NCBI RefSeq assembly: GCF_003688725.1
Contig: NZ_REFP01000009.1
Coordinates: 248,001-312,000, forward strand
Length of the DNA stretch: 64,000 nucleotides
Direction: 5' to 3'
Source: Thermoactinomyces vulgaris
Lineage (GTDB): Bacteria; Bacillota; Bacilli; Thermoactinomycetales; Thermoactinomycetaceae
Of the stretch, positions 1 to 64,000 are shown in pieces. The first letter of the stretch is position 1. Each line of letters opens with the position of its first letter. The notes under the pieces are model-generated. The model was not told the DNA's origin, did no database searches, and was given only the letters and a program-made list of their open reading frames with translations. The translations under genes were made by a program, and so were the position numbers.

Positions 1-36
1 TGTTGAGTTGATTATTATTTGGAATTGAGGGTAAAT

Positions 37-507
37 ATGGAGAAGCTGGAATATCATTTGATGGAAGACGGAGAGGAGATTTCCGTCTTGTATGAGTATC
101 CGTCTGTTTCCAAGGAAGAAGTGATGATGCGTTTTGCGTGTGACTATTTTGTCAGGGGGAAAGACGTGTTTGAATGTGTTCACATCCAGGCGGACCCGCC
201 CGTGCACAAGATTTATGTAAAACGAAGCGAAGAAGAAAAAGTGCTTGACGACCGCCTCCGTTTCAGCCCGACCTGGCAAGGAATCCGCATGGAAGTGCGC
301 CATTTTGATGCACGGTGGTCCGGTTATCCTGTGGTTCATTGTTATCAATTTCATCATGCACAAGATGCTTTGCTCCGTTTGCTCAGCAGCCTGCACTACA
401 TTGACGGGCAATGGTGGAAAACGACATCAACGGAAGTGGATGAAAACCGGTATGTTTATGTGATCTATGCTGTTCCCGTTTTAAAGGAAGGAGGAGGAAA
501 CGGATGA
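37..507 (+). CDS. Uncharacterised soluble protein, first gene of a three-gene cluster
   Basis: I do not recognise a family for this 156-residue protein. It shows no signal peptide or membrane segment, is rich in charged and aromatic residues, and ends in a hydrophobic YVYVIYAVPVL stretch. I chose the ATG at 37 because GAGGG at 27-31 sits at normal distance; the in-frame TTG at 19 has no ribosome-binding site. Its stop overlaps the next gene's start as ATGA, so the two are probably translationally coupled. The operon is likely to start left of the window. Inference only: it is an accessory protein of the lipoprotein and GSP-synthase-like cluster that follows. Confidence 0.75.
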   Translation: MEKLEYHLMEDGEEISVLYEYPSVSKEEVMMRFACDYFVRGKDVFECVHIQADPPVHKIYVKRSEEEKVLDDRLRFSPTWQGIRMEVRHFDARWSGYPVVHCYQFHHAQDALLRLLSSLHYIDGQWWKTTSTEVDENRYVYVIYAVPVLKEGGGNG

Positions 508-785
508 AAAAGAGCCGCCATCTGGTGGGGTTGTTTACCCTGGCCATGCTGTCCGTCCCGCTGTCGGGATGCGATGACAAGAATGACTGGGAATTTTGCC
601 GCGACCAGAATCATGATCTGTTATGCGATGATGACCAAAGCCGGGTGGATCCGGACAGTTACGTGGTGATCAACGGGAAGAAAATGTATTATATCAAAGA
701 AAACTCGCTGGTTTCATCCGGTTACAAAAAAACGGGCAGCAGTTACAAATCAGGAATTGGCAAAATCCGTGGTTCAGGAGGATAA
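504..785 (+). CDS. Small predicted lipoprotein
   Basis: The 93-residue product begins with a short basic N-terminus, a hydrophobic stretch and a lipobox LSGC with the acylated Cys at residue 23, so it should be exported and anchored to the outer face of the membrane. The mature part opens with an acidic, Cys-containing segment (DQNHDLLCDDD) that resembles a calcium-binding loop, and ends in a Gly/Ser/Lys-rich tail. It overlaps the upstream gene by 4 bp and lies 3 bp before the ligase gene. In enterobacteria a small protein of unknown function (YjfM/YgiB type) also sits beside the same ligase family; equivalence here is an inference from position, not from sequence. Confidence 0.75.
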   Translation: MKKSRHLVGLFTLAMLSVPLSGCDDKNDWEFCRDQNHDLLCDDDQSRVDPDSYVVINGKKMYYIKENSLVSSGYKKTGSSYKSGIGKIRGSGG

Positions 786-788
786 ATT

Positions 789-2036
789 TTGAAAGATTTA
801 AATTATGCCAAGCGCAGGGAACAGATTTACCATCTGCTGAGAGAAGAAAAGGTGTTTACCTGGGACGTCATGTACGGTCAGGAATATGCCCTCGCTTCGG
901 TTTACCCTTTGGACCCGGCGCTTCATCATGAAATTCAACAAGCGACCGCGTGTTTGGGGAAAATCTATGAACGCACGGTCAAGGTTTTACAGCAGGCCGA
1001 TGACCGGTTGTTGGAGGAGTTGGGAATTCCCGAAGCAGCCCGAAGAGCCGTCCGGCAACCTTTTCTGCTTGACTGGCCAACGGTGATCGGTCGTTTTGAC
1101 TTTGCCTATACCCCGCAAGGATTGAAAATGCTGGAATTTAACAGTGACACCCCCACAGGCATTGTGGAAGCTTTTTATGTCAACGGGCGGGTTACGAAAG
1201 CGATGGGATATCAAGATCCGAATGAAGGCATGGAGCAAGATTTGACCGATGCCTTTCAAAACGTGGTGGAGGCATACCAGAAACGAGGCTTCCGAACCGA
1301 TCACATCTGCTTCAGCGCGTTGGACTGGCATGAAGAAGATGCCGGGACGACCCGGTATTTAATGGAGAAATCAGGCCTTTGCGCCCGTTTTGTCCCGTTG
1401 TCGGCATTGGCCGTCCGGGGAGACCGGTTGTATGCCAAGCAGGATCATGCCGGCTATGGACCGGTGGACGTTTTATATCGTTTGCATGCCATTGAAATCA
1501 TGGCCGAAGACACGGATGAGGATGGTTATCCGACCGGGGCGCATCTCCTTTCCCTCATGGCCGGTCAAAAGCTGGTTTCCATTAATCCCCCCTCTGCTCT
1601 TTTATCGCAAACCAAAGCTTTACAGGCACTGATTTGGAACTTATATGAAACAAATACTTTTTTTAATGAAGAAGAACGTGATGTGATCGCAACGTACATG
1701 TTGCCCACCTACTTGGAAAACAATTTTAAAGGTCATGCGGCTTATGTGAAAAAGCCATTCTTCGGCCGGGAGGGCGGCGCCGTTTCTTTGTATGACCAAA
1801 ACGGGAATTTGATTGTCCGGGACAACCAGGATGCCTATTGGGATCAACCCATGATTTATCAACAATTGGTGTCCCTGCAAAAAGTGGAAGTGGAAACCCT
1901 CAAGGGAGCTTATCAGGGGGAATTGTTGTGGGGGTCTTTTTTGATTGGCGGAAAGCCTTCGGCCGTGATCGCGAGGGTGGATCGGAAAATCACCGGAAAC
2001 CTTTCCTATTTTGTGCCGGTGGGAAGGAAAGATTGA
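789..2036 (+). CDS. Glutathionylspermidine synthase-like ATP-grasp ligase
   Basis: This 415-residue protein matches the C-terminal synthetase part of the GSP_synth family (YgiC/YjfC-like), a stand-alone ATP-grasp carboxylate-amine ligase without the amidase domain of true Gsp. Visible family blocks are EFNSDTPTGIVEAFYVNG near residue 115 and the nucleotide-binding KKPFFGREGGAVSLYD near residue 320. The true substrate of these stand-alone members is not established; glutathione and spermidine should not be assumed. The TTG start at 789 is chosen because GGAGG lies 7 nt upstream and no ATG fits. It is the last gene before a strong terminator. Confidence 0.85.
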   Translation: MKDLNYAKRREQIYHLLREEKVFTWDVMYGQEYALASVYPLDPALHHEIQQATACLGKIYERTVKVLQQADDRLLEELGIPEAARRAVRQPFLLDWPTVIGRFDFAYTPQGLKMLEFNSDTPTGIVEAFYVNGRVTKAMGYQDPNEGMEQDLTDAFQNVVEAYQKRGFRTDHICFSALDWHEEDAGTTRYLMEKSGLCARFVPLSALAVRGDRLYAKQDHAGYGPVDVLYRLHAIEIMAEDTDEDGYPTGAHLLSLMAGQKLVSINPPSALLSQTKALQALIWNLYETNTFFNEEERDVIATYMLPTYLENNFKGHAAYVKKPFFGREGGAVSLYDQNGNLIVRDNQDAYWDQPMIYQQLVSLQKVEVETLKGAYQGELLWGSFLIGGKPSAVIARVDRKITGNLSYFVPVGRKD

Positions 2037-2068
2037 GCCGTTCCATCCGGGGTGGATCATCGTTTCAG

Positions 2069-2102
2069 AGCAGAAACCGGAAAAAGGTTTCTGCTTTTTT
2101 TT
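2069..2102 (+). terminator. Intrinsic terminator of the first operon
   Basis: A stem of AGCAGAAACC (2069-2078) pairs with GGTTTCTGCT (2086-2095) and is followed by a run of eight T. Confidence 0.9.
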
Positions 2103-2146
2103 AGCCGGTTCAAAAAATTGGGGGTGGATTTTTTATGCACAGGATG

Positions 2147-2152
2147 TATAAT
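2147..2152 (+). promoter_or_regulatory. Promoter -10 element for argGH
   Basis: A perfect TATAAT lies 42 bp before the argG start. The -35 region at the expected distance (near 2124-2129) is poor, which fits a regulated promoter. Confidence 0.6.
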
Positions 2153-2159
2153 CATACAT

Positions 2160-2178
2160 ATAAATGAATTTTTATTAA
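2160..2178 (+). promoter_or_regulatory. ArgR/AhrC-type ARG box before argG
   Basis: Read on the minus strand the segment gives TTAATAAAAATTCATTTA. This matches the Gram-positive ARG box core (TGAATAAAAATTCA type) over most positions. It lies just downstream of the -10 element and directly before the argG ribosome-binding site, where a repressor could block initiation or elongation. Arginine-dependent repression is the expected behaviour but is inferred. Confidence 0.6.
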
Positions 2179-2193
2179 AAGCGAGGGATACCC

Positions 2194-3456
2194 ATGAGTA
2201 AGGAGAAAGTGGTCTTAGCTTATTCAGGTGGTTTAGATACATCAGTTGCGATTCCGTGGTTGAAAGAAAAATACGGCTATGATGTGATTGCGGTCGGATT
2301 GGACGTCGGGGAAGGCAAAGACATGGATTTTGTCAAGGACAAGGCGTTGAAAGTGGGAGCAGTCAAATCCGTTGTGGTCGATGCCAAAGCGTTGTTTGCT
2401 GAAGAATACCTGCTGCCGGCTTTGAAAGCCAATGCTTTATATGAAGGAAAGTATCCGATGCATTCGGCCTTGTCCCGTCCGTTGATTTCCAAAGTGCTGG
2501 TTGAAATCGCAAAAGAAGAAGGGGCCGTTGCCGTTGCCCACGGTTGCACGGGAAAAGGAAATGACCAAGTCCGGTTTGATGTTTCGGTTGCGGCATTGAA
2601 TCCAAAGTTGAAAGTGGTGGCCCCGGTACGGGAATGGGGAATGACCCGGGATGAGGAAATTGCTTATGCAAAAAAACACGGGATTCCGATTCCGGTTGAT
2701 TTGGACAATCCGTTCAGCATTGACCAAAACATGTGGGGAAGAAGTTGTGAATGCGGTGAATTGGAGAATCCGTGGCAGGCGCCTCCGGAAGCTGCTTATG
2801 AATGGACGTGTCCTTTGGTCGGCACCCCGGATCAACCGGACGAAATCGAGATCGCTTTTGAAAAAGGCGTTCCTGTATCCCTGAATGGAAACCGGCTTTC
2901 TTTCCCTGAGATTTTGGAGCAATTGAACAAGTTGGCCGGAAAACACGGGGTCGGACGGATCGATCATGTGGAGGACCGGCTGGTGGGAATTAAATCGCGT
3001 GAAGTTTATGAATGTCCGGGAGCGGTCACATTGATCAACGCACACCGGGAACTGGAATTTCTGACGCAGCCGAAAGATGTTTTGCAGTTCAAGGCCACGG
3101 TTGAGAAAAAGTGGTCGGAAATGGTTTATGACGGGCTTTGGTATTCGCCGCTGAAAAAAGCGCTGGATGCGTTCATTGAAGAAACGCAACAAGTGGTGAC
3201 CGGAAAGGTTCGCGTAAACTTGTTCAAAGGCCATGCGACGGTGACGGGAAGAATTTCCCCTTATTCGTTATACAACGAAAAATTGGCCACCTACTCCAAT
3301 GAAGACAGTTTTGATCATCAGGCGGCTGTCGGGTTTATTAAATTGTGGGGATTGCCGACGAATATTTATGCAAGCGTGCATAAAAAGGAGGAAGACCATG
3401 AAACTGTGGGGCGGGCGTTTCACCAAGACCACACACCAGTGGGTGGAAGCCTTTAA
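2194..3456 (+). CDS. argG: Argininosuccinate synthase
   Basis: Catalyses ATP-dependent condensation of citrulline and aspartate to argininosuccinate, the penultimate step of arginine synthesis. The 420-residue protein carries the N-terminal PP-loop AYSGGLDTS at residues 9-17 and the aspartate/citrulline-binding blocks [12 protein letters not shown] and [15 protein letters not shown]. The ATG at 2194 follows a GAGGG site. The protein is about 17 residues longer than Bacillus ArgG (about 403), and the extra C-terminal tail is encoded in sequence that also encodes the start of argH in another frame, giving a 59-bp overlap. The homologous part ends near [16 protein letters not shown]; the tail after it looks like a read-through extension. 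Confidence 0.97.
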
Positions 3457-4798
3457 TGCATCCATTGGATTTGATAAAGAATTGGCTGAAGAAGACATCG
3501 AAGGGAGCATGGCGCATGTGAAAATGCTGGGCGCATGCGGGATTATCACCGGGGAAGAAGCAAACCGGATACTGGAAGGTTTGTCAACCATCCGGCAAAA
3601 AGTCCGGGAAGGGAAAGCCGAATTTTCCATTGAACATGAAGACATTCACATGAACATCGAGAAGATGCTGATCGACGAAATCGGGGAAGTCGGCGGAAAA
3701 TTGCACACCGGACGGAGCCGGAATGACCAGGTTGCCTTGGATATGCACCTTTATGTGCGCAAGGAGACGGTCGATCTGGCCGGAAAGATCCTGGAATTGC
3801 AGGAAGCTTTGCTCAAACAGGCCGAGAAACACGTGGATACCATATTGCCGGGATACACTCACTTGCAGCGCGCGCAACCCGTCCGGTTTGCCCATCATTT
3901 ATTGGCTTATGTTTCGATGTTTGAACGGGATGTACAACGGTTCATCGACAGCTTCAAACGCGTCAACTGCTGTCCGTTGGGGGCCGGTGCCATTGCGGGA
4001 ACGACATTTCCCATCGACCGGCAAATGGTTGCAAAAGCGTTGGGATTTTCCTCGCTTTACGATAACAGCATGGATGCGGTGAGTGACCGGGATTATTTGG
4101 TGGAGTTTCTCTCAGTCTGTTCCTTGGTGATGGTTCATTTGTCCCGGCTGTCGGAAGAACTGATTCTGTGGTCGAGCGAAGAGTTTCAATATGTCATCCT
4201 GGATGATGCGTTTTGCACCGGAAGCAGCATGATGCCGCAGAAAAAAAACCCGGATATCCCGGAGTTGATCCGCGGAAAAACCGGACGGGTGTTCGGGCAT
4301 TTGATGGCTTTGTTGACCACGCTGAAAGCTTTGCCCCTCACCTACAACAAAGACTTGCAGGAAGACAAAGAGGGGGTTTTTGATACGGTCCGCACGTTAA
4401 AAGGTTCCCTTCGTTTGATGGCGGCCCTCATTGAAACGATGGAAGTCAACCAATCGAAAATGAAACGGCATGCCGGGCAAGGGTTTGCCAATGCAACGGA
4501 TTTGGCCGATTATTTGGTGGGCAAAGGCATTCCTTTCCGCAAAGCGCATGAAATTGTCGGAAAGCTGGTTTTGTATGCCATTCACAAAGAAAAAACCTTG
4601 AGTGATTGCTCCTTGGAAGAGTTTCACCGTTTCTCCCCGGAAATCGGGGAAGATGTCTATTCCTGTTTGGAACTGGAAAATGTGGTGGATGCGCGCAAAA
4701 GCGAGGGAGGAACCGCAAAAGAACAAGTGTTGAAGACACTTTCAAACAAAATCGCCACGCTTAAAAAGCAGCGGGAAACCTTATCCAATATTTACTAG
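3398..4798 (+). CDS. argH: Argininosuccinate lyase
   Basis: Splits argininosuccinate into arginine and fumarate, the last step of arginine synthesis. The 466-residue protein begins MKLWGGRF, the usual family N-terminus, and carries the fumarase/aspartase superfamily signature [12 protein letters not shown] near residue 275 plus the TGRSRNDQ motif near residue 105. An AAGGAGG site at 3385-3391 supports the ATG at 3398, although this lies 59 bp inside argG. The reading frame is intact throughout and is followed by a strong terminator, so argGH is a two-gene operon. Confidence 0.97.
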
Positions 4799-4822
4799 GA
4801 AGGAATTCTATGGTAAGATAAT

Positions 4823-4852
4823 ACCCCAAATCACCATCATTTGGGGTTTTTT
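4823..4852 (+). terminator. Terminator of argGH
   Basis: ACCCCAAAT (4823-4831) pairs with ATTTGGGGT (4839-4847), followed by a T-rich run. Confidence 0.9.
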
Positions 4853-4909
4853 GTATTTTTGAATAAAAAATGATTTTGCAAAATATTAACCCGGGAAATT
4901 GGTGAATGG

Positions 4910-4918
4910 TGTTATAAT
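4910..4918 (+). promoter_or_regulatory. Extended -10 promoter for ftsEX
   Basis: TGTTATAAT is a perfect extended -10 element; no good -35 hexamer is seen. It lies 174 bp before ftsE, leaving a long leader in which I see no clear regulatory fold. Confidence 0.55.
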
Positions 4919-5091
4919 ATTGAAGTAGTTTTTGAAGGAAAGTAAGCCATTTCTTTATTTGATATTTTTCTTCAAATTTAGGATGATAATGGGATGAAGT
5001 GGCGAACCATTTTTGTTACCATCAGTAAGCAGGAGAAAAAATGGAGAGAGATAAACTATATTGAAAATCATGTTTCCTGGGGTGAGTTTTC

Positions 5092-5778
5092 GTGATTGAA
5101 ATGCATGATGTGTGGAAGGTTTATCCAAATGGGGTTGAAGCTCTCCGCGGAGTGGACGTACGGATCGACCAGGGAGAATTCGTGTATGTGGTCGGACCGA
5201 GCGGAGCGGGGAAAAGTTCATTTATCAAGCTGATGTACAGAGAAGAAAAACCCACGCACGGCGTTGTTCTGATCAACGGGGTCAACGTCAAACGGGTACG
5301 CGATTGGAAAATTCCGCATGTTCGCCGCAAAATCGGTGTCGTGTTCCAGGATTTCAAATTGCTTCCGCATATGACAGCTTTTGAAAATGTTGCTTTTGCG
5401 ATGGAAGCGATCGAGGCTCCCAAACGCAAAATCAAACCGAGAGTCACCGAAGTCTTGGAGCTGGTTGGTCTGGCGGACCGGATGCATGCCTTGCCGTCGC
5501 AACTTTCCGGAGGGGAGCAGCAACGTGTGGCAATCGCTCGCGCAATTGTCAATAATCCAACTTTTGTGATAGCGGACGAGCCCACCGGAAACCTCGATCC
5601 GGAAAACTCTTGGGACATCATGTATCTGCTGGAAGAGATTAACCGGCGCGGAACCACCATCGTAATGGCGACACACAACAAAGAAATTGTAAACACACTC
5701 AGACAACGCGTCATTGCCATTGAACAAGGTGTGATTGTCCGGGACGAAATGGGAGGAGAATACGGCTATGAGGATTGA
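5092..5778 (+). CDS. ftsE: Cell division ATP-binding protein FtsE
   Basis: ATPase of the FtsEX ABC-type complex, which transmits cytoplasmic ATP hydrolysis to peptidoglycan hydrolases outside the membrane. The 228-residue protein has Walker A GPSGAGKSS near residue 38, the ABC signature LSGGEQQR near 140, Walker B VIADEP and the switch-region His in MATHN. The GTG at 5092 follows GGGGTGAG. It overlaps ftsX by 11 bp, and three M23 peptidase genes follow, the typical class of FtsEX client. Confidence 0.97.
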   Translation: MIEMHDVWKVYPNGVEALRGVDVRIDQGEFVYVVGPSGAGKSSFIKLMYREEKPTHGVVLINGVNVKRVRDWKIPHVRRKIGVVFQDFKLLPHMTAFENVAFAMEAIEAPKRKIKPRVTEVLELVGLADRMHALPSQLSGGEQQRVAIARAIVNNPTFVIADEPTGNLDPENSWDIMYLLEEINRRGTTIVMATHNKEIVNTLRQRVIAIEQGVIVRDEMGGEYGYED

Positions 5779-6670
5779 GACATTATCGCGACATTTTCGG
5801 GAAGCTTATCGCGGCGTGCGTCGCAATGCCTGGATGAGTTTTGCCGCGATCAGTGCTGTAGCCGTTACGCTGTTTATCTTCGGTATTTTCCTCATTTTTG
5901 CATTCAACGTCCGCTACATGGCGGTGGAGCTGGATAAACAGGTGGCGATTCGTGCAGCACTTGCCGAGCAGTTGACGGATGACCAGCAGCTCCAAGTATT
6001 GAAACAAATCGAATCGATGCCCGAAGTGAAAAGTGCGGAACTGGTGCCGAAGGAAGAAGGATTGCGTCAGCTGAAGGCCCAATGGGGAGAGGAAGGAACG
6101 GAAATTTTCCGCAGTTATGAAGGGGAAGGGAAAAACCCCTTGCCTGACGTCATCACGGTTGTACCCAAAGATCCCCATCAGATCAAAAGCCTGACCGAAA
6201 AGGTGAAATCGGTGACGGGAATTGACGAAGCGGATGACGGTGAATATGTGACCGAGCAATTGCTGACATTGTCCAGCTGGATTCGGAACATCATTTTGAT
6301 TTTCGGATTGGGGCTGGCGACTCTTGCCGCCTTCTTGATTTCCAACACCATTAAGCTGACCATTATTGCCCGTCGGAAAGAGATTGAAATCCAACGGCTG
6401 GTGGGAGCCAGCAACTGGTTCATCCGGTGGCCGTTCTTTATTGAAGGGGCGTTTATCGGATGGGTTGGTGCCCTCGTTCCGACCATCCTGGTTTTGGTTC
6501 TCTATCAAGTGGCTTACACCATTTTGGGGGCCGGTGAAGCCCAATCCATTCTGAAAATGATGCCGATCCTCTCGCTGGGTACTTATGTGACCTTGTGCAT
6601 TTTCGCTCTGGGAACAGCGATCGGGACACTGGGAAGCATTATTTCCGTGCGCCGTTTCTTGAAAGTGTAA
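5768..6670 (+). CDS. ftsX: Cell division protein FtsX, FtsEX permease subunit
   Basis: The 300-residue membrane subunit of FtsEX. One membrane helix lies near residues 22-45, followed by a large extracellular loop (about 45-170) that recruits hydrolases, and then three helices near 175-195, 216-238 and 268-292. The motif RRKEIEIQRLVGAS, typical of the FtsX/MacB permease core, follows the second helix. I chose the ATG at 5768 because GGGAGGAG lies just upstream; it overlaps ftsE by 11 bp, so the subunits are translationally coupled. Confidence 0.95.
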   Translation: MRIETLSRHFREAYRGVRRNAWMSFAAISAVAVTLFIFGIFLIFAFNVRYMAVELDKQVAIRAALAEQLTDDQQLQVLKQIESMPEVKSAELVPKEEGLRQLKAQWGEEGTEIFRSYEGEGKNPLPDVITVVPKDPHQIKSLTEKVKSVTGIDEADDGEYVTEQLLTLSSWIRNIILIFGLGLATLAAFLISNTIKLTIIARRKEIEIQRLVGASNWFIRWPFFIEGAFIGWVGALVPTILVLVLYQVAYTILGAGEAQSILKMMPILSLGTYVTLCIFALGTAIGTLGSIISVRRFLKV

Positions 6671-6701
6671 AGAGGAGGAATCTAGTTCGAGGAGGAGCAA
6701 A

Positions 6702-7865
6702 GTGATTAGGAAAGAATTTGCAGGGATATTTTCTTTTTTGCTGGTTTTTTCTTTGATCCCCGTCAAAGACAGCTTTGCAATCACAGATTCCTCTTCCATC
6801 GATGAGAAAAAAGAGGAAATCCGACAACGGGATCAAGAAATATTGCAACTGGAAAAAAAGAAAGAACTAGCGCAAGAGGACATGAAACAAATTTTGGGTC
6901 AGATTGAAGCGAAAAAGAAGGAACTCAACCAGTTGGACATGCGTGTTTATGCACTGGAAAACCAAATAAAGGAAAAACGGGAAGAGCGCAAAAGCGTTGA
7001 GAGGGAATTGGATCTTTTGCGTCAAACTTACAAACATCGCATGCAGGATATTTATTTAAAAGGAAACAATTTTTACTTTGAGCTTTTGTTACAATCCGAC
7101 TCCATCGGGGATTTCCTGAAACGGTACGATTATATCAGCATTTTGGCCCGGGCCGATCAGCGCGTGATCCAAAAATATACCGACAAACAAAAAGAATTGG
7201 CCGGAGTTGAGCAGGAATTACAAAAGGATTTGGCAAACTTACAAACAGCACAAAAAGAAGCCCAGGGCGTTTTTGCTCAACTCCAAAAAAAATACCAACA
7301 ACATGAAGGAAAGTTGGCGGCGCTGGAGACGAACCTGGCGGAATTGGAGGACCAAAACATTCAGGCCCGGAAAGAATTGCGCAACTGGGTGGCCAAACGG
7401 GAAGAAGAAGCCCGCAAAAAAGAGCAACAAAACCATCCGGACGGCAATGTTCCGGCAAGCGACGGCTTTCTTTGGCCGGTAAACGGGACGGTGACTTCCC
7501 CGTTCGGCATGCGATATCACCCGGTTCACCGGGAATACCGGATGCATGAAGGGATGGATATCGCAGCGAAAATGGGGACCCCGATCCGTGCCGCGTCGTC
7601 CGGTGAAGTGATTGAAGCCCGTCCTTCAAATGGATACGGTTATGTCATTGTCATTTACCATGGGAACGGACTTTCCACGCTTTATGCCCACATGTATGCT
7701 CAAACGGTAAAAGTGGAAGTCGGCCAAAAGGTATCGGCGGGAGATGTCATCGCAGCTGTGGGAAGTAATGGATTTTCAACCGGACCTCACTTGCATTTTG
7801 AAGTACATAAAGGAAGTACACCTGTCGATCCCATCTCTTATTTGCCCCCGGAACAGGGCAAGTAA
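6702..7865 (+). CDS. Coiled-coil M23 murein endopeptidase (EnvC-like), paralog 1
   Basis: Secreted wall hydrolase of 387 residues: signal peptide (about 1-24), long coiled coil (about 25-240) and LytM/M23 domain (about 265-380). The zinc and catalytic residues are all present: HEGMD supplies His and Asp, and GPHLHFEVH supplies the HxH pair. The architecture is that of EnvC and similar FtsEX-activated enzymes, so FtsX is the likely activator. The GTG at 6702 is preceded by GGAGGAG; the gene starts 31 bp after ftsX and is probably in its operon. Confidence 0.9.
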   Translation: MIRKEFAGIFSFLLVFSLIPVKDSFAITDSSSIDEKKEEIRQRDQEILQLEKKKELAQEDMKQILGQIEAKKKELNQLDMRVYALENQIKEKREERKSVERELDLLRQTYKHRMQDIYLKGNNFYFELLLQSDSIGDFLKRYDYISILARADQRVIQKYTDKQKELAGVEQELQKDLANLQTAQKEAQGVFAQLQKKYQQHEGKLAALETNLAELEDQNIQARKELRNWVAKREEEARKKEQQNHPDGNVPASDGFLWPVNGTVTSPFGMRYHPVHREYRMHEGMDIAAKMGTPIRAASSGEVIEARPSNGYGYVIVIYHGNGLSTLYAHMYAQTVKVEVGQKVSAGDVIAAVGSNGFSTGPHLHFEVHKGSTPVDPISYLPPEQGK

Positions 7866-7896
7866 GCTGAATTGAAACGGGAGGAGTACGACCAAA

Positions 7897-8922
7897 GTGG
7901 TTCGAAAATGGTTTGTCACTACAATGATGCTTGTTCAGGCGGTCTTATTCAGCCTCGCAAGCCCGCTTTCGGTCAAAGCAAACAGTGAACACCAGAAGAA
8001 CCCGGCATGGATCAAACTGGAAGAAGCCAAAAAACAGGTTATGGCCAGGGAGCGGCAAGTTGCGGGGTTAAATGAAGAAATCGCGCAAAAGAAAATGAAC
8101 CTGTTGGAGAAACAAAAAAAACTGAGCATGCTGGAAGCGCGGTTTGAGGCGGTGCTGGTACATATATATAAGAGAAGTCACAAAAATCAATATCTCTATT
8201 ATTTGTTGAGCGCGAATTCCGTTTCGGAGTTTTTGATGCGCCTGGATATTCTTTCTATGTTCGTGGAAAATGAAAGTGCCGTGATCAAGCAATATTTGAA
8301 AGAGAAAAAAGCTTTGGAAAATGAAGTGGCCATGATCGAGAAAAGCAAAAAAGAAAAAGAGGCTTTGCTGAAAGAAGCCCGGCAACATTTGACACGTTAT
8401 ACGGCGTTGTATCAGCAGCAAAGCCGGACGCTTCAGCATCCGGTACGGGAGCCGGAGCCCGAGAAAATGCAACCCGTTCGTCAGGAGGATAAAAACAGAC
8501 AGGTTCGCAATTCCCATCCGCCGGCATCTTCTTCACCGGACCGGCATGAGAATGATACTTTGGCCTGGCCGCAACCGGGCGGAAAAGTCTCTTCTGAATT
8601 CGGGGAACGAAACGGAAGCCACGAAGGAATTGACATCAAAAATTCGATGGGCTCACCGATTGTGGCTGCGGCTTCAGGCATCGTTGTATTGACAAAATCG
8701 GACCCGGGCGGATACGGCTACTATATTGTGATTGATCATGGAAATGGATTCAAGACCCTTTATGCCCATATGTATCCAAGCACAGTGCAAGTTGAGGTCG
8801 GGGATCGTGTGGAAAAAGGGCAACAAATCGCTTCGGTCGGGAACTATCCCCAGTTGGTGCCCTACCTGCATTTTGAAATACATGAAAACGGGAAACCGGT
8901 GGATCCCTTGCAATATTACTAG
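7897..8922 (+). CDS. Coiled-coil M23 family protein with degenerate active site, paralog 2
   Basis: A second paralog of 341 residues: signal peptide, shorter coiled coil (about 30-185), a Pro/Glu/Arg-rich linker (about 190-220) and an M23 domain. The first motif HEGID is intact, but the C-terminal motif reads PYLHFEIH where the family has PHLHFE, so the first His of HxH, thought to act in catalysis, is Tyr, while the three zinc ligands remain. As with E. coli EnvC, it may be a regulator rather than an enzyme. The GTG at 7897 follows GGGAGG. A terminator hairpin follows. Confidence 0.85.
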   Translation: MVRKWFVTTMMLVQAVLFSLASPLSVKANSEHQKNPAWIKLEEAKKQVMARERQVAGLNEEIAQKKMNLLEKQKKLSMLEARFEAVLVHIYKRSHKNQYLYYLLSANSVSEFLMRLDILSMFVENESAVIKQYLKEKKALENEVAMIEKSKKEKEALLKEARQHLTRYTALYQQQSRTLQHPVREPEPEKMQPVRQEDKNRQVRNSHPPASSSPDRHENDTLAWPQPGGKVSSEFGERNGSHEGIDIKNSMGSPIVAAASGIVVLTKSDPGGYGYYIVIDHGNGFKTLYAHMYPSTVQVEVGDRVEKGQQIASVGNYPQLVPYLHFEIHENGKPVDPLQYY

Positions 8923-8937
8923 AACAAATCATGGATA

Positions 8938-8970
8938 AAGTCGATCTAATCCTGGTGATTAGATCGACTT
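8938..8970 (+). terminator. Hairpin terminator after M23 paralog 2
   Basis: A perfect 14-bp stem, 8938-8951 with 8957-8970, has a 5-nt loop. The following run (TTCCCATTTT) is only moderately T-rich, so termination may be partial. Confidence 0.6.
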
Positions 8971-9152
8971 CCCATTTTCATTGACCCCATCAAGCAAATT
9001 GGATAAAAAGGATAAAATCGTCAAAATTTCTTTGTATGTTTCCATATAAAATAGAATTAAACTATATTCATATGTTTTGAGTGATATAAAAAAGAACAGA
9101 GAACAGGAAGGCGATGGGGAACTAGGAGAAAGACTGGGAGGCGCTTATATCA

Positions 9153-10235
9153 ATGAGTAAGAAATGGTTAACCATGGCTTTGATTGCTTCATTGACGGCA
9201 ATGATGACTCCTCCACAAACAGTGTCAGCCGAGTCGCTCCGGGAAAAAATCGACAGCGTCCGTGAGGACAAACAAGGAATCCTGGAGAAACAGCAAAGTT
9301 TGAAACAGAAGATGGAAGAGTTTAAAAGCAAGATGGACGAAGCAGATCAAAAGATTGAGTCCATCCAGAAGGAAATCGAGCCCATTGAGCAAAAGCGGCA
9401 GGAAGCGGAAAAAGATTTGCAAGAGATCCGGAAAGATTTTGATGTTCGCATCAGCCGGATGTATTTGCACGGAGAAAATAACTACTTGGCCCAGTTGCTG
9501 GCTGCAGAGGATTTTAATGAGTTTTTGAACCGCTTTGAAATCATTCGCCTTCTCGTCAAAGGAGATTATAAAATCGTGGCCGAATACCAAAAAGCGGTCG
9601 ACGATCGCCAGAAAGCCATTGACGAAAAACAGGTGAAAATTGAGGAACAACAAAAGCTGATTGATCAAATTAACAAAGAATATCAAAAGTTGATGAAAGA
9701 ACTCGAAGCGTCCGATGCCAGCCTGCAGCAGCTGGAAAGCATTCTGGAGGAACATAAAGACGAATTGATTCAGATCAACCTGGCGGAATGGCGTTCGGGC
9801 AAGCTTCGTTTTGCATACACCGGTCCGCTCATTAAACCGACCACTGTCACAAAGACTTCCAGTTACGGATACCGTGTGCATCCCATCTTTGGAACGAAAA
9901 AACTTCACGCGGGAGTGGATTACGGAGGACCGATCGGCACTCCGATCAAGGCCGCAGCTGACGGTGTCGTGGTGTCCAGCCGTGCGTCTTCCGGATATGG
10001 TTGGTTGATCACCATTTATCACGGACATTATAAAGGCATGCCTTTCTTTACCCGGTATGCTCACAGTTACCCCAACCAAGTCAAAGTGCAACCCGGGGAA
10101 GAAGTAAAAGCCGGGCAGGTCATTTCAGCGATTGGAAATAACGGAAACTCAACGGGACCGCACTTGCACTTTGAAGTACGGATCGGACAAGGGGCCCAAC
10201 CGCCGTCTTATGACCCGGAACGGTATATGAACTAA
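9153..10235 (+). CDS. Coiled-coil M23 murein endopeptidase, paralog 3
   Basis: A third paralog of 360 residues: signal peptide (cleavage near SAES, about residue 27), coiled coil (about 28-215) and M23 domain (about 235-350). The catalytic set is complete: LHAGVD supplies His and Asp, and GPHLHFEVR supplies HxH. The ATG at 9153 follows GGGAGG with a rather long 11-nt spacing. A 230-bp gap with a terminator precedes it, so it probably has its own promoter, unlike paralogs 1 and 2. Its likely role is septal or lateral wall cleavage; whether FtsEX controls it is unknown. Confidence 0.9.
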   Translation: MSKKWLTMALIASLTAMMTPPQTVSAESLREKIDSVREDKQGILEKQQSLKQKMEEFKSKMDEADQKIESIQKEIEPIEQKRQEAEKDLQEIRKDFDVRISRMYLHGENNYLAQLLAAEDFNEFLNRFEIIRLLVKGDYKIVAEYQKAVDDRQKAIDEKQVKIEEQQKLIDQINKEYQKLMKELEASDASLQQLESILEEHKDELIQINLAEWRSGKLRFAYTGPLIKPTTVTKTSSYGYRVHPIFGTKKLHAGVDYGGPIGTPIKAAADGVVVSSRASSGYGWLITIYHGHYKGMPFFTRYAHSYPNQVKVQPGEEVKAGQVISAIGNNGNSTGPHLHFEVRIGQGAQPPSYDPERYMN

Positions 10236-10260
10236 AAATGTGATATAGTTAAAATAATAT

Positions 10261-10283
10261 CCCGGACGACTATTTTGTCCGGG
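10261..10283 (+). terminator. Hairpin after M23 paralog 3, possible weak terminator
   Basis: CCCGGAC (10261-10267) pairs with GTCCGGG (10277-10283). No T-run follows, so termination efficiency is doubtful. Confidence 0.4.
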
Positions 10284-10360
10284 GTTGTCATACATTAAAG
10301 AGTATAAAGGGCTGATCCGGATCGCCTGCAAGGGGATCCAAAGGTGGGTGTTTACTGACA

Positions 10361-11812
10361 ATGAATTTTAAAGGCAGGACCGTCGCGATCATTACGGTTG
10401 TGACAATGATTTTCAGCAGTTTGCTTACCGTGCTGGTTGTGGGTGACGGGGGGTTGATTGATCAACTGGAATCCGGAACCCTGTTTTCTTTTGACCGGTC
10501 TCAATCATTTGAAACACACGAGGGGAAATTAAAGCAAGCATATCAAACGATTACTTCTTCTTATTTACATAAAGTAAATGAAGAACAATTGATTGACGGG
10601 GCCATCAAAGGAATGATTGAATCCCTGGGGGATCCTTACTCCGCCTACATGAGTCCGAAAGAAGCAGCGCAATTTGAGGAAGATTTGCAGTCATCCTTTA
10701 CGGGAATCGGTGCCGAAGTGACATTGACCAACGGCCAAGTGACCATTATTGCGCCGATCAAGGATTCGCCTGCGGAAAAAGCCGGATTGCGTGCAGGTGA
10801 CCAAGTGTTAAAAGTCAACGGGCAAAGCTTGGAAGGAATGGACATTCAAGAGGCGGTCAGCAAAATCCGCGGTCCGAAGGGAAGCAAAGCCCAATTGCTC
10901 ATTTCCCGTCCCGGCGTCAGCGAACCGCTAAACATTACGGTGGTGCGGGATGAAATTTCGCTTCAAACCGTGGAAGCAACGATGTTGCCTGACAAAATCG
11001 GACGGATCACATTGACGCAGTTTTCGGAAAATACAGCAGAAGATTTTGCCAAAGAGCTGAAAAAACTGGAGGATCAGGGGATCAACGGGCTTGTCATTGA
11101 CGTCCGCGGAAACCCGGGTGGCCTTTTGCAGTCCGTATTGGAAATTTGTGACCAATTGGTGCCCGGCAAAAAACGCGTCTTGATGACGGAGGATAAGTCG
11201 GGAAGCCGCACGGAATATCATTCCAAACAGGAAACCAAAAAGCCTTATCCCATCACGGTTTTGATTGACAAAGGCAGTGCGAGTGCGTCTGAAATTCTCG
11301 CAGCCGCTTTAAAAGAATCCGGTGGATATCCGTTGGTCGGGGAAACCACCTTCGGAAAAGGAACGGTTCAGACCACCAAATCCTTTGATGACGGCAGCAA
11401 CTTGAAACTGACCATCGCCAAATGGTTGACGCCGGAAGGAAACTGGATTGACCAGCATGGCGGAACCAAAGGGATCAAACCGGATGTTCCCGTGAAGAAA
11501 CCCGCATATGCCAATGTGCTTCCTCCCCAGCCGGATGCACCGCTAAAAAAAGATGATAATTCAACCGAAGTCAAAAATATGCAGTTGATTTTGGATGCGC
11601 TGGGTTACCATCCGGGGCGCACGGACGGATATTTTGACGGTTCTACCGAACAGGCTGTCAAGTCCTTCCAAAAGAAAGAAGGAATTCCGGAGACAGGACA
11701 ACTGGATGAGGTATCCTCCGATAAATTGCGACAAGCATTTATCAACTTTTTGCGCGACCCGAAAAATGATGTGACATTGCAGGTGGCAGTGGAGCTCTTG
11801 AAGAAAAAATAA
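10361..11812 (+). CDS. ctpB: S41 carboxy-terminal processing protease, CtpB-like
   Basis: Membrane-anchored serine protease of 483 residues: N-terminal signal anchor (about 7-27), PDZ domain (about 95-180), S41 core with catalytic Ser in KGSASASE and Lys in FGKGTVQT, and a C-terminal peptidoglycan-binding domain (about 400-465, NMQLILDALGYHPG...). In B. subtilis the CtpB at this locus cleaves SpoIVFA and so triggers sigma-K activation during sporulation; the same role is likely. The ATG follows AAGGTGG with a 12-nt gap. A strong terminator ends the unit. Confidence 0.92.
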   Translation: MNFKGRTVAIITVVTMIFSSLLTVLVVGDGGLIDQLESGTLFSFDRSQSFETHEGKLKQAYQTITSSYLHKVNEEQLIDGAIKGMIESLGDPYSAYMSPKEAAQFEEDLQSSFTGIGAEVTLTNGQVTIIAPIKDSPAEKAGLRAGDQVLKVNGQSLEGMDIQEAVSKIRGPKGSKAQLLISRPGVSEPLNITVVRDEISLQTVEATMLPDKIGRITLTQFSENTAEDFAKELKKLEDQGINGLVIDVRGNPGGLLQSVLEICDQLVPGKKRVLMTEDKSGSRTEYHSKQETKKPYPITVLIDKGSASASEILAAALKESGGYPLVGETTFGKGTVQTTKSFDDGSNLKLTIAKWLTPEGNWIDQHGGTKGIKPDVPVKKPAYANVLPPQPDAPLKKDDNSTEVKNMQLILDALGYHPGRTDGYFDGSTEQAVKSFQKKEGIPETGQLDEVSSDKLRQAFINFLRDPKNDVTLQVAVELLKKK

Positions 11813-11834
11813 AGGATTTGTCCCGGAAATATAG

Positions 11835-11869
11835 AAAATACCCCAATGATTTCCATTGGGGTATTTTTT
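11835..11869 (+). terminator. Terminator of ctpB
   Basis: AAATACCCCAATG (11836-11848) pairs with CATTGGGGTATTT (11854-11866) and runs into six T. The hairpin overlaps possible upstream ATG codons of the next gene, which argues for that gene's downstream start. Confidence 0.92.
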
Positions 11870-11890
11870 ATGATATGGAGGAAGGACAAA

Positions 11891-13009
11891 TTGTGGTCTG
11901 TTTGGGAAGATCCGCTTTCTTTTTTGACCAAGTGGTTTTCAACGTTCATTCACCCGGCTTTTTGGCTGGGAACAGGGATGATTGTGGTATATGTGTGGGT
12001 GCGCAGGCGATATGAACTCAAAACGTTTCACAGTGTTTTGGAACCCAAGTGGGCTTTGTTGCTTCGGACAACTTGCTGGTCGTTGATTGTCGGTTTGGCC
12101 GGTTCCCTGTGTTTGTCCGGGGGCCGGTGGGAGATTCAACCCGGAGACTGGTTCATGGTTTGGAGCCTGACGCTCCTTTTGTCCGTCTTTGGACTGCGTT
12201 TTGCTTGTCTTGCTTATTCTGCCGGCATGTTATGCCTGGTTCACTATTGCGTGACGGAAACAACGTGGCTGGATCCTTTCCCGGTCCCCGAAATGGTGTA
12301 TGCTTTCCCTGCCCGGGACTGGTTATGGCTGATTGCCGCCAGCCATTGGTTGGAATGGGCTTTGATCCGCTTGGATGGGGAAAACGGAGCTTATCCGGTC
12401 CAAGTCAATCAGGTGAGTGGTTTCATGCTGAAAAAAGGCTGGCCGGTTCCTTTGCTGTTGAGCGGTCCAAATGGTTGGATTCCGCTTCCGGTTTTTTTGA
12501 GTTTTGCGCGGATGAATCTGTCGGGAATGTTGAAAAAACAAAAAAGGCAGACATCCACCTTTACTTTTTTGTATGCCGTGATTTTAAGTTTGGGGCTGGC
12601 CTTTTTGGAAGGATGGGAGTCCGGCGGGTGGATCATGGCAGTTTTGGCGGTGCTGGGGCATGAAGGGATCTATCTTGGAACCAAGTGGATGGAAAAACGT
12701 TCAACGCCGTATTTTGTTTCCAACCATCAAGGTGTGAAGGTTCTGGCTGTGATTCCGGATTCCCCGGCAGAAGCGATGGGATTGAGAACTGGCGATGTTA
12801 TTCAGCGCTGTAACGGACGGCCCGTCCGGAGCATGGAGGAGCTGACCCGGGTGGCGGAAACAGCGACCCATTGCAAGCTGGCAGTGTTGGATGAACATCA
12901 GAACCTGCACATCACCCAAAAAACTTTATTTGAGGATGATCCGGCTGATTTGGGAGTGATTCCCGCCCTTCCGGCGGACGAAAAAACCCGCGTCCGGTCC
13001 ACGTCCTGA
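11891..13009 (+). CDS. minJ: MinJ-like polytopic membrane protein with PDZ domain
   Basis: By position and architecture this is the counterpart of B. subtilis MinJ (YvjD), which bridges DivIVA and MinD at poles and septa. The 372-residue product has about eight hydrophobic segments (about residues 20-260) and a C-terminal PDZ domain ([22 protein letters not shown]). Sequence similarity to MinJ cannot be scored here. I chose the TTG at 11891: GGAGGAAGG at 11877-11885 is ideally spaced, while ATG codons at 11846 and 11870 fall in or beside the ctpB terminator. Confidence 0.75.
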
Positions 13010-13056
13010 CTTGGGCCGCAATTTAGAGATTCAGGCGCCCGTCGGGTGTCAGCCAA

Positions 13057-13086
13057 AAGCCTTTCCGGTCTGGAAAGGCTTTTTTT
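13057..13086 (+). terminator. Terminator between minJ and uvrB
   Basis: AAGCCTTTCC (13057-13066) pairs with GGAAAGGCTT (13072-13081), followed by T-run. Confidence 0.92.
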
Positions 13087-13092
13087 GGATTC

Positions 13093-13106
13093 GGAACGAA
13101 TGTTCT
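13093..13106 (+). promoter_or_regulatory. LexA (SOS) box of uvrB
   Basis: The palindrome GAACGAATGTTC (13094-13105) fits the Gram-positive LexA consensus GAACNNNNGTTC perfectly. It overlaps the -35 region of the uvrB promoter, so LexA binding would exclude RNA polymerase until DNA damage. Confidence 0.9.
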
Positions 13107-13132
13107 TATAGGTCGTGTCCGTATGTTATAAT
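13103..13132 (+). promoter_or_regulatory. uvrB promoter with extended -10
   Basis: The -10 is TATAAT at 13127-13132 with TG at 13124-13125 (extended -10). The -35, TTCTTA at 13103-13108, is weak and overlaps the LexA box. Confidence 0.75.
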
Positions 13133-13160
13133 ACTTTCATGTGGAAATGAGGTGAGTCGG

Positions 13161-15140
13161 ATGGGAAAACAATTCCAACTGGTGTCGGATTTTGAGCCGC
13201 GTGGGGATCAACCGCAGGCGATTGAGAAACTGGTCCGCCAAATTCAGGCGGGCAACAAGTACCAAACCCTTTTGGGAGCCACGGGGACGGGGAAAACGTT
13301 TACCATGGCCCAAACGATTGCCCGGGTCAACAAACCCACGCTGGTGATTGCGCACAACAAGACGTTGGCGGCGCAGTTGTGCGGGGAGTTGAAGGAATTC
13401 TTCCCCCATAATGCCGTCGAATATTTTGTCAGTTATTATGATTATTATCAACCTGAAGCTTATATTCCGGCAACGGATACTTATATAGAAAAAGATGCGT
13501 CCATCAATGATGAAATTGACAAGTTGCGCCACTCGGCAACCAGCGCTCTGTTTGAGCGGGAAGATGTGATTATTGTTTCGAGTGTTTCTTGTATTTACGG
13601 CTTGGGTTCACCGACGGAATACCGGGATCTGGTTCTTTCCTTGCGAGTGGGAATGGAAAGGGACCGGAACGAAGTGTTGCGTAAGTTGGTGGATATCCAA
13701 TATGAACGAAACGATATCAATTTTGTGCGCGGAACGTTCCGGGTGCGGGGCGATGTGGTGGAGATTTTCCCTGCTTCCCGGAGTGAACAAGCGGTCCGGG
13801 TGGAGTTTTTTGGGGATGAGATTGACCGGATTCGCGAAATTGATGTCGTGACGGGAGAAATTATCGGGGAAAGGGAACATGTTGCCATCTTCCCGGCTTC
13901 TCACTATGTCACCCGTTCCGATGTGATGGAAAGGGCTTTGAAAGGGATTGAACAGGAGCTGGATGAACGGCTCAAGGAACTGAGGGAACAAGGCAAACTG
14001 CTGGAAGCACAACGCTTGGAGCAAAGGACGAGATATGATTTGGAAATGATGCGGGAAGTCGGATTTTGTTCCGGGATCGAGAACTATTCCCGCCACCTGG
14101 TCGGCAAAAAGCCGGGAGAACCGCCTTACACCTTGTTGGACTTTTTCCCGAAAGACTTCTTGATCATAGTGGATGAGTCCCATGTCACCATTCCGCAAAT
14201 TCACGGGATGTACAACGGGGATCAGGCGCGAAAGGAGATGTTGGTGGAGCACGGTTTCCGGCTTCCGTCGGCCAAAGACAACCGGCCGCTCAGATTTAGC
14301 GAGTTTGAAGAAAAGATTAATCAGATCTTATTTGTTTCCGCGACACCGGGTCCGTATGAATTGGAGAAATCGCCGGAAGTGGTGGAACAGATTATCCGCC
14401 CGACAGGGTTGTTGGATCCGAAAATCCATATCCATCCGATCAAGGGGCAAATTGACCACCTGATCGGGCTGATTCATGACCGCATTGAACAGGATGAACG
14501 CGTGCTGGTGACGACCCTGACGAAAAAAATGGCGGAGGATTTGACGGATTATCTGAAAGAAATGGGGATCAAAGTCCGCTATTTGCATTCGGATATCAAA
14601 ACCATTGAACGGATGAAAATCTTACGCGATCTGCGTCTGGGTGAATTTGACGTGTTGATTGGGATTAACCTGTTAAGGGAAGGATTGGATTTACCGGAAG
14701 TTTCCCTGGTGGCGATTTTGGATGCCGACAAAGAAGGATTTTTGCGTTCGGAGCGTTCTTTGATCCAAACCATCGGACGGGCTGCGCGGAATGCCCACGG
14801 AGAAGTGGTGATGTATGCGGACAAGATCACCGACTCCATGAAAAAAGCGATCGATGAAACAGAGCGCCGTCGGCAAATTCAAGCGGCCTACAATAAAAAA
14901 CACGGAATTGTCCCCCAAACGATTCAAAAAGACGTGCGTGAAGTGATTGAGGCGACCAAAGTGGCGGAACAAACCGCTGAATATGTGACAGGAAAACAAA
15001 CGAAGAAAATGAGCAAGTCTGAACGGAACAAGTTGATCCGCGACCTGGAAAAAGAAATGAAAGAAGCCGCCAAAGAGTTGAATTTTGAACGTGCTGCCGA
15101 ATTGCGGGATTTGATTATCGAATTGAAAGCGGAGGTTTAA
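13161..15140 (+). CDS. uvrB: Excinuclease ABC subunit B
   Basis: Damage-verifying helicase-like subunit of nucleotide excision repair. The 659-residue protein has Walker A GATGTGKT near residue 39, the beta-hairpin region [10 protein letters not shown], helicase motifs DESH and GRAARN, and the C-terminal UVR domain ([16 protein letters not shown]) that contacts UvrC. The ATG at 13161 follows AGGTGAG. It is preceded by an SOS box and followed 3 bp later by uvrA, forming an SOS-inducible operon. Confidence 0.98.
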
Positions 15141-15143
15141 GAC

Positions 15144-18023
15144 ATGTCGCAAGAAAAGATTGTCGTTCGCGGTGCACGGGTGCATAATCTGAAAAACATT
15201 GATGTGACGATTCCGCGTGATCAGTTTGTTGTCATCACGGGGTTGAGCGGTTCCGGAAAGTCCTCACTTGCGTTTGACACCATTTATGCCGAAGGGCAAC
15301 GTCGTTATGTCGAATCGCTTTCGGCTTATGCCCGCCAGTTTTTGGGGCAAATGGACAAGCCGGATGTCGATGGGATTGACGGGTTGTCCCCGGCGATCTC
15401 CATCGACCAGAAAACGACGAGCCGCAATCCCCGTTCCACGGTCGGAACCGTGACCGAGATTTACGATTACCTGCGCTTGCTCTATGCGCGGGTGGGACAT
15501 GCTTATTGTCCGGTGCATGGAATCGAGATTAAATCGCAAACCGTTCAGCAAATGGTGGACCGGATCATGGAATTGCCGGAGCGTTCCCGGATTCAGGTTT
15601 TGGCACCGGTCGTCAAAGGGCGAAAAGGGGAGCATGTCAAGCTTTTAAAAGATATCAGCCGCCAAGGGTATGTGCGTGTCCGGATTGACGGGGAACTCCG
15701 GGATTTGTCCGAAGAGATCAAACTGGAGAAAAACAAAAAGCATACCATCGAAGTGGTGGTGGACCGGATCATCGTCAAACCGGGCGTGAACACGCGGCTT
15801 ACGGATTCCGTCGAGACCGCTCTGGCAATCAGTGACGGTGAAGTGTTGGTGGATGTGATCGGCGGGGACGAGTTGTTGTTCAGTTCCAAGCTGGCTTGTC
15901 CGGAGTGCGGCTTCAGCATTGAGGAATTGTCTCCGCGCATGTTCTCTTTTAACAGCCCGTACGGCGCTTGTCCGGCTTGTGACGGACTGGGAAACCGGTT
16001 GGTGATCGACCCGCAGCTGGTGATTCCCGATCCGTCCCTTTCCCTGAATGAAGGAGCGATTGAACCCTGGTCTTCTTCCAACGGCAATCATTATTACGAG
16101 CAACTGTTGAAAGCCGCTTGCGACCATTTCCAAATTGACATGGATAAGCCGTTTCAGGATTTAAGCCAAAAGGAAAAGGATATTCTCCTTTACGGTTCCG
16201 ATGAACGGTTTCCTTTCAGATATGTGAGAAACAGCGGTTTTGAACGGGAAGCCATGGCCCGGTTTGACGGGGTGGTGGGACATTTGAACCGCCGTTTTAA
16301 AGAAACCGGTTCCGACATGGTGCGCGAGTATTTGGAAACGTATATGACAACCAAGTCTTGCCCTTCCTGCAAGGGGGCCCGCCTGAAAAAAGAGATTCTT
16401 CATATCTACGTCGGCGGAAAAAACATCGATGAGGTCACTCGTCTTTCGATCAAAGAGGCACTGGAATTTTTCCAAAACCTGTCTTTGTCGGACAAGGAAA
16501 ACCAAATCGCTTATCAAGTGTTAAAAGAAATTAAAAGCCGGCTCGGTTTTTTGGTCAATGTGGGACTCGGTTATCTGAGTTTGTCCCGCGCGGCCGGGAC
16601 GTTGTCGGGAGGAGAAGCGCAACGGATTCGCCTGGCGACCCAGATCGGTTCCAAATTGATGGGGGTTTTGTATATTCTGGATGAGCCGAGCATCGGCCTC
16701 CATCAGAGAGATAACAACCGCTTGATTGCCACCCTCAAGGAGATGAGGGATTTGGGGAATACCCTGATTGTGGTGGAGCATGATGAAGACACGATGTTGG
16801 CTTGCGATTACATCATCGATATCGGTCCCGGTGCCGGAGCCCACGGGGGAAAAGTGGTTGCTGCCGGCACGCCGCAGGAATTGATGGAAAATGAAAAATC
16901 GTTGACAGGGGAATACTTAAGCGGCCGCCGTTTCATTCCCGTGCCACAGAAGCGGAGAGAGCCGAACGGCAAATGGATCAAAGTGTCGGGAGCACGGGAA
17001 AATAACTTGAAAAATATCGATGTTGCCTTTCCTCTCGGCGTATTCACCTGTGTGACGGGCGTTTCCGGTTCGGGAAAAAGTACACTGGTTAATGAAATTT
17101 TGTTAAAAGGTTTGGCGCGCCGGTTGGGCAAAGCCAAAACGGTGCCCGGCAAGCACAAAAAAATCGAAGGCGCCGAACATTTAAATAAAATCATTAACAT
17201 CGACCAATCTCCGATCGGGAGAACACCGCGTTCCAATCCTGCAACGTACACCGGGGTGTTTGATGATATCCGCGAAGTGTTTGCATCCACGCCGGAAGCC
17301 AAGGTGAGAGGCTACAAGAAAGGGCGTTTCAGTTTCAATGTCAAAGGCGGACGGTGCGAGGCCTGCCGCGGGGACGGTATTATTAAAATTGAAATGCATT
17401 TTCTGCCGGATGTTTATGTACCGTGTGAACAATGCAAAGGGAAACGGTATAACCGGGAAACCTTGGAAGTGAAATACAAAGGAAAAAGCATTTCGGATGT
17501 CTTGGAAATGACGGTGGAGGAATCCTTGGATTTCTTTGCGAATATTCCCCGGATCCAACGGAAATTGCAAACCCTTTATGACGTGGGGCTGGGGTATATC
17601 AAACTGGGACAGCCGGCCACGCAATTGTCCGGGGGGGAAGCCCAACGGGTGAAATTGGCTTCGGAGTTGTATAAACGGAGTCAAGGGCGGACGTTATATG
17701 TGCTGGATGAACCCACCACCGGTCTTCACATCGATGATATCGCGCGGTTGCTCAAAGTGTTGGAGCGGCTGGTGGAAAACGGGGACACGGTGGTCGTCAT
17801 TGAGCATAATCTGGATGTGATTAAAACAGCGGACTATCTGATTGACCTGGGACCGGAAGGCGGAAGCGGCGGGGGAACGATCGTTGCCAAAGGAACACCG
17901 GAAGAAGTGGCCAAGAGCAAAGGATCTTATACCGGACAATTCCTGGCGCCGATTTTGGAAAGAGACAAAAAACGCATGGAAACCCTGCTGGCAAAACGGG
18001 AAGAGACCGCAACCCCAAAGTAA
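15144..18023 (+). CDS. uvrA: Excinuclease ABC subunit A
   Basis: Damage-sensing ATPase of excision repair, 959 residues, with two ABC modules. Module 1 has Walker [10 protein letters not shown] near residue 33 and signature LSGGEAQRI; module 2 has GVSGSGKST and [12 protein letters not shown]. Two zinc-binding cysteine clusters are visible: CPECGF...CPACDG near residues 253-283, and CEACRGDG...CEQCKG near 745-770. The ATG at 15144 follows GGAGG inside the end of uvrB. Confidence 0.98.
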
Positions 18024-18027
18024 GGAA

Positions 18028-18058
18028 TCAATAATTGCACGGAATTGCGGACAAACTG
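18028..18058 (+). promoter_or_regulatory. Possible sigma-G promoter of the spore protein gene
   Basis: TCAATA (18028-18033), 18 bp and CAAACTG (18052-18058) match the forespore sigma-G consensus TGAATA / CATACTA at 5 of 6 and 5 of 7 positions. The distance to the gene is suitable. The assignment rests mainly on the gene being a spore protein. Confidence 0.4.
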
Positions 18059-18106
18059 AATAATGCAAGACGTTCATCACCACCTTACGACAAAGGAGTG
18101 ATTCGA

Positions 18107-18316
18107 ATGGCTAGAAGAAACAGGCTTGTTGTTCCGGGTGCCAGAGAATCATTGGAACAGATGAAGAATGAAATCGCTCAAGAATTCGGAGTCGAGTTGG
18201 GGGCTGACACCACAGCCCGTGCCAATGGGTCAGTAGGTGGAGAGATGACAAAACGTCTTGTGGCGCTGGGCTCGCAAGTCATGGAGCAACAGCGAAAAGG
18301 AAAAGCAGGGGAATGA
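18107..18316 (+). CDS. Alpha/beta-type small acid-soluble spore protein
   Basis: DNA-coating protein of dormant spores, 69 residues, protecting DNA from UV and heat and degraded by GPR at germination. It contains the GPR recognition region [13 protein letters not shown] and the second family signature [12 protein letters not shown]. The ATG at 18107 follows AAAGGAG at 18092-18098. The terminator hairpin begins inside the last codons. This gene identifies the organism as an endospore former. Confidence 0.95.
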
Positions 18317-18332
18317 TTTCCCCTGCTTTTTT
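18301..18332 (+). terminator. Terminator overlapping the spore protein stop codon
   Basis: AAAAGCAGGGGAA (18301-18313) pairs with TTCCCCTGCTTTT (18318-18330); the stop codon is in the loop. The A-run on its left side could let it also serve the convergent minus-strand gene. Confidence 0.9.
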
Positions 18333-18335
18333 ATG

Positions 18336-18566
18336 TCAACACCATCCCAAATCGCAATCGCTCACATACGAGTCAGGCGAAGGTTGGGATGGTGGGATGA
18401 GTGAAGAATGGATGTCTCCGTTTTTGAACTGATAGCCTTCTTCCAAATGAGGCAGCTTTTCGTCCAACGGAATATGGCCGATTTTTTTTCCAAGATGATA
18501 TAAGACCACTTTACCATTTTCGATTTTTCCTACAACTTCGGATGTGATTTTTTGTTGGCAATCCAT
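18336..18566 (-). CDS. Small uncharacterised protein
   Basis: A 76-residue product that I cannot assign. It is soluble, with a beta-rich N-terminal half (VVGKIENGKVVLYHLGKKIG), a Pro/Ser-rich segment and two C-terminal cysteines (DCDLGWC). The ATG at 18566 is preceded on the minus strand by AAGGAGGGGG about 9 nt away, strong support for translation. It converges on the spore protein gene and can share its terminator. The 294-bp gap to the right (18567-18860) holds A+T-rich sequence that probably carries both divergent promoters; I see no other gene there. Confidence 0.65.
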   Translation of the reverse strand: MDCQQKITSEVVGKIENGKVVLYHLGKKIGHIPLDEKLPHLEEGYQFKNGDIHSSLIPPSQPSPDSYVSDCDLGWC

Positions 18567-18860
18567 TTAGTCCATCCCCCTCCTTGCTGAAGAACCTAAA
18601 GATAAGTATACCCGTGGCATGATCCCTGAATGCAGGAAAGGGCTGATTCATTGTATTTTTACAATAGCACGGCTATATATTAAAGTCAATATCAATTTAT
18701 AATAATTATAAAATGAGATTGATTATTAGTCAATTGAAGGGATCAAAGAGTGTGTTCGGTTTCATGATTCTATTCATTCATGAATACAGTGTATTAAAGA
18801 TTGGAAAGAAATCATGATACAATAGGAAAAGAAGACCGGTTTGAAAAGAGGAGGAGAGAG

Positions 18861-19271
18861 ATGTATTCATATGTCGTGGATGTGAAAGGCGCTTCGACGG
18901 AACAGGTGCTGAAGCGTTTGGAGGAAAAAATCGCCGAACATAAATTCCGATTATTATGGAAGTATGATATTTCCACAAAATTGTTTGAACAAGGAATCCG
19001 GTTCAATCAGCCTTATTACATTCTTGAGTTGTCTCACGCCGACTTGACGAAACAGCTGTTAACCGAACATCCCGACTGTGGATTTTTGCTTCCGGCCAAA
19101 TGCATGGTTTATTGGGATCAAGAAAAAAATACCGTACGTCTCGGTGTTCTACGTCTGAGTGAACTTGCCAAGGAAGTGGAAAGTGAACGGGTGAAACGGA
19201 TTGCCGGGCAACTGGAGAAAAGACTGGTCGAAATGGTGAACCAATGCACGGGAGAAGAAATGGCATCCTGA
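18861..19271 (+). CDS. DUF302 domain protein
   Basis: A 136-residue protein spanned by a DUF302-like fold. The family core is recognisable in the PYYILELSHADLTKQLL and CGFLLPAKCMVY segments. DUF302 proteins are small alpha/beta domains of unknown biochemical role. I chose the ATG at 18861 because GAGGAGGAGAG precedes it; an in-frame ATG at 18801 has none. It appears monocistronic. Confidence 0.75.
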   Translation: MYSYVVDVKGASTEQVLKRLEEKIAEHKFRLLWKYDISTKLFEQGIRFNQPYYILELSHADLTKQLLTEHPDCGFLLPAKCMVYWDQEKNTVRLGVLRLSELAKEVESERVKRIAGQLEKRLVEMVNQCTGEEMAS

Positions 19272-19416
19272 AGTTTGTGTGATACAGGAAAGCGGGACGC
19301 CGGCTTTTCCGGACGGCTTGATCCGTTTGCAAAAAAAGACAGCCATGGCGGTTGAATGGATTCCATAACTTTTGCTCCTTCTCATCCGGGACAGAGGGGG
19401 ATTCAAGAAAAAGGTT

Positions 19417-19452
19417 GATTGTTCACAAAGCATTTTATATCTTTGAACAATC
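19417..19452. repeat. Inverted repeat upstream of the YvlD-like gene
   Basis: GATTGTTCACAAAG (19417-19430) and CTTTGAACAATC (19441-19452) form a near-perfect dyad (12 pairs, one bulged base, 10-bp AT-rich centre). No T-run follows on the plus strand. It could be an operator or a terminator of the DUF302 gene. Confidence 0.5.
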
Positions 19453-19483
19453 GGGTATGAATTAAGTAAGGAGGAGAATGTTT

Positions 19484-19819
19484 ATGAGAATCCTGTTAAA
19501 AATCGTTGTGGGCGCCATTGCTGTCTTTCTTGCTTCCCATTTGGTTTCGGGAATTGAAGTGGAAAGCTGGAAAGCCGCTCTTTTCGCCTCGATTGCACTG
19601 AGCATCATCAATCTGATTGTCCGGCCGGTCATCAAGGTGTTGACTTTGCCCATCACCATTTTGACATTGGGCTTGTTTTCATTTGTGATTAATACGTTCA
19701 TGTTTTGGATGGCCAGCTTCTTTGTGGACGGGTTTGAAGTGGAAGGATTTGTCGCCGCATTTTTGGGGGCGTTGATCATGACCGTGGCCAACTGGATTTT
19801 GGGTTGGTTTACGGATTAA
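19484..19819 (+). CDS. yvlD: YvlD-like small membrane protein (phage holin family 4 superfamily)
   Basis: A 111-residue integral membrane protein with four hydrophobic helices (about 3-22, 30-48, 55-80 and 88-108) and the family motif SIINLIVRPVIKVLTLPITILTLG in the second/third helix region. Homologues are called YvlD or phage holin family, but there is no evidence of holin activity; in B. subtilis yvlD lies beside hprK as here. The ATG at 19484 is 9 nt after GGAGG; the ATG at 19478 is too close. Confidence 0.85.
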   Translation: MRILLKIVVGAIAVFLASHLVSGIEVESWKAALFASIALSIINLIVRPVIKVLTLPITILTLGLFSFVINTFMFWMASFFVDGFEVEGFVAAFLGALIMTVANWILGWFTD

Positions 19820-19830
19820 CCGGCAACATA

Positions 19831-19860
19831 AAAAGGCTTGTGGAAAACACAAGCCTTTTT
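19831..19860. terminator. Bidirectional terminator
   Basis: AAAAGGCTTGTG (19831-19842) pairs with CACAAGCCTTTT (19848-19859), with T-runs on both strands. It serves the convergent yvlD-like and DUF84 genes. Confidence 0.9.
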
Positions 19861-20380
19861 ATGAATGATGTTTGTAAAATTGGTATTGTCCGAAAAGCAG
19901 TTTGCAAACATGGATAAACATTTCTTTTCGTTTCACCTGGTTGTTGGTGAAGATGCCGACGGCTCCTTGATCCCGGCGAACCCCTTTTTGTTTGGAATAT
20001 TCCTCCATGATCCATCCTAATTCCTTTCCCTGATTCAGCGGAGTCCTGAATGAATCCGGAAGCGGAATCCGGGCCCCTCCGGCCAGCTGCACACGGCCGT
20101 TTTCATCCACAAGGGCTCCCCAATTGCACAAAAACAAACCATTAGGCGTTTCGGTCACTCCGCCTTCCAAGCCGATTCCGATGGCTGCGTCCAAAGCTTT
20201 TTTGGCGCGGCGTGCACGGTGAATGGCCCCTTCGATGGTTTCCTCATCGGAAAAAGGCTGGTCTGAAACCCCGGAAGGAACGGAAGCGGATAAAACCGTT
20301 CCGGTCCGGTTAAATTCCTGCCACGCTTCTTCAACAGCCCCGACTTTAGCGGGATTGGTCGATCCGACTGCGATGATCAT
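19859..20380 (-). CDS. DUF84 family NTP phosphatase (inosine/xanthosine triphosphatase)
   Basis: A 173-residue house-cleaning enzyme of the YjjX/DUF84 family, which hydrolyses ITP and XTP. Family features seen are the N-terminal GSTNPAKVGAV, EGAIHRARRA near residue 57 and the acidic GIGLEGGV. I chose the ATG at 20380, 9 nt after AAGAAGGTG; an upstream GTG (20392) is part of the ribosome-binding site. Its first 35 bp overlap the end of the sortase gene, so translation is probably coupled. The functional link to the sortase is unclear. Confidence 0.85.
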   Translation of the reverse strand: MIIAVGSTNPAKVGAVEEAWQEFNRTGTVLSASVPSGVSDQPFSDEETIEGAIHRARRAKKALDAAIGIGLEGGVTETPNGLFLCNWGALVDENGRVQLAGGARIPLPDSFRTPLNQGKELGWIMEEYSKQKGVRRDQGAVGIFTNNQVKRKEMFIHVCKLLFGQYQFYKHHS

Positions 20381-20996
20381 GTTTGTTTTCACCTTCTTGA
20401 ATTTGAATCAATTCAGCCCGGATGATATACCGATCCGGGGCATCTCCCACGTAATCAAACGGATAACAAGTTGACAGGGTCAGAACCGGACGGGAAATGG
20501 GAACGATCACGGTCCGGTCATCGGCGTGGGTGATCCAAGATTTACGGATTTGATAAGTGAAGAGATAGTTCCCGTATTTTATGTATAACCGGTCTCCTTT
20601 TTTCAATTTGCCCAAATCCCGAAAAACAGTGTCCCGATGGCCGGACAGGACAACATGCCCGGTGTCCCCGGGGTAAACCGTGCCATGCCCTTGGTATAAT
20701 CCGACCCCTTTTTTTAAGGAATCGGAATCCGTTCCTTTGACGATCGGGAGAATCCGGCCCAGTTTCGGAATCACCAATTCTCCCAGCTTTTCACCTTGGC
20801 GGACGGGAGGGGGCGGGACGGAGACTCCCTGTTTTAAAGAAGGCATCGTGGTTTGGACATGCCAGTCGGGGGCAATGGATGCCGCCAGTTGTTCATTCTG
20901 TTCCACGACCGATGCTTCTTTCTGCCAATGATACATATTGTAACAAAAGAAAATGCCGCCTGCCAGAATCAGGAGCCAAGCCACTATGCGCATCAC
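20346..20996 (-). CDS. Class D sortase
   Basis: Membrane-anchored transpeptidase of 216 residues. One N-terminal helix (about 5-22) is followed by the sortase barrel with His in LSGHRDTVFR, the catalytic Cys in TLSTCYPF and Arg in PDRYIIRAE. The short TLSTC motif and size match class D enzymes of spore-forming bacilli, some of which attach proteins to lipid II during sporulation. No sorting-signal substrate is encoded in this window. AAGGAGG supports the GTG at 20996; the ATG at 20993 is also possible. Confidence 0.9.
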   Translation of the reverse strand: MMRIVAWLLILAGGIFFCYNMYHWQKEASVVEQNEQLAASIAPDWHVQTTMPSLKQGVSVPPPPVRQGEKLGELVIPKLGRILPIVKGTDSDSLKKGVGLYQGHGTVYPGDTGHVVLSGHRDTVFRDLGKLKKGDRLYIKYGNYLFTYQIRKSWITHADDRTVIVPISRPVLTLSTCYPFDYVGDAPDRYIIRAELIQIQEGENKHDHRSRIDQSR

Positions 20997-21101
20997 GCGT
21001 TTCCTCCTTGACGGCTTCCATTTCCGTGTTTATGGTTTTTATTCGACAAGAAGCCGGATATTCCCTGTGTCACGCCGGGAGAGAAAATCTCTCCTTCCGT
21101 T

Positions 21102-21131
21102 TTGACAAAGAAACAGAAAAAAAGGTATTTT
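21102..21131 (+). promoter_or_regulatory. Sigma-A promoter of hprK
   Basis: A perfect TTGACA (21102-21107), 18-bp spacer and TATTTT (21126-21131), 110 bp before hprK. Confidence 0.6.
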
Positions 21132-21241
21132 AGGATATGAAACAAGTCAAGCCGGCAGAGGAACGGCATCCGTGAGAATAAAAAACTGTCCGCCGGCAAA
21201 AAGGCAATCAAAGGCCGGTTGGATGTTAGGAGATACGGACG

Positions 21242-22177
21242 ATGAGTAAAAAGGTTACACTGGAAAAGTTGATACAAGAGTTTCGCCTGGAAGTGATTTA
21301 TGGTTGGGATCAATTGGACCGTGCCGTGACCGTCGCGGATTTGTACCGGCCGGGATTGGAGCTGGCAGGTTTTTTCACTTATCATCCGGTCGAACGTTTG
21401 CAGTTGCTTGGCAAAACGGAATTGTCCTTTATTGAAGGATTGACCAGGCAAAAAAGAGAGGAACGTTTGGAGCGGTTGTGCCACTCGGAAATCCCTTGTT
21501 TTATCGTAACGCGGCAGTTGGAAGTGCCGCCCGAATTGATCCAGGCGTCCAAGAAGAAAAAGGTGCCGATTTTGCGCACTTCCTTGGCAACCACCAAATT
21601 TGCCAGCAAATTGACCAATTACCTGGAAAAATACTTGGCCCCGGCCACAACGATGCACGGGGTGTTGGTGGATGTGTATGGAATCGGCGTGCTGATTACG
21701 GGTTCAAGCGGAATCGGCAAAAGTGAAACGGCATTGGAACTGGTGAAGCGCGGCCATCGGTTGGTTGCCGATGATGCGGTGGAAATCACCCAGTCCGAAG
21801 AAGGGACGCTGGTCGGACATGCCCCGGAATTGATCCGTTACCTCCTGGAGATCCGGGGACTCGGGATCATCAATGTCATGACGCTGTTTGGGGCCGGAGC
21901 CGTGCGCGATAAAAAGAAAATTTCGCTGGCCATTCATTTGGAGGCATGGAAGGAAGAACGCCAATACGATCGATTGGGTCTGGATGAAGAGAAAATCCGC
22001 ATTATCGACACAGAAATCCCCAAGTTGACCATTCCGGTCCGCCCGGGGAGAAACCTGGCGGTGATTATTGAAGTGGCGGCCATGAACTACCGGTTGAAGC
22101 AAATGGGTTATCATGCCGCACAACAATTTATCCAGCAATTGGGTTCCGCGATTGATGACAGTGAGGAATTTGATTGA
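21242..22177 (+). CDS. hprK: HPr kinase/phosphorylase
   Basis: Phosphorylates HPr and Crh-type proteins on Ser46 using ATP or pyrophosphate and also reverses the reaction, so controlling carbon catabolite repression. The 311-residue protein has Walker A GSSGIGKS near residue 155 and the HPrK signature [16 protein letters not shown] near residue 202. The ATG at 21242 follows TAGGAG. Its partner HPr-like protein is encoded at 47844 in this window, and ppaX, which removes the pyrophosphate made in dephosphorylation, lies downstream. Confidence 0.97.
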
Positions 22178-22213
22178 TGGGGTTGAATCCGGGAGGAGGA
22201 GAAGAAAAATTTG

Positions 22214-23539
22214 ATGAAAAATGAACATGCATGGATGAAAGAGGGTTTTTCCTTTTTGCAATGGGTGGTCTTCTTGTTGGCAAATGCCCTTTCGCTCCCC
22301 GTTGTCATCGGCCAGCTTTATCATCTCTCTGCTGCAGAAGTTGCCGGCTTGATGCAGCGGACTTTTTTTGTAATCGGATTGACTTCTTTTTTGCAGGGAT
22401 GGCTGGGGCACCGTTATCCTTTGGCAGACGGTCCGGCGGGAATCTGGCTCGGCATGTTCACGGTGATGGGAACCATGGCCGGGGCCGGTGAAGCCGTGCT
22501 TTCGGAGACCTTACGGGTGTTGGAAGGGGCGATGATCTTGGCCGGAGTCATCATCATCGTTATTTCTGCCTTCCGCTTGCTTCCGAAAATCCTGTTTTTA
22601 TTTACCCCTTTGGTGACCGGGTCCTTTTTAATGCTGTTGTCGCTCCAGTTAAGCGGTGTGTTCTTTCAGGGAATGTTCGGGATCGGGCAAGGCCGTGATG
22701 CTTTGGAGGGCAAATTGTTGCTCGTGTCGGTGGCGGTTTTTGTGTTGGTGTGGGTTCTTTCCGTTTGGGGAAAAGGCTGGATGAAAAATTATGCGGTTTT
22801 AATCGGCATTGCGGCAGGTTGGGCCGGTTTTGCAGGGTTGGGTTATGATGCGGCGCCGGTTTCTTTTTCTTCTTTTGTCACCCTTCCGTCCGTTTTTGCC
22901 TGGGGAACGCCGGTCTTTGATCCGAACATGATTTTAACCGTATTGGTGATTGTGTTGTTGCTTTTGTCCAATTTGATTGCAAGTGTGTCAGCCATGGAAC
23001 AAGTGTTGTCCGGGAAGAATCGCTTGGAATCCGGGTTGTTGTCCCGTTCCGGAACGGTCAACGGGGTGGCGACGCTCGCTTCGTCTCTTTTTTCGACGGT
23101 CGGAATGGTTCCTTTGACGGTTTCCGCCGGCTTTGTCAGCATGACCGGCGAGAAGAGGAGACGTCCTTATCTGGCAGCCTGTATCGGGGTTGTCGCCATT
23201 TCATGCATCCCGCCTATCATCTCGTTTTTCGCCCAATTGCCGGGCCCGGTGGCCTATGCGGTATTGCTGGCTTCTTTCGGGCAAATGTTCGGCATCGGTT
23301 TGAAAGGCGTGTTAAAAGAAGCTCTGGATTCACGGAGATTTCAGATTTTAGGTATCACCATGTCGGCCGGGGTGGGAATGATGTTTCTTCCTGCCGAAGT
23401 GTTCCAAAACTTTCCCCCGGTGATTCAGTCCTTGATGAGCAACGGATTACTGGTGGGGATGTTGATCTGTCTGGTGCTGGAACAATGTTGGAGGCCGCGT
23501 GGGGAGGAATCGTTCAAAAAGGTGTCAAACCACGCATAA
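22214..23539 (+). CDS. NCS2-family purine/pyrimidine permease
   Basis: A 441-residue transporter with about 12-14 hydrophobic helices, fitting the uracil/xanthine permease family (nucleobase:cation symporter 2). Family-like segments include the PLADGPAGIWLGMF loop near residue 75 and SRSGTVNGVATLASSLFSTVGMVPL near residue 275. The exact nucleobase cannot be read from sequence. GGAGGAGGAG precedes both the ATG at 22214 and a TTG at 22211. It begins 36 bp after hprK and appears to interrupt the hprK-lgt-ppaX order known from Bacillus. Confidence 0.88.
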   Translation: MKNEHAWMKEGFSFLQWVVFLLANALSLPVVIGQLYHLSAAEVAGLMQRTFFVIGLTSFLQGWLGHRYPLADGPAGIWLGMFTVMGTMAGAGEAVLSETLRVLEGAMILAGVIIIVISAFRLLPKILFLFTPLVTGSFLMLLSLQLSGVFFQGMFGIGQGRDALEGKLLLVSVAVFVLVWVLSVWGKGWMKNYAVLIGIAAGWAGFAGLGYDAAPVSFSSFVTLPSVFAWGTPVFDPNMILTVLVIVLLLLSNLIASVSAMEQVLSGKNRLESGLLSRSGTVNGVATLASSLFSTVGMVPLTVSAGFVSMTGEKRRRPYLAACIGVVAISCIPPIISFFAQLPGPVAYAVLLASFGQMFGIGLKGVLKEALDSRRFQILGITMSAGVGMMFLPAEVFQNFPPVIQSLMSNGLLVGMLICLVLEQCWRPRGEESFKKVSNHA

Positions 23540-23578
23540 AGGCTGCTTCTTTTGTCAGGAGCAGCCGGCTGTGATCTA

Positions 23579-23785
23579 TTATTCAAGCGTGATTTCGCGA
23601 TCGGCGTGACAAGTTTTCGGCTTGCGCCAATGGGGAAGGTACACAAACTGGATGGGATCATTGGACAAACATCCGGGAGTGGAGCAAAATCCGCGATCTC
23701 CCATGATATACACACTTTGGCTGTTTCCGCATTCCATACAATCATAACGTTCTGCTTCTTCTCGGTGTAAATCGAACGCCAACAA
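23579..23785 (-). CDS. Small protein with four-cysteine zinc-ribbon-like motif
   Basis: A 68-residue protein with CMEC near residue 16 and CSTPGC near residue 33, a possible four-Cys zinc site, and a basic C-terminal tail. I do not recognise the family. The start is inferred as the TTG at 23785, 6 nt after GGAGGG on the minus strand; translating from further upstream would read through the ribosome-binding site itself. It converges on the permease gene. The 280-bp gap to the right is AT-rich and holds the divergent promoters of this gene and lgt. Confidence 0.6.
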   Translation of the reverse strand: MLAFDLHREEAERYDCMECGNSQSVYIMGDRGFCSTPGCLSNDPIQFVYLPHWRKPKTCHADREITLE

Positions 23786-24067
23786 AATAAATCCCTCCAA
23801 TGATTTGTGTATACTATTTTAATGAATCAGACTTTTTATGTCCATAATAAATAATTCGATAAAAAAATGAAAAATACTGCACGGAAAGTCCGCCGGGATT
23901 TTTATGACGTTGCTTTGGACAGGCCAATCTGCTTTGAATGAAAACCGCTTGATCTGAAAGGGATTTTCTTTGTGAAAATTTTTAGGTTACAATGAAGACC
24001 AAATTTGTTCAAAATGGAAGGGTGGATCTGTGAAATTACTGTTTGGGGAAGAAGGGGGATGAAGGGA

Positions 24068-24964
24068 ATGACGTTCATGGTGATTGATCCCGTGGCCTTT
24101 TCCATCGGCCCGATCCAGGTGCATTGGTACGGGATCATTATGGCGACGGCCGCCATGTTGGGTTTGTGGTTGGCGACAATGGAAGCAAAGCGCCAGGGGC
24201 TGGATCCGGATATTTTATTGGATATGATGATCTGGGTATTACCTTCGGCGATCGTGGGAGCCCGGCTTTATTATGTGCTCTTTGAGTGGGAGTATTATGC
24301 CATGCATCCCGGAGACATCATTGCCGTTTGGAAAGGCGGACTGGCGATTCACGGCGGATTGATCGGTGCTTTTACAGCCGGATACATATTTGTGCGCAAG
24401 CATGGTTTGTCATTTTTGCAAATGGCGGATATTGTAGCCCCGAGTATCATTTTGGGCCAGGCGATCGGACGTTGGGGAAATTTCGTCAATCAGGAAGCCC
24501 ATGGTGGGGAAGTGTCGCGGGCTTTTTTGGAAAGCTTGCATTTGCCTTCATGGTTGATAGAGCAGATGAATATTTACGGTGTGTACTATCATCCGACGTT
24601 CCTGTATGAATCGATCTGGAATTTGGCCGGGTTCCTTTTGCTGATCGGTTTACGAAAGATACGCATCCGGCAAGGCGAGATTTTCTTCTCCTACTTGATC
24701 TGGTATTCATTGGGCCGCTTTTTCATTGAAGGCCTCCGGACAGACAGCCTTGCGTTTTCCGGCCCCGGCTTTTTGGAACAACTGCTGGCTGGGCTTTGGT
24801 CCCCGATGCAATTGTTGTTCGAACCGGGAATGTTAACCGGGGGGAACATCCGCATTGCGCAATTGGTGAGCCTGATCGGCGTCTTGGCGGGGCTGGTTCT
24901 CATCATTTGGCGTCGCATGAGCGGAACTGTCCCAAAGCAGGCCGGTGAAAGTAAAAAAGCTTAA
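24068..24964 (+). CDS. lgt: Prolipoprotein diacylglyceryl transferase
   Basis: Transfers diacylglycerol from phosphatidylglycerol to the lipobox Cys of prolipoproteins, the first step of lipoprotein maturation. The 298-residue, seven-helix membrane protein has the signature GRWGNFVNQEAHGG near residue 138, and IHGGLIGA and FIEGLRTDS further on. The ATG at 24068 is 10 nt after GGGGG; ATG codons at 24059 and 24077 remain possible. The lipoproteins at 504 and 49043 would be substrates. It is followed 22 bp later by ppaX. Confidence 0.95.
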   Translation: MTFMVIDPVAFSIGPIQVHWYGIIMATAAMLGLWLATMEAKRQGLDPDILLDMMIWVLPSAIVGARLYYVLFEWEYYAMHPGDIIAVWKGGLAIHGGLIGAFTAGYIFVRKHGLSFLQMADIVAPSIILGQAIGRWGNFVNQEAHGGEVSRAFLESLHLPSWLIEQMNIYGVYYHPTFLYESIWNLAGFLLLIGLRKIRIRQGEIFFSYLIWYSLGRFFIEGLRTDSLAFSGPGFLEQLLAGLWSPMQLLFEPGMLTGGNIRIAQLVSLIGVLAGLVLIIWRRMSGTVPKQAGESKKA

Positions 24965-24986
24965 ATCCCGAAGGAGTGGAACAAGC

Positions 24987-25631
24987 GTGAAATATTCCGT
25001 CATCCTTTTTGATTTGGATGGAACGTTGATCAATACCAATTCGTTGATTCTTGCTTCTTTTATGCATACGCTCAGTCAGCATTGTCCGGGAAAGTACACT
25101 CGGGAAGATGTGCTGAAGATCATGGGGGAGCCTCTGCTCGACCAGATGCGCCGTTTTGATCCTGATCAGGCCGAAGCGATGGTGAAAACCTACCATGCCT
25201 ATAATATCAAGCATCATGATGAATATGCCGAAGCGTTTCCCCATGTCCGGGAGGTTTTGCAAGCGTTGGATCAAGCCGGTGTGGTGATGGGGGTGGTTTC
25301 CAATAAACGGCGGGTCGTGGTGGAAAGAGGATTGGATCTGTTTCAACTGACCCCGTTTATGAAAACCATCGTTTGCATCGGGGACACTCCCGAGGCAAAA
25401 CCGTCTCCGGACATGATTTTTCTGGCTTTGGAACAGTTAAAGGCGGCTCCGGAGGAGGCATTGATGGTTGGAGACAGCCGCTATGATTTGATGGCGGCCA
25501 AGCGCGCCGGGGTCGATGCGGCAGCGGTGGGTTGGAGCCTTCATGCGGAGGAACTGAAGAAGTATGAGCCAGCCTATTATTTGCATGATATGCGTGATTT
25601 GCTTCGCATTTTGGATACAGAGAAGGGGTAA
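24987..25631 (+). CDS. ppaX: Pyrophosphatase PpaX (HAD superfamily)
   Basis: HAD-type hydrolase of 214 residues that hydrolyses the pyrophosphate released when HPrK dephosphorylates Ser46-phosphorylated HPr. The motifs are DLDGTLINTN (residues 8-17), VVSNKR near residue 106 and GDSRYDLMAAKRAG near 165. The GTG at 24987 follows AAGGAG; the longer in-frame ORF overlaps lgt. Position in the hprK-lgt-ppaX-yvoF series supports this assignment over a generic phosphoglycolate phosphatase. Confidence 0.92.
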   Translation: MKYSVILFDLDGTLINTNSLILASFMHTLSQHCPGKYTREDVLKIMGEPLLDQMRRFDPDQAEAMVKTYHAYNIKHHDEYAEAFPHVREVLQALDQAGVVMGVVSNKRRVVVERGLDLFQLTPFMKTIVCIGDTPEAKPSPDMIFLALEQLKAAPEEALMVGDSRYDLMAAKRAGVDAAAVGWSLHAEELKKYEPAYYLHDMRDLLRILDTEKG

Positions 25632-25640
25632 GCGGACAAC

Positions 25641-26129
25641 ATGCGCAAGACGGAACGATTCAAAGTGAGCGGGCCTAATTCATTATGGCAGGTGTACCGG
25701 ACGGTTCCCTTTTGGAAAGTGTTTAAAAACACCCTCGTGATCTTGGTTGCCCGTTATTTGCCGTGGATGGGGTTGAAAAGGTGGTTTTATCGCAAGCTGA
25801 CCGGCATGGAAATCGGAGAATGCACGGCGGTTGCTTTCATGGTGATGATGGATATTTTGTATCCGGAGAAAATCCATATCGGGAAAAATACGATTATCGG
25901 ATACAACACCACCATTTTGACGCATGAATATTTGATTGATGAGTACCGGTTGGGGGATGTGTATATCGGTGATCATGTGATGATTGGCGCCAATTCCACC
26001 ATCCTTCCGGGAGTGACGATTGGAGACCGTGCGGTGGTCGGAGCCGGTTCCGTGGTCACCAAAGATGTGCCCCCCGGCACTTTTGTGGCAGGAAATCCGG
26101 TCAGGGTGATAAAAAGTACAAAACAATGA
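25641..26129 (+). CDS. yvoF: YvoF-like hexapeptide-repeat acyltransferase
   Basis: A 162-residue protein whose C-terminal two thirds is a left-handed beta-helix of hexapeptide repeats (for example IHIGKNTIIGYNTTIL, VTIGDRAVVGAGSVVT), ending in the usual VAGNPVRVIK. The fold is that of trimeric O-acetyltransferases; the acceptor is unknown. It lies directly after ppaX, exactly as yvoF in B. subtilis. Confidence 0.88.
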   Translation: MRKTERFKVSGPNSLWQVYRTVPFWKVFKNTLVILVARYLPWMGLKRWFYRKLTGMEIGECTAVAFMVMMDILYPEKIHIGKNTIIGYNTTILTHEYLIDEYRLGDVYIGDHVMIGANSTILPGVTIGDRAVVGAGSVVTKDVPPGTFVAGNPVRVIKSTKQ

Positions 26130-26138
26130 GGGATTGAA

Positions 26139-26169
26139 CCAAAAACCGGAATCCGATTCCGGTTTTTGG
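26139..26169. terminator. Terminator after yvoF
   Basis: CCAAAAACCGGAAT (26139-26152) pairs perfectly with ATTCCGGTTTTTGG (26156-26169). The U-run lies in the stem's 3' arm. Confidence 0.8.
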
Positions 26170-26293
26170 TATTCATGGGATGAAAGATTGGAATTTATAT
26201 GAACAACAGTGAGATACACTATTTTTCAATTTGCTTAGAAGTTATTATTTAATCAGATTAATTATTTATGGGTGATATGAAAGGGGAGTCAAG

Positions 26294-29200
26294 GTGAATT
26301 GGTTGACCCGTTTTTCACTGCGAAACGTTGCCGCAGTGTTGATTTTGATCATTTTGGTAACCGGTGGCGGTGTTTATACAGCAACCCAATTAAAAATGGA
26401 AGCCATGCCGGATATCAACTTTCCGGTGATTGTCGCAGTCACCCCGTATCCGGGGGCATCGCCTGAGGATATCGCCGAAGAGGTGACCAAGCCGATAGAA
26501 AGAGAAATCATGGGAGTCAAAGGGGTGGATAAGGTTACATCCATTTCGGCAGACAGTACTTCCGTGGTGGTTGCCCAATTTGATTTTGATGCGGATCTGG
26601 ACAAGGCGCAGCAACAAATGAGGGACGCCCTGGACCGTTTGGATTTGCCGGACAATGTGATGGATACAATCTTTAACCGGTTTGGATTCAACACCTTCCC
26701 CATGATTAATTTTACGGTAAGCAGTGACAAGAAAAATGCCACTGAATTGGAGCAATGGGTAAAAGATGTGGTGAAACCCAAACTGGAGTCGATCGAAGGG
26801 GTCGGTGAAGTACAGGTAAAAGGAGAAGGGACCAAAGCGGTATACATTCGTTTGAATCCGGAAGCATTAAAGAAACATAATCTCACTATGCAGCAAGTTC
26901 AACAAGCTTTGGCCAGTGCCCAGATGTCTTTGCCGCTGGGGGATTTAAACACCGGCAATGTGGATATGCCTGTACGCATTCATCAGGAGATCACCTCAGT
27001 GGAAGACTTGAAAAATTTTGAGTTGACCGTTCCTGCCAATCCGACGGAAGGCATGCAGGATGCCTTCAACCAAATCGGTCAATCCATGGAGAGCTTGGGG
27101 CAGGCTGTAGGCGGCCTAGGTCAAGCTGTCGGAGGATTGAGCGAAGGGTTGGGGCAAATGAGCCAAGGACTGGGACAGGTGAGCCAAGGATTGGGGCAAG
27201 TCAGCCAAGGAACCCAGCAGTTGGCGAAAGTACAGGCCCATACGCAAAAAGTCCAAGCCGAAATGATCGGGATTCAGATTGAGTTAAATAAAGCGATGGA
27301 GCAACTGCAAAAAGATCCTGAAAATCCTGAGCTCAAACAACAAATCGCCATGTTGCAGGGACAGTTGAAGGCCAAACAAGCTGAACTGGTGGCGCTGAGC
27401 AAACAATTGCAAGCGATGCTGGCGAAGATGCCCAAATCTTCCGGAACTGTGCCGAAAGGAAACAGCCAATCGGTAAAAATGCCGGCTTCGCAAGGAAAAA
27501 CTTCTGCCGGCACCGGCAAACCGGAAATGAAAGAACCAGAAATTAAAACCGTCAAACTTCAGGACATTGCCACCATTACGGAATCAGCAAAAGGTCAATC
27601 CATGATCACCCGGACCAACGGGAAACCCTCCATCAATGTGGAGGTCATCAAAAATCCGGATGATAACGTGGTGGAAACAGCAGATGCAGTGAATGCTGAA
27701 CTGGATCAGCTGGCAAAAGCCAATAAAGACGTTCAATTCATGAAGTTGTTTGACCAGTCGGACAGTGTCAAAATGTCCATCCATTCCATGGTGCGGGAAG
27801 GATTGCTCGGGGCTCTGTTTGCTTCGGTTGTGATTCTTCTGTTCTTGCGGAATGTGCGCATGACATTGATTTCGATTGTTTCGATTCCGGTATCTGTTTT
27901 TGCAACCTTGATCTTGTTGAAACAAGCGGATGTGAGCCTCAATATCATGACCCTTGGCGGAATGACGGTGGCCATCGGTCGGGTGGTCGATGACAGCATT
28001 GTCGTGATCGAAAACATTTACCGCCACCTGATGAAAGGGATGGAACGCACGTCCGAATTGATTCTGTTGGCGACCAAAGAGGTTGCTTCAGCCATTACAT
28101 CCTCCACATTGACGACGGTTGCGGTATTTGTTCCGCTCGGAATGATTGAAGGGATTATCGGTGAAGTCTTTTATCCCTTTGCACTGACGGTGACCATTTC
28201 GCTTTTGTGCTCGTTGGTGGTGGCTGTCACCATCGTTCCGGTCTTGGCGAAATTGCTGGCTTTGAACGGAAAGCCGTTGAAAAAAGACCGGACAAGGAGC
28301 CGGCTGGCGGAACAATACAAAAAAGCTCTCAATTGGTCTTTGAACCATAAAAAAATCGTTTTGGTCGGGTCGACTTTAATGTTGTTGGGAAGTTTTGCGC
28401 TCGTACCCTTTATCGGAACCATTTTCCTTCCTTCCGATAAAGAAAAAGCGATGAACATTGAATTGAAAATGCCTTCCGGCACGAATTTGGAAAAAACAAA
28501 TCAAGTCGCCGAACAAATGGAGCAAAAGTTGAAACAGCACCCGGAAGTGAAAGTGATCAGCAGTTCGGTCGGGAACATGAGCAGCCAGATGACCAATGAC
28601 GGTTCAACGGGCAGCAGCAACCGCGCTTCCATGTTTGTCACCTTGGCGGATGACACCGAAATGGACACCTTTTTGGAAAACATCCGCAAGGAATTAAATG
28701 CGGTGGATCAGGATGCCGTTGTGAATGTCAGTGAAGTCAACAGCATCAATCCCGCTTCCAATTCCATCGAAGTGGTGATTACCGGAGATTCGATGGACAA
28801 GATCCGGACATTGACCAATCAATTGACGGCAAAAATTCAAAAAGTGAACGGTCTTGCCAATGTGGAAAACAATTTGAGTGAACAGAAGAAAATCGTCACC
28901 ATTGAAGTGGATGATGCCAAAGCTGCGAAGAAAGGTTTGGTGGCCCAACAAGTGGCCGCAAGTGTCCGCGGATTGTTGCAGGCGGATACGATCTTTGAAA
29001 TTGAGAAAGGAAACGAATCGCAAGAAGTGAAATTGGGATTGAAACAAGATGAAGTCAATTCGGTGGATAAGGTGAAAGAAATCCGGATATTATCCTCCAC
29101 CGGTGAACTGGTTCCGCTCAAAGATATTGCCAACGTCAAGGTGGAAGAAGGACCGGTCACCGTCAAAAGAGAAAACGGGCAGTTGGCTGCCACCGTTTCC

Positions 29201-29857
29201 GGGGATGTCACCATTAAGGACACCGGAGCCGTTTCCAAAGACATTCAAGCGCAAATTGACAGCACTCCGATCCCGCAAGGCGTTTCGGTCAAACTGGGCG
29301 GCGATATCGAACAAATGAACGAAAGCTTTGCTAATCTGGGGAAAGCCATGATCGTCGCGGTCTTTGCCGTTTATGTGGTCATGTTGATTGCATTTGGGGA
29401 AGCCACGGCACCCTTTACCATTTTGTTCTCTCTCCCGTATGCCGTCATCGGCGGTTTGCTCGGTCTGTGGATTGCCGGTCAGCCGATCAGTGCGCCTGCT
29501 TTGATCGGGGCATTGATGTTGATCGGGATCGTGGTCACCAATGCGATCGTCTTTGTGGATCGTGTGCAACAGATGAAAAAACGCGGGCACAATACCGTTG
29601 ATGCTTTGTTGGAAGCAGGAGAAACCCGTCTGCGTCCCATTTTGATGACGGCTTTTGCAACGATTTTCGCTTTGTTGCCGCTGGCTCTCGGGTATGGAGA
29701 AGGTGCCGCCATGTCGCAAGGATTGGCGATTGTGGTGATCGGAGGACTTGCCTCGTCCACGTTATTGACTTTGTTTATTGTTCCGATCGTCTATCTTTTC
29801 CTCTCCCAATTGAAAGAAAGATGGCAGTCCAAAAGAAGTCGTCAAGCCGAAGCATAA
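26294..29857 (+). CDS. RND-family efflux transporter, SwrC/AcrB-like, with heptad-repeat insertion
   Basis: A 1187-residue proton-driven exporter of the AcrB/AcrD/AcrF superfamily. The N-terminal NWLTRFSLRNVAAVLILI helix, PDINFPVI motif, a central six-helix block (about residues 500-690) and a C-terminal block (about 1010-1180) are present, with conserved GRVVDDSIVVIENI. The closest Gram-positive model is B. subtilis SwrC (YerP), involved in surfactin resistance. Between about residues 255 and 415 the porter domain holds a Gln/Gly-rich heptad repeat (GLGQVSQ type), a helical stretch and a Ser/Lys/Pro-rich linker, making it longer than usual. The GTG at 26294 follows AAGGGGAG. Confidence 0.92.
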   Translation: MNWLTRFSLRNVAAVLILIILVTGGGVYTATQLKMEAMPDINFPVIVAVTPYPGASPEDIAEEVTKPIEREIMGVKGVDKVTSISADSTSVVVAQFDFDADLDKAQQQMRDALDRLDLPDNVMDTIFNRFGFNTFPMINFTVSSDKKNATELEQWVKDVVKPKLESIEGVGEVQVKGEGTKAVYIRLNPEALKKHNLTMQQVQQALASAQMSLPLGDLNTGNVDMPVRIHQEITSVEDLKNFELTVPANPTEGMQDAFNQIGQSMESLGQAVGGLGQAVGGLSEGLGQMSQGLGQVSQGLGQVSQGTQQLAKVQAHTQKVQAEMIGIQIELNKAMEQLQKDPENPELKQQIAMLQGQLKAKQAELVALSKQLQAMLAKMPKSSGTVPKGNSQSVKMPASQGKTSAGTGKPEMKEPEIKTVKLQDIATITESAKGQSMITRTNGKPSINVEVIKNPDDNVVETADAVNAELDQLAKANKDVQFMKLFDQSDSVKMSIHSMVREGLLGALFASVVILLFLRNVRMTLISIVSIPVSVFATLILLKQADVSLNIMTLGGMTVAIGRVVDDSIVVIENIYRHLMKGMERTSELILLATKEVASAITSSTLTTVAVFVPLGMIEGIIGEVFYPFALTVTISLLCSLVVAVTIVPVLAKLLALNGKPLKKDRTRSRLAEQYKKALNWSLNHKKIVLVGSTLMLLGSFALVPFIGTIFLPSDKEKAMNIELKMPSGTNLEKTNQVAEQMEQKLKQHPEVKVISSSVGNMSSQMTNDGSTGSSNRASMFVTLADDTEMDTFLENIRKELNAVDQDAVVNVSEVNSINPASNSIEVVITGDSMDKIRTLTNQLTAKIQKVNGLANVENNLSEQKKIVTIEVDDAKAAKKGLVAQQVAASVRGLLQADTIFEIEKGNESQEVKLGLKQDEVNSVDKVKEIRILSSTGELVPLKDIANVKVEEGPVTVKRENGQLAATVSGDVTIKDTGAVSKDIQAQIDSTPIPQGVSVKLGGDIEQMNESFANLGKAMIVAVFAVYVVMLIAFGEATAPFTILFSLPYAVIGGLLGLWIAGQPISAPALIGALMLIGIVVTNAIVFVDRVQQMKKRGHNTVDALLEAGETRLRPILMTAFATIFALLPLALGYGEGAAMSQGLAIVVIGGLASSTLLTLFIVPIVYLFLSQLKERWQSKRSRQAEA
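27085..27215 (+). repeat. In-gene heptad repeat of the RND pump
   Basis: About six degenerate 21-bp units encode LGQAVGG, LGQAVGG, LSEG, LGQMSQG, LGQVSQG and LGQVSQG. The period is seven residues, as expected for a coiled coil. Confidence 0.85.
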
Positions 29858-29859
29858 CC

Positions 29860-29895
29860 AAATCCCCCGGGGAAGACTTCCCGGGGGATTTTTAT
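29860..29895. terminator. Terminator shared by the RND pump and the YolD-like gene
   Basis: AAATCCCCCGGG (29860-29871) pairs with CCCGGGGGATTT (29880-29891), T-run after. The genes converge here. Confidence 0.9.
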
Positions 29896-30200
29896 AACGG
29901 GTCCACCTCAATCAATTGATCAAAGGTGATTTTTTTCTTCCATTCGCCGTTGGCCATGATGAACCATTCTTCATACGGATGGATTTTTTTGATGCGTCCG
30001 TAAAACTGAAGGGGTGAATATTTCCCCGCATAGATCACGATGACAGGTTTTTGCAATTCATAAGATTCTTCCAGCAAAAAAGTCATGTATTGGCGCTCGT
30101 CTTCATCCCTTGCGGGGGGATGGTATGTTGCGGCCGGCCTGTTTGTGACCATGTTGTGCCGCTGGGTTTCATACCATTTGTGAAAAGAAGCTGCCAGCAT
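29892..30200 (-). CDS. YolD-like family protein
   Basis: A 102-residue protein whose C-terminal half fits the YolD-like family pattern (FYGRIKKIHPYEEWFIM, then KKITFDQLIEVDPL). YolD members often accompany Y-family DNA polymerases (UvrX/YqjW) in Bacillota, but no polymerase gene is adjacent here, so function is open. The ATG at 30200 follows AAGGAGG on the minus strand. It lies between the RND pump and the amidase. Confidence 0.7.
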   Translation of the reverse strand: MLAASFHKWYETQRHNMVTNRPAATYHPPARDEDERQYMTFLLEESYELQKPVIVIYAGKYSPLQFYGRIKKIHPYEEWFIMANGEWKKKITFDQLIEVDPL

Positions 30201-30270
30201 CTTTCTCCGCCTCCTTGTCTATGATCATACACGAACACAAGTTCGCATTCAAGGAGGAACAGAGAAAAAA

Positions 30271-31773
30271 TTATTGTTTAATCAGCTTGAAGGCATCAGC
30301 CACCACATAACCGGAACCGGATGACCATCTGGATACGGCAATTTTATAATCAGTGCCTTGCGACATGTGAAAACGGCCCAGATAGTTCCATTTGCCGCCG
30401 TTTTGTTGCTGATTGACATAAACTGTTTGGTTGCCGGAAGATGTTTTGATGATCACGGGCGTGTTGGAGTTATAGCCGCTGTTGGCTGGCCACCAGCCGT
30501 AAATATCATAGTATCCCGAGGAAGGAATGTTGATTTGGTACCAGAAAGGGTCGCTGGCAAGCACCGGTTCGGCAAAATGATAGTTGCTTCCGTATTTTTG
30601 GGAATTCCAGCTGCTGGTTCCCCATGCGTCGCTGGCCATTTTTGCGCCGGTGTTGTCAAAAACGAGTTCTTGAGACTCCTTGACCAAAGACATATAGTAG
30701 TTCCAATCCCAGTGGGAACCCGGATCAGTATGGGTTGCGCCCGGCACTTCATTGTGTCCGATAATATGGCTTCGGTCTTTGGGAATGCCGTACCGGTCAC
30801 ACAACCAGCGGGTCAGGTTGGCTGAAGCGCGGTACATGGCATCCGTGTACCAAGCCGGATCGCTGACGTATCCTTCATGTTCGATCCCGATGCTGTGGAC
30901 GTTGTAGTTCCAGTTTCCCGCATGCCAAGCAATGTCCTTGTTTTGAACCATTTGGGTAATTTCTCCGTCACTGGAACGGATTACATAGTGGGCGCTGACA
31001 CTGGCTGCCGGATTTTGGAACCAGCTGATCGTGCCGCTGTAAGAGCCCTGTGTCGTATGAATGATGACATAGTCGATGGAATTGCCGTCGCTTTCGCGAT
31101 TGGCCGCTGTATAGTTGGAACTGGAAGCGGCCACCCATTTGGCACCAGGGTAATCGGGCGTTGCCTGTTTTTCCGGTTGCTTTTCCACTTGTTCATACTT
31201 TCCTGTATGAGGTGTTACCGGAGTCGGCTGAATGAAAACATCTTCCCCGTCAATCACCCGTTGTGCGCCTTCATTGATGATTTTGAAAACTTCATCGGCA
31301 TACCATTTGGCAGCCAAGTCGGAGGATAACCCGCTGTAATCGGCCACGGTGGTATACCAGTCAGCCAAATTTTGCGGGATCTGGCCCTGATTGTTTTCCT
31401 TGGCCAGTTCGGCCAAAACGGCAGCGCCTCCCCGGATGTTTTGTTTGATATCTGTCTTCAATGTGGATTCGGGGAGATTCAACAGGCGGCTGGCTTCTTT
31501 CAATGATTGGTTGTACGGGTTGTCGGCCAGGTGCATCAACCCGTAGCCGTTGAGCTGGCTGGGTTGTCCGTGATGGTCTTGCCAGCGGGTTTCGGCATAA
31601 CTGACAGCCAGTAAAATTTCATCGGGAACCTGAAATTCCTTGGCAGCCTGCTGGAACGTTTCATATAAAGTTCCCGGTTGAAAGTGATCGTCGGCTGCAT
31701 AGCTGACCGGCGGACTGAAACTGAAAAAGACCATGCTGAAAAGAAGAAGCGAGATCCCCAAAATTCTCCTCAA
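30271..31773 (-). CDS. Secreted N-acetylmuramoyl-L-alanine amidase with transglycosylase-like and C-terminal binding domains
   Basis: A 500-residue modular wall enzyme. It has a signal peptide (about 1-27), then a lysozyme/SLT-like domain (about 35-175) with the candidate catalytic Glu in SYAETRW and GYGLMHL, then an Amidase_2 domain (about 225-370) with zinc ligands in VIIHTTQ, GIEHEG and THTDPG. A C-terminal beta-rich domain (about 375-500; WYQINIPSSGYYDIYGWW) resembles the golvesin-like or carbohydrate-binding module of other actinobacterial and bacillar secreted enzymes. The TTG at 31773 is 8 nt after GGGGG and keeps the RR of the signal peptide. It is probably secreted to cleave stem peptides, possibly in spore or cell lysis. 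Confidence 0.88.
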   Translation of the reverse strand: MRRILGISLLLFSMVFFSFSPPVSYAADDHFQPGTLYETFQQAAKEFQVPDEILLAVSYAETRWQDHHGQPSQLNGYGLMHLADNPYNQSLKEASRLLNLPESTLKTDIKQNIRGGAAVLAELAKENNQGQIPQNLADWYTTVADYSGLSSDLAAKWYADEVFKIINEGAQRVIDGEDVFIQPTPVTPHTGKYEQVEKQPEKQATPDYPGAKWVAASSSNYTAANRESDGNSIDYVIIHTTQGSYSGTISWFQNPAASVSAHYVIRSSDGEITQMVQNKDIAWHAGNWNYNVHSIGIEHEGYVSDPAWYTDAMYRASANLTRWLCDRYGIPKDRSHIIGHNEVPGATHTDPGSHWDWNYYMSLVKESQELVFDNTGAKMASDAWGTSSWNSQKYGSNYHFAEPVLASDPFWYQINIPSSGYYDIYGWWPANSGYNSNTPVIIKTSSGNQTVYVNQQQNGGKWNYLGRFHMSQGTDYKIAVSRWSSGSGYVVADAFKLIKQ

Positions 31774-31955
31774 ACCGGATTCCCCCTTTTATGTCTGAAG
31801 TGGTTCTCTATCTTTAATTATATATCTATAGCATTTTTCATAACAATATTTTCATTTTAAAAATAAAGAATTTTCTATATAAAAAAGCAGCGGCCGGAGG
31901 AAGGATTTAAATACAAGAAAAAGAAACAAGGAAAGAGAAAGGGGAGTGACAGGGG

Positions 31956-32165
31956 ATGAACCGAGAACAAGACCAAATATTAAGCCAATTAAAGGAAAAG
32001 GGGGATACCGTCAAAATATATTTGGTCAACGGATACCAATATCAAGGGAAAGTCAATGATTTTGACAAATACACCCTTTCCATCGAGGTGGACGGGGAAA
32101 TGTTTGTCATCTCCAAGAAGATGGTCAGCACCATTGAAATGTCAAAGCCACCTGAAATGTTTTGA
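31956..32165 (+). CDS. Divergent Hfq-like Sm protein
   Basis: A 69-residue Sm-fold protein. The N-terminal QDQILSQLK and Sm1 segment VKIYLVNGYQYQGKVNDFD fit Hfq closely. The Sm2 motif, YKHA-I-S in Hfq, reads ISKKMVST here, so the Tyr and His that line the proximal uridine-binding pore are absent. It may be an additional Hfq paralog with altered RNA specificity. Canonical Bacillota hfq is normally next to miaA, not here. The ATG at 31956 follows GGAGTGACAGGGG. Monocistronic, with terminator. Confidence 0.75.
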   Translation: MNREQDQILSQLKEKGDTVKIYLVNGYQYQGKVNDFDKYTLSIEVDGEMFVISKKMVSTIEMSKPPEMF

Positions 32166-32169
32166 CAGG

Positions 32170-32205
32170 AAAAAGACGGGCTTTTACAAGGGAACCCGTC
32201 TTTTT
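32170..32205. terminator. Bidirectional terminator between the Hfq-like gene and pyrD
   Basis: AAAAAGACGGG (32170-32180) pairs with CCCGTCTTTTT (32195-32205). Its left arm flanks, and its right arm overlaps, the pyrD 3' end. Confidence 0.88.
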
Positions 32206-33296
32206 GTTTCCTGCAAGTGTTGGCCGATCCATTCGGTAAAATGGCTGATTTGTTCTTTTTCCATCTGTCTTATCAATTCCTGGTTGATTTGCTTGACGAT
32301 CCCGGGTCCCTGATAAATCATGCCGGTATAGATTTGAACCAGATTGGCCCCCGCTTTCAGTTTCTCGATGACATGTTGTCCCGAAAAAATGCCTCCCGAA
32401 CCGATGATGGGAATGCTGCCTTGTGTTACGGAATAAATGTGTCGGATCATTTCGGTTGATTTTTCCCGCAAAGGCTTTCCGCTCAAACCTCCGTTTTCAT
32501 GTCGGGCCGAGGCGGTCAATCCTTTACGGGACAACGTGGTGTTGGTGGCGATGATGCCGTCAATCCGCAAGGAAACCGCCGTGGAGACAATCTCTTTTAA
32601 TGTCTGGATTTCAAGATCCGGAGCGATCTTTAACAGAACGGGCTTTCTTTTTTGATCGATTTTTTCCAATTTCGTTCGTTGGTTCATTATTTCCGTCAAT
32701 AACGACTGCAATGCCTCGATGTGCTGGAGGTCGCGAAGCCCTTTGGTGTTGGGGGAGCTGACATTGATTACAAAATAGTCGCCGTAGGGATACAGTTCTT
32801 GGAGACCGCGGGTATAATCCTCCACTGCTTTGTCATTGGGGGTGTCTTTGTTTTTACCCAAATTAATGCCGACCGGAATGGCGGGATGTCCCAATCGTTC
32901 AAAGGATTCTTTCGCCGCGGCAATCCCGTGATTGTTAAATCCCATCCGGTTGATCACGGCTTTATCTTCCGGAAGGCGGAACAACCGGGGACGGGGATTC
33001 CCGTTTTGCGGACGGGGAGTCAGGGTGCCGACTTCCACGAAGCCGAATCCCAAAGCGGCAAGTGCCGGATAAACATAGGCGTTTTTATCGAATCCGGCTG
33101 CCATTCCCACCGGGTTTGGAAAAGAAATACCCCATAATTCGGAGGCAAGGCGCGGATCTTGGATGGTGAATGGTTTGGAGACGGTCTTTTGAATCAAGGA
33201 AGCAGACTGCATCCATTTCAATCCCCGGACGGTCCAGTTGTGGGCGGTTTCCGGATCCATCCGAAACAACACTTTTCGAAATAACTGGTAGTTCAT
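32184..33296 (-). CDS. pyrD: Class 2 (quinone-dependent) dihydroorotate dehydrogenase
   Basis: Oxidises dihydroorotate to orotate in pyrimidine synthesis, passing electrons to membrane quinone. At 370 residues, with an N-terminal membrane-associating extension (MNYQLFRKVLFRMDPETAHN) and catalytic base Ser in NVSSPNT, it is class 2; class 1B enzymes of Bacillus are about 310 residues with Cys and need PyrK. FMN-binding blocks GFDKNAYV and GSGGIFSG are present. I chose the ATG at 33296 with AAAGGAG upstream. It is not in a pyr operon here. Confidence 0.95.
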   Translation of the reverse strand: MNYQLFRKVLFRMDPETAHNWTVRGLKWMQSASLIQKTVSKPFTIQDPRLASELWGISFPNPVGMAAGFDKNAYVYPALAALGFGFVEVGTLTPRPQNGNPRPRLFRLPEDKAVINRMGFNNHGIAAAKESFERLGHPAIPVGINLGKNKDTPNDKAVEDYTRGLQELYPYGDYFVINVSSPNTKGLRDLQHIEALQSLLTEIMNQRTKLEKIDQKRKPVLLKIAPDLEIQTLKEIVSTAVSLRIDGIIATNTTLSRKGLTASARHENGGLSGKPLREKSTEMIRHIYSVTQGSIPIIGSGGIFSGQHVIEKLKAGANLVQIYTGMIYQGPGIVKQINQELIRQMEKEQISHFTEWIGQHLQETKRRVPL

Positions 33297-33354
33297 GGGT
33301 GTGACTTCTCCTTTACCGCAAATATCTGAAGGTAGCATACCACAAGGGGTGGAC

Positions 33355-33390
33355 AAAAAAAAGCTGACTGGCTTGTACCGGCCAGTCAGC
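33355..33390 (-). terminator. Terminator of the EthD-domain gene
   Basis: On the minus strand GCTGACTGGC and GCCAGTCAGC (33390-33363) form a 10-bp stem followed by eight T (33362-33355). Confidence 0.88.
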
Positions 33391-33442
33391 AGAATGTGTA
33401 TCAAGAGTTTCCAAAACAGAGGGGATCGTCCGTCATATGTAA

Positions 33443-33796
33443 TTAATAATTTAAATTGGTGAAAAGGTTCGCTCTGAAGACTTGTTCTTTCCCTACATAG
33501 GCCACCAGGTAATCGGCTGCATCGTTGATCCAGCTTTGGGCAACGGCTTGTCCTTCTTCGCTGGCTAAGACTTTTTGCAGGGCATCGGGGCTTGCGAAGT
33601 AAATTTCGCACATTAAAGCAAAATCGTTATCCGGTGTCACATCGGTCGGGCTGCTGTTGGAAACCATCAATTCCGTCACTTCCACTTTAATTACACCGTG
33701 GATTTTTAAGATTCTCGGGATCAATGTATTTTTTAATTCCTCTGCAAACTCTTCAATTCCATCTTTTCTTTTGTAGTAACCAATGATCTTATACAT
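33443..33796 (-). CDS. EthD-domain (dimeric alpha/beta barrel) protein
   Basis: A 117-residue protein fitting the EthD family: MYKIIGYYKRKDGIEEFAEE at the start, a central block resembling the family pattern (IHGVIKVEVTEL), and a C-terminal helix with EGQAVAQSWINDAADY. Members are small ferredoxin-like dimers in oxidative catabolism; the substrate is unknown. I chose the ATG at 33796, 9 nt after GAGGGG; the longer in-frame ORF begins in AT-rich non-coding sequence. The 276-bp gap to the next gene (33797-34072) contains no ORF with a ribosome-binding site. Confidence 0.75.
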   Translation of the reverse strand: MYKIIGYYKRKDGIEEFAEELKNTLIPRILKIHGVIKVEVTELMVSNSSPTDVTPDNDFALMCEIYFASPDALQKVLASEEGQAVAQSWINDAADYLVAYVGKEQVFRANLFTNLNY

Positions 33797-34072
33797 AAAT
33801 AAAAACCCCTCTTTCCTTATATCTTTCTGGAAATATATTTGATCGGAAATAAGTAATTGATAATTAACAGATAAGTTCATTACTTAAACCCAATAATTCA
33901 ATTTTAATACCTTTATTAATCATTGTGTAGAATTAATCGAATCTTTTCAAGATGATTTCATGGTTTTTATCACAAATTTGTTACAGCAAAAAGAAGAGAT
34001 CGTTAAAATCCGCCGTTATTTGTAAACGTTTTCAAAAAAACACAAAAAAGCTTCGGGTTTTAAACGCCGGTT

Positions 34073-34219
34073 TTATATGGAAATCATTCCAACCAACAGG
34101 AAAACGAGGCCCATCATTATGGGTTCCAATGATTGGTTTTTTCCCCGATATACCAGAAAGATTCCGATCAGTTCCAGAACGATCCCGGTTGCCAGGAAAG
34201 AGAGTCCCAAGTAGCCCAT
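34073..34219 (-). CDS. Very small two-helix membrane protein
   Basis: A 48-residue protein of two hydrophobic helices (about 3-21 and 29-47) joined by a basic loop (YRGKNQS). The ATG at 34219 follows AAGGAAGGCG on the minus strand, which supports translation. I do not recognise it. Such small proteins are common in Bacillota and cannot be assigned without comparison. Confidence 0.55.
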   Translation of the reverse strand: MGYLGLSFLATGIVLELIGIFLVYRGKNQSLEPIMMGLVFLLVGMISI

Positions 34220-34394
34220 TGCTTTCGCCTTCCTTGTTAAAGTCTCTAGTGTATTTATTCGCATTGAACCGATCGTTTATGTCTTTTTTGTAAAAATAAT
34301 GCGGCTGGCAGTGTATTATTTATTTCTGATGCAAGAGAATTAGCGTTAAAATGAGAAAAAATCAAAGTCAGATCGAACCATCGGAGGGGAAAAA

Positions 34395-34964
34395 ATGAAA
34401 CTTTTTTTCGTGACTCAAAACAAAGCAAAAGTGGCAGAAGCCAAAGGAATCCTGGCGCCTTTCGGAATTGACGTGGAGCAGAAGACGGTTGCCTTTGTGG
34501 AACCGGATAAAGGAACGGTGGAAGAAACAGCCCGGGCCAAATTGAAACAAGTCCGTAAACAAGGGCTGGATCAATTCATGGTGGATGATGCCGGGATCTA
34601 TTTTGCGGCTTACAAAGATTTCCCCGGGATTTTGTCCAAGCGGATTTATGAACGGATTGGCTACAAAGGAATCCGCAAACTTTTGCACGGGGAAAAGAGA
34701 GAAGCCTGGTTCCAGGGAGCGGTCGGCATCTGCTTCAACGGGGAAATGAAGATTTTCAGCGGAGAAACCAGAGGGCATATCGTTGAGCAAATCGAACAAT
34801 CGGAAAGTCCCGTCACCGACTTCCCCTATGACCCGATTTTTATACCGGAAGGGGAGTCGAGGGTGCTGAGTGAGCTGTCCGAAGAAGAATGGCAGACTTA
34901 TTCTTACCGCCGCAAAGCATTGATCGGTTTGGCCGAATGGTTGAAAGAAAAAACAAAACACTAG
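34395..34964 (+). CDS. HAM1/RdgB-family non-canonical purine NTP pyrophosphatase
   Basis: A 189-residue NTPase of the RdgB/HAM1 superfamily, expected to hydrolyse dITP, XTP or related nucleotides to monophosphates. The family features FVTQNKAKVAEAK (nucleotide-binding N-terminus), the acidic VDDAGIYF, and FPYDPIFIPEG with the TYSYRRKA C-terminal block are present. The main Bacillota RdgB lies near rph, so this may be a second member. The ATG at 34395 follows GGAGGGG. The stop lies at the his promoter. Confidence 0.85.
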   Translation: MKLFFVTQNKAKVAEAKGILAPFGIDVEQKTVAFVEPDKGTVEETARAKLKQVRKQGLDQFMVDDAGIYFAAYKDFPGILSKRIYERIGYKGIRKLLHGEKREAWFQGAVGICFNGEMKIFSGETRGHIVEQIEQSESPVTDFPYDPIFIPEGESRVLSELSEEEWQTYSYRRKALIGLAEWLKEKTKH

Positions 34965-34991
34965 TCAATAAGAAGTGCTTCATGTTATACT
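34963..34991 (+). promoter_or_regulatory. Promoter of the histidine operon
   Basis: TAGTCA (34963-34968), 17 bp, then TATACT (34986-34991) with TG at 34983-34984 (extended -10). It lies 65 bp before hisZ. I see no T-box or attenuator in the short leader. Confidence 0.6.
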
Positions 34992-35055
34992 ACTTGAAAC
35001 GATACTTTAACTCATTATCGATTTAATAAGATAAAGCGAAGCGGAGGGGAGTGCG

Positions 35056-36228
35056 ATGACCAAACCGCAGACATTTGAAAAACCAATGGGTTTTCGGGAC
35101 TTTCCGCCGCTCATTGCGGAAAAGAAACGTTTGTTGGAAGACCGGGTCCGGGATCATTTTGTCAAGTGGGGCTATCAGGAAGTCTGCACGCCGGCCTTGG
35201 AATTTTTTGATACAGTGGGACAATCCAGCCAGATTCCCGTTTCGCGGATGTTTAAATGCATGGACCGGGACGGGAATCTGTTGGTTTTGCGTCCCGACCA
35301 GACCGCTCCGATCGCGCGGTTGGTGACTTCGGTTTTAAAAAGGGAGCCTTTGCCGCTGCGCCTGTTTTATCACGGGACGGTTTTCCGCGCCCAAGAGAAG
35401 GAAGCAGGCCGAAACAGCGAAAAATTTCAGTCGGGGGTGGAACTGGTCGGACAAGCGGGGCCGGAAGCCGACGGGGAAGTGATCGCTTTGGCCGTGGAGT
35501 CGATCCAGGCTTGTGGCATCGGTGCTCCGACCATCGTACTCAGCCATGTCGGACTTTTGGAAGGATTTTTAAGGGAACGGATTCATCGGGATGAAGCGAT
35601 TGAAAAGTTGAAAGAAACATTGGAAGTCAGGGATTTGGTTGCATTTCGCCGCATTCTGGAGGAGTTGGATCTTTCCCTTGAAGAACGGCAAGAAATCATG
35701 GAGCTGACAAAACCGGGACTGGAAGGGAAAGATTGGAAAAAACTGTCTGCGTCGGCCAAAACAGAAGAAGTGCGGGAAAAATTTTGTTATCTGAAACGGG
35801 TTTGGGACCAGTTGCAGATTTTTGGCTGTGTGTCGCAAGTGAAAGTGGATTTGAGCTTGGTGGGGAGTCTCGGTTATTATACCGGCGTTTATTTTGAGGG
35901 CTATGCAAAAGGGATGGGATTTCCCCTCGTCAGCGGAGGACGGTATGACCAGCTTTATCAATCTTTCCACACGGATCTTCCGGCAACCGGTTTTGCTTTA
36001 AAAACCGACCGCCTGTTGGAGGCCAGTCCGTTAAAACCGGCATCGCCGAAACGGATCGCAGTTTTTTATGAACCTCATTTGCAACAGGAAGCTTATCGGA
36101 AAGTGCGTTCCTTACGGGAGCAAGGTTGTGCGGTGATCATGCAGCCGGTGGGAAGCCGGGCAGACCGGACACCGGATGTGGATGAAGTTTTGACGATCGC
36201 CGGCGAAGGGGAGTGGTCCACGTGTTAA
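35056..36228 (+). CDS. hisZ: ATP phosphoribosyltransferase regulatory subunit
   Basis: A 390-residue histidyl-tRNA-synthetase-like paralog that forms a complex with short-form HisG and confers activity and histidine feedback. It shows class II motifs ([37 protein letters not shown]) but no anticodon-binding domain. It heads a compact operon in the order ZGDBHAFI with 4-59-bp overlaps. The ATG at 35056 follows GGAGGGGAG. Confidence 0.95.
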
Positions 36229-36854
36229 CGATCGCCATGGCCAAAGGGCGGGTGATGGAGGAAGCTTTTGACCTGTTTCAACAAGCCGGCCTGCCGGTTC
36301 CGAAAGCGGATGATCTGGATTCGCGAAAACTGGTGGTGTCGGTACCGGAGAACGAAATGACCTTTTTTTTGGCCAAGCCGATGGATGTCCCGACCTATGT
36401 GGAATATGGAGTAGCAGACCTCGGTGTGGTCGGGAAAGATGTGCTGATGGAGCAATCCCGTGATGTTTATGAATTACTGGATTTGAAAATCAGTCCCTGC
36501 CGGATGTCTGTGGCCGGGAAGCCGGAATCCACCCTTTCCCCCCATCCGAAGGTGGCAACCAAATATCCGCGGATTGCAGAACAATATTTTAAGGAACAAG
36601 GACAGCAGGTTGAAATCATCAGCCTGCACGGATCAGTCGAACTGGCTCCGATCATCGGATTGGCTGAGCGGATTGTCGATATTGTCTCCACCGGCCGGAC
36701 ACTGAAGGAAAACGGTTTGGTGGAGTGGTGTTGTATTGCCGATATTACCTCGCGGTTGATTGCCAATAAAGGAAGTTACCGCTTGAAGAATGAACGGATC
36801 CAAAAAATTTTGGGTGATTTGGAACGCGTGATTGAAAAGGAGGGGCGTCTGTGA
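36222..36854 (+). CDS. hisG: ATP phosphoribosyltransferase, short form
   Basis: Catalyses the first step of histidine synthesis, joining ATP and PRPP. At 210 residues it is the short form that requires HisZ. It has [15 protein letters not shown] at the N-terminus, [11 protein letters not shown] and the PRPP loop region [18 protein letters not shown]. The GTG at 36222 follows AAGGGGAG and overlaps hisZ by 7 bp. Confidence 0.95.
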
Positions 36855-38164
36855 TCAAAATTGTCTCGCGGGAGGATTTAAAACGTCTCCACCGGGCCGG
36901 GATTGAAACGGAAGAACCGTTGTCAGCGGTGCAAGAGATCATTGACCTGGTCCGGAAAAAAGGCGATGAAGCCCTGCGTACCTTCACACTTCAGTTTGAC
37001 GGTGCCGACGTTCAAAAATGGGAAGTGAGTCCGGAAGAAATTGAAGAAGCCATGGAGCAGGCGGATCCGGAGTTGGTCCGGGTTTTGACCGAAGCGGCCG
37101 GACGCATCCGGAAGTTTCATGAACACCAACGGCAACAGTCGTGGTTTTTTACAGAGGAAGACGGAACCGTTTTGGGACAAAAAGTCATTCCTTTGGAAAA
37201 GGTCGGAGTTTACGTGCCGGGAGGAAAAGCAGCTTATCCCTCATCTGTGTTGATGAATGTGATTCCGGCCAAAACCGCCGGCGTCAACGAGGTGATCATG
37301 GTGACTCCCCCGCTTGAAAACGGGGAGGTGTATGTAACGACGCTGGTGGCGGCAAAAATTGCTGGTGCGGACCGCATCTTCCGGGTCGGAGGAGCTCAGG
37401 CGATTGCTGCCTTGGCCTATGGGACGGAAAGTATTCCCCGTGTGGACAAGATTGTGGGGCCCGGCAATGTCTATGTGGCGTTGGCGAAACGGGCGGTGTT
37501 CGGCCAAGTGGATATTGACAGCATCGCCGGTCCGAGTGAGATCGTGGCCCTTGCGGATGAATCGGCGGATCCGGTTTATGTGGCGGCCGATCTGCTTTCC
37601 CAGGCGGAACACGACCGGATGGCCTCCGCTGTGTGTATCACGCCTTCCCGCTTTTTGGCTGAACGCGTCGCGGAGGAAGTGGACAGACAATGCCGCCGGT
37701 TGCCGCGCCGCGAGATTGCGGAAGCATCCATCAAAAATTTCGGTGCCGTTTGTGTGGTGAAAGATATGGAAGAAGCGGTGTCAACCGCAAATCAGCTGGC
37801 GCCCGAACATCTGGAACTGATGGTTCGCGATCCTTGGCATTGGCTTGCCAAAATTAAACACGCGGGTGCCGTCTTCCTGGGTGAACACAGTCCGGAACCG
37901 TTGGGGGATTATTGGGCCGGGCCCAATCATGTGTTGCCGACCAGCGGAACGGCCCGCTTTTTTTCACCGCTGAGCGTGGATCAATTTGTGAAAAAGACCA
38001 GTGTCATTTCCTACAGTCCGGAGGCGCTTTACCGTGACGGGAACAAAGTGATGTACCTCGCGGAAGCGGAAGGACTGACGGCGCATGCCGAATCGGTCCG
38101 GGTACGGATGGCAAAGAAAAGGGAAGGTGAGGGAATTGGTGAAAACAGGGAAGCGGATGAGTAA
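36851..38164 (+). CDS. hisD: Histidinol dehydrogenase
   Basis: Zinc- and NAD-dependent four-electron oxidation of histidinol to histidine, the last two steps. The 437-residue protein has [12 protein letters not shown], the PROSITE-type region [19 protein letters not shown] and the zinc-ligand/catalytic blocks SQAEHD and APEHLEL. The GTG at 36851 overlaps hisG by 4 bp with AAGGAGGGG upstream. The extra C-terminal tail [16 protein letters not shown] runs into hisB's start. Confidence 0.96.
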
Positions 38165-38735
38165 TATCTCCCGTCAAACCAGGGAAACCGAGATTTCTTT
38201 GGCATTGCAATTGGATGGGATGGGACAAACCAATTTGAAGACAGGCGTCCCGTTTTTGGAACACATGCTGGATCTGTTTGCAAAACACGGGAAATTTGAT
38301 TTGTTTGTCGAAGCTAAAGGAGATACCCATATTGATGATCATCATACCGTGGAAGACATCGCCATCTGTCTGGGACAGGCGTTGAGGGAAGCGCTCGGGG
38401 ACAAAAGGGGAATCCGCCGCTATGGCAATGCTTTTGTTCCGATGGATGAGGCGTTGGGCCAGGTGGTGGTCGATTTGTCCAACCGTCCCCATTTGGAATT
38501 CCGGGCGGAATTCCCGAGTGAGAAGGTGGGTCGTTTTGACACGGAGCTTGTCCATGAATTCTTTTGGAAATTGGCGCTTGAAGCGCGCATCACTTTGCAT
38601 GTGATCCTTCACTATGGCCAAAACACCCATCATATGATCGAGGCTTGTTTCAAAGCATTGGGGAGAGCATTGGATGATGCGGTGCAGATGGATCCCCGCG
38701 TACAGGGAATCCCTTCATCGAAAGGAGTCTTGTGA
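38157..38735 (+). CDS. hisB: Imidazoleglycerol-phosphate dehydratase
   Basis: Monofunctional dehydratase (192 residues) that makes imidazole-acetol phosphate. Manganese-ligand motifs HIDDHHTVED and HHMIEACFKA are present, with EHMLDLFAKHGKFDL. The ATG at 38157 fits the family's usual N-terminal length, but a GTG at 38139 has a better ribosome-binding site (AAGGTGAGGG) and cannot be excluded. Overlaps hisD by 8 bp. Confidence 0.95.
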   Translation: MSNISRQTRETEISLALQLDGMGQTNLKTGVPFLEHMLDLFAKHGKFDLFVEAKGDTHIDDHHTVEDIAICLGQALREALGDKRGIRRYGNAFVPMDEALGQVVVDLSNRPHLEFRAEFPSEKVGRFDTELVHEFFWKLALEARITLHVILHYGQNTHHMIEACFKALGRALDDAVQMDPRVQGIPSSKGVL

Positions 38736-39352
38736 TGATTGTCATTGTCGATTACGGAATGGGAAATTTGCATAGTGTGTCCAAAGCATTGGAACGGATG
38801 GGCTATGACAGTGTCATCGCGTCTGACCGGGAAACAATTCTTGAAGCGGATGCGATTATCCTGCCGGGAGTCGGTGCGTTCGGAAAGGCGATGTATGAAC
38901 TGACCCAAAGGGATCTGGCCGCGGTGATCAAGGAAGCGGCCCGCCGGAACAAACCGGTTTTGGGGATTTGTCTGGGAATGCAATTGTTGTTCACCAGCAG
39001 TGATGAACATGGCTATCATCAGGGATTAAATTTGCTGCCCGGCCACGTGGTCCGGTTTGAAGGGGAATACCGGATTCCGCATATGGGGTGGAATTGGCTG
39101 AGTTTTAAACATCCGCATCCGTTATTTAAGGGATTGGAAGAAGGACATGTTTATTTTGCCCATTCCTATCATATCCAAGCGGACAATCCCGAAGATGTGA
39201 TTGCCACCACCGATTACCATCAGACGGTGGCGGCGGTGGTCACCCGCGGAAACATTTACGGCATGCAATTCCATCCGGAAAAAAGCGGCAAGCTGGGACT
39301 TGCCTTGTTGGAACGGTTTGCCAAGCTCAGTGAAAAGGTGGGGACATCATGA
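38735..39352 (+). CDS. hisH: Imidazole glycerol phosphate synthase, glutaminase subunit
   Basis: The class I amidotransferase half of the HisHF complex (205 residues). The nucleophile Cys is in GICLGMQLLF near residue 81 and the catalytic His/Glu pair in QFHPEKSG near 186. AAAGGAG supports the ATG at 38735; a GTG at 38732 is possible. It overlaps hisB by one base. Confidence 0.95.
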   Translation: MIVIVDYGMGNLHSVSKALERMGYDSVIASDRETILEADAIILPGVGAFGKAMYELTQRDLAAVIKEAARRNKPVLGICLGMQLLFTSSDEHGYHQGLNLLPGHVVRFEGEYRIPHMGWNWLSFKHPHPLFKGLEEGHVYFAHSYHIQADNPEDVIATTDYHQTVAAVVTRGNIYGMQFHPEKSGKLGLALLERFAKLSEKVGTS

Positions 39353-40089
39353 GTTTTGTCATCTATCCGGCCATCGATCTAAGGGGCGGCAAGTGTGTCC
39401 GGCTCAAACAAGGGGATTACGGTCAGGAAACGGTGTACAGCGAAGATCCGCTGAACGTGGCACAAACGTTTATCGAACAGGGAGCGGAATGGCTCCATAT
39501 CGTGGATTTGGATGCGGCGCGTTCTGGAGGGATGGAAAATGCCTCCATCATTCAAAAGATTGTTGAATTCTCTCCGGTTCCGGTTCAAATCGGCGGGGGC
39601 GTCCGAAATATGGAGCGGTTGGAGCGGCTTTTAAAATGGGGTGTCCGCCGGGTGGTCATCGGTTCCGCAGCCATTGATGATCCGGCGTTTGTGAAAGAGG
39701 CATTGAAGCTTTATTCCGCGCATATCGCCATCGGTCTGGATGCCAGGGACGGATTTGTCGCCACCCATGGCTGGCTGAAGACATCCCGGGTGAAAGCGGG
39801 GGAATTGGCACAACAAATGAGTGACTGGGGTGCGGAAACGTTTATCTTTACAGACATCTCCAGAGACGGAATGCTGACTGGTCCGAATATCGGGGCCGTG
39901 CGGGACCTGGCGGGTGTATGCGGGAAAACGGTGATCGCGTCCGGGGGTGTTCATCGGGTGGCAGATCTGAAACAGTTGGCTTCTTATCAACATGAAGGCG
40001 TGAAAGGAGCCATTGTCGGAAAAGCGTTGTACACCGGAGCCATCGACTTTCCGTCAGCCATCCGTGCGACAAAGGAGGCGAATTTATGA
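39349..40089 (+). CDS. hisA: ProFAR isomerase
   Basis: A TIM-barrel isomerase (246 residues) converting ProFAR to PRFAR. The catalytic Asp is in [14 protein letters not shown] and a second Asp in IGLDARDG; phosphate-binding segments IGGGVRN and VIASGGVH are present. ATGA overlap with hisH. Confidence 0.95.
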
Positions 40090-40844
40090 TAACCAAACGC
40101 ATCATTCCTTGTTTAGATGTCAAAGACGGCCGTGTAGTCAAAGGGGTTTCTTTTGTTGATTTAAAGGATGCGGGCGATCCGGTGGAGCTGGCGGCTTATT
40201 ATGACCGGAACCAGGCGGATGAACTCGTTTTTTTGGATATTTCCGCTTCCCACGAAGGGAGGAAAATCATGCTGGATGTGGTGAGAAGAGCCGCGGAGCA
40301 GCTGAGCATCCCTTTCACCGTGGGTGGGGGAATCCGTACGGAGGAAGACATGTATGACATTTTGCGGTCGGGAGCGGACAAAGTGTCGGTCAATACATCT
40401 GCTGTTTTGAATCCCGGATTGATTGAAGCAGGCGCCAAACGGTTTGGCCACCAATGCATCGTGATTGCCATTGATGCCAAGTATGACCCGGATGAAAAAG
40501 ACTGGTTTGTTTATACACACGGCGGACGGAAACGAACGGACAAGCGGGCCGTGGACTGGGCCGTGGAAGCCGTTGGCAGAGGGGCCGGGGAGATTTTATT
40601 AACCAGTATGGACCGGGACGGGCACAAGAACGGTTATGATCTGCCACTGACCCGGCAAATTGCCCAAAAAGCGGGCGTTCCGGTGATTGCTTCCGGCGGG
40701 GCCGGCAAGGTGGAACATTTTGTGGAAGTGTTTCTGGAAACCGAAGCGGATGCGGCGTTGGCGGCTTCCATTTTTCATTTTCAAGAAGTCGGGATCGATC
40801 AAGTGAAAAAGGCTTTAAAAGAAAACGGGGTGAATGTGCGTTGA
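40086..40844 (+). CDS. hisF: Imidazole glycerol phosphate synthase, cyclase subunit
   Basis: A TIM-barrel cyclase (252 residues) that uses ammonia from HisH to form imidazole glycerol phosphate and AICAR. Catalytic Asp11 lies in [15 protein letters not shown] and Asp130 in IAIDAKYD; phosphate-binding GGGIRT and VIASGGAG are present. ATGA overlap with hisA; AAAGGAGG site. Confidence 0.96.
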
Positions 40845-41452
40845 TCCATCCGGATGATATTCAATTTGACGAAAAAGGGCTGGTGCCGGCAATACTGCAG
40901 GATGCGGCCAGCAAAGAAGTTTTGACCTTGGCTTATATGAACCGCGAAGCATTGGCATTGACGCTGAAGACAAAGGAAGCCTGGTTTTACAGCCGTTCCC
41001 GCAATCAACTTTGGCATAAAGGGGAAACTTCCGGAAATGTGCAGAAAGTGGTGTCCGTTCAGACGGACTGCGACCGGGATGCGATTTTGGTGAAGGTGCT
41101 TCCCGAGGGGCCGGCTTGCCACCAAGGAACCTACTCTTGTTTTAAGGAGCAACCGGAAGATACCGCCGGCCGCTTTCAGATGATCAATAAGTTGGAATCG
41201 GTGATTGCCAAAAAAGAAGCAGAACGGCCCGAAGGCTCTTATACGGCTTATTTGTTTGACAAAGGATTGGACAAGATCTTGAAAAAAGTCGGTGAAGAAG
41301 CTTCCGAGGTGATCATTGCCGCCAAAAACCGCAGCGCCGAAGAGCTGAGCAATGAAACGGCGGATCTCCTTTATCACTTGTTTGTTTTGCTGCGGGAACA
41401 AAAATTGCCTCTGGATGAGGTGCTCCGTGTATTAAAAGATCGGAATCAATAG
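40841..41452 (+). CDS. hisI: Bifunctional phosphoribosyl-AMP cyclohydrolase / phosphoribosyl-ATP pyrophosphatase
   Basis: HisIE fusion of 203 residues carrying out steps 2 and 3. The N-terminal cyclohydrolase (about 1-110) has [16 protein letters not shown], a QTDCDRDA metal site and HQGTYSC. The C-terminal pyrophosphohydrolase (about 115-200) has [16 protein letters not shown] and ETADLLYH. It starts at TTG 40841, which overlaps the hisF stop, and ends the operon at a terminator. Confidence 0.95.
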
Positions 41453-41471
41453 CAAATCTTTAAAAATACAG

Positions 41472-41500
41472 ACAAGGGATCATGTGTTCCCTTGTTTTTT
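41472..41500 (+). terminator. Terminator of the his operon
   Basis: ACAAGGGA (41472-41479) pairs with TCCCTTGT (41488-41495), followed by T-run. Confidence 0.88.
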
Positions 41501-41843
41501 ATTTTGTTTGAGACTCTCCATATATTGATGTTTTGTTGTAATATTTAAATGGATCCATGTTAAAAAGATGGCTGTTAAAATTTGTTGGATCCTTTTAGAA
41601 ATATTATCCATTTTTTTGCCAGGATTCTTGGTGATCCCCTTGTGTTTGCGCTATAATTGAATAAAATAATGAAACAACTTCATTCATGGCTTTCTTGTTC
41701 GGGTTTTGAAATTTATTTCTGTATTTGCATCATTTTATGTCAAATCGTTGACAATTACCCTGAGAATGTTACGAATTTGGTATACTACCAAAAAACCACA
41801 CACCAGCCTGGCGAAAACATTGTGCTGGGTGGAGGGGAAATTC
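41501..41843 (+). other. Leader/intergenic region before the TPR gene
   Basis: This AT-rich stretch of over 340 bp contains the candidate promoter at 41628-41657 and a second -10-like TATACT at 41781, but no convincing gene. The in-frame upstream extension of the TPR gene (from 41706) lacks a ribosome-binding site and has non-coding composition. I see no riboswitch fold. Confidence 0.5.
41628..41657 (+). promoter_or_regulatory. Candidate sigma-A promoter of the yvcD-like gene
   Basis: TTGGTG (41628-41633), 18 bp and a perfect TATAAT (41652-41657). Confidence 0.5.
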
Positions 41844-43520
41844 ATGAGAAAATCACAGGCCGGAGCAGACCGCCAAAAAAATAAAAAAATCATCCGTTTG
41901 CGGATGGATGCCGGCTTTTTCTTTGAACGGGCCTTATATTACCTTGACCGCCACCGTTACGACAAAGCGGTCAAATATTTTCGTTTGGCGACGGAAAAGG
42001 AACCGGGAAATCCGGTGAATCACTGCAACCTGGCCGGCATTCTTTCGGAACTGGGGCGCTTTCAAGAGTCCAATCAAGTGCTGATGTCCGTTTTGGAAGA
42101 AGTGGATCCTGATTTATATGAATGCTGGTTTTATATGGCGAATAACGCGGCCAACATGGGCGATTTGGAACGGGCCGAAGAATATTTGTTGCAATATTTG
42201 AGCCGGGATCCTTACGGAGACTTTGCAGAAGAAGCAGAAGAAATGCTTTACATGATTGCCCAGGAGCTCGGACGTCCCCCAAAAGAATGGAAGCCGGTGA
42301 ACCAGCCCGGCTATATTGAGGATCATGAAAGAGCACGCAGTTATTTGGAAGAAGGGAAGTTTCTCCAGGCCATACAACTGCTCGAAGAAATTTCCGAGGC
42401 GCATCCGGAGTTTTTGGCGGCGAAAAACAATCTGGCATTGGCTTATTATTACACGGGGGACTTGGAAAAGGCGACGGGATTGATCGAACATGTGCTGAAG
42501 ATCGACCCCAATAATCTGCATGCATTGTGCAATCTGGCGGTTTTGTCCCGGAATCTCGGTGACGAAAAAAAGGAACGGGCCATTCTTGATATGTTGAAAA
42601 AACTGGTTCCGTTTCATCAGGAAAATACTTATAAATTGGCAACCACGCTGGGGATTTTGGGAGAACATGAAGTGGCGTACGCATTATTTTCCCGCCTTTT
42701 GAAAGTCGACGGAATTCAGGAACCCGGGTTTTACCATTACACGGCGGTTGCGGCTTGGAACTGCGGCCGCTTTGAAAGAGCCCGGCAATATTGGAAAAAG
42801 GCAATGAATCTCGAAGGCAGGGAAGCGATCGCGGCTTTCTATTACAAACATATGGACCAATGGGTGGAGTTGGATCAACCGCCGAAGCTCCCTTATCATT
42901 ACCAGCTTCCGTTTGAAGAGCAATTAAACCGGATGGAACTGTTCGGCCCCAACGAGGAGATTGTCAAGCAATTACAGAGCAATCTGCTTTTGCGCTCTGC
43001 TTTTTTCTGGGCTTTGAGCCGGGGCGATCATCAAACGAAAAGGCAAGTCATCAAGTTTTTGACTTGGTTTTCGGATGATGAAGTGAAACAATTGTTGGAG
43101 CAGTTTGTGTCACAACCGGAAGAAGACGAGGAATTGAAACAGTTGGCGCAAATGGTGCTTCGCGAATTGAGCCGCACGGAAAGCGGGGAACCGGAAGATC
43201 CTCTTCCTTCGGTCATTGAAGTGAATCATAAGTGGAAAAAAGTGTTGGAATGCTGTCTGGAGCATGTTCAGGAAACATCCACCGCCCACCTCTGTAAGGA
43301 GATCGAACGGCTGTGGTTCGAATGGGCTGCAAGAAACCGTGACTTTTCGGTGGTTCGAAAAGTGGAGGGATGGGCGGCGGCTCTGGAATATTTGACGGCA
43401 AAATATCATGGGGTGGCCGTGACTCAGCGAGAACTGGCCAAAAAATACGAAGTATCCATGTCAACGGTATCCCGGCTTGCCAAACAGTTGGAAACCATCG
43501 CCAAAGAATGTTTTTCCTGA
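41844..43520 (+). CDS. yvcD: YvcD-like tetratricopeptide-repeat protein with C-terminal helix-turn-helix
   Basis: A 558-residue, soluble protein. TPR units are visible from about residue 15 (FFERALYYLDRHRYDKAVKY, then NPVNHCNLAGILSELGRFQE and NNLALAYYYTGDLEKATG). The last 40 residues contain a helix-turn-helix (VTQRELAKKYEVSMSTVSRL), suggesting DNA binding or a regulator-like role, which the B. subtilis YvcD description does not emphasise. Position between hisI and the rapZ cluster matches yvcD. The ATG at 41844 follows GGAGGGG. Confidence 0.85.
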   Translation: MRKSQAGADRQKNKKIIRLRMDAGFFFERALYYLDRHRYDKAVKYFRLATEKEPGNPVNHCNLAGILSELGRFQESNQVLMSVLEEVDPDLYECWFYMANNAANMGDLERAEEYLLQYLSRDPYGDFAEEAEEMLYMIAQELGRPPKEWKPVNQPGYIEDHERARSYLEEGKFLQAIQLLEEISEAHPEFLAAKNNLALAYYYTGDLEKATGLIEHVLKIDPNNLHALCNLAVLSRNLGDEKKERAILDMLKKLVPFHQENTYKLATTLGILGEHEVAYALFSRLLKVDGIQEPGFYHYTAVAAWNCGRFERARQYWKKAMNLEGREAIAAFYYKHMDQWVELDQPPKLPYHYQLPFEEQLNRMELFGPNEEIVKQLQSNLLLRSAFFWALSRGDHQTKRQVIKFLTWFSDDEVKQLLEQFVSQPEEDEELKQLAQMVLRELSRTESGEPEDPLPSVIEVNHKWKKVLECCLEHVQETSTAHLCKEIERLWFEWAARNRDFSVVRKVEGWAAALEYLTAKYHGVAVTQRELAKKYEVSMSTVSRLAKQLETIAKECFS

Positions 43521-43539
43521 GGAAAGGGGAGGGATCGTT

Positions 43540-43851
43540 GTGAAAAAAGTGGACAAAGGAAACTTTCACGACTTTATTGCAGAAGGGGATAAAGTGGTCG
43601 AATTCAGTGCAAAGTGGTGTATTGATTGCAAACGGATCGCGCCTGATCTGCCTGAGATCACCGATCGCTTTTCCGGGCGGTTTGAATTTGCAGAGCTGGA
43701 TGTGGATGAATCCAAGGAAATTGCCGATGAATACAATGTAAAAGGAATCCCGACCTTTATCGTTTATCGTGACGGAAAAGAAGTCGACCGGTTGCCGAGT
43801 CGCCATGCAAAGACAAAAGAACAAATCGAAAGCTTTTTGAGCCAGGTGTAA
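43540..43851 (+). CDS. Thioredoxin-like protein with WCIDC active site
   Basis: A 103-residue cytosolic thioredoxin-fold protein. The active site reads KWCIDCK near residue 27 rather than the canonical WCGPC, and the cis-Pro is kept in VKGIPTFIVYRDG. It is likely a disulfide reductase or disulfide-sensing protein. In B. subtilis this position is held by trxB (thioredoxin reductase), so the neighbourhood retains a redox theme but a different gene. The GTG at 43540 is preceded by GGGGAGGG. Confidence 0.88.
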   Translation: MKKVDKGNFHDFIAEGDKVVEFSAKWCIDCKRIAPDLPEITDRFSGRFEFAELDVDESKEIADEYNVKGIPTFIVYRDGKEVDRLPSRHAKTKEQIESFLSQV

Positions 43852-43865
43852 AGGCTTTGAATCCG

Positions 43866-43891
43866 AAACCGCCGGTGTTTGCCGGCGGTTT
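43866..43891 (+). terminator. Terminator-like hairpin after the thioredoxin gene
   Basis: AAACCGCCGG (43866-43875) pairs with CCGGCGGTTT (43882-43891). The T-run is short. Confidence 0.7.
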
Positions 43892-44005
43892 AGTTCTACA
43901 TTGATGACATAAATTAATCATGATATTATAAAATGAATCAAAATATAGCTATTAAAACATTTTGAAAAAAGATTTAATCCAGCCGGAACGATGAGGGGTG
44001 TGGAC

Positions 44006-44962
44006 GTGAAGCAGTATTTCGTCGGAATCGATCTGGGTGGAACCAATATGAAAATCGGATTGGTTCATCAGAACGGAAATGTGATCAAAGACATAGAAAA
44101 ACCTACACTAAAAGAAGAAGGTCCGGACGGCGTGATTCGCCGGATGGTACGCCATACACAGGACTTGGCCAAAGAGGCCCGGGTGCCGTGGGAGGAAATC
44201 GGGGGAGTGGGTGTGGGATTGCCCGGCTTTCTCGATATTCCCGGCGGTGTTGTCAAGTATTTGACCAATCTGGGTTGGCGGGATGTCCCGATTCGTGATC
44301 AGCTGGAGTCGGCGTTTGAAGTACCTGTGAAGATTGATAATGATGCCAATGTTGCCGCGCTCGGAGAAGTATGGACCGGTGCCGGTGCCGGTGAGCAAAA
44401 TGTGGTGTTGATCACACTCGGAACCGGTGTGGGCGGAGGCATTATTGCCGGCGGCAAACTTTTACACGGTGCCCGGGGCATTGCCGGGGAGATCGGGCAT
44501 ATTCCGATTGATCCGGACGGGGTGTTGTGTAACTGTGGACGAACCGGATGTTTGGAAACGATCGCATCGGCGACCGGAATGGTGCGGCTGGTTCGTGAAG
44601 CGGTGGAGGCAGGGGAAGAATCTTCGCTGGTACTTCCGGTTCAAAACGGAACGTTGTCAACCAAAGAAATTTTCGCCGAAGCGGAAAAAGGAGATTTCCT
44701 GGCCAAAAGAACAGTGGAAAGGGCCGTTGATGCGCTTGCCCGGGCGATGGCCATTCTTTCGGTCGTGGTAAATCCTTCGCTGTTCATTATAGGAGGCGGT
44801 GTTTCCAAGGCGGGGGATGCTTTGCTGAAGCCCTTGGAAAACCACTACCGGAAGCAGGTGCAACAAAATGCCGGCCAAGGTGTCCGGATCGAGTTGGCAC
44901 GGTTGGGTAACCAAGCCGGATTCATCGGGGCTGCGGGTCTTTTAGCAAGGACGGGAAAATAA
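44006..44962 (+). CDS. glcK: ROK-family glucokinase
   Basis: Phosphorylates intracellular glucose to glucose-6-phosphate, feeding glycolysis encoded further right. The 318-residue protein has the phosphate loop GIDLGGTNMKIGL (residues 7-19), substrate motif GLPGFLDIPG, the ROK zinc motif CNCGRTGCLE near residue 174 and the GEIGHIP block. The GTG at 44006 follows GAGGGG. Substrate specificity for glucose is from family and synteny. Confidence 0.92.
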   Translation: MKQYFVGIDLGGTNMKIGLVHQNGNVIKDIEKPTLKEEGPDGVIRRMVRHTQDLAKEARVPWEEIGGVGVGLPGFLDIPGGVVKYLTNLGWRDVPIRDQLESAFEVPVKIDNDANVAALGEVWTGAGAGEQNVVLITLGTGVGGGIIAGGKLLHGARGIAGEIGHIPIDPDGVLCNCGRTGCLETIASATGMVRLVREAVEAGEESSLVLPVQNGTLSTKEIFAEAEKGDFLAKRTVERAVDALARAMAILSVVVNPSLFIIGGGVSKAGDALLKPLENHYRKQVQQNAGQGVRIELARLGNQAGFIGAAGLLARTGK

Positions 44963-44969
44963 TGTATAA
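44941..44969 (+). promoter_or_regulatory. Candidate promoter of the rapZ-yvcK-whiA operon
   Basis: TTAGCA (44941-44946), 17 bp and a perfect TATAAT (44964-44969), overlapping the end of glcK. Confidence 0.6.
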
Positions 44970-45002
44970 TAAGAGGAAATGGTTGCCTCAGAGGTGATGG
45001 CC

Positions 45003-45878
45003 GTGGAACAAAAACAAGAAGTGAATATGGTTGTCATCACCGGTATGTCCGGAGCTGGAAAGTCCGTAGCGATGCAAAGCTTGGAAGATCAAGGCTACTT
45101 TTGCATAGACAATTTGCCCCCGATCTTGCTGCCCAAATTTGCAGAGCTTCTGAAAGAATCAAAGAGCAAATACCATAAAGTGGCCGTGGTGATTGACTTA
45201 AGAGGCCGGGAGTTTTTTTCTTCTTTGCTTGATTCACTGGATCTGTTGGTTAAAAATCACGGGATTCACCCGCGGATTATCTTTTTAGATGCTGATGACA
45301 ACACACTGGTTCGAAGGTTTAAGGAGACGAGGCGTCGCCATCCGCTTTATCCCGGCAGCACGCCGTTGGATGCCATTTTAAAAGAGCGCAGGTTGTTGGA
45401 AGAGATCAAAGGCCGTGCACACTATCTCATCGACACGAGCGATTTGAAGCCTTCCGATCTGAAGGAGAAAATCGCCGTCATGATTTCGGAGAAAGATTCG
45501 GCCAAAATGATGGTGACCTTTGTATCCTTTGGATTTAAACATGGCATCCCCATCGATGCCGATCTTATTTTCGATGTGCGCTTTTTGCCAAATCCCCATT
45601 ATGTTGACTCCCTTCGTCCGCAAACCGGACGGGACCCCGAAGTGGCCGAATACGTCATGAAATGGACGGAAACCAAACAGTTTTTGGAGAAGTTGACCAC
45701 TTTGTTGGAGTTTTTGATCCCCCGGTATGCACGGGAAGGAAAGTCGCAACTGGTGATCGGAATCGGATGCACGGGAGGAAAACATCGTTCCGTGGCCATT
45801 GCAGAGTATTTGTATCAGACTTTCAATAAACAGGAGCATTGTCGAATCGCACATCGAGACATGAAGAAAGGCGGATAG
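45003..45878 (+). CDS. rapZ: RNase adapter / nucleotide-binding protein RapZ (YvcJ)
   Basis: A 291-residue NTP-binding protein. It has an N-terminal P-loop GMSGAGKS, the NLPPILLPK block, and a conserved C-terminal domain with GIGCTGGKHRSVAIAEYL that in E. coli RapZ binds RNA and in B. subtilis YvcJ is linked to competence and small-molecule signalling. The GTG at 45003 follows AGAGGTG. It starts an operon with yvcK, whiA and the HPr-like gene, the same order as in B. subtilis. Confidence 0.95.
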   Translation: MEQKQEVNMVVITGMSGAGKSVAMQSLEDQGYFCIDNLPPILLPKFAELLKESKSKYHKVAVVIDLRGREFFSSLLDSLDLLVKNHGIHPRIIFLDADDNTLVRRFKETRRRHPLYPGSTPLDAILKERRLLEEIKGRAHYLIDTSDLKPSDLKEKIAVMISEKDSAKMMVTFVSFGFKHGIPIDADLIFDVRFLPNPHYVDSLRPQTGRDPEVAEYVMKWTETKQFLEKLTTLLEFLIPRYAREGKSQLVIGIGCTGGKHRSVAIAEYLYQTFNKQEHCRIAHRDMKKGG

Positions 45879-45880
45879 CA

Positions 45881-46885
45881 TTGTCGGCAAAGAAGAACCT
45901 GAATTCGAATGTATTTAGGCGTCCGCGTGTGGTTTGCATTGGTGGCGGTACAGGATTGTCCGTTATTTTACGTGGTTTGAAAAAGTTGCCCATTGAGATC
46001 ACGGCCATTGTGACCGTAGCAGACGACGGAGGCAGCTCGGGGCGGCTGCGCAATGATTTACGGATGCCTCCCCCCGGCGATATCCGAAATGTTTTGATTG
46101 CGCTTGCAGATACGGAACCTCTTTTGGAAAGTGTTTTGCAATACCGGTTCAAAAACGGGGATGGTTTGGCAGGGCACACATTGGGGAATTTAATGATCGC
46201 CGCGATGAAAGAAATCACAGGGGATTTCACGCAAGCGGTCAAAGAAATGAGCCGTGTTCTTGCGGTGCGCGGACGGGTTCTCCCTGCCAGTGAGCAGGAT
46301 GTTGTGTTGATGGCGGAAATGAAGGACGGAAGCATTGTCGAGGGAGAGTCACAAATTCCGCAAACCGGAAAGCCGATTCGCCGTGTTTTTTTAAACCCGC
46401 CGGATCCGCATCCCCTTCCCGAGGCGTTGGAAGCCATCGAGGCGGCGGATGGCATCGTGGTCGGGCCGGGGAGTTTGTACACCAGCATTCTTCCCAACCT
46501 GTTGGTCAAAGACATGAGCCGGATGATTCGCAAGTCCGATGCCTGCAAGATTTATGTTTGCAATGTCATGACGCAACCCGGGGAGACCGACGGGTTTTCT
46601 GCCAGTGACCACATTCAAGCCATTTATGATCACGTTGGTGAACGCTTGTTTGATGTGGCCATCATCAATAATGAGGTCCCACCGCTTGCCATCCAACAGC
46701 AATATGCCGAACGGGGCCAAAAGATGGTTTTGCCGGACATGAAAGAGATTCACCGTCTCGGTTGCCATGTCGTTGCCGATAACTTGCTGTTGTATCAGTC
46801 TGTATTGCGCCATGACGCCGAACGGATCAGCGGACACATTTTCCGCTTGATACATGAGCGCATGAAAAAGCGGCAAAGTGGTTAA
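45881..46885 (+). CDS. yvcK: YvcK family gluconeogenesis factor
   Basis: A 334-residue protein of the YvcK/CofD-like fold, binding UDP-sugars and needed for morphology on gluconeogenic carbon. The N-terminal IGGGTGLSVILRGLKK and ADDGGSSGRLR with PPPGDIRN are conserved. I chose the TTG at 45881 because AAAGGCGG is at good distance; an upstream ATG overlaps rapZ by 40 bp without a ribosome-binding site. Confidence 0.95.
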   Translation: MSAKKNLNSNVFRRPRVVCIGGGTGLSVILRGLKKLPIEITAIVTVADDGGSSGRLRNDLRMPPPGDIRNVLIALADTEPLLESVLQYRFKNGDGLAGHTLGNLMIAAMKEITGDFTQAVKEMSRVLAVRGRVLPASEQDVVLMAEMKDGSIVEGESQIPQTGKPIRRVFLNPPDPHPLPEALEAIEAADGIVVGPGSLYTSILPNLLVKDMSRMIRKSDACKIYVCNVMTQPGETDGFSASDHIQAIYDHVGERLFDVAIINNEVPPLAIQQQYAERGQKMVLPDMKEIHRLGCHVVADNLLLYQSVLRHDAERISGHIFRLIHERMKKRQSG

Positions 46886-46900
46886 AAGAAGGGATGTTCT

Positions 46901-47827
46901 ATGTCATTTACTGCGATGATCAAAAAAGAATTGACCCAGCTTCAGTCGGAGACTTGTTGCAAGACGGCTGAACTGTCGGCATTGGTCCGGATGAACGGCA
47001 CGGTTCACATTATGCACAAGAAGCCCATGATCGATATTGTGACTGAAAACCCGTCGACCGCGCGATACATTTTTTCTTTGGTCAAAAATTTGTATCAGAT
47101 TCATCCCGAGGTGTTGGTGCGCAAAAAAGTCCGCTTGAAGAAAAACAATGTTTATTTGATACGCTTGACTTCGGACACGAGCCGGATTTTGGAAGAACTG
47201 CACATCATGAAAAAAAATTCATGGGAAAGGGTCGAAGGAATCTCCCCTGACCTCATTGGCCGTCCTTGCTGCAAAAGAGCTTATTTAAGGGGAGCGTTTT
47301 TGGCCGCCGGTTCGGTCAACAACCCGGACAGCGCTTCTTATCATTTGGAAATTGTATCGACTTACCAAGACCATAGTCAATCACTTTGCGAAGTGATGAA
47401 TCAGTTTCATTTGCATGCCAAAGTGATTGAGCGCAAAAAAGGCTTTGTGGTTTATATTAAAGAAGGGGACAAAATCGGGGAGTTTTTAAATATCATCGGC
47501 GCGCATCCTTCTTTGCTCGAATTTGAGAACGCACGCATCATGAAAGATATGAGAAATTCGGTGAATCGGCTGGTCAATTGTGAAACGGCGAATTTGAACA
47601 AAACGATTCAGGCTGCCATGCGCCAAATCGAAAACATCAAACGGATTGACCGGGAAATCGGTTTGGAACAATTGCCGAAAAAATTGCGGGAAGTCGCTGA
47701 AGCCCGTTTGAAATATCCGGAAGCCAACCTGGCGGAATTGGGCCAGTTGTTGCCGGAAGGAAAGATCAGCAAGTCGGCTATTAACCACCGTCTCCGCAAA
47801 TTGGAGGAAATTGCGAAGAAATTGTGA
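46901..47827 (+). CDS. whiA: Sporulation/division regulator WhiA
   Basis: A 308-residue DNA-binding protein with an N-terminal LAGLIDADG-homing-endonuclease-like domain (blocks near residues 10-190) and a C-terminal helix-turn-helix (residues about 260-300, LAELGQLLPEGKISKSAINHR). It links growth to division and chromosome segregation. The ATG at 46901 follows AAGAAGGGATG. Confidence 0.96.
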   Translation: MSFTAMIKKELTQLQSETCCKTAELSALVRMNGTVHIMHKKPMIDIVTENPSTARYIFSLVKNLYQIHPEVLVRKKVRLKKNNVYLIRLTSDTSRILEELHIMKKNSWERVEGISPDLIGRPCCKRAYLRGAFLAAGSVNNPDSASYHLEIVSTYQDHSQSLCEVMNQFHLHAKVIERKKGFVVYIKEGDKIGEFLNIIGAHPSLLEFENARIMKDMRNSVNRLVNCETANLNKTIQAAMRQIENIKRIDREIGLEQLPKKLREVAEARLKYPEANLAELGQLLPEGKISKSAINHRLRKLEEIAKKL

Positions 47828-47843
47828 AGTAAGGAGGATTGTG

Positions 47844-48101
47844 ATGGTAGAAAAAAAAGTAACCGTTCAGTTGGAAACCGGACTTCATGCCCGACCGGCG
47901 GCTTTGTTTGTGCAAGAAGCGAACAAGTTTGCTTCGGATATTTTTGTGGTCAAAGGGAATAAAAAAGTGAATGCCAAAAGCATCATGGGAATTATGAGCC
48001 TGGCGGTCTCCCGCGGTACGGAAATCACCATCACCGCGGAAGGTTCCGATGAGGAAGAAGCGGTGGAAAAACTGGTGGAATTGGTCAGCAGACCGGAGTA
48101 A
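47844..48101 (+). CDS. HPr-like phosphocarrier protein with both His15 and Ser46
   Basis: An 85-residue HPr-fold protein. Its position after whiA is that of crh in B. subtilis. Here residue 15 is His in GLHARPAA (Crh has Gln) and Ser46 is kept in NAKSIMGIM, so it could serve both PTS phosphotransfer and HPrK-dependent regulation. It may be the organism's HPr or an ancestral Crh. The ATG at 47844 follows AAGGAGG. Confidence 0.93.
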   Translation: MVEKKVTVQLETGLHARPAALFVQEANKFASDIFVVKGNKKVNAKSIMGIMSLAVSRGTEITITAEGSDEEEAVEKLVELVSRPE

Positions 48102-48107
48102 AAAAGG

Positions 48108-48142
48108 AAGCGGGCGTTTTCGGAAGAGAACAAGCCCGCTTT
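48108..48142 (+). terminator. Weak terminator after the HPr-like gene
   Basis: AAGCGGGC (48108-48115) pairs with GCCCGCTT (48134-48141). The loop is long and the T-run poor. Confidence 0.5.
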
Positions 48143-48309
48143 CATGAAGTGGAAAAGAATGTCAAAAACGACACGGAATCGTTGAAAGCATGTCACATTT
48201 CCCGGGTATGAATTGTTAAATTTTGACTATGATGGAATTAAATCTGGGGGGAACGTTTGGATAACCGACAAAGAAACCCTTGGATGGATACATATGATTG
48301 GAGGAAATT

Positions 48310-48963
48310 ATGGATGCTTTCCTTTATCCGGTTTTGACAATTGGATATCTGGCTTTGTTTATCTGGAGTTTCCGTTCCTTTCGGGAATCTTTTTTTTGGG
48401 GGACTTCATGGATTTTATTCATCATTTTGGCATTCGTTTATGACAATTTGGTTTTGTCGCTCGGGATCTGGGTGGGGCAATCCGAATTATTTGAGATGCT
48501 GAGCATTGTCCGTTATTTGCTCCATGTTTTGCTGATTCCGACGCTGGTGTATGTATCCCTTGATATTATGCGGCGCATCCGTATTGAATGGTCGGAATAC
48601 TTTGTGACCCATGTGGTGTATCACCTTTATACTTTTTTCTTGACGGTGCTCGGAATCTTCACCAATTTTTTGTGGGTGGAAATCGTCCCGAAAAAAGTGA
48701 GCGGAGTGGTGCAATATGTGCCGCAACAGATCCAATTTCCGGTTGTGTTGATGCTTGTGATGATCCCGCTTGTTATTTCCGGCTATTTGGTGTGGAAAAA
48801 GTTGCGCTGGCCCGTTTTGATATCAGGGATCGCATTGACCGTGATCGGAGGCGGATTGGCCTATGCACTGAAACTTCCGGGCATGGCCGCGCTGTTCCAT
48901 TTTATCCTGATGGGAAGCCTGGTATTGACGGAACAAAGATTGAAAGCAGAGGATTATGAATAA
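48310..48963 (+). CDS. Uncharacterised polytopic membrane protein
   Basis: A 217-residue protein with six or seven hydrophobic helices (about 4-22, 27-50, 60-82, 100-122, 140-160, 166-185 and 190-207). I do not recognise a family. The ATG at 48310 is preceded by TTGGAGG; a longer frame start at 48298 overlaps that site. It ends at a terminator before the lipoprotein gene. Confidence 0.7.
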   Translation: MDAFLYPVLTIGYLALFIWSFRSFRESFFWGTSWILFIILAFVYDNLVLSLGIWVGQSELFEMLSIVRYLLHVLLIPTLVYVSLDIMRRIRIEWSEYFVTHVVYHLYTFFLTVLGIFTNFLWVEIVPKKVSGVVQYVPQQIQFPVVLMLVMIPLVISGYLVWKKLRWPVLISGIALTVIGGGLAYALKLPGMAALFHFILMGSLVLTEQRLKAEDYE

Positions 48964-48970
48964 CAGGTCG

Positions 48971-48992
48971 AAGCCGTTGCTTCGGCTTTTTT
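48971..48992 (+). terminator. Terminator after the membrane protein gene
   Basis: AAGCCG (48971-48976) pairs with CGGCTT (48983-48988), with T-run; an alternative stem CGAAGC/GCTTCG overlaps. Confidence 0.7.
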
Positions 48993-49042
48993 GCGCATAA
49001 AGAACGCTTTCCTTCATCAAACTAGAAAGGGAGGTGTTCTTT

Positions 49043-49405
49043 GTGAAGCGGTTTTTTTGCCTTTTTCTTTGTCTTTTATCCGTCATGTTGTTTGCCTGCC
49101 AAAGGTTTGAAAAGCCCGCAGAACGGGAAGGGCTGGACAAAGACAGCCACTCTTTCACCAATATGGGTTTTCCGGAAAGCAAGATGAAGCAGGTGGCCAG
49201 AGATGTGGAAGGCGTGGAAGATGTCCGCGTGGAGTATAAACAACAAAAGATCATCATGTACATTTTGCCGGAAAAACACATTCCATCTTCAAAGTACCGG
49301 AATTTGGCCAACCGGGTTTATGAAAAAGTGAACGAGGCCACCCCGTCAAATCCGTTTCATGTGAAAATTGTCCCTCCTGAAAAGTGGATGGAGACGCCTT
49401 ATTAA
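49043..49405 (+). CDS. Predicted lipoprotein, possibly YhcN/YlaJ-like sporulation type
   Basis: A 120-residue lipoprotein: hydrophobic N-terminus and lipobox LFAC with Cys at residue 19. The mature part has an alternating pattern (VARDVEGVEDVRVEY, then KYRNLANRVYEKV) like the small beta-alpha-beta domain of YhcN/YlaJ-type sporulation lipoproteins, but I could not confirm it. The GTG at 49043 follows GGGAGGTG. It converges on clpP with a shared terminator. Confidence 0.7.
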   Translation: MKRFFCLFLCLLSVMLFACQRFEKPAEREGLDKDSHSFTNMGFPESKMKQVARDVEGVEDVRVEYKQQKIIMYILPEKHIPSSKYRNLANRVYEKVNEATPSNPFHVKIVPPEKWMETPY

Positions 49406-49420
49406 TCCGTAGAAAGCATA

Positions 49421-49452
49421 AAAAGACCTTGGGAGGTCACCCAAGGTCTTTT
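49421..49452. terminator. Bidirectional terminator of the lipoprotein and clpP genes
   Basis: AAAAGACCTTGGG (49421-49433) pairs with CCCAAGGTCTTTT (49440-49452), with T-runs on both strands. Confidence 0.9.
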
Positions 49453-49463
49453 GGCATCGAAGC

Positions 49464-50045
49464 TTATTTGTGTTTCATGACTTGGTCGATCAAACCGTAT
49501 TTCAGTGCTTCTTCCGCACTCATAAAGTAATCGCGGTCGGTGTCCCGTTCAATTTTTTCCAACGGTTGCCCGGTGAATTCGGAGAGCAGCTTGTTCAAGC
49601 GGTCTCTGGTCCGCAAAATTCGTTTCGCCCGGATTTCTATGTCGGAAGCCTGGCCTTGCGCCCCGCCCAGTGGCTGATGGATCATGACCTCGCTGTTGGG
49701 AAGGGCAAACCGTTTTCCTTTTTTTCCGGCGGCCAGCAGGAATGCGCCCATGGATGCGGCCAATCCCACGCAGATGGTGGAGACATCCGGTTTGACGTAT
49801 TGCATGGCATCATAAATGGCCATTCCCGCGGTGATGGAGCCGCCTGGCGAGTTGATGTACAGATGGATGTCCTTTTCCGGGTCTTCGGCTTCCAAAAAGA
49901 GAAGCTGGGCCACGATTAAGTTGGCGACTTCGTCGGTCACCGGGCTTCCCAGCAAAATAATCCGGTCTTTCAAAAGGCGGGAATAAATATCATAGGAACG
50001 TTCACCGCGATTGGTTTGTTCCACAACCATTGGGATTAGATTCAT
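49464..50045 (-). CDS. clpP: ATP-dependent Clp protease proteolytic subunit
   Basis: A 193-residue serine protease forming the tetradecameric core of ClpXP/ClpCP. Catalytic Ser is in [10 protein letters not shown] near residue 98, His in MIHQPLGG near 123 and Asp in ERDTDRDYF. The N-terminus [19 protein letters not shown] matches known ClpP, so the ATG at 50045 is firm. In-frame stop codons TGA and TAG immediately upstream exclude a longer N-terminus. A CtsR box precedes it, but the strong ribosome-binding site is 34 nt from the ATG, separated by a hairpin (see separate feature). Confidence 0.98.
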
Positions 50046-50087
50046 CTATCAGGGATGCACGGATCGTCCGGCACCCTTCCCTCCTTT
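50046..50087 (-). promoter_or_regulatory. clpP ribosome-binding site with structured spacer
   Basis: On the minus strand AAAGGAGG (50087-50080) is a strong Shine-Dalgarno sequence. Between it and the ATG lies a predicted hairpin (50076-50052): outer pairs GGG:CCC, then UGC:GCA, then CGGA:UCCG, with two single bulges and loop CGA. Excluding the hairpin, the spacing is 9 nt. No other ribosome-binding site precedes the ATG. Confidence 0.7.
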
Positions 50088-50152
50088 CAAGGATCAAGGA
50101 TGGTTTTCATTCGGTAAGGTTCATCTGTCCACATGGATGTTGCTTTACTTTT

Positions 50153-50182
50153 ATGATACCCCAAAGGTCAAAAAAGGTCAAA
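50153..50182 (-). promoter_or_regulatory. CtsR operator and promoter of clpP
   Basis: The tandem heptads GGTCAAA-AAA-GGTCAAA (50166-50182, plus strand) are a perfect CtsR box. On the minus strand TTGACC (50081-side of the box, 50081 excluded; 50181-50176) is followed by 17 bp and TATCAT (50158-50153), so the operator overlaps the -35 of a sigma-A promoter. CtsR would repress clpP until heat or protein stress. Confidence 0.9.
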
Positions 50183-50196
50183 TCAATTTTGACGAA

Positions 50197-50224
50197 TAAA
50201 AAAACAGGGCCTTCAAGGGCCCTG
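50197..50224 (-). terminator. Terminator on the minus strand upstream of the clpP promoter
   Basis: CAGGGCC and GGCCCTG (50224-50205 on the minus strand) form a 7-bp stem followed by T-run. It would stop transcription from the creatininase-family gene before it reaches clpP. Confidence 0.8.
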
Positions 50225-50457
50225 AAATAAAAGGGATTTATGTCATAAGGGGAATCCCATAAGAAAAAGAAGGGGGAGGACGAAGCTGGGACTTCGTCCA
50301 TAAACAGAATTTAGAAACAGAGAAGGCCTTTTCTAACGTGACGAAAAAGCTTTGGGAACAAAATAGTCTGGTTAGGAGGACCATTTACTTAACAGACGCA
50401 AGGAACAGAAAAAGAGTTGCAGAGAAAAAATTTTTTTTCAAAAGTTTTTTATCGCTT
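50225..50457. other. Unassigned 233-bp region with a second hairpin
   Basis: This AT-rich stretch lies between the creatininase stop and its terminator. It holds a perfect 8-bp hairpin GGACGAAG/CTTCGTCC (50278-50299, loop CTGGGA) and a GGAGG at about 50375 with no useful start codon. I see no gene; it could be a long 3' UTR. Confidence 0.4.
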
Positions 50458-51156
50458 TCATATTTGCAGAAATTCCGTCACGGTTTGGTCAATCTGCCGG
50501 ACCAATTCATTGAATAACTTTTCCCCTTTTTCTTTGGAAGCACGGGTGGGATAACCGATGGTTCCCGTTTTGGTATATGCCTGCATTCCCAAAACTTCCA
50601 ACAAGGGACGGTCGGAAACTTCCACATCTTCCGCTTTTTCCAATTGCACCGCTTGTTCCTGCAACAAATGGAGCAAGATGGAAGTTTCCCCTTCTCCGGC
50701 ATGCATATCCTGAGAGGGGGTGGATGACAATCCCGCTTTTTGGTAAGCTTGTTCCCAGTGTTTCCGGCTCGGGGCGATCAAAAGTCTGCTTTTGCTTTGA
50801 TTGAGCTCCTGGGCGAAGTTGGAAAGCAGTTTGTTTCCTCCGTGGCCGTTGATGATGACGCAACGCTTGACCCCGGATTGTTCCAGAGAAGAAAGCACAT
50901 CTTTGACAATGGAGAACAGCGTCTCGATGCGGAGGGAGATGCTGCCGGGAAAGCCCGCATGCTCAAAGGAGCAAGAGTAAGGCAGAGTGGGAACGACAAA
51001 TGCCTGATGTTTCATTGCCAGCTTTTGGGCGATGGCGGTCGCAATGAGGCTGTCCGTATTGGTGGGCAAATGGTATCCGTGCTGCTCGGTGGATCCGATC
51101 GGAAAAAATGCCAGCTCCATGTCTTTGAAATCTGGCCATGTTGGAAAATGGTTCAT
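50458..51156 (-). CDS. Creatininase-family amidohydrolase
   Basis: A 232-residue metal-dependent hydrolase of the creatininase/ArfB-MftE family. Metal-binding motifs GSTEQHGYHLPTNTD and INGHGGNK are present, with the later HAGEGETS Glu/His segment. Family members include creatininase, FAPy deformylase and a mycofactocin protease, so the substrate is unknown. I chose the ATG at 51156 with AAAGGGGAG upstream; the longer frame extends into the tRNA promoter region. Confidence 0.88.
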   Translation of the reverse strand: MNHFPTWPDFKDMELAFFPIGSTEQHGYHLPTNTDSLIATAIAQKLAMKHQAFVVPTLPYSCSFEHAGFPGSISLRIETLFSIVKDVLSSLEQSGVKRCVIINGHGGNKLLSNFAQELNQSKSRLLIAPSRKHWEQAYQKAGLSSTPSQDMHAGEGETSILLHLLQEQAVQLEKAEDVEVSDRPLLEVLGMQAYTKTGTIGYPTRASKEKGEKLFNELVRQIDQTVTEFLQI

Positions 51157-51246
51157 GTTTCGGCTCCCCTTTTCTTTTTTGAAATGTATTCTGGGTTTAG
51201 TGTAGAGCATCCTGCGGAAATTGGAAATAATTTTCCCAAAAACATC

Positions 51247-51275
51247 TTGCATGATTATTTTTTCCGTGATATAAT
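51247..51275 (+). promoter_or_regulatory. Promoter of tRNA-Arg
   Basis: TTGCAT (51247-51252), 17 bp, then TATAAT (51270-51275) with TG at 51267-51268 (extended -10), about 25 bp before the tRNA. Confidence 0.75.
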
Positions 51276-51299
51276 TTCTTTCGTCAACTCGAAAAACGT

Positions 51300-51374
51300 G
51301 CGCCTATAGCTCAGGGGATAGAGCACTGGTCTCCGGAACCAGGTGCCCAGGTTCGAATCCTGGTAGGCGCACCA
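51300..51374 (+). tRNA. tRNA-Arg(CCG)
   Basis: A full cloverleaf with acceptor GCGCCTA/TAGGCGC, D-arm AGCTCAGGGGATAGAGC, anticodon stem CTGGT/ACCAG around loop CTCCGGA (anticodon CCG), T-arm with GTTCGAATC, and encoded CCA at 51372-51374. It reads CGG codons. Single gene with its own promoter and terminator. Confidence 0.95.
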
Positions 51375-51383
51375 TCAGAAGAA

Positions 51384-51417
51384 AAAGGTGCTTTTTATGC
51401 AAAAAGCACCTTTTTTT
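51384..51417 (+). terminator. Terminator of tRNA-Arg
   Basis: AAAGGTGCTTTTT (51384-51396) pairs with AAAAAGCACCTTT (51401-51413), with T-run to 51417. Confidence 0.9.
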
Positions 51418-51561
51418 GTTTTTTTGCCCTTTTTTCAAGGAAGAGAGTGGTAAAAAAAGCGTAAAATGATGAATGGTATATTATGATAAAATATAATTGA
51501 AATTGTTTATTGAAGAAATTATTGAGCTGCATATATGATGAAGGCGGAGGTGGATGAGAGA

Positions 51562-52923
51562 ATGGCTCTGCAAGTGGGTTTTGGCTTGATTCAGGAACAG
51601 CGGATGAAGATGGTGATGACCCCGGAACTGCGCCAAGCGATTCAGATTTTGCAATTCTCCGCAACCGATTTGCGAAAATATATAGAGGACCAAATGATGG
51701 AAAACCCGGTTTTGAATGTTTCCGAAGCAGAGAAAAAAGAGCCGGATTTGGACCGGTGGATGGAGTATATGCGTGACTTGCCCCGGCAAAGCAGGATCGG
51801 CTACCGGAAAGAACCGGACGAACCGTCGTTTGAGTCTTTTGTCACGGGACATCAAACGCTGGCCGATGAATTGGAAGCGCAACTTTGCGAGTATTCCCTG
51901 ACTTTAAAAGAACGGAAGGTTTGTTTGTATTTGATTCACAATCTGGATGAAAAGGGATATTTGGATTTGGGTTCCGGTGAAGCATGTAAGCGCTTGCATA
52001 TCGATGGCGGGATGTTTGCAAAGTGTTTGAAGGTGATTCAATCGATGGAGCCGGCTGGTGTGGGTGCCCGCTCGCTGGGAGAATGTGTGGAGCTGCAGTT
52101 GTGCCGGCGGGAGAGTGTCAATGAAACAGCCATCCGCATTGCCCGGGAGCATTTGCGGGATGTGGCGGATGCCAAATGGCGCAAGATCGCCGATGCCTTG
52201 CAAGTGGATCTGAGTGAAGTGTATCGTGCGGTGGAAGAGATTAAATCGTGCAATCCCAAACCCGGTCTTCAATTTCATTCATCTCCTCCCCGTTATGTGT
52301 CACCGGATGTGTATGTCGAGAAAATGGAGGATGAATACGTGATTCTCCTGAATGAAGGGGATATGCCGAATCTGACCGTGAACCGGTATTATCAGCAATT
52401 GTTGCGGCAAAAAGATGAGTTGGGCGAAGAGGTTAGCCGGTATCTGAAAAACTGGGTGCAGTCCGCTTTGTGGCTGATGAAGGGGATTGAGCAGCGCAGA
52501 GACACCATCTACCGTGTTGCCCAAGCCATTGTGAAGCGGCAGCGTGACTTTTTTGAGCTCGGGGTTGATCATTTGAAGCCGCTTACATTGAAGCAAATTG
52601 CCGAAGAAGTCGATCTCCATGAATCGACGGTCAGCCGGGCGACCCAGCATAAATACATGCAGACGCCAAACGGTTTGTTTCCGTTCCGTTTTTTCTTTCC
52701 TTCCGGCTTACAGACCGATACCGGAGTGGACATGGCGCAAAGTGCGGTGCAGAAAAAAATCCGGCAAATGATTGAAAACGAGGATAAAGCCAAGCCGTTA
52801 TCCGATCAGAAGATTGCGGATCTGTTGAAGGCAGAGGGGGTTTCGATCTCCCGGCGCACCGTGGCCAAATACCGGGATGAAATGGGAATCGCATCATCTG
52901 CAAAACGAAAGCGTTTTCTGTGA
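51562..52923 (+). CDS. rpoN: RNA polymerase sigma-54 factor
   Basis: A 453-residue sigma factor that needs AAA+ enhancer-binding activators. It has the N-terminal activator-interacting region (FGLIQEQRMKMVMTPELRQAI, about 7-50), core-binding domain (about 100-290), HTH (about 340-365) and the C-terminal RpoN box ISRRTVAKYRDEMGI. I chose the ATG at 51562 because GGCGGAGGTG precedes it; ATG codons at 51535-51538 lack a site. No sigma-54 promoter is obvious in the window. Confidence 0.95.
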   Translation: MALQVGFGLIQEQRMKMVMTPELRQAIQILQFSATDLRKYIEDQMMENPVLNVSEAEKKEPDLDRWMEYMRDLPRQSRIGYRKEPDEPSFESFVTGHQTLADELEAQLCEYSLTLKERKVCLYLIHNLDEKGYLDLGSGEACKRLHIDGGMFAKCLKVIQSMEPAGVGARSLGECVELQLCRRESVNETAIRIAREHLRDVADAKWRKIADALQVDLSEVYRAVEEIKSCNPKPGLQFHSSPPRYVSPDVYVEKMEDEYVILLNEGDMPNLTVNRYYQQLLRQKDELGEEVSRYLKNWVQSALWLMKGIEQRRDTIYRVAQAIVKRQRDFFELGVDHLKPLTLKQIAEEVDLHESTVSRATQHKYMQTPNGLFPFRFFFPSGLQTDTGVDMAQSAVQKKIRQMIENEDKAKPLSDQKIADLLKAEGVSISRRTVAKYRDEMGIASSAKRKRFL

Positions 52924-52952
52924 ATGTTCAATAAAATCAGGCCGGAGGAAAC

Positions 52953-52982
52953 TTGTCAAAGACTGCCCTCTTAGGATAAAAT
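52953..52982 (+). promoter_or_regulatory. Promoter of the cggR-gapA operon
   Basis: TTGTCA (52953-52958), 18 bp, then TAAAAT (52977-52982). The expected transcription start is at about 52989. Confidence 0.6.
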
Positions 52983-52988
52983 AAAACT

Positions 52989-53013
52989 GATCCCAGCATC
53001 GGGGATTTTTTTT
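52989..53013 (+). terminator. Hairpin with U-run between the cggR promoter and operator
   Basis: ATCCC (52990-52994) pairs with GGGAT (53002-53006), followed by seven to eight T. It can terminate rpoN read-through. It would also form the very 5' end of the cggR transcript. Confidence 0.6.
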
Positions 53014-53022
53014 GGAGTGATT

Positions 53023-53058
53023 GGGACGATTTTTTCTACACGGGACATATCGCGTCCC
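53023..53058 (+). promoter_or_regulatory. CggR operator
   Basis: Two GGGAC half-sites, GGGACGATTTTTTC (53023-53036) and CGGGACATATCGCGTCCC (53041-53058), closely resemble the B. subtilis CggR operator (CGGGAC...TGTC repeats) and lie in the same place, between promoter and cggR. Repression is relieved by fructose-1,6-bisphosphate. Confidence 0.85.
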
Positions 53059-53073
53059 AATGGTGGGGGTTTG

Positions 53074-54096
53074 ATGAAAAATCTACTCAATTTGCAGAAA
53101 CAATTATTGCCTGACTTGCTGAGGGTTATGCATAAGCGGTATGAGATACTGCGGCATATTCAATTGATGCAACCCGTGGGACGGCGGAGCCTTTCCGGCG
53201 TGTTGGATTTCACCGAACGCGTGCTTCGTGCCGAAGTCGATTTTTTAAGGACACAGGATTTGGTGGCTGTTGACTCCAGCGGCATGAGGCTGACCCAAAG
53301 CGGAGCCGATTTGTTGTCCGAGATGGAACCGATGATGAAAGAGCTGTTTGGACTCAATCAATTGGAGCGTGATTTGGAGTCCTGCCTCAACTTGAAAAAA
53401 GTCATCATTGTTCCCGGCGACTCGGATCAATCGGATTGGGTGAAAAAAGAAATGGGAAGGGCTTGTGCGCGATTCCTCCGGAAAATTGCAGAACCGGATC
53501 AGGTGATTGCCGTCTCCGGAGGGAGCACCATGTTGGCTGTCGCGGAAATGATGATGCCGTCTTCCGCTTTCAAATCCACCATGTTTGTTCCGGCCCGGGG
53601 AGGGGTCGGGGAAGCGGTGGAATTGGAAGCAAACTACATTGCTTCGCTCATGGCCAAAAAAACCAAAGGCCATTACCGCATGATGCATGTGCCGGACCAA
53701 GTCAGCGACCAGGCTTACCAAACGTTGCTTCGCGAACCGCATATTCAGGAAGTGCTGGAATCCCTTAAAAGAGCGCACATTGTCATTCACGGGATTGGCA
53801 ATGCTATGACTATGGCAGTGCGGAGAAAATCAAGCCAAGCCGTCTTGGACAAGTTGCAGCGTGAACAGGCGGTTGGGGAATCTTTCGGATATTACTTCAA
53901 CCGCAACGGGGAGATTGTTTACCGTGTGCAATCCTTGGGTTTGAAGTTGGATGATTTGGCCAATGCCAAAAATATCATTGCGGTGGCGGGCGGCTCGAGT
54001 AAGGCGGAAGCCATCCGGGCCATCAGCACCAAGGTTTCCAGAGATATTTTGATTACTGACGAGGGAGCCGCCAAAGCGATTTTGTCGCTGGAATGA
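53074..54096 (+). CDS. cggR: Central glycolytic genes regulator
   Basis: A 340-residue SorC/DeoR-type repressor of its own operon. It has an N-terminal winged helix (about 20-75; MHKRYEILRHIQLMQPVGRRSL, DFTERVLRAEVDFL) and an effector-binding domain (about 90-340) with VSGGSTM, HGIGNA and the C-terminal AVAGGSSKAEAIRA phosphate-sugar loop. The ATG at 53074 follows GGTGGGGG. The next gene is gapA. Confidence 0.95.
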   Translation: MKNLLNLQKQLLPDLLRVMHKRYEILRHIQLMQPVGRRSLSGVLDFTERVLRAEVDFLRTQDLVAVDSSGMRLTQSGADLLSEMEPMMKELFGLNQLERDLESCLNLKKVIIVPGDSDQSDWVKKEMGRACARFLRKIAEPDQVIAVSGGSTMLAVAEMMMPSSAFKSTMFVPARGGVGEAVELEANYIASLMAKKTKGHYRMMHVPDQVSDQAYQTLLREPHIQEVLESLKRAHIVIHGIGNAMTMAVRRKSSQAVLDKLQREQAVGESFGYYFNRNGEIVYRVQSLGLKLDDLANAKNIIAVAGGSSKAEAIRAISTKVSRDILITDEGAAKAILSLE

Positions 54097-54104
54097 GACC
54101 GCTT

Positions 54105-54118
54105 GGACGGTTCCGTCC
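54105..54118 (+). repeat. Hairpin between cggR and gapA
   Basis: GGACGG (54105-54110) and CCGTCC (54113-54118) form a compact perfect dyad with no U-run, 41 nt before gapA. In B. subtilis the cggR-gapA transcript is cleaved next to a stem-loop here, stabilising gapA mRNA. Confidence 0.5.
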
Positions 54119-54137
54119 TCAGTGATACTTTGCATAG

Positions 54138-55163
<1,026 letters not shown>

Positions 55164-55199
55164 AGTTGAAAGATCAATAAGTTATACTAATTGAAAATA

Positions 55200-55208
55200 T
55201 GCTATACT
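55200..55208 (+). promoter_or_regulatory. Candidate extended -10 promoter between gapA and pgk
   Basis: TGCTATACT is a perfect TG-n extended -10 type; a good -35 is not seen. It would let pgk-eno be transcribed apart from cggR-gapA, as in B. subtilis. Confidence 0.5.
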
Positions 55209-55226
55209 GATTTCGGAATTGAACCT

Positions 55227-55254
55227 GAAAAGAGGAGAACCATTCTCCTCTTTC
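55227..55254 (+). terminator. Hairpin between gapA and pgk
   Basis: AAAGAGGAGAA (55229-55239) pairs with TTCTCCTCTTT (55243-55253) over 11 bp with a 3-nt loop. Only a short pyrimidine tail follows; it may be a partial terminator or an RNA-stability element. Confidence 0.6.
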
Positions 55255-55278
55255 TCATGCATTAAGGAGGGAGTCCCC

Positions 55279-56463
55279 TTGAACAAGAAATCAGTCAAAG
55301 ATGTGGATGTACGCGGAATCCGCGTGTTTTGCCGCGTGGATTTCAACGTTCCGTTGCAAAACGGGAAAATTACTGATGACACCCGGATCCGTGCGGCCCT
55401 TCCCACCATCCGCCATTTGGTGGAACAAGGCGCCAAAGTCGTGCTCGCCAGCCATCTGGGACGGCCGAAAGGGAAAGTGGTGGAGGAGTTGCGTTTGAAT
55501 CCGGTGGCCGAAAGGCTTTCGGAATACTTAAAGCAACCGGTGATCAAAGTTGATGAAGTGGCAGGTCCGGAAGTGGAAGAAAAAGTGTCAACGTTAAAGA
55601 ACGGAGAAGTGTTGCTTTTGGAAAACGTCCGTTTCCATCCCGGTGAAGAAAAAAATGACCCGGAGCTTTCCAAAGCCTTCTCCCGTCTCGCTGATTTATA
55701 TGTCAATGATGCCTTCGGCGCCGCTCACCGCGCCCATGCGTCCACAGCCGGAGTGGCTGAATATCTGCCGGCCGTTGCCGGGCTTTTGTTGCAAAAAGAA
55801 ATTGAAACGTTAAGCAGTGCGCTCAACAATCCGAAACGTCCGTTCACGGCGATTATCGGTGGAGCCAAAGTGAAAGACAAGATCGGCGTCATTGAAAATT
55901 TGCTGGATAAAGTGGACCATTTGATCATCGGCGGAGGATTGGCTTATACATTTGTCCATGCCAAAGGATATGAAATCGGAAAATCGTTGTTCGATCCGGA
56001 TAAAGTGGAATTGGCCAAATCATTCATGCAAAAAGCGGAAGAAAAAGGTGTCCGGTTTGAACTGCCGGTGGATGTGGTGGTTGTCGATGAATTCGGCCCC
56101 AATCCTTCCACGGTGAAAACAGTGGATATTGATCAGATTCCCGAAGACATGGAAGCGGTCGATATCGGCCCCAAAACAAGAGAACGGTACAAGGCGATTG
56201 TGAAAGAGTCCAAGCTGGTGATCTGGAATGGCCCCATGGGTGTTTTTGAATTTGATCAATTTGCCAAAGGAACCAATGCCGTGGCTGAAGCCGTCGCTGA
56301 CAGCGAAGCCATGACCATTATCGGTGGCGGGGATTCGGCAGCAGCCATCAAAAAATCCGGATTGGCCGATCGGGTTGATCATATTTCCACCGGCGGTGGC
56401 GCATCCTTGGAGTTTTTGGAAGGAAAAGAATTACCGGGAGTGGCGGTGCTACAAGATCAATAA
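55279..56463 (+). CDS. pgk: Phosphoglycerate kinase
   Basis: Transfers phosphate from 1,3-bisphosphoglycerate to ADP. The 394-residue protein has the substrate-binding [16 protein letters not shown] and [10 protein letters not shown] blocks and the nucleotide-binding GGGDSAAA and GGGASLE loops. The TTG at 55279 gives the usual MNKKSVKD N-terminus and follows AAGGAGGGAG; the longer frame runs back over the hairpin. Confidence 0.96.
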
Positions 56464-56478
56464 CAGGAGGTTGCTTCG

Positions 56479-57246
56479 ATGCGGAAGCCAGTGATTGCAG
56501 GAAACTGGAAAATGCACAAAACCATTGACGAAGCATTGCTTTTTGTCAAAGAGCTGAAGGAGACTGAGCTCCCTCAAGATGTGGAGACGGTTTTGTGCGC
56601 ACCATTCCTGGCATTGCCTGCATTGGTGGAAGAGACCAAAAACAGCGGGATCGGAATCGGTGCGCAAAACGCCCATTATGAAGAACAAGGCGCATATACC
56701 GGTGAAGTGAGTTTGCCGATGTTAAAAGCTGCAGGCGTGCAGTACGTGATTTTGGGGCACTCGGAGCGGCGCGCTTATTACAATGAAACGGATGAAGACG
56801 TGAATAAGAAAACCAAAGCGGCTCACGCCCACGGCTTGATCCCGATCGTATGCGTCGGGGAAGTGTTGGAAGAAAGAGAAAGCGGCAAAACCATGGAAGT
56901 CGTTGCCGCACAAGTGAAATCTGCTTGTGAAGGGCTTTCTGCCGAAGAAATGAAAAAAACGATCATTGCCTATGAGCCGGTTTGGGCCATCGGCACCGGA
57001 AAAGCTTCCACGGCTGAAGATGCGGAGGAAGTTTGCTCTTTCATCCGGAGCACCATTTCCGACTTGTATGATGCATCTGTGGCCGAAGCGGTGCGGATTC
57101 AATACGGCGGCAGTGTGAAACCGGAAAACGTGGCTTCCTTCATGAAGCAGAAAAACATTGACGGAGCGTTGGTGGGCGGAGCCAGCTTGAAGCCGGATTC
57201 GTTTGCTTCGTTGGTAAGTCAGGCAAGTGAAGGTGAGAAACAATGA
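56479..57246 (+). CDS. tpiA: Triosephosphate isomerase
   Basis: Interconverts dihydroxyacetone phosphate and glyceraldehyde-3-phosphate. The 255-residue TIM barrel has Lys in GNWKMHKT, His in LGHSERR and Glu in [11 protein letters not shown]. The ATG at 56479 follows CAGGAGG. It overlaps gpmI by 4 bp. Confidence 0.97.
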
Positions 57247-58784
57247 ACCGACCCAAACCAGTGTTGTTGTGTATTTTGGATGGCTTTGCCCTTCGGGAGG
57301 CACGGGAAGGAAATGCCGTCAAGCAAGCCAACAAACCGAATTTTGACCGCTATTGGAACGAATATCCGCATGCAACGCTCGAGGCAAGCGGGGAAGCCGT
57401 CGGTCTTCCTGACGGACAAATGGGAAACTCCGAAGTGGGGCATTTGAATATCGGTGCCGGACGGATTGTGTATCAGGATCTGACCCGGGTGACCAAGGCA
57501 ATTGAAGACAGCAGCTTCTTTGAAAACGAAGCGTTCCTTCAAGCGATTGAACACGTGAAAAAGAACCAAAGCCGCCTCCATTTGTTCGGACTGCTTTCCG
57601 ACGGCGGGGTGCACAGCCACATCAACCATTTGTTTGCGCTTTTGGATCTGGCTGCCAAAGAAAAAGTGGAAGAAGTTTATGTGCATGCGTTTTTGGACGG
57701 GCGCGACGTGGCGCCGGACAGTGCCGTCCAATACATCCGGCAGTTACAGGAAAAAATGGATGAAGCCGGTGTCGGCAAGATTGCCACGGTTCAAGGACGT
57801 TATTATGCAATGGACCGTGACAAACGGTGGGATCGGGTGGAAAAATCCTATCGTGCCATGGTTTATGGAGAAGGTCCCCGGTACGGCGACCCGGTGGAAG
57901 CGGTACAAGCCTCCTACCAAGAGTCTGTCTATGACGAATTTGTGGTCCCGACGGTCATCGTGGATAAAAACGGAGAACCGGTCAGCCAAATCCGCGATCA
58001 TGATGCAGTTATTTTTTACAATTTCCGTCCGGACCGGGCGATTCAACTTTCCCTCGCCTTTACCGATCCGGACTTTGACGGGTTTGACCGCGGTTCGGAG
58101 CATCCGCAAGACCTGGCTTATGTCTGCCTGACACATTACAGTGATGCGGTAAACGGCGAAGTGGCCTTTAAACCGACTGATCTCGCCCAAACGCTTGGGG
58201 AAGTGGTCAGCCGGCATCAACTGAAACAATTGCGGATTGCAGAAACTGAAAAATACCCGCATGTCACCTTTTTCTTCAGCGGCGGGCGGGAAGAGAAGTT
58301 TCCGGGTGAAGAACGGATTTTGATCAATTCGCCGAAAGTGGCGACTTACGACCTCAAGCCCGAGATGAGTGCCTATGAAGTGGCCGATGCGCTTTGCCGG
58401 GAAATCGAGGCGGAAAAACATGATGTGATTATCTTGAACTTCGCCAATCCGGACATGGTGGGCCACTCCGGAAAACTGGAACCGACGATCCGGGCGGTGG
58501 AAGCCGTTGACGAATGCCTGGGGAAAGTGGTCGACCTGACAATTGAAAAAGGCGGAGTGGCCGTGATTATCGCCGATCACGGAAACGCAGACATGGTGGT
58601 GAATGAAGACGGAAGTCCGCACACTGCCCATACCACCTTCCCGGTTCCTTTTATCGTGACGAAAAAAGGAGTGACCTTGCGGGAAAAAGGGATTTTGGCG
58701 GATGTATCTCCCACCTTGCTCCATCTGTTGAACATTGAACAACCTGAAGAAATGACAGGAAAATCGATGATCAAATCCAAATAA
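57243..58784 (+). CDS. gpmI: 2,3-bisphosphoglycerate-independent phosphoglycerate mutase
   Basis: A two-domain manganese enzyme (513 residues) of the alkaline phosphatase superfamily, isomerising 3- to 2-phosphoglycerate. Catalytic Ser is in [15 protein letters not shown] near residue 62; metal ligands are in [27 protein letters not shown] and HTAHT. ATGA overlap with tpiA. In sporulating bacilli this enzyme's pH sensitivity allows 3-phosphoglycerate storage in spores. Confidence 0.97.
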
Positions 58785-58790
58785 AAGTGA

Positions 58791-60101
<1,311 letters not shown>

Positions 60102-60113
60102 CCGACATCTCAT

Positions 60114-60148
60114 AAAGGGCACGGGGAAAATTCCCTGTGCCCTTTTTT
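60114..60148 (+). terminator. Terminator of the glycolytic operon
   Basis: AAAGGGCACGGGGAA (60114-60128) pairs with TTCCCTGTGCCCTTT (60131-60145), with T-run. Confidence 0.93.
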
Positions 60149-60190
60149 GTTTGAATGTCCGACGGTCTTTTGTCTGTTGACGCCGGATTA

Positions 60191-60219
60191 TTGAAATGCC
60201 GATTCGAATATGATAAAGT
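60191..60219 (+). promoter_or_regulatory. Promoter of secG
   Basis: TTGAAA (60191-60196), 17 bp, TAAAGT (60214-60219) with TG at 60211-60212. Confidence 0.55.
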
Positions 60220-60250
60220 CATCTAGAGAGACGGCAAGGAGGTTGTGAAC

Positions 60251-60484
60251 GTGGCGCTTGTTTCAAAATGGGTCCTTGCAATCATTTGCATCGGGTTGAT
60301 TGTCGTTGTCCTGCTGCAACCTGGAAAAAGTGCAGGGTTGTCCGGTGCGATTGCAGGTGGAGCTGAACACCTGATGGGAAAAGCAAAAGCACGCGGTTTG
60401 GATGCGCTGTTGCACCGGTTAACCGTGGTGTTGGGAGCCTTGTTTATTATTGTTGCTTTGGTTGTTGCTTTCTTTTTGAAGTAA
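60251..60484 (+). CDS. secG: Protein translocase subunit SecG
   Basis: A 77-residue subunit of the SecYEG channel with two helices (about 3-22 and 55-76) and the conserved [24 protein letters not shown] loop. I chose the GTG at 60251, 8 nt after AAGGAGG; the GTG at 60245 is too close. The location after eno is the same as in Bacillus. Confidence 0.95.
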
Positions 60485-60494
60485 TCTAAAGCTG

Positions 60495-60540
60495 GAATTC
60501 CTTAAGAGATATCTTTAAGGAATTCTATTTTATTTTTTTT
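60495..60540 (+). terminator. Terminator of secG
   Basis: GAATTCCTTAA (60495-60505) pairs with TTAAGGAATTC (60515-60525), then a long T-rich run. Confidence 0.92.
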
Positions 60541-60550
60541 AAAAAAAGAC

Positions 60551-60579
60551 TTGCCAAGAGGATAAGGACATGCTATTAT
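60551..60579 (+). promoter_or_regulatory. Promoter of the 5S rRNA gene
   Basis: TTGCCA (60551-60556), 17 bp, TATTAT (60574-60579) with TG at 60571-60572. The predicted transcription start coincides with the 5S 5' end at about 60586. Confidence 0.7.
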
Positions 60580-60585
60580 AATAAA

Positions 60586-60703
<118 letters not shown>

Positions 60704-60707
60704 AAAA

Positions 60708-60738
60708 AACCACGACGTTTGTACGTCGTGGTTTTTTT
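60708..60738 (+). terminator. Terminator of the 5S rRNA gene
   Basis: AACCACGACGT (60708-60718) pairs with ACGTCGTGGTT (60723-60733), then T-run. Confidence 0.92.
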
Positions 60739-60860
60739 GTTGTTTTTACAAGGGTTGAAAAATGAAGCATTTATATGAATTTTCTATATGATATTCCGGT
60801 TTTTCTTCGTATAATGGAATCAGAAGGGGGCCATTCGCTGCCGGAAAGGAGAGGATTCCC

Positions 60861-61382
60861 GTGAAAAGAAGCTTTCGTCTTTTGTCTTTTGCATTGATAG
60901 CGGGGCTTCTTGCCGTTTTTGCGCTTCCCTTGTCATCTGCGGCGGCTTCCGCGAATAATGACGCAGGGGCGTACCTGGAACATATCATGTGGCTGGCGCA
61001 AGAAAAGAAAACCTTAAACAGCGGCCCTTTTCAGGTGGGCAGTTTGCTGGATGAGGTGAAGAAGTGGTGGGGCGAGCCGGATGACGACTCCGGTGTGGCG
61101 GCCAACTATTGGAACCGGAACATCCGCTTTATTTATGATCCCGATCAAAAGGGAAACCCCGTCACATGGGTGGAAGATTTTGATCCCGCCCTGCAAAAGA
61201 TCACATTGGAAGAATTGCTTGACACATTGGGGGAAGCGGATCGGTTTGTGGAAGCGGAGGGAGATTATTATGTCACCTATTTGCTCAACGATGGCCATGA
61301 AATCACGTTTGTTTTAAATGTCCCCATGGAAGGGCAAACTTCGACAGTTCATCTGTATTATGTGACGGAACATACCCCATAA
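60861..61382 (+). CDS. Secreted DUF4309 (YjgB-like) protein
   Basis: A 173-residue exported protein with signal peptide (cleavage near SAAAS, about residue 30). The mature part fits the DUF4309/YjgB pattern (FQVGSLLDEVKKWWGEPD, then ITLEELLDTLGEADR and YYVTYLLNDGHEITFVL). These proteins are of unknown function and often sporulation- or envelope-associated. The GTG at 60861 follows AAAGGAGAGG. Terminator follows. Confidence 0.75.
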   Translation: MKRSFRLLSFALIAGLLAVFALPLSSAAASANNDAGAYLEHIMWLAQEKKTLNSGPFQVGSLLDEVKKWWGEPDDDSGVAANYWNRNIRFIYDPDQKGNPVTWVEDFDPALQKITLEELLDTLGEADRFVEAEGDYYVTYLLNDGHEITFVLNVPMEGQTSTVHLYYVTEHTP

Positions 61383-61394
61383 TCCTTTGGTAAG

Positions 61395-61416
61395 TCCATC
61401 TTCGGATGGATTTTTT
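61395..61416 (+). terminator. Terminator of the DUF4309 gene
   Basis: TCCATC (61395-61400) pairs with GATGGA (61405-61410), then six T. Confidence 0.85.
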
Positions 61417-61515
61417 GTTTGGGAAGTTCCGGTCGGATTTCTTTCCATTTTTTCATCGGGTGTGCTATGGTTAGAATATTAAAAAATAAAATCCGAACCA
61501 AGGGGATGCACAATC

Positions 61516-62286
61516 ATGAAAGTGGTACAACGTTCACCTGAACCTTTTTTTTATTCCGGGGGAAAAACGGGCATCCTATTGATACATGGCTTTACCGGGA
61601 CGCCGTCTGAAATGCGGCCCATGGGGGACTTTTTCAAGGAGAAAGGTTACACCGTTTATGCGCCTCTGTTGGCCGGACATGGCAAAACACCCGAAGATTT
61701 GGAGCAAACCGGGTGGCGGGACTGGTGGCAAAGCGCGTTGGATGCTTATGATGAAATCCGCTCGAAAGCCGACTTGGATCACTTGTTTGTGGCCGGTTTA
61801 TCGATGGGTGGCGTCCTGTCACTGCTTCTTGCCGCCGAAAAGCCGATGGATGGGGTCATTCCCATGTGCGCTCCAGTGTGGGTCCGGGACCGGCGGGCAT
61901 TTTTGGCCGGGTTTGCCTATCGTTTTTACCGGTTTAAACCCAAAGGAAATCACCCCGATCCGGAAGTGGATGCCTATCTTGTCCCGTTTGACCGGACTCC
62001 CGTCAAAAGTGTCGGGGAACTGATGAAATTGCTTCGCCGGTTAAAACGAAATTTGCCCAAAGTGGAAGTTCCGGCACTGATTATTCAATCGCGGCAAGAT
62101 GAAACCATCCGGTCCCGAAGTGCCAAATATATTTATGAGACCATTTCATCCAGGCACAAACATCTGTCTTGGTATGAAAAATCTTCCCATATCATTACGT
62201 TGGACAAAGAGAGAAAAAAATTATTTCATGAAGTGGATGACTTTATCAAGCACGTGTCTTTAACATCCATGAACGATAAGAAGTGA
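61516..62286 (+). CDS. Carboxylesterase, YvaK/Est30-type
   Basis: A 256-residue cytosolic alpha/beta hydrolase. The nucleophile Ser is in VAGLSMGGVLS near residue 95, Asp in SRQDETI near 196 and His in SSHIITLD near 226; the oxyanion HGFTGTPSEM is present. Related to thermostable Est30 and B. subtilis YvaK, which lies next to rnr as here. Physiological ester unknown. Start ATG 61516. Confidence 0.93.
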   Translation: MKVVQRSPEPFFYSGGKTGILLIHGFTGTPSEMRPMGDFFKEKGYTVYAPLLAGHGKTPEDLEQTGWRDWWQSALDAYDEIRSKADLDHLFVAGLSMGGVLSLLLAAEKPMDGVIPMCAPVWVRDRRAFLAGFAYRFYRFKPKGNHPDPEVDAYLVPFDRTPVKSVGELMKLLRRLKRNLPKVEVPALIIQSRQDETIRSRSAKYIYETISSRHKHLSWYEKSSHIITLDKERKKLFHEVDDFIKHVSLTSMNDKK

Positions 62287-62330
62287 GGTGAAGCATCTGT
62301 CGCGGGGAATCTCCCCACAGCAGATGAGGT
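62285..62330 (+). promoter_or_regulatory. rnr ribosome-binding site with structured spacer
   Basis: GAGGTGA (62285-62291), a seven-base match to the anti-Shine-Dalgarno, overlaps the esterase stop codon. It is separated from the ATG at 62331 by a hairpin: CATCTG (62294-62299) with CAGATG (62321-62326), internal loop, then GGGGA (62304-62308) with TCCCC (62312-62316). Excluding the hairpin, the spacing is about 9 nt. A weak GAGG abuts the ATG at 1 nt and is too close to work alone. Confidence 0.65.
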
Positions 62331-64000
62331 ATGATCACAGAACAAGAGATTCGGCGTTTTATGTTGGAACAAGCTTATAAGCCGCTGATGCTGGAAGAAC
62401 TGATCGAAGTCTTCGGCATTGGGGAAGAAGAGAGGGAAGCGTTTGTCAAACTGCTTCAGCAAATGGAAGAAGATGGAAAAATTGTGCAAACCCGGGCTAA
62501 ACGGTACGGTGTCCCGGAGCGGTTCAACCTGGTGCGCGGCACTTTGCAGGGAACATCCAAAGGATTTGGCTTTGTCATTCCCGATGCGGCCCATCTAGAT
62601 GATATTTATGTCCATCTGAACGATATGAACGGCGCGTTGGATGGCGATTTGGTGCTGGTGCGCATTCATAAAAGAAAATCGGAGCACCGGCGGCCGGAAG
62701 GGGAAATTGTCCGTGTGTTGAAACGGGGACGGGACCGCATTGTCGGAACGTTCCGCCGCTTGTCTTCCCATTTCGGCTTTGTGATTCCGGATGATAAACG
62801 GATTCCGGCCGATATTTTTATCGCTCACGAGTTGCAGATGAACGCCAGGGATGGGCAGAAGGTGGTCGTCAAACTGCACCAGATTGCCGGGCGCCACAGC
62901 GCGGAAGGGGAAATCATCGAGATCCTCGGGCATAAGGATGATCCGGGAGTCGACATTCTGTCGATCATCCGAAAACACGGATTGCCGGAAAAATTCCCCG
63001 AAGAGGTGCTGGCCGAAGCAGAGCAAATTCCCGGGGAAATCAGCGAAGAAGAAATCCAGGGAAGGCGCGACTTGCGCGAACGTACCATGGTCACCATTGA
63101 CGGGGAAGATGCCAAGGATTTGGATGATGCCGTTTCGGTGGAACGTCTGGAAAACGGCAATGTCCGTCTGGGCGTTCATATTGCCGACGTGAGTTACTAT
63201 GTCAAAGAAGGTTCCGCTTTGGACCGGGAAGCTTATGAACGGGGATGCAGTGTTTACCTGGTGGACCGGGTGATTCCCATGCTTCCCAAACGTTTGTCCA
63301 ATGGCATCTGCAGTTTGAATCCCAAAGTGGACCGCCTGACCATGACGTGTGACATGGAGATTGACCCGGAAGGCAATGTGGTCGATTATGACATCTTCCC
63401 CAGCGTGATCCGTACCAATGAGCGCATGACTTACACCGATGTCAAAAAAATCGTCGTGGATGAAGACCCGGAACTGATCGAGCGGTACCGGCCTTTGGTG
63501 GAAGACTTCCGCCTGATGGCCGATCTTGCGAAAACCCTTCGCAGAAAACGTCTGCAACGGGGAGCCATCGATTTTAACTTTGCCGAAGCGAAAGTGGTCA
63601 TCAATGAGAAAGGGGAGCCGGTGGACATTGTCAAACGTCCCCGGACCATCGCCGAACAACTGATCGAAGAATTCATGCTGAAGGCCAATGAAACCGTGGC
63701 CGAGCATTTTTACCGTTTGGAGGTTCCGTTCGTGTACCGGATTCACGAAAATCCGGATGCCGAGAAACTGAAAGCTTTCTATGAATTCATCACCAGCTTT
63801 GGCTACTCGGTCAAAGGGCGGCCGGATCAGGTCAAGCCGCACGCGCTCCAATCCTTGCTGGAGAAGATCCGGGGAAAACGGGAAGAGCATGTCATCAGCA
63901 CCGTCATGTTGCGCTCGATGAAGCAGGCCAAGTATGCCGCAGATTGCATCGGCCACTTTGGTCTGGCGGCTCCTTTTTACAGTCATTTCACCTCGCCGAT
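62331..64000 (+). CDS. rnr: Ribonuclease R (partial, 3' end beyond window)
   Basis: 3'-5' exoribonuclease that degrades structured RNA and acts with SmpB/tmRNA in rescue. The first 556 codons are present: N-terminal winged helix (about 1-65), two cold-shock/OB domains (about 70-130 and 140-215) and the RNB catalytic domain from about 245 with the acidic motif DGEDAKDLDDAV. The frame is open to the window's end. The ATG at 62331 fits the family N-terminus (EAYKPL region), and an in-frame TGA lies just upstream. Preceded by an unusual structured ribosome-binding site. Confidence 0.96.
   Translation, partial: MITEQEIRRFMLEQAYKPLMLEELIEVFGIGEEEREAFVKLLQQMEEDGKIVQTRAKRYGVPERFNLVRGTLQGTSKGFGFVIPDAAHLDDIYVHLNDMNGALDGDLVLVRIHKRKSEHRRPEGEIVRVLKRGRDRIVGTFRRLSSHFGFVIPDDKRIPADIFIAHELQMNARDGQKVVVKLHQIAGRHSAEGEIIEILGHKDDPGVDILSIIRKHGLPEKFPEEVLAEAEQIPGEISEEEIQGRRDLRERTMVTIDGEDAKDLDDAVSVERLENGNVRLGVHIADVSYYVKEGSALDREAYERGCSVYLVDRVIPMLPKRLSNGICSLNPKVDRLTMTCDMEIDPEGNVVDYDIFPSVIRTNERMTYTDVKKIVVDEDPELIERYRPLVEDFRLMADLAKTLRRKRLQRGAIDFNFAEAKVVINEKGEPVDIVKRPRTIAEQLIEEFMLKANETVAEHFYRLEVPFVYRIHENPDAEKLKAFYEFITSFGYSVKGRPDQVKPHALQSLLEKIRGKREEHVISTVMLRSMKQAKYAADCIGHFGLAAPFYSHFTSP

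Follow-up and report, generated by a model that had tools for sequence, protein, structure and literature searches.

The clpP gene and its leader

The window, a stretch of 64,000 nucleotides from Thermoactinomyces vulgaris (contig NZ_REFP01000009.1, positions 248,001 to 312,000), carries on its minus strand a clpP gene whose Shine-Dalgarno (SD) sequence lies 34 nt from the start codon, with a predicted hairpin in between. The genome has two ClpP genes and one more distant ClpP-fold gene; the gene in the window encodes ClpP1. The features of the locus, in window coordinates, are as follows.

49464..50045, minus strand: clpP (ClpP1, 193 aa), from the open reading frame list, with a Pfam CLP_protease match (E 7.9e-91)
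50042..50074, minus strand: possible GTG-started upstream open reading frame (uORF) of 10 codons, not conserved, whose TGA overlaps the clpP ATG
50046..50051, minus strand: linker TGATAG with two in-frame stops, read from the sequence
50079-50046, minus strand: linear SD-ATG spacer of 34 nt, followed by the clpP ATG at 50045-50043
50052..50076, minus strand: spacer hairpin GGGTGCCGGA-CGA-TCCGTGCATCCC of 10 pairs, with a possible eleventh (A-U, 50077/50051), from folding and covariation in relatives
50080..50087, minus strand: distal SD AAAGGAGG, duplex with the 16S 3' end of -15.0 kcal/mol
50153..50181, minus strand: predicted clpP promoter of sigma-A type, TTGACC-17-TATCAT, overlapped by the CtsR operator
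50166..50182: CtsR operator GGTCAAAAAAGGTCAAA (plus-strand reading), the only exact copy in the genome
50195..50224, minus strand: intrinsic terminator between the upstream gene and the clpP promoter, insulating the promoter

The leader predicted from this promoter is about 101 nt long and runs, from the SD onward, AAAGGAGG-GAA-GGGTGCCGGA-CGA-TCCGTGCATCCC-TGATAG-ATG. An earlier sequence-only reading had described a strong SD 34 nt from a firmly placed clpP ATG, with no nearer ribosome-binding site and no earlier start, and these observations held. No SD exists within -20 of the ATG, where pairing with the 16S 3' end reaches -1.7 kcal/mol at best, compared with -15.0 for the distal site at 50087-50080. 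Relatives with a normal SD share both the ATG and the N-terminus, which makes this ATG secure. TGA and TAG stand in frame directly before it, so that an earlier in-frame start, considered as a candidate, was rejected.

The hairpin was also recovered: the 10 pairs and two bulges drawn previously become 11 pairs and two bulges with the addition of the basal A-U (dG37 -14.9), while an alternative register of 10 pairs and one bulge is predicted at -14.4 and the segment 50052..50076 folded alone at dG37 -14.2. Taking out the hairpin as first drawn does leave 9 nt, and by the present folding about 7-9 nt lie outside the stem. The spacer is more stable than 99.3% of its dinucleotide shuffles (p = 0.007). 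A scan of 388 long open reading frames, drawn from the window and a further 400 kb of this genome, gave clpP as the sole gene with a hairpin-bridged distal SD and no normal SD, a rate that is to be read as a lower bound given the strictness of the scan over these 464 kb.

Transcription of clpP appears to follow a familiar pattern. A tandem heptamer operator lies over the promoter and matches exactly, as in the CtsR regulon, and CtsR itself is encoded elsewhere in the same genome by a gene with a normal SD. Two further observations concern the surroundings of clpP genes. Another hairpin, GGACGAAG..CTTCGTCC, lies at 50267-50310 of the window, in the intergenic region between clpP and a creatininase-like gene; a pyrimidine-rich tract follows it on the minus strand, and it is possibly a terminator. 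The second clpP (ClpP2; L006, L007 and other loci) has an ordinary SD and a terminator-like GGCACGT..ACGTGCC hairpin upstream, and a CtsR box was not found in the 150-nt stretch read at these loci.

Distribution and geometry of the hairpin

In 22 genomes of the family, clpP1 was located and its leader read in the orientation of the gene. An SD-hairpin-ATG arrangement with no proximal SD (none within -20) was found in nine of them, from seven genera (G000, G001, G019, G009, G010, G007, G008, G018 and G005). Twelve leaders lack the hairpin and place an ordinary SD before the same ATG or a neighboring one. In the one remaining genome (G012) the spacer is long but forms no stable hairpin (p 0.59), and an in-frame ATG lies 9 nt after the SD. 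Hairpin and proximal SD are mutually exclusive (Fisher p 3.4e-6, uncorrected for kinship), and two changes at most on an RpoB tree account for the division into hairpin and plain genomes. Relatives using a normal SD at this same ATG, which the sequence-only reading had expected to count against it, do occur, but only in lineages without the hairpin; because they are confined in this way, they support rather than refute bridging. In the other families of the order, and in the other Bacillota and other bacteria read, inspection found no SD-hairpin-ATG arrangement at clpP, and the gene there has ordinary spacing or no clear SD.

The geometry is more regular outside the stem than along the sequence. 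Linear spacing ranges from 26 to 40 nt in eight hairpin genomes (mean 34.3, sd 4.4), and the distance outside the stem is 6-10 nt in eight of the nine (mean 8.4, sd 1.4). The outlier is G018, with 1-7 nt according to the number of basal pairs included. A strong distal SD is kept in all nine hairpin genomes, and SDs are stronger in hairpin than in plain leaders (-14.0 vs -10.1; Mann-Whitney p 2e-4, uncorrected for kinship). The lower stem, GGGTGC/GCACCC, is kept in sequence in several genera, and the loops vary from 3 to 13 nt and share no common sequence.

In six of the nine hairpin leaders (G000, G001, G019, G010, G007 and G008), any in-frame start codon between SD and ATG is closed off by a stop. 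An in-frame ATG at good SD spacing is present in the spacer of G018 and G005, and an in-frame GTG in that of G009; judged from these sequences, some of the three may use an extended clpP start, and the N-terminal extensions predicted for them are unlike one another. Counting G012 as well, the in-frame ATG or GTG codons of G018, G005, G012 and G009 (L093, L098, L100 and L091) could give ClpP an unrelated N-terminal extension of 7-10 residues.

Covariation of the spacer stem

Compensatory changes, which had been proposed as a check on the hairpin, were found in the leaders of relatives. They are two-sided at four pairs of the lower stem: pair 1 (GC to AU), pair 4 (UA to GC), pair 7 (CG, AU, GU and UA) and pair 8 (GC and AU). 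These pairs were counted on a hand-made structural register, as MAFFT misplaces the 3' arms of G000 and G018. When arms were exchanged between leaders, own arms paired better than swapped ones (mean -13.4 vs -8.5 kcal/mol), and none of 100,000 permutations was as good. A pair counter applied to six MAFFT rows gave a covariation score reached by 10 of 500 shuffles, and sliding the partner destroyed the score. The clpP covariation as a whole rests on eight distinct hairpins from genomes that are related and not independent.

The same arrangement at other genes

A covariance model (R1) built from six clpP leaders was searched over the order and 300 Bacilli genomes, and matched clpP leaders and those of two other genes, an htrA-like protease gene and glgC. 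No second R1 copy was found in the genomes of the clade, which is weak evidence against a repeated element, as the fast filters also missed the clpP leaders of G000 and G018; these score 17.6 and 12.7 bits with R1 unfiltered. No Rfam family reached its gathering score at the clpP, htrA or glgC leaders tested.

In a sister family, five of seven htrA-like genes have a GGUGY..RCACC stem between a strong SD and the ATG (L236-L240). Four of these five hairpin leaders also contain a uORF of 11-15 codons that starts with an ATG in or next to the stem and ends in an ATGA over the gene's start, and because of it bridging and translational coupling are indistinguishable at the htrA-like genes.

The glgC series is larger. 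In a distant Bacilli family, 28 of the 30 glgC leaders read (about 60 nt before the ATG) show SD-hairpin-ATG with 18 distinct stems (L244-L273), as counted by a script on the predicted single-hairpin fold. Wholly different stems are among them (GATGAAGG..CCTTCATC, CGGG..CCCG, GAGAAAA..TTTTCTC). Linear spacing is 22-35 nt and the outside distance 9.0 +/- 1.1 nt, and covariation is strong, with swapped arms pairing far worse than own arms (-3.1 vs -8.6; 0 of 20,000 permutations).

Function of the clpP hairpin

It is most probable that the hairpin is a structured spacer that bridges the distal SD to the clpP AUG, a reading drawn from sequence comparison and folding. On the 30S subunit the stem would stay folded as the strong SD pairs with 16S rRNA, so that the AUG, 34 nt downstream, would effectively lie about 7-9 nt from the SD and clpP would be initiated there. 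Ribosomes would thus initiate with the stem folded, and unfolding of the stem would be expected to lower clpP translation. Control would otherwise be by ordinary CtsR repression of the clpP promoter, with temperature sensing by the stem neither needed nor predicted. In the predicted folds of full leaders, the SD itself is partly paired in G000 and some others.

The sequence-only reading had arrived at a structured spacer restoring the SD-AUG distance, with T4 gene 38 as its parallel, and this part of its interpretation stands. It had gone further and proposed an opposite-sign thermosensor, in which translation would fall as the stem melts in the heat, whereas transcription would rise through CtsR derepression. 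The gene does lie under a perfect CtsR operator, and melting of a bridge would in principle reduce initiation, but the proposal now seems highly improbable. The stems of nine species have predicted melting temperatures of 84-100 C and are predicted to remain folded at 65 C, with nearest-neighbor energies of -3.4 to -8.5 kcal/mol at that temperature. When the G000 leader was folded at several temperatures, as had been suggested, predicted stem occupancy in the whole-leader ensemble was nearly flat, at 0.76 at 37 C and 0.75 at 70 C. In G009 occupancy falls from 0.95 to 0.53 in the leader context because of competing folds, and the prediction in context is therefore not uniform. The sister clade, moreover, retains CtsR boxes without any hairpin, and the architecture is also present at glgC, which is not a heat-shock gene.

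Another reading gives the stem to a uORF: the SD would serve the GTG inside the stem, at 5-nt spacing, and the terminating ribosome would restart on clpP at the ATGA. In this genome the uORF exists, running from the stem to the clpP ATG (GTG CCG GAC GAT CCG TGC ATC CCT GAT AGA TGA), and the comparable ATG uORFs of the sister family's htrA-like leaders lend the idea some weight. Among relatives with the clpP hairpin, however, the frame opened by the GTG continues into clpP in G019 and the congener G001, the GTG is in frame in G009 and G005, and the frame ends directly before the ATG in G010; the spacers of G007 and G008 contain no ATG, GTG or TTG and still keep the hairpin. No conserved uORF was seen at glgC in the leaders inspected. 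Coupling is not the conserved function at clpP, because the frame and start of the uORF vary and are lost in relatives while the stem stays, and as an explanation it is very unlikely.

The stem might instead be an operator through which clpP is regulated by a protein or small RNA, with its role as a spacer not primary. Conservation of the lower stem GGGTGC/GCACCC in several genera and the recurrence of GGUG..CACC at htrA and glgC would fit such a site, although R1, having been built on clpP stems, favors matches with GGUG-like stems. Neither the length nor the sequence of the loop is conserved, entirely different stems occupy the same place at glgC, and an operator leaves the near-constant outside distance and the missing proximal SD unexplained, so that this explanation is unlikely. 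Finally, the structure could be neutral or due to chance, and initiation could depend on a feature other than the distal SD, such as an unstructured AUG. The case for bridging consists of prediction and comparison, which gives this possibility its opening, but the covariation, the exclusive distribution and the strong distal SD in nine of nine genomes make it extremely improbable.

Probable structured spacers in Bacilli and those of phage T4

With bridging as the preferred reading, clpP displays the marks of a structured spacer: a distant SD without a proximal one, a stable hairpin in the spacer, and compensatory changes in that hairpin. Its assignment, from sequence, as a chromosomal case of the class represented by T4 genes 25 and 38 is strongly supported. 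In the literature found, structured spacers are documented only at these two phage T4 genes, and the glgC series suggests that the class is commoner than the two examples. The clpP and glgC cases suggest that folded spacers are a regular way of setting the SD-AUG distance in Bacilli. In many Bacilli the ribosome has no typical S1 protein and depends on strong SDs, and ribosomes of this kind may be tolerant of such stems.

There is roughly an even chance that chromosomal start sites with hairpin-bridged SDs recur in Bacilli as an unannotated class, at clpP, glgC and perhaps htrA, in which the through-stem distance read by the ribosome would be nearly constant at about 9 nt and some members might be switched by stabilizing or opening the stem. 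These cases bear on start-site prediction, which considers linear spacing only, and they provide a natural series of stem lengths on which the accommodation of structure between SD and start codon by the 30S subunit could be tested.

The clpP hairpin resembles RNA thermometers in being a leader hairpin of a heat-shock gene. In RNA thermometers, however, the SD or AUG is hidden within a structure that opens when heated, whereas the clpP SD and AUG both lie outside the stem, which is predicted to stay unmelted at growth temperatures. The closer likeness is with phage T4. At gene 25 a stem reduces the distance from 27 nt to 11, as supported by mutants and by DMS probing, and the structure is restricted to one clade of T-even phages (PMC3014915); the clpP hairpin is likewise found in part of one family. 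The gene 25 site is a probed phage junction between genes 26 and 25, whereas the clpP hairpin, described by sequence, lies in a leader with its own CtsR-controlled promoter. At gene 38 a hairpin between SD and AUG reduces 22 nt to 5, and at both T4 genes destabilizing mutations reduce initiation (PMC3014915). As is predicted at clpP, the gene 38 hairpin brings a long SD-AUG spacing to a functional one; gene 38 is a phage gene with a shorter spacer, whereas clpP is a chromosomal gene in which 34 nt would be brought to about 9 by a hairpin that covaries in seven genera.
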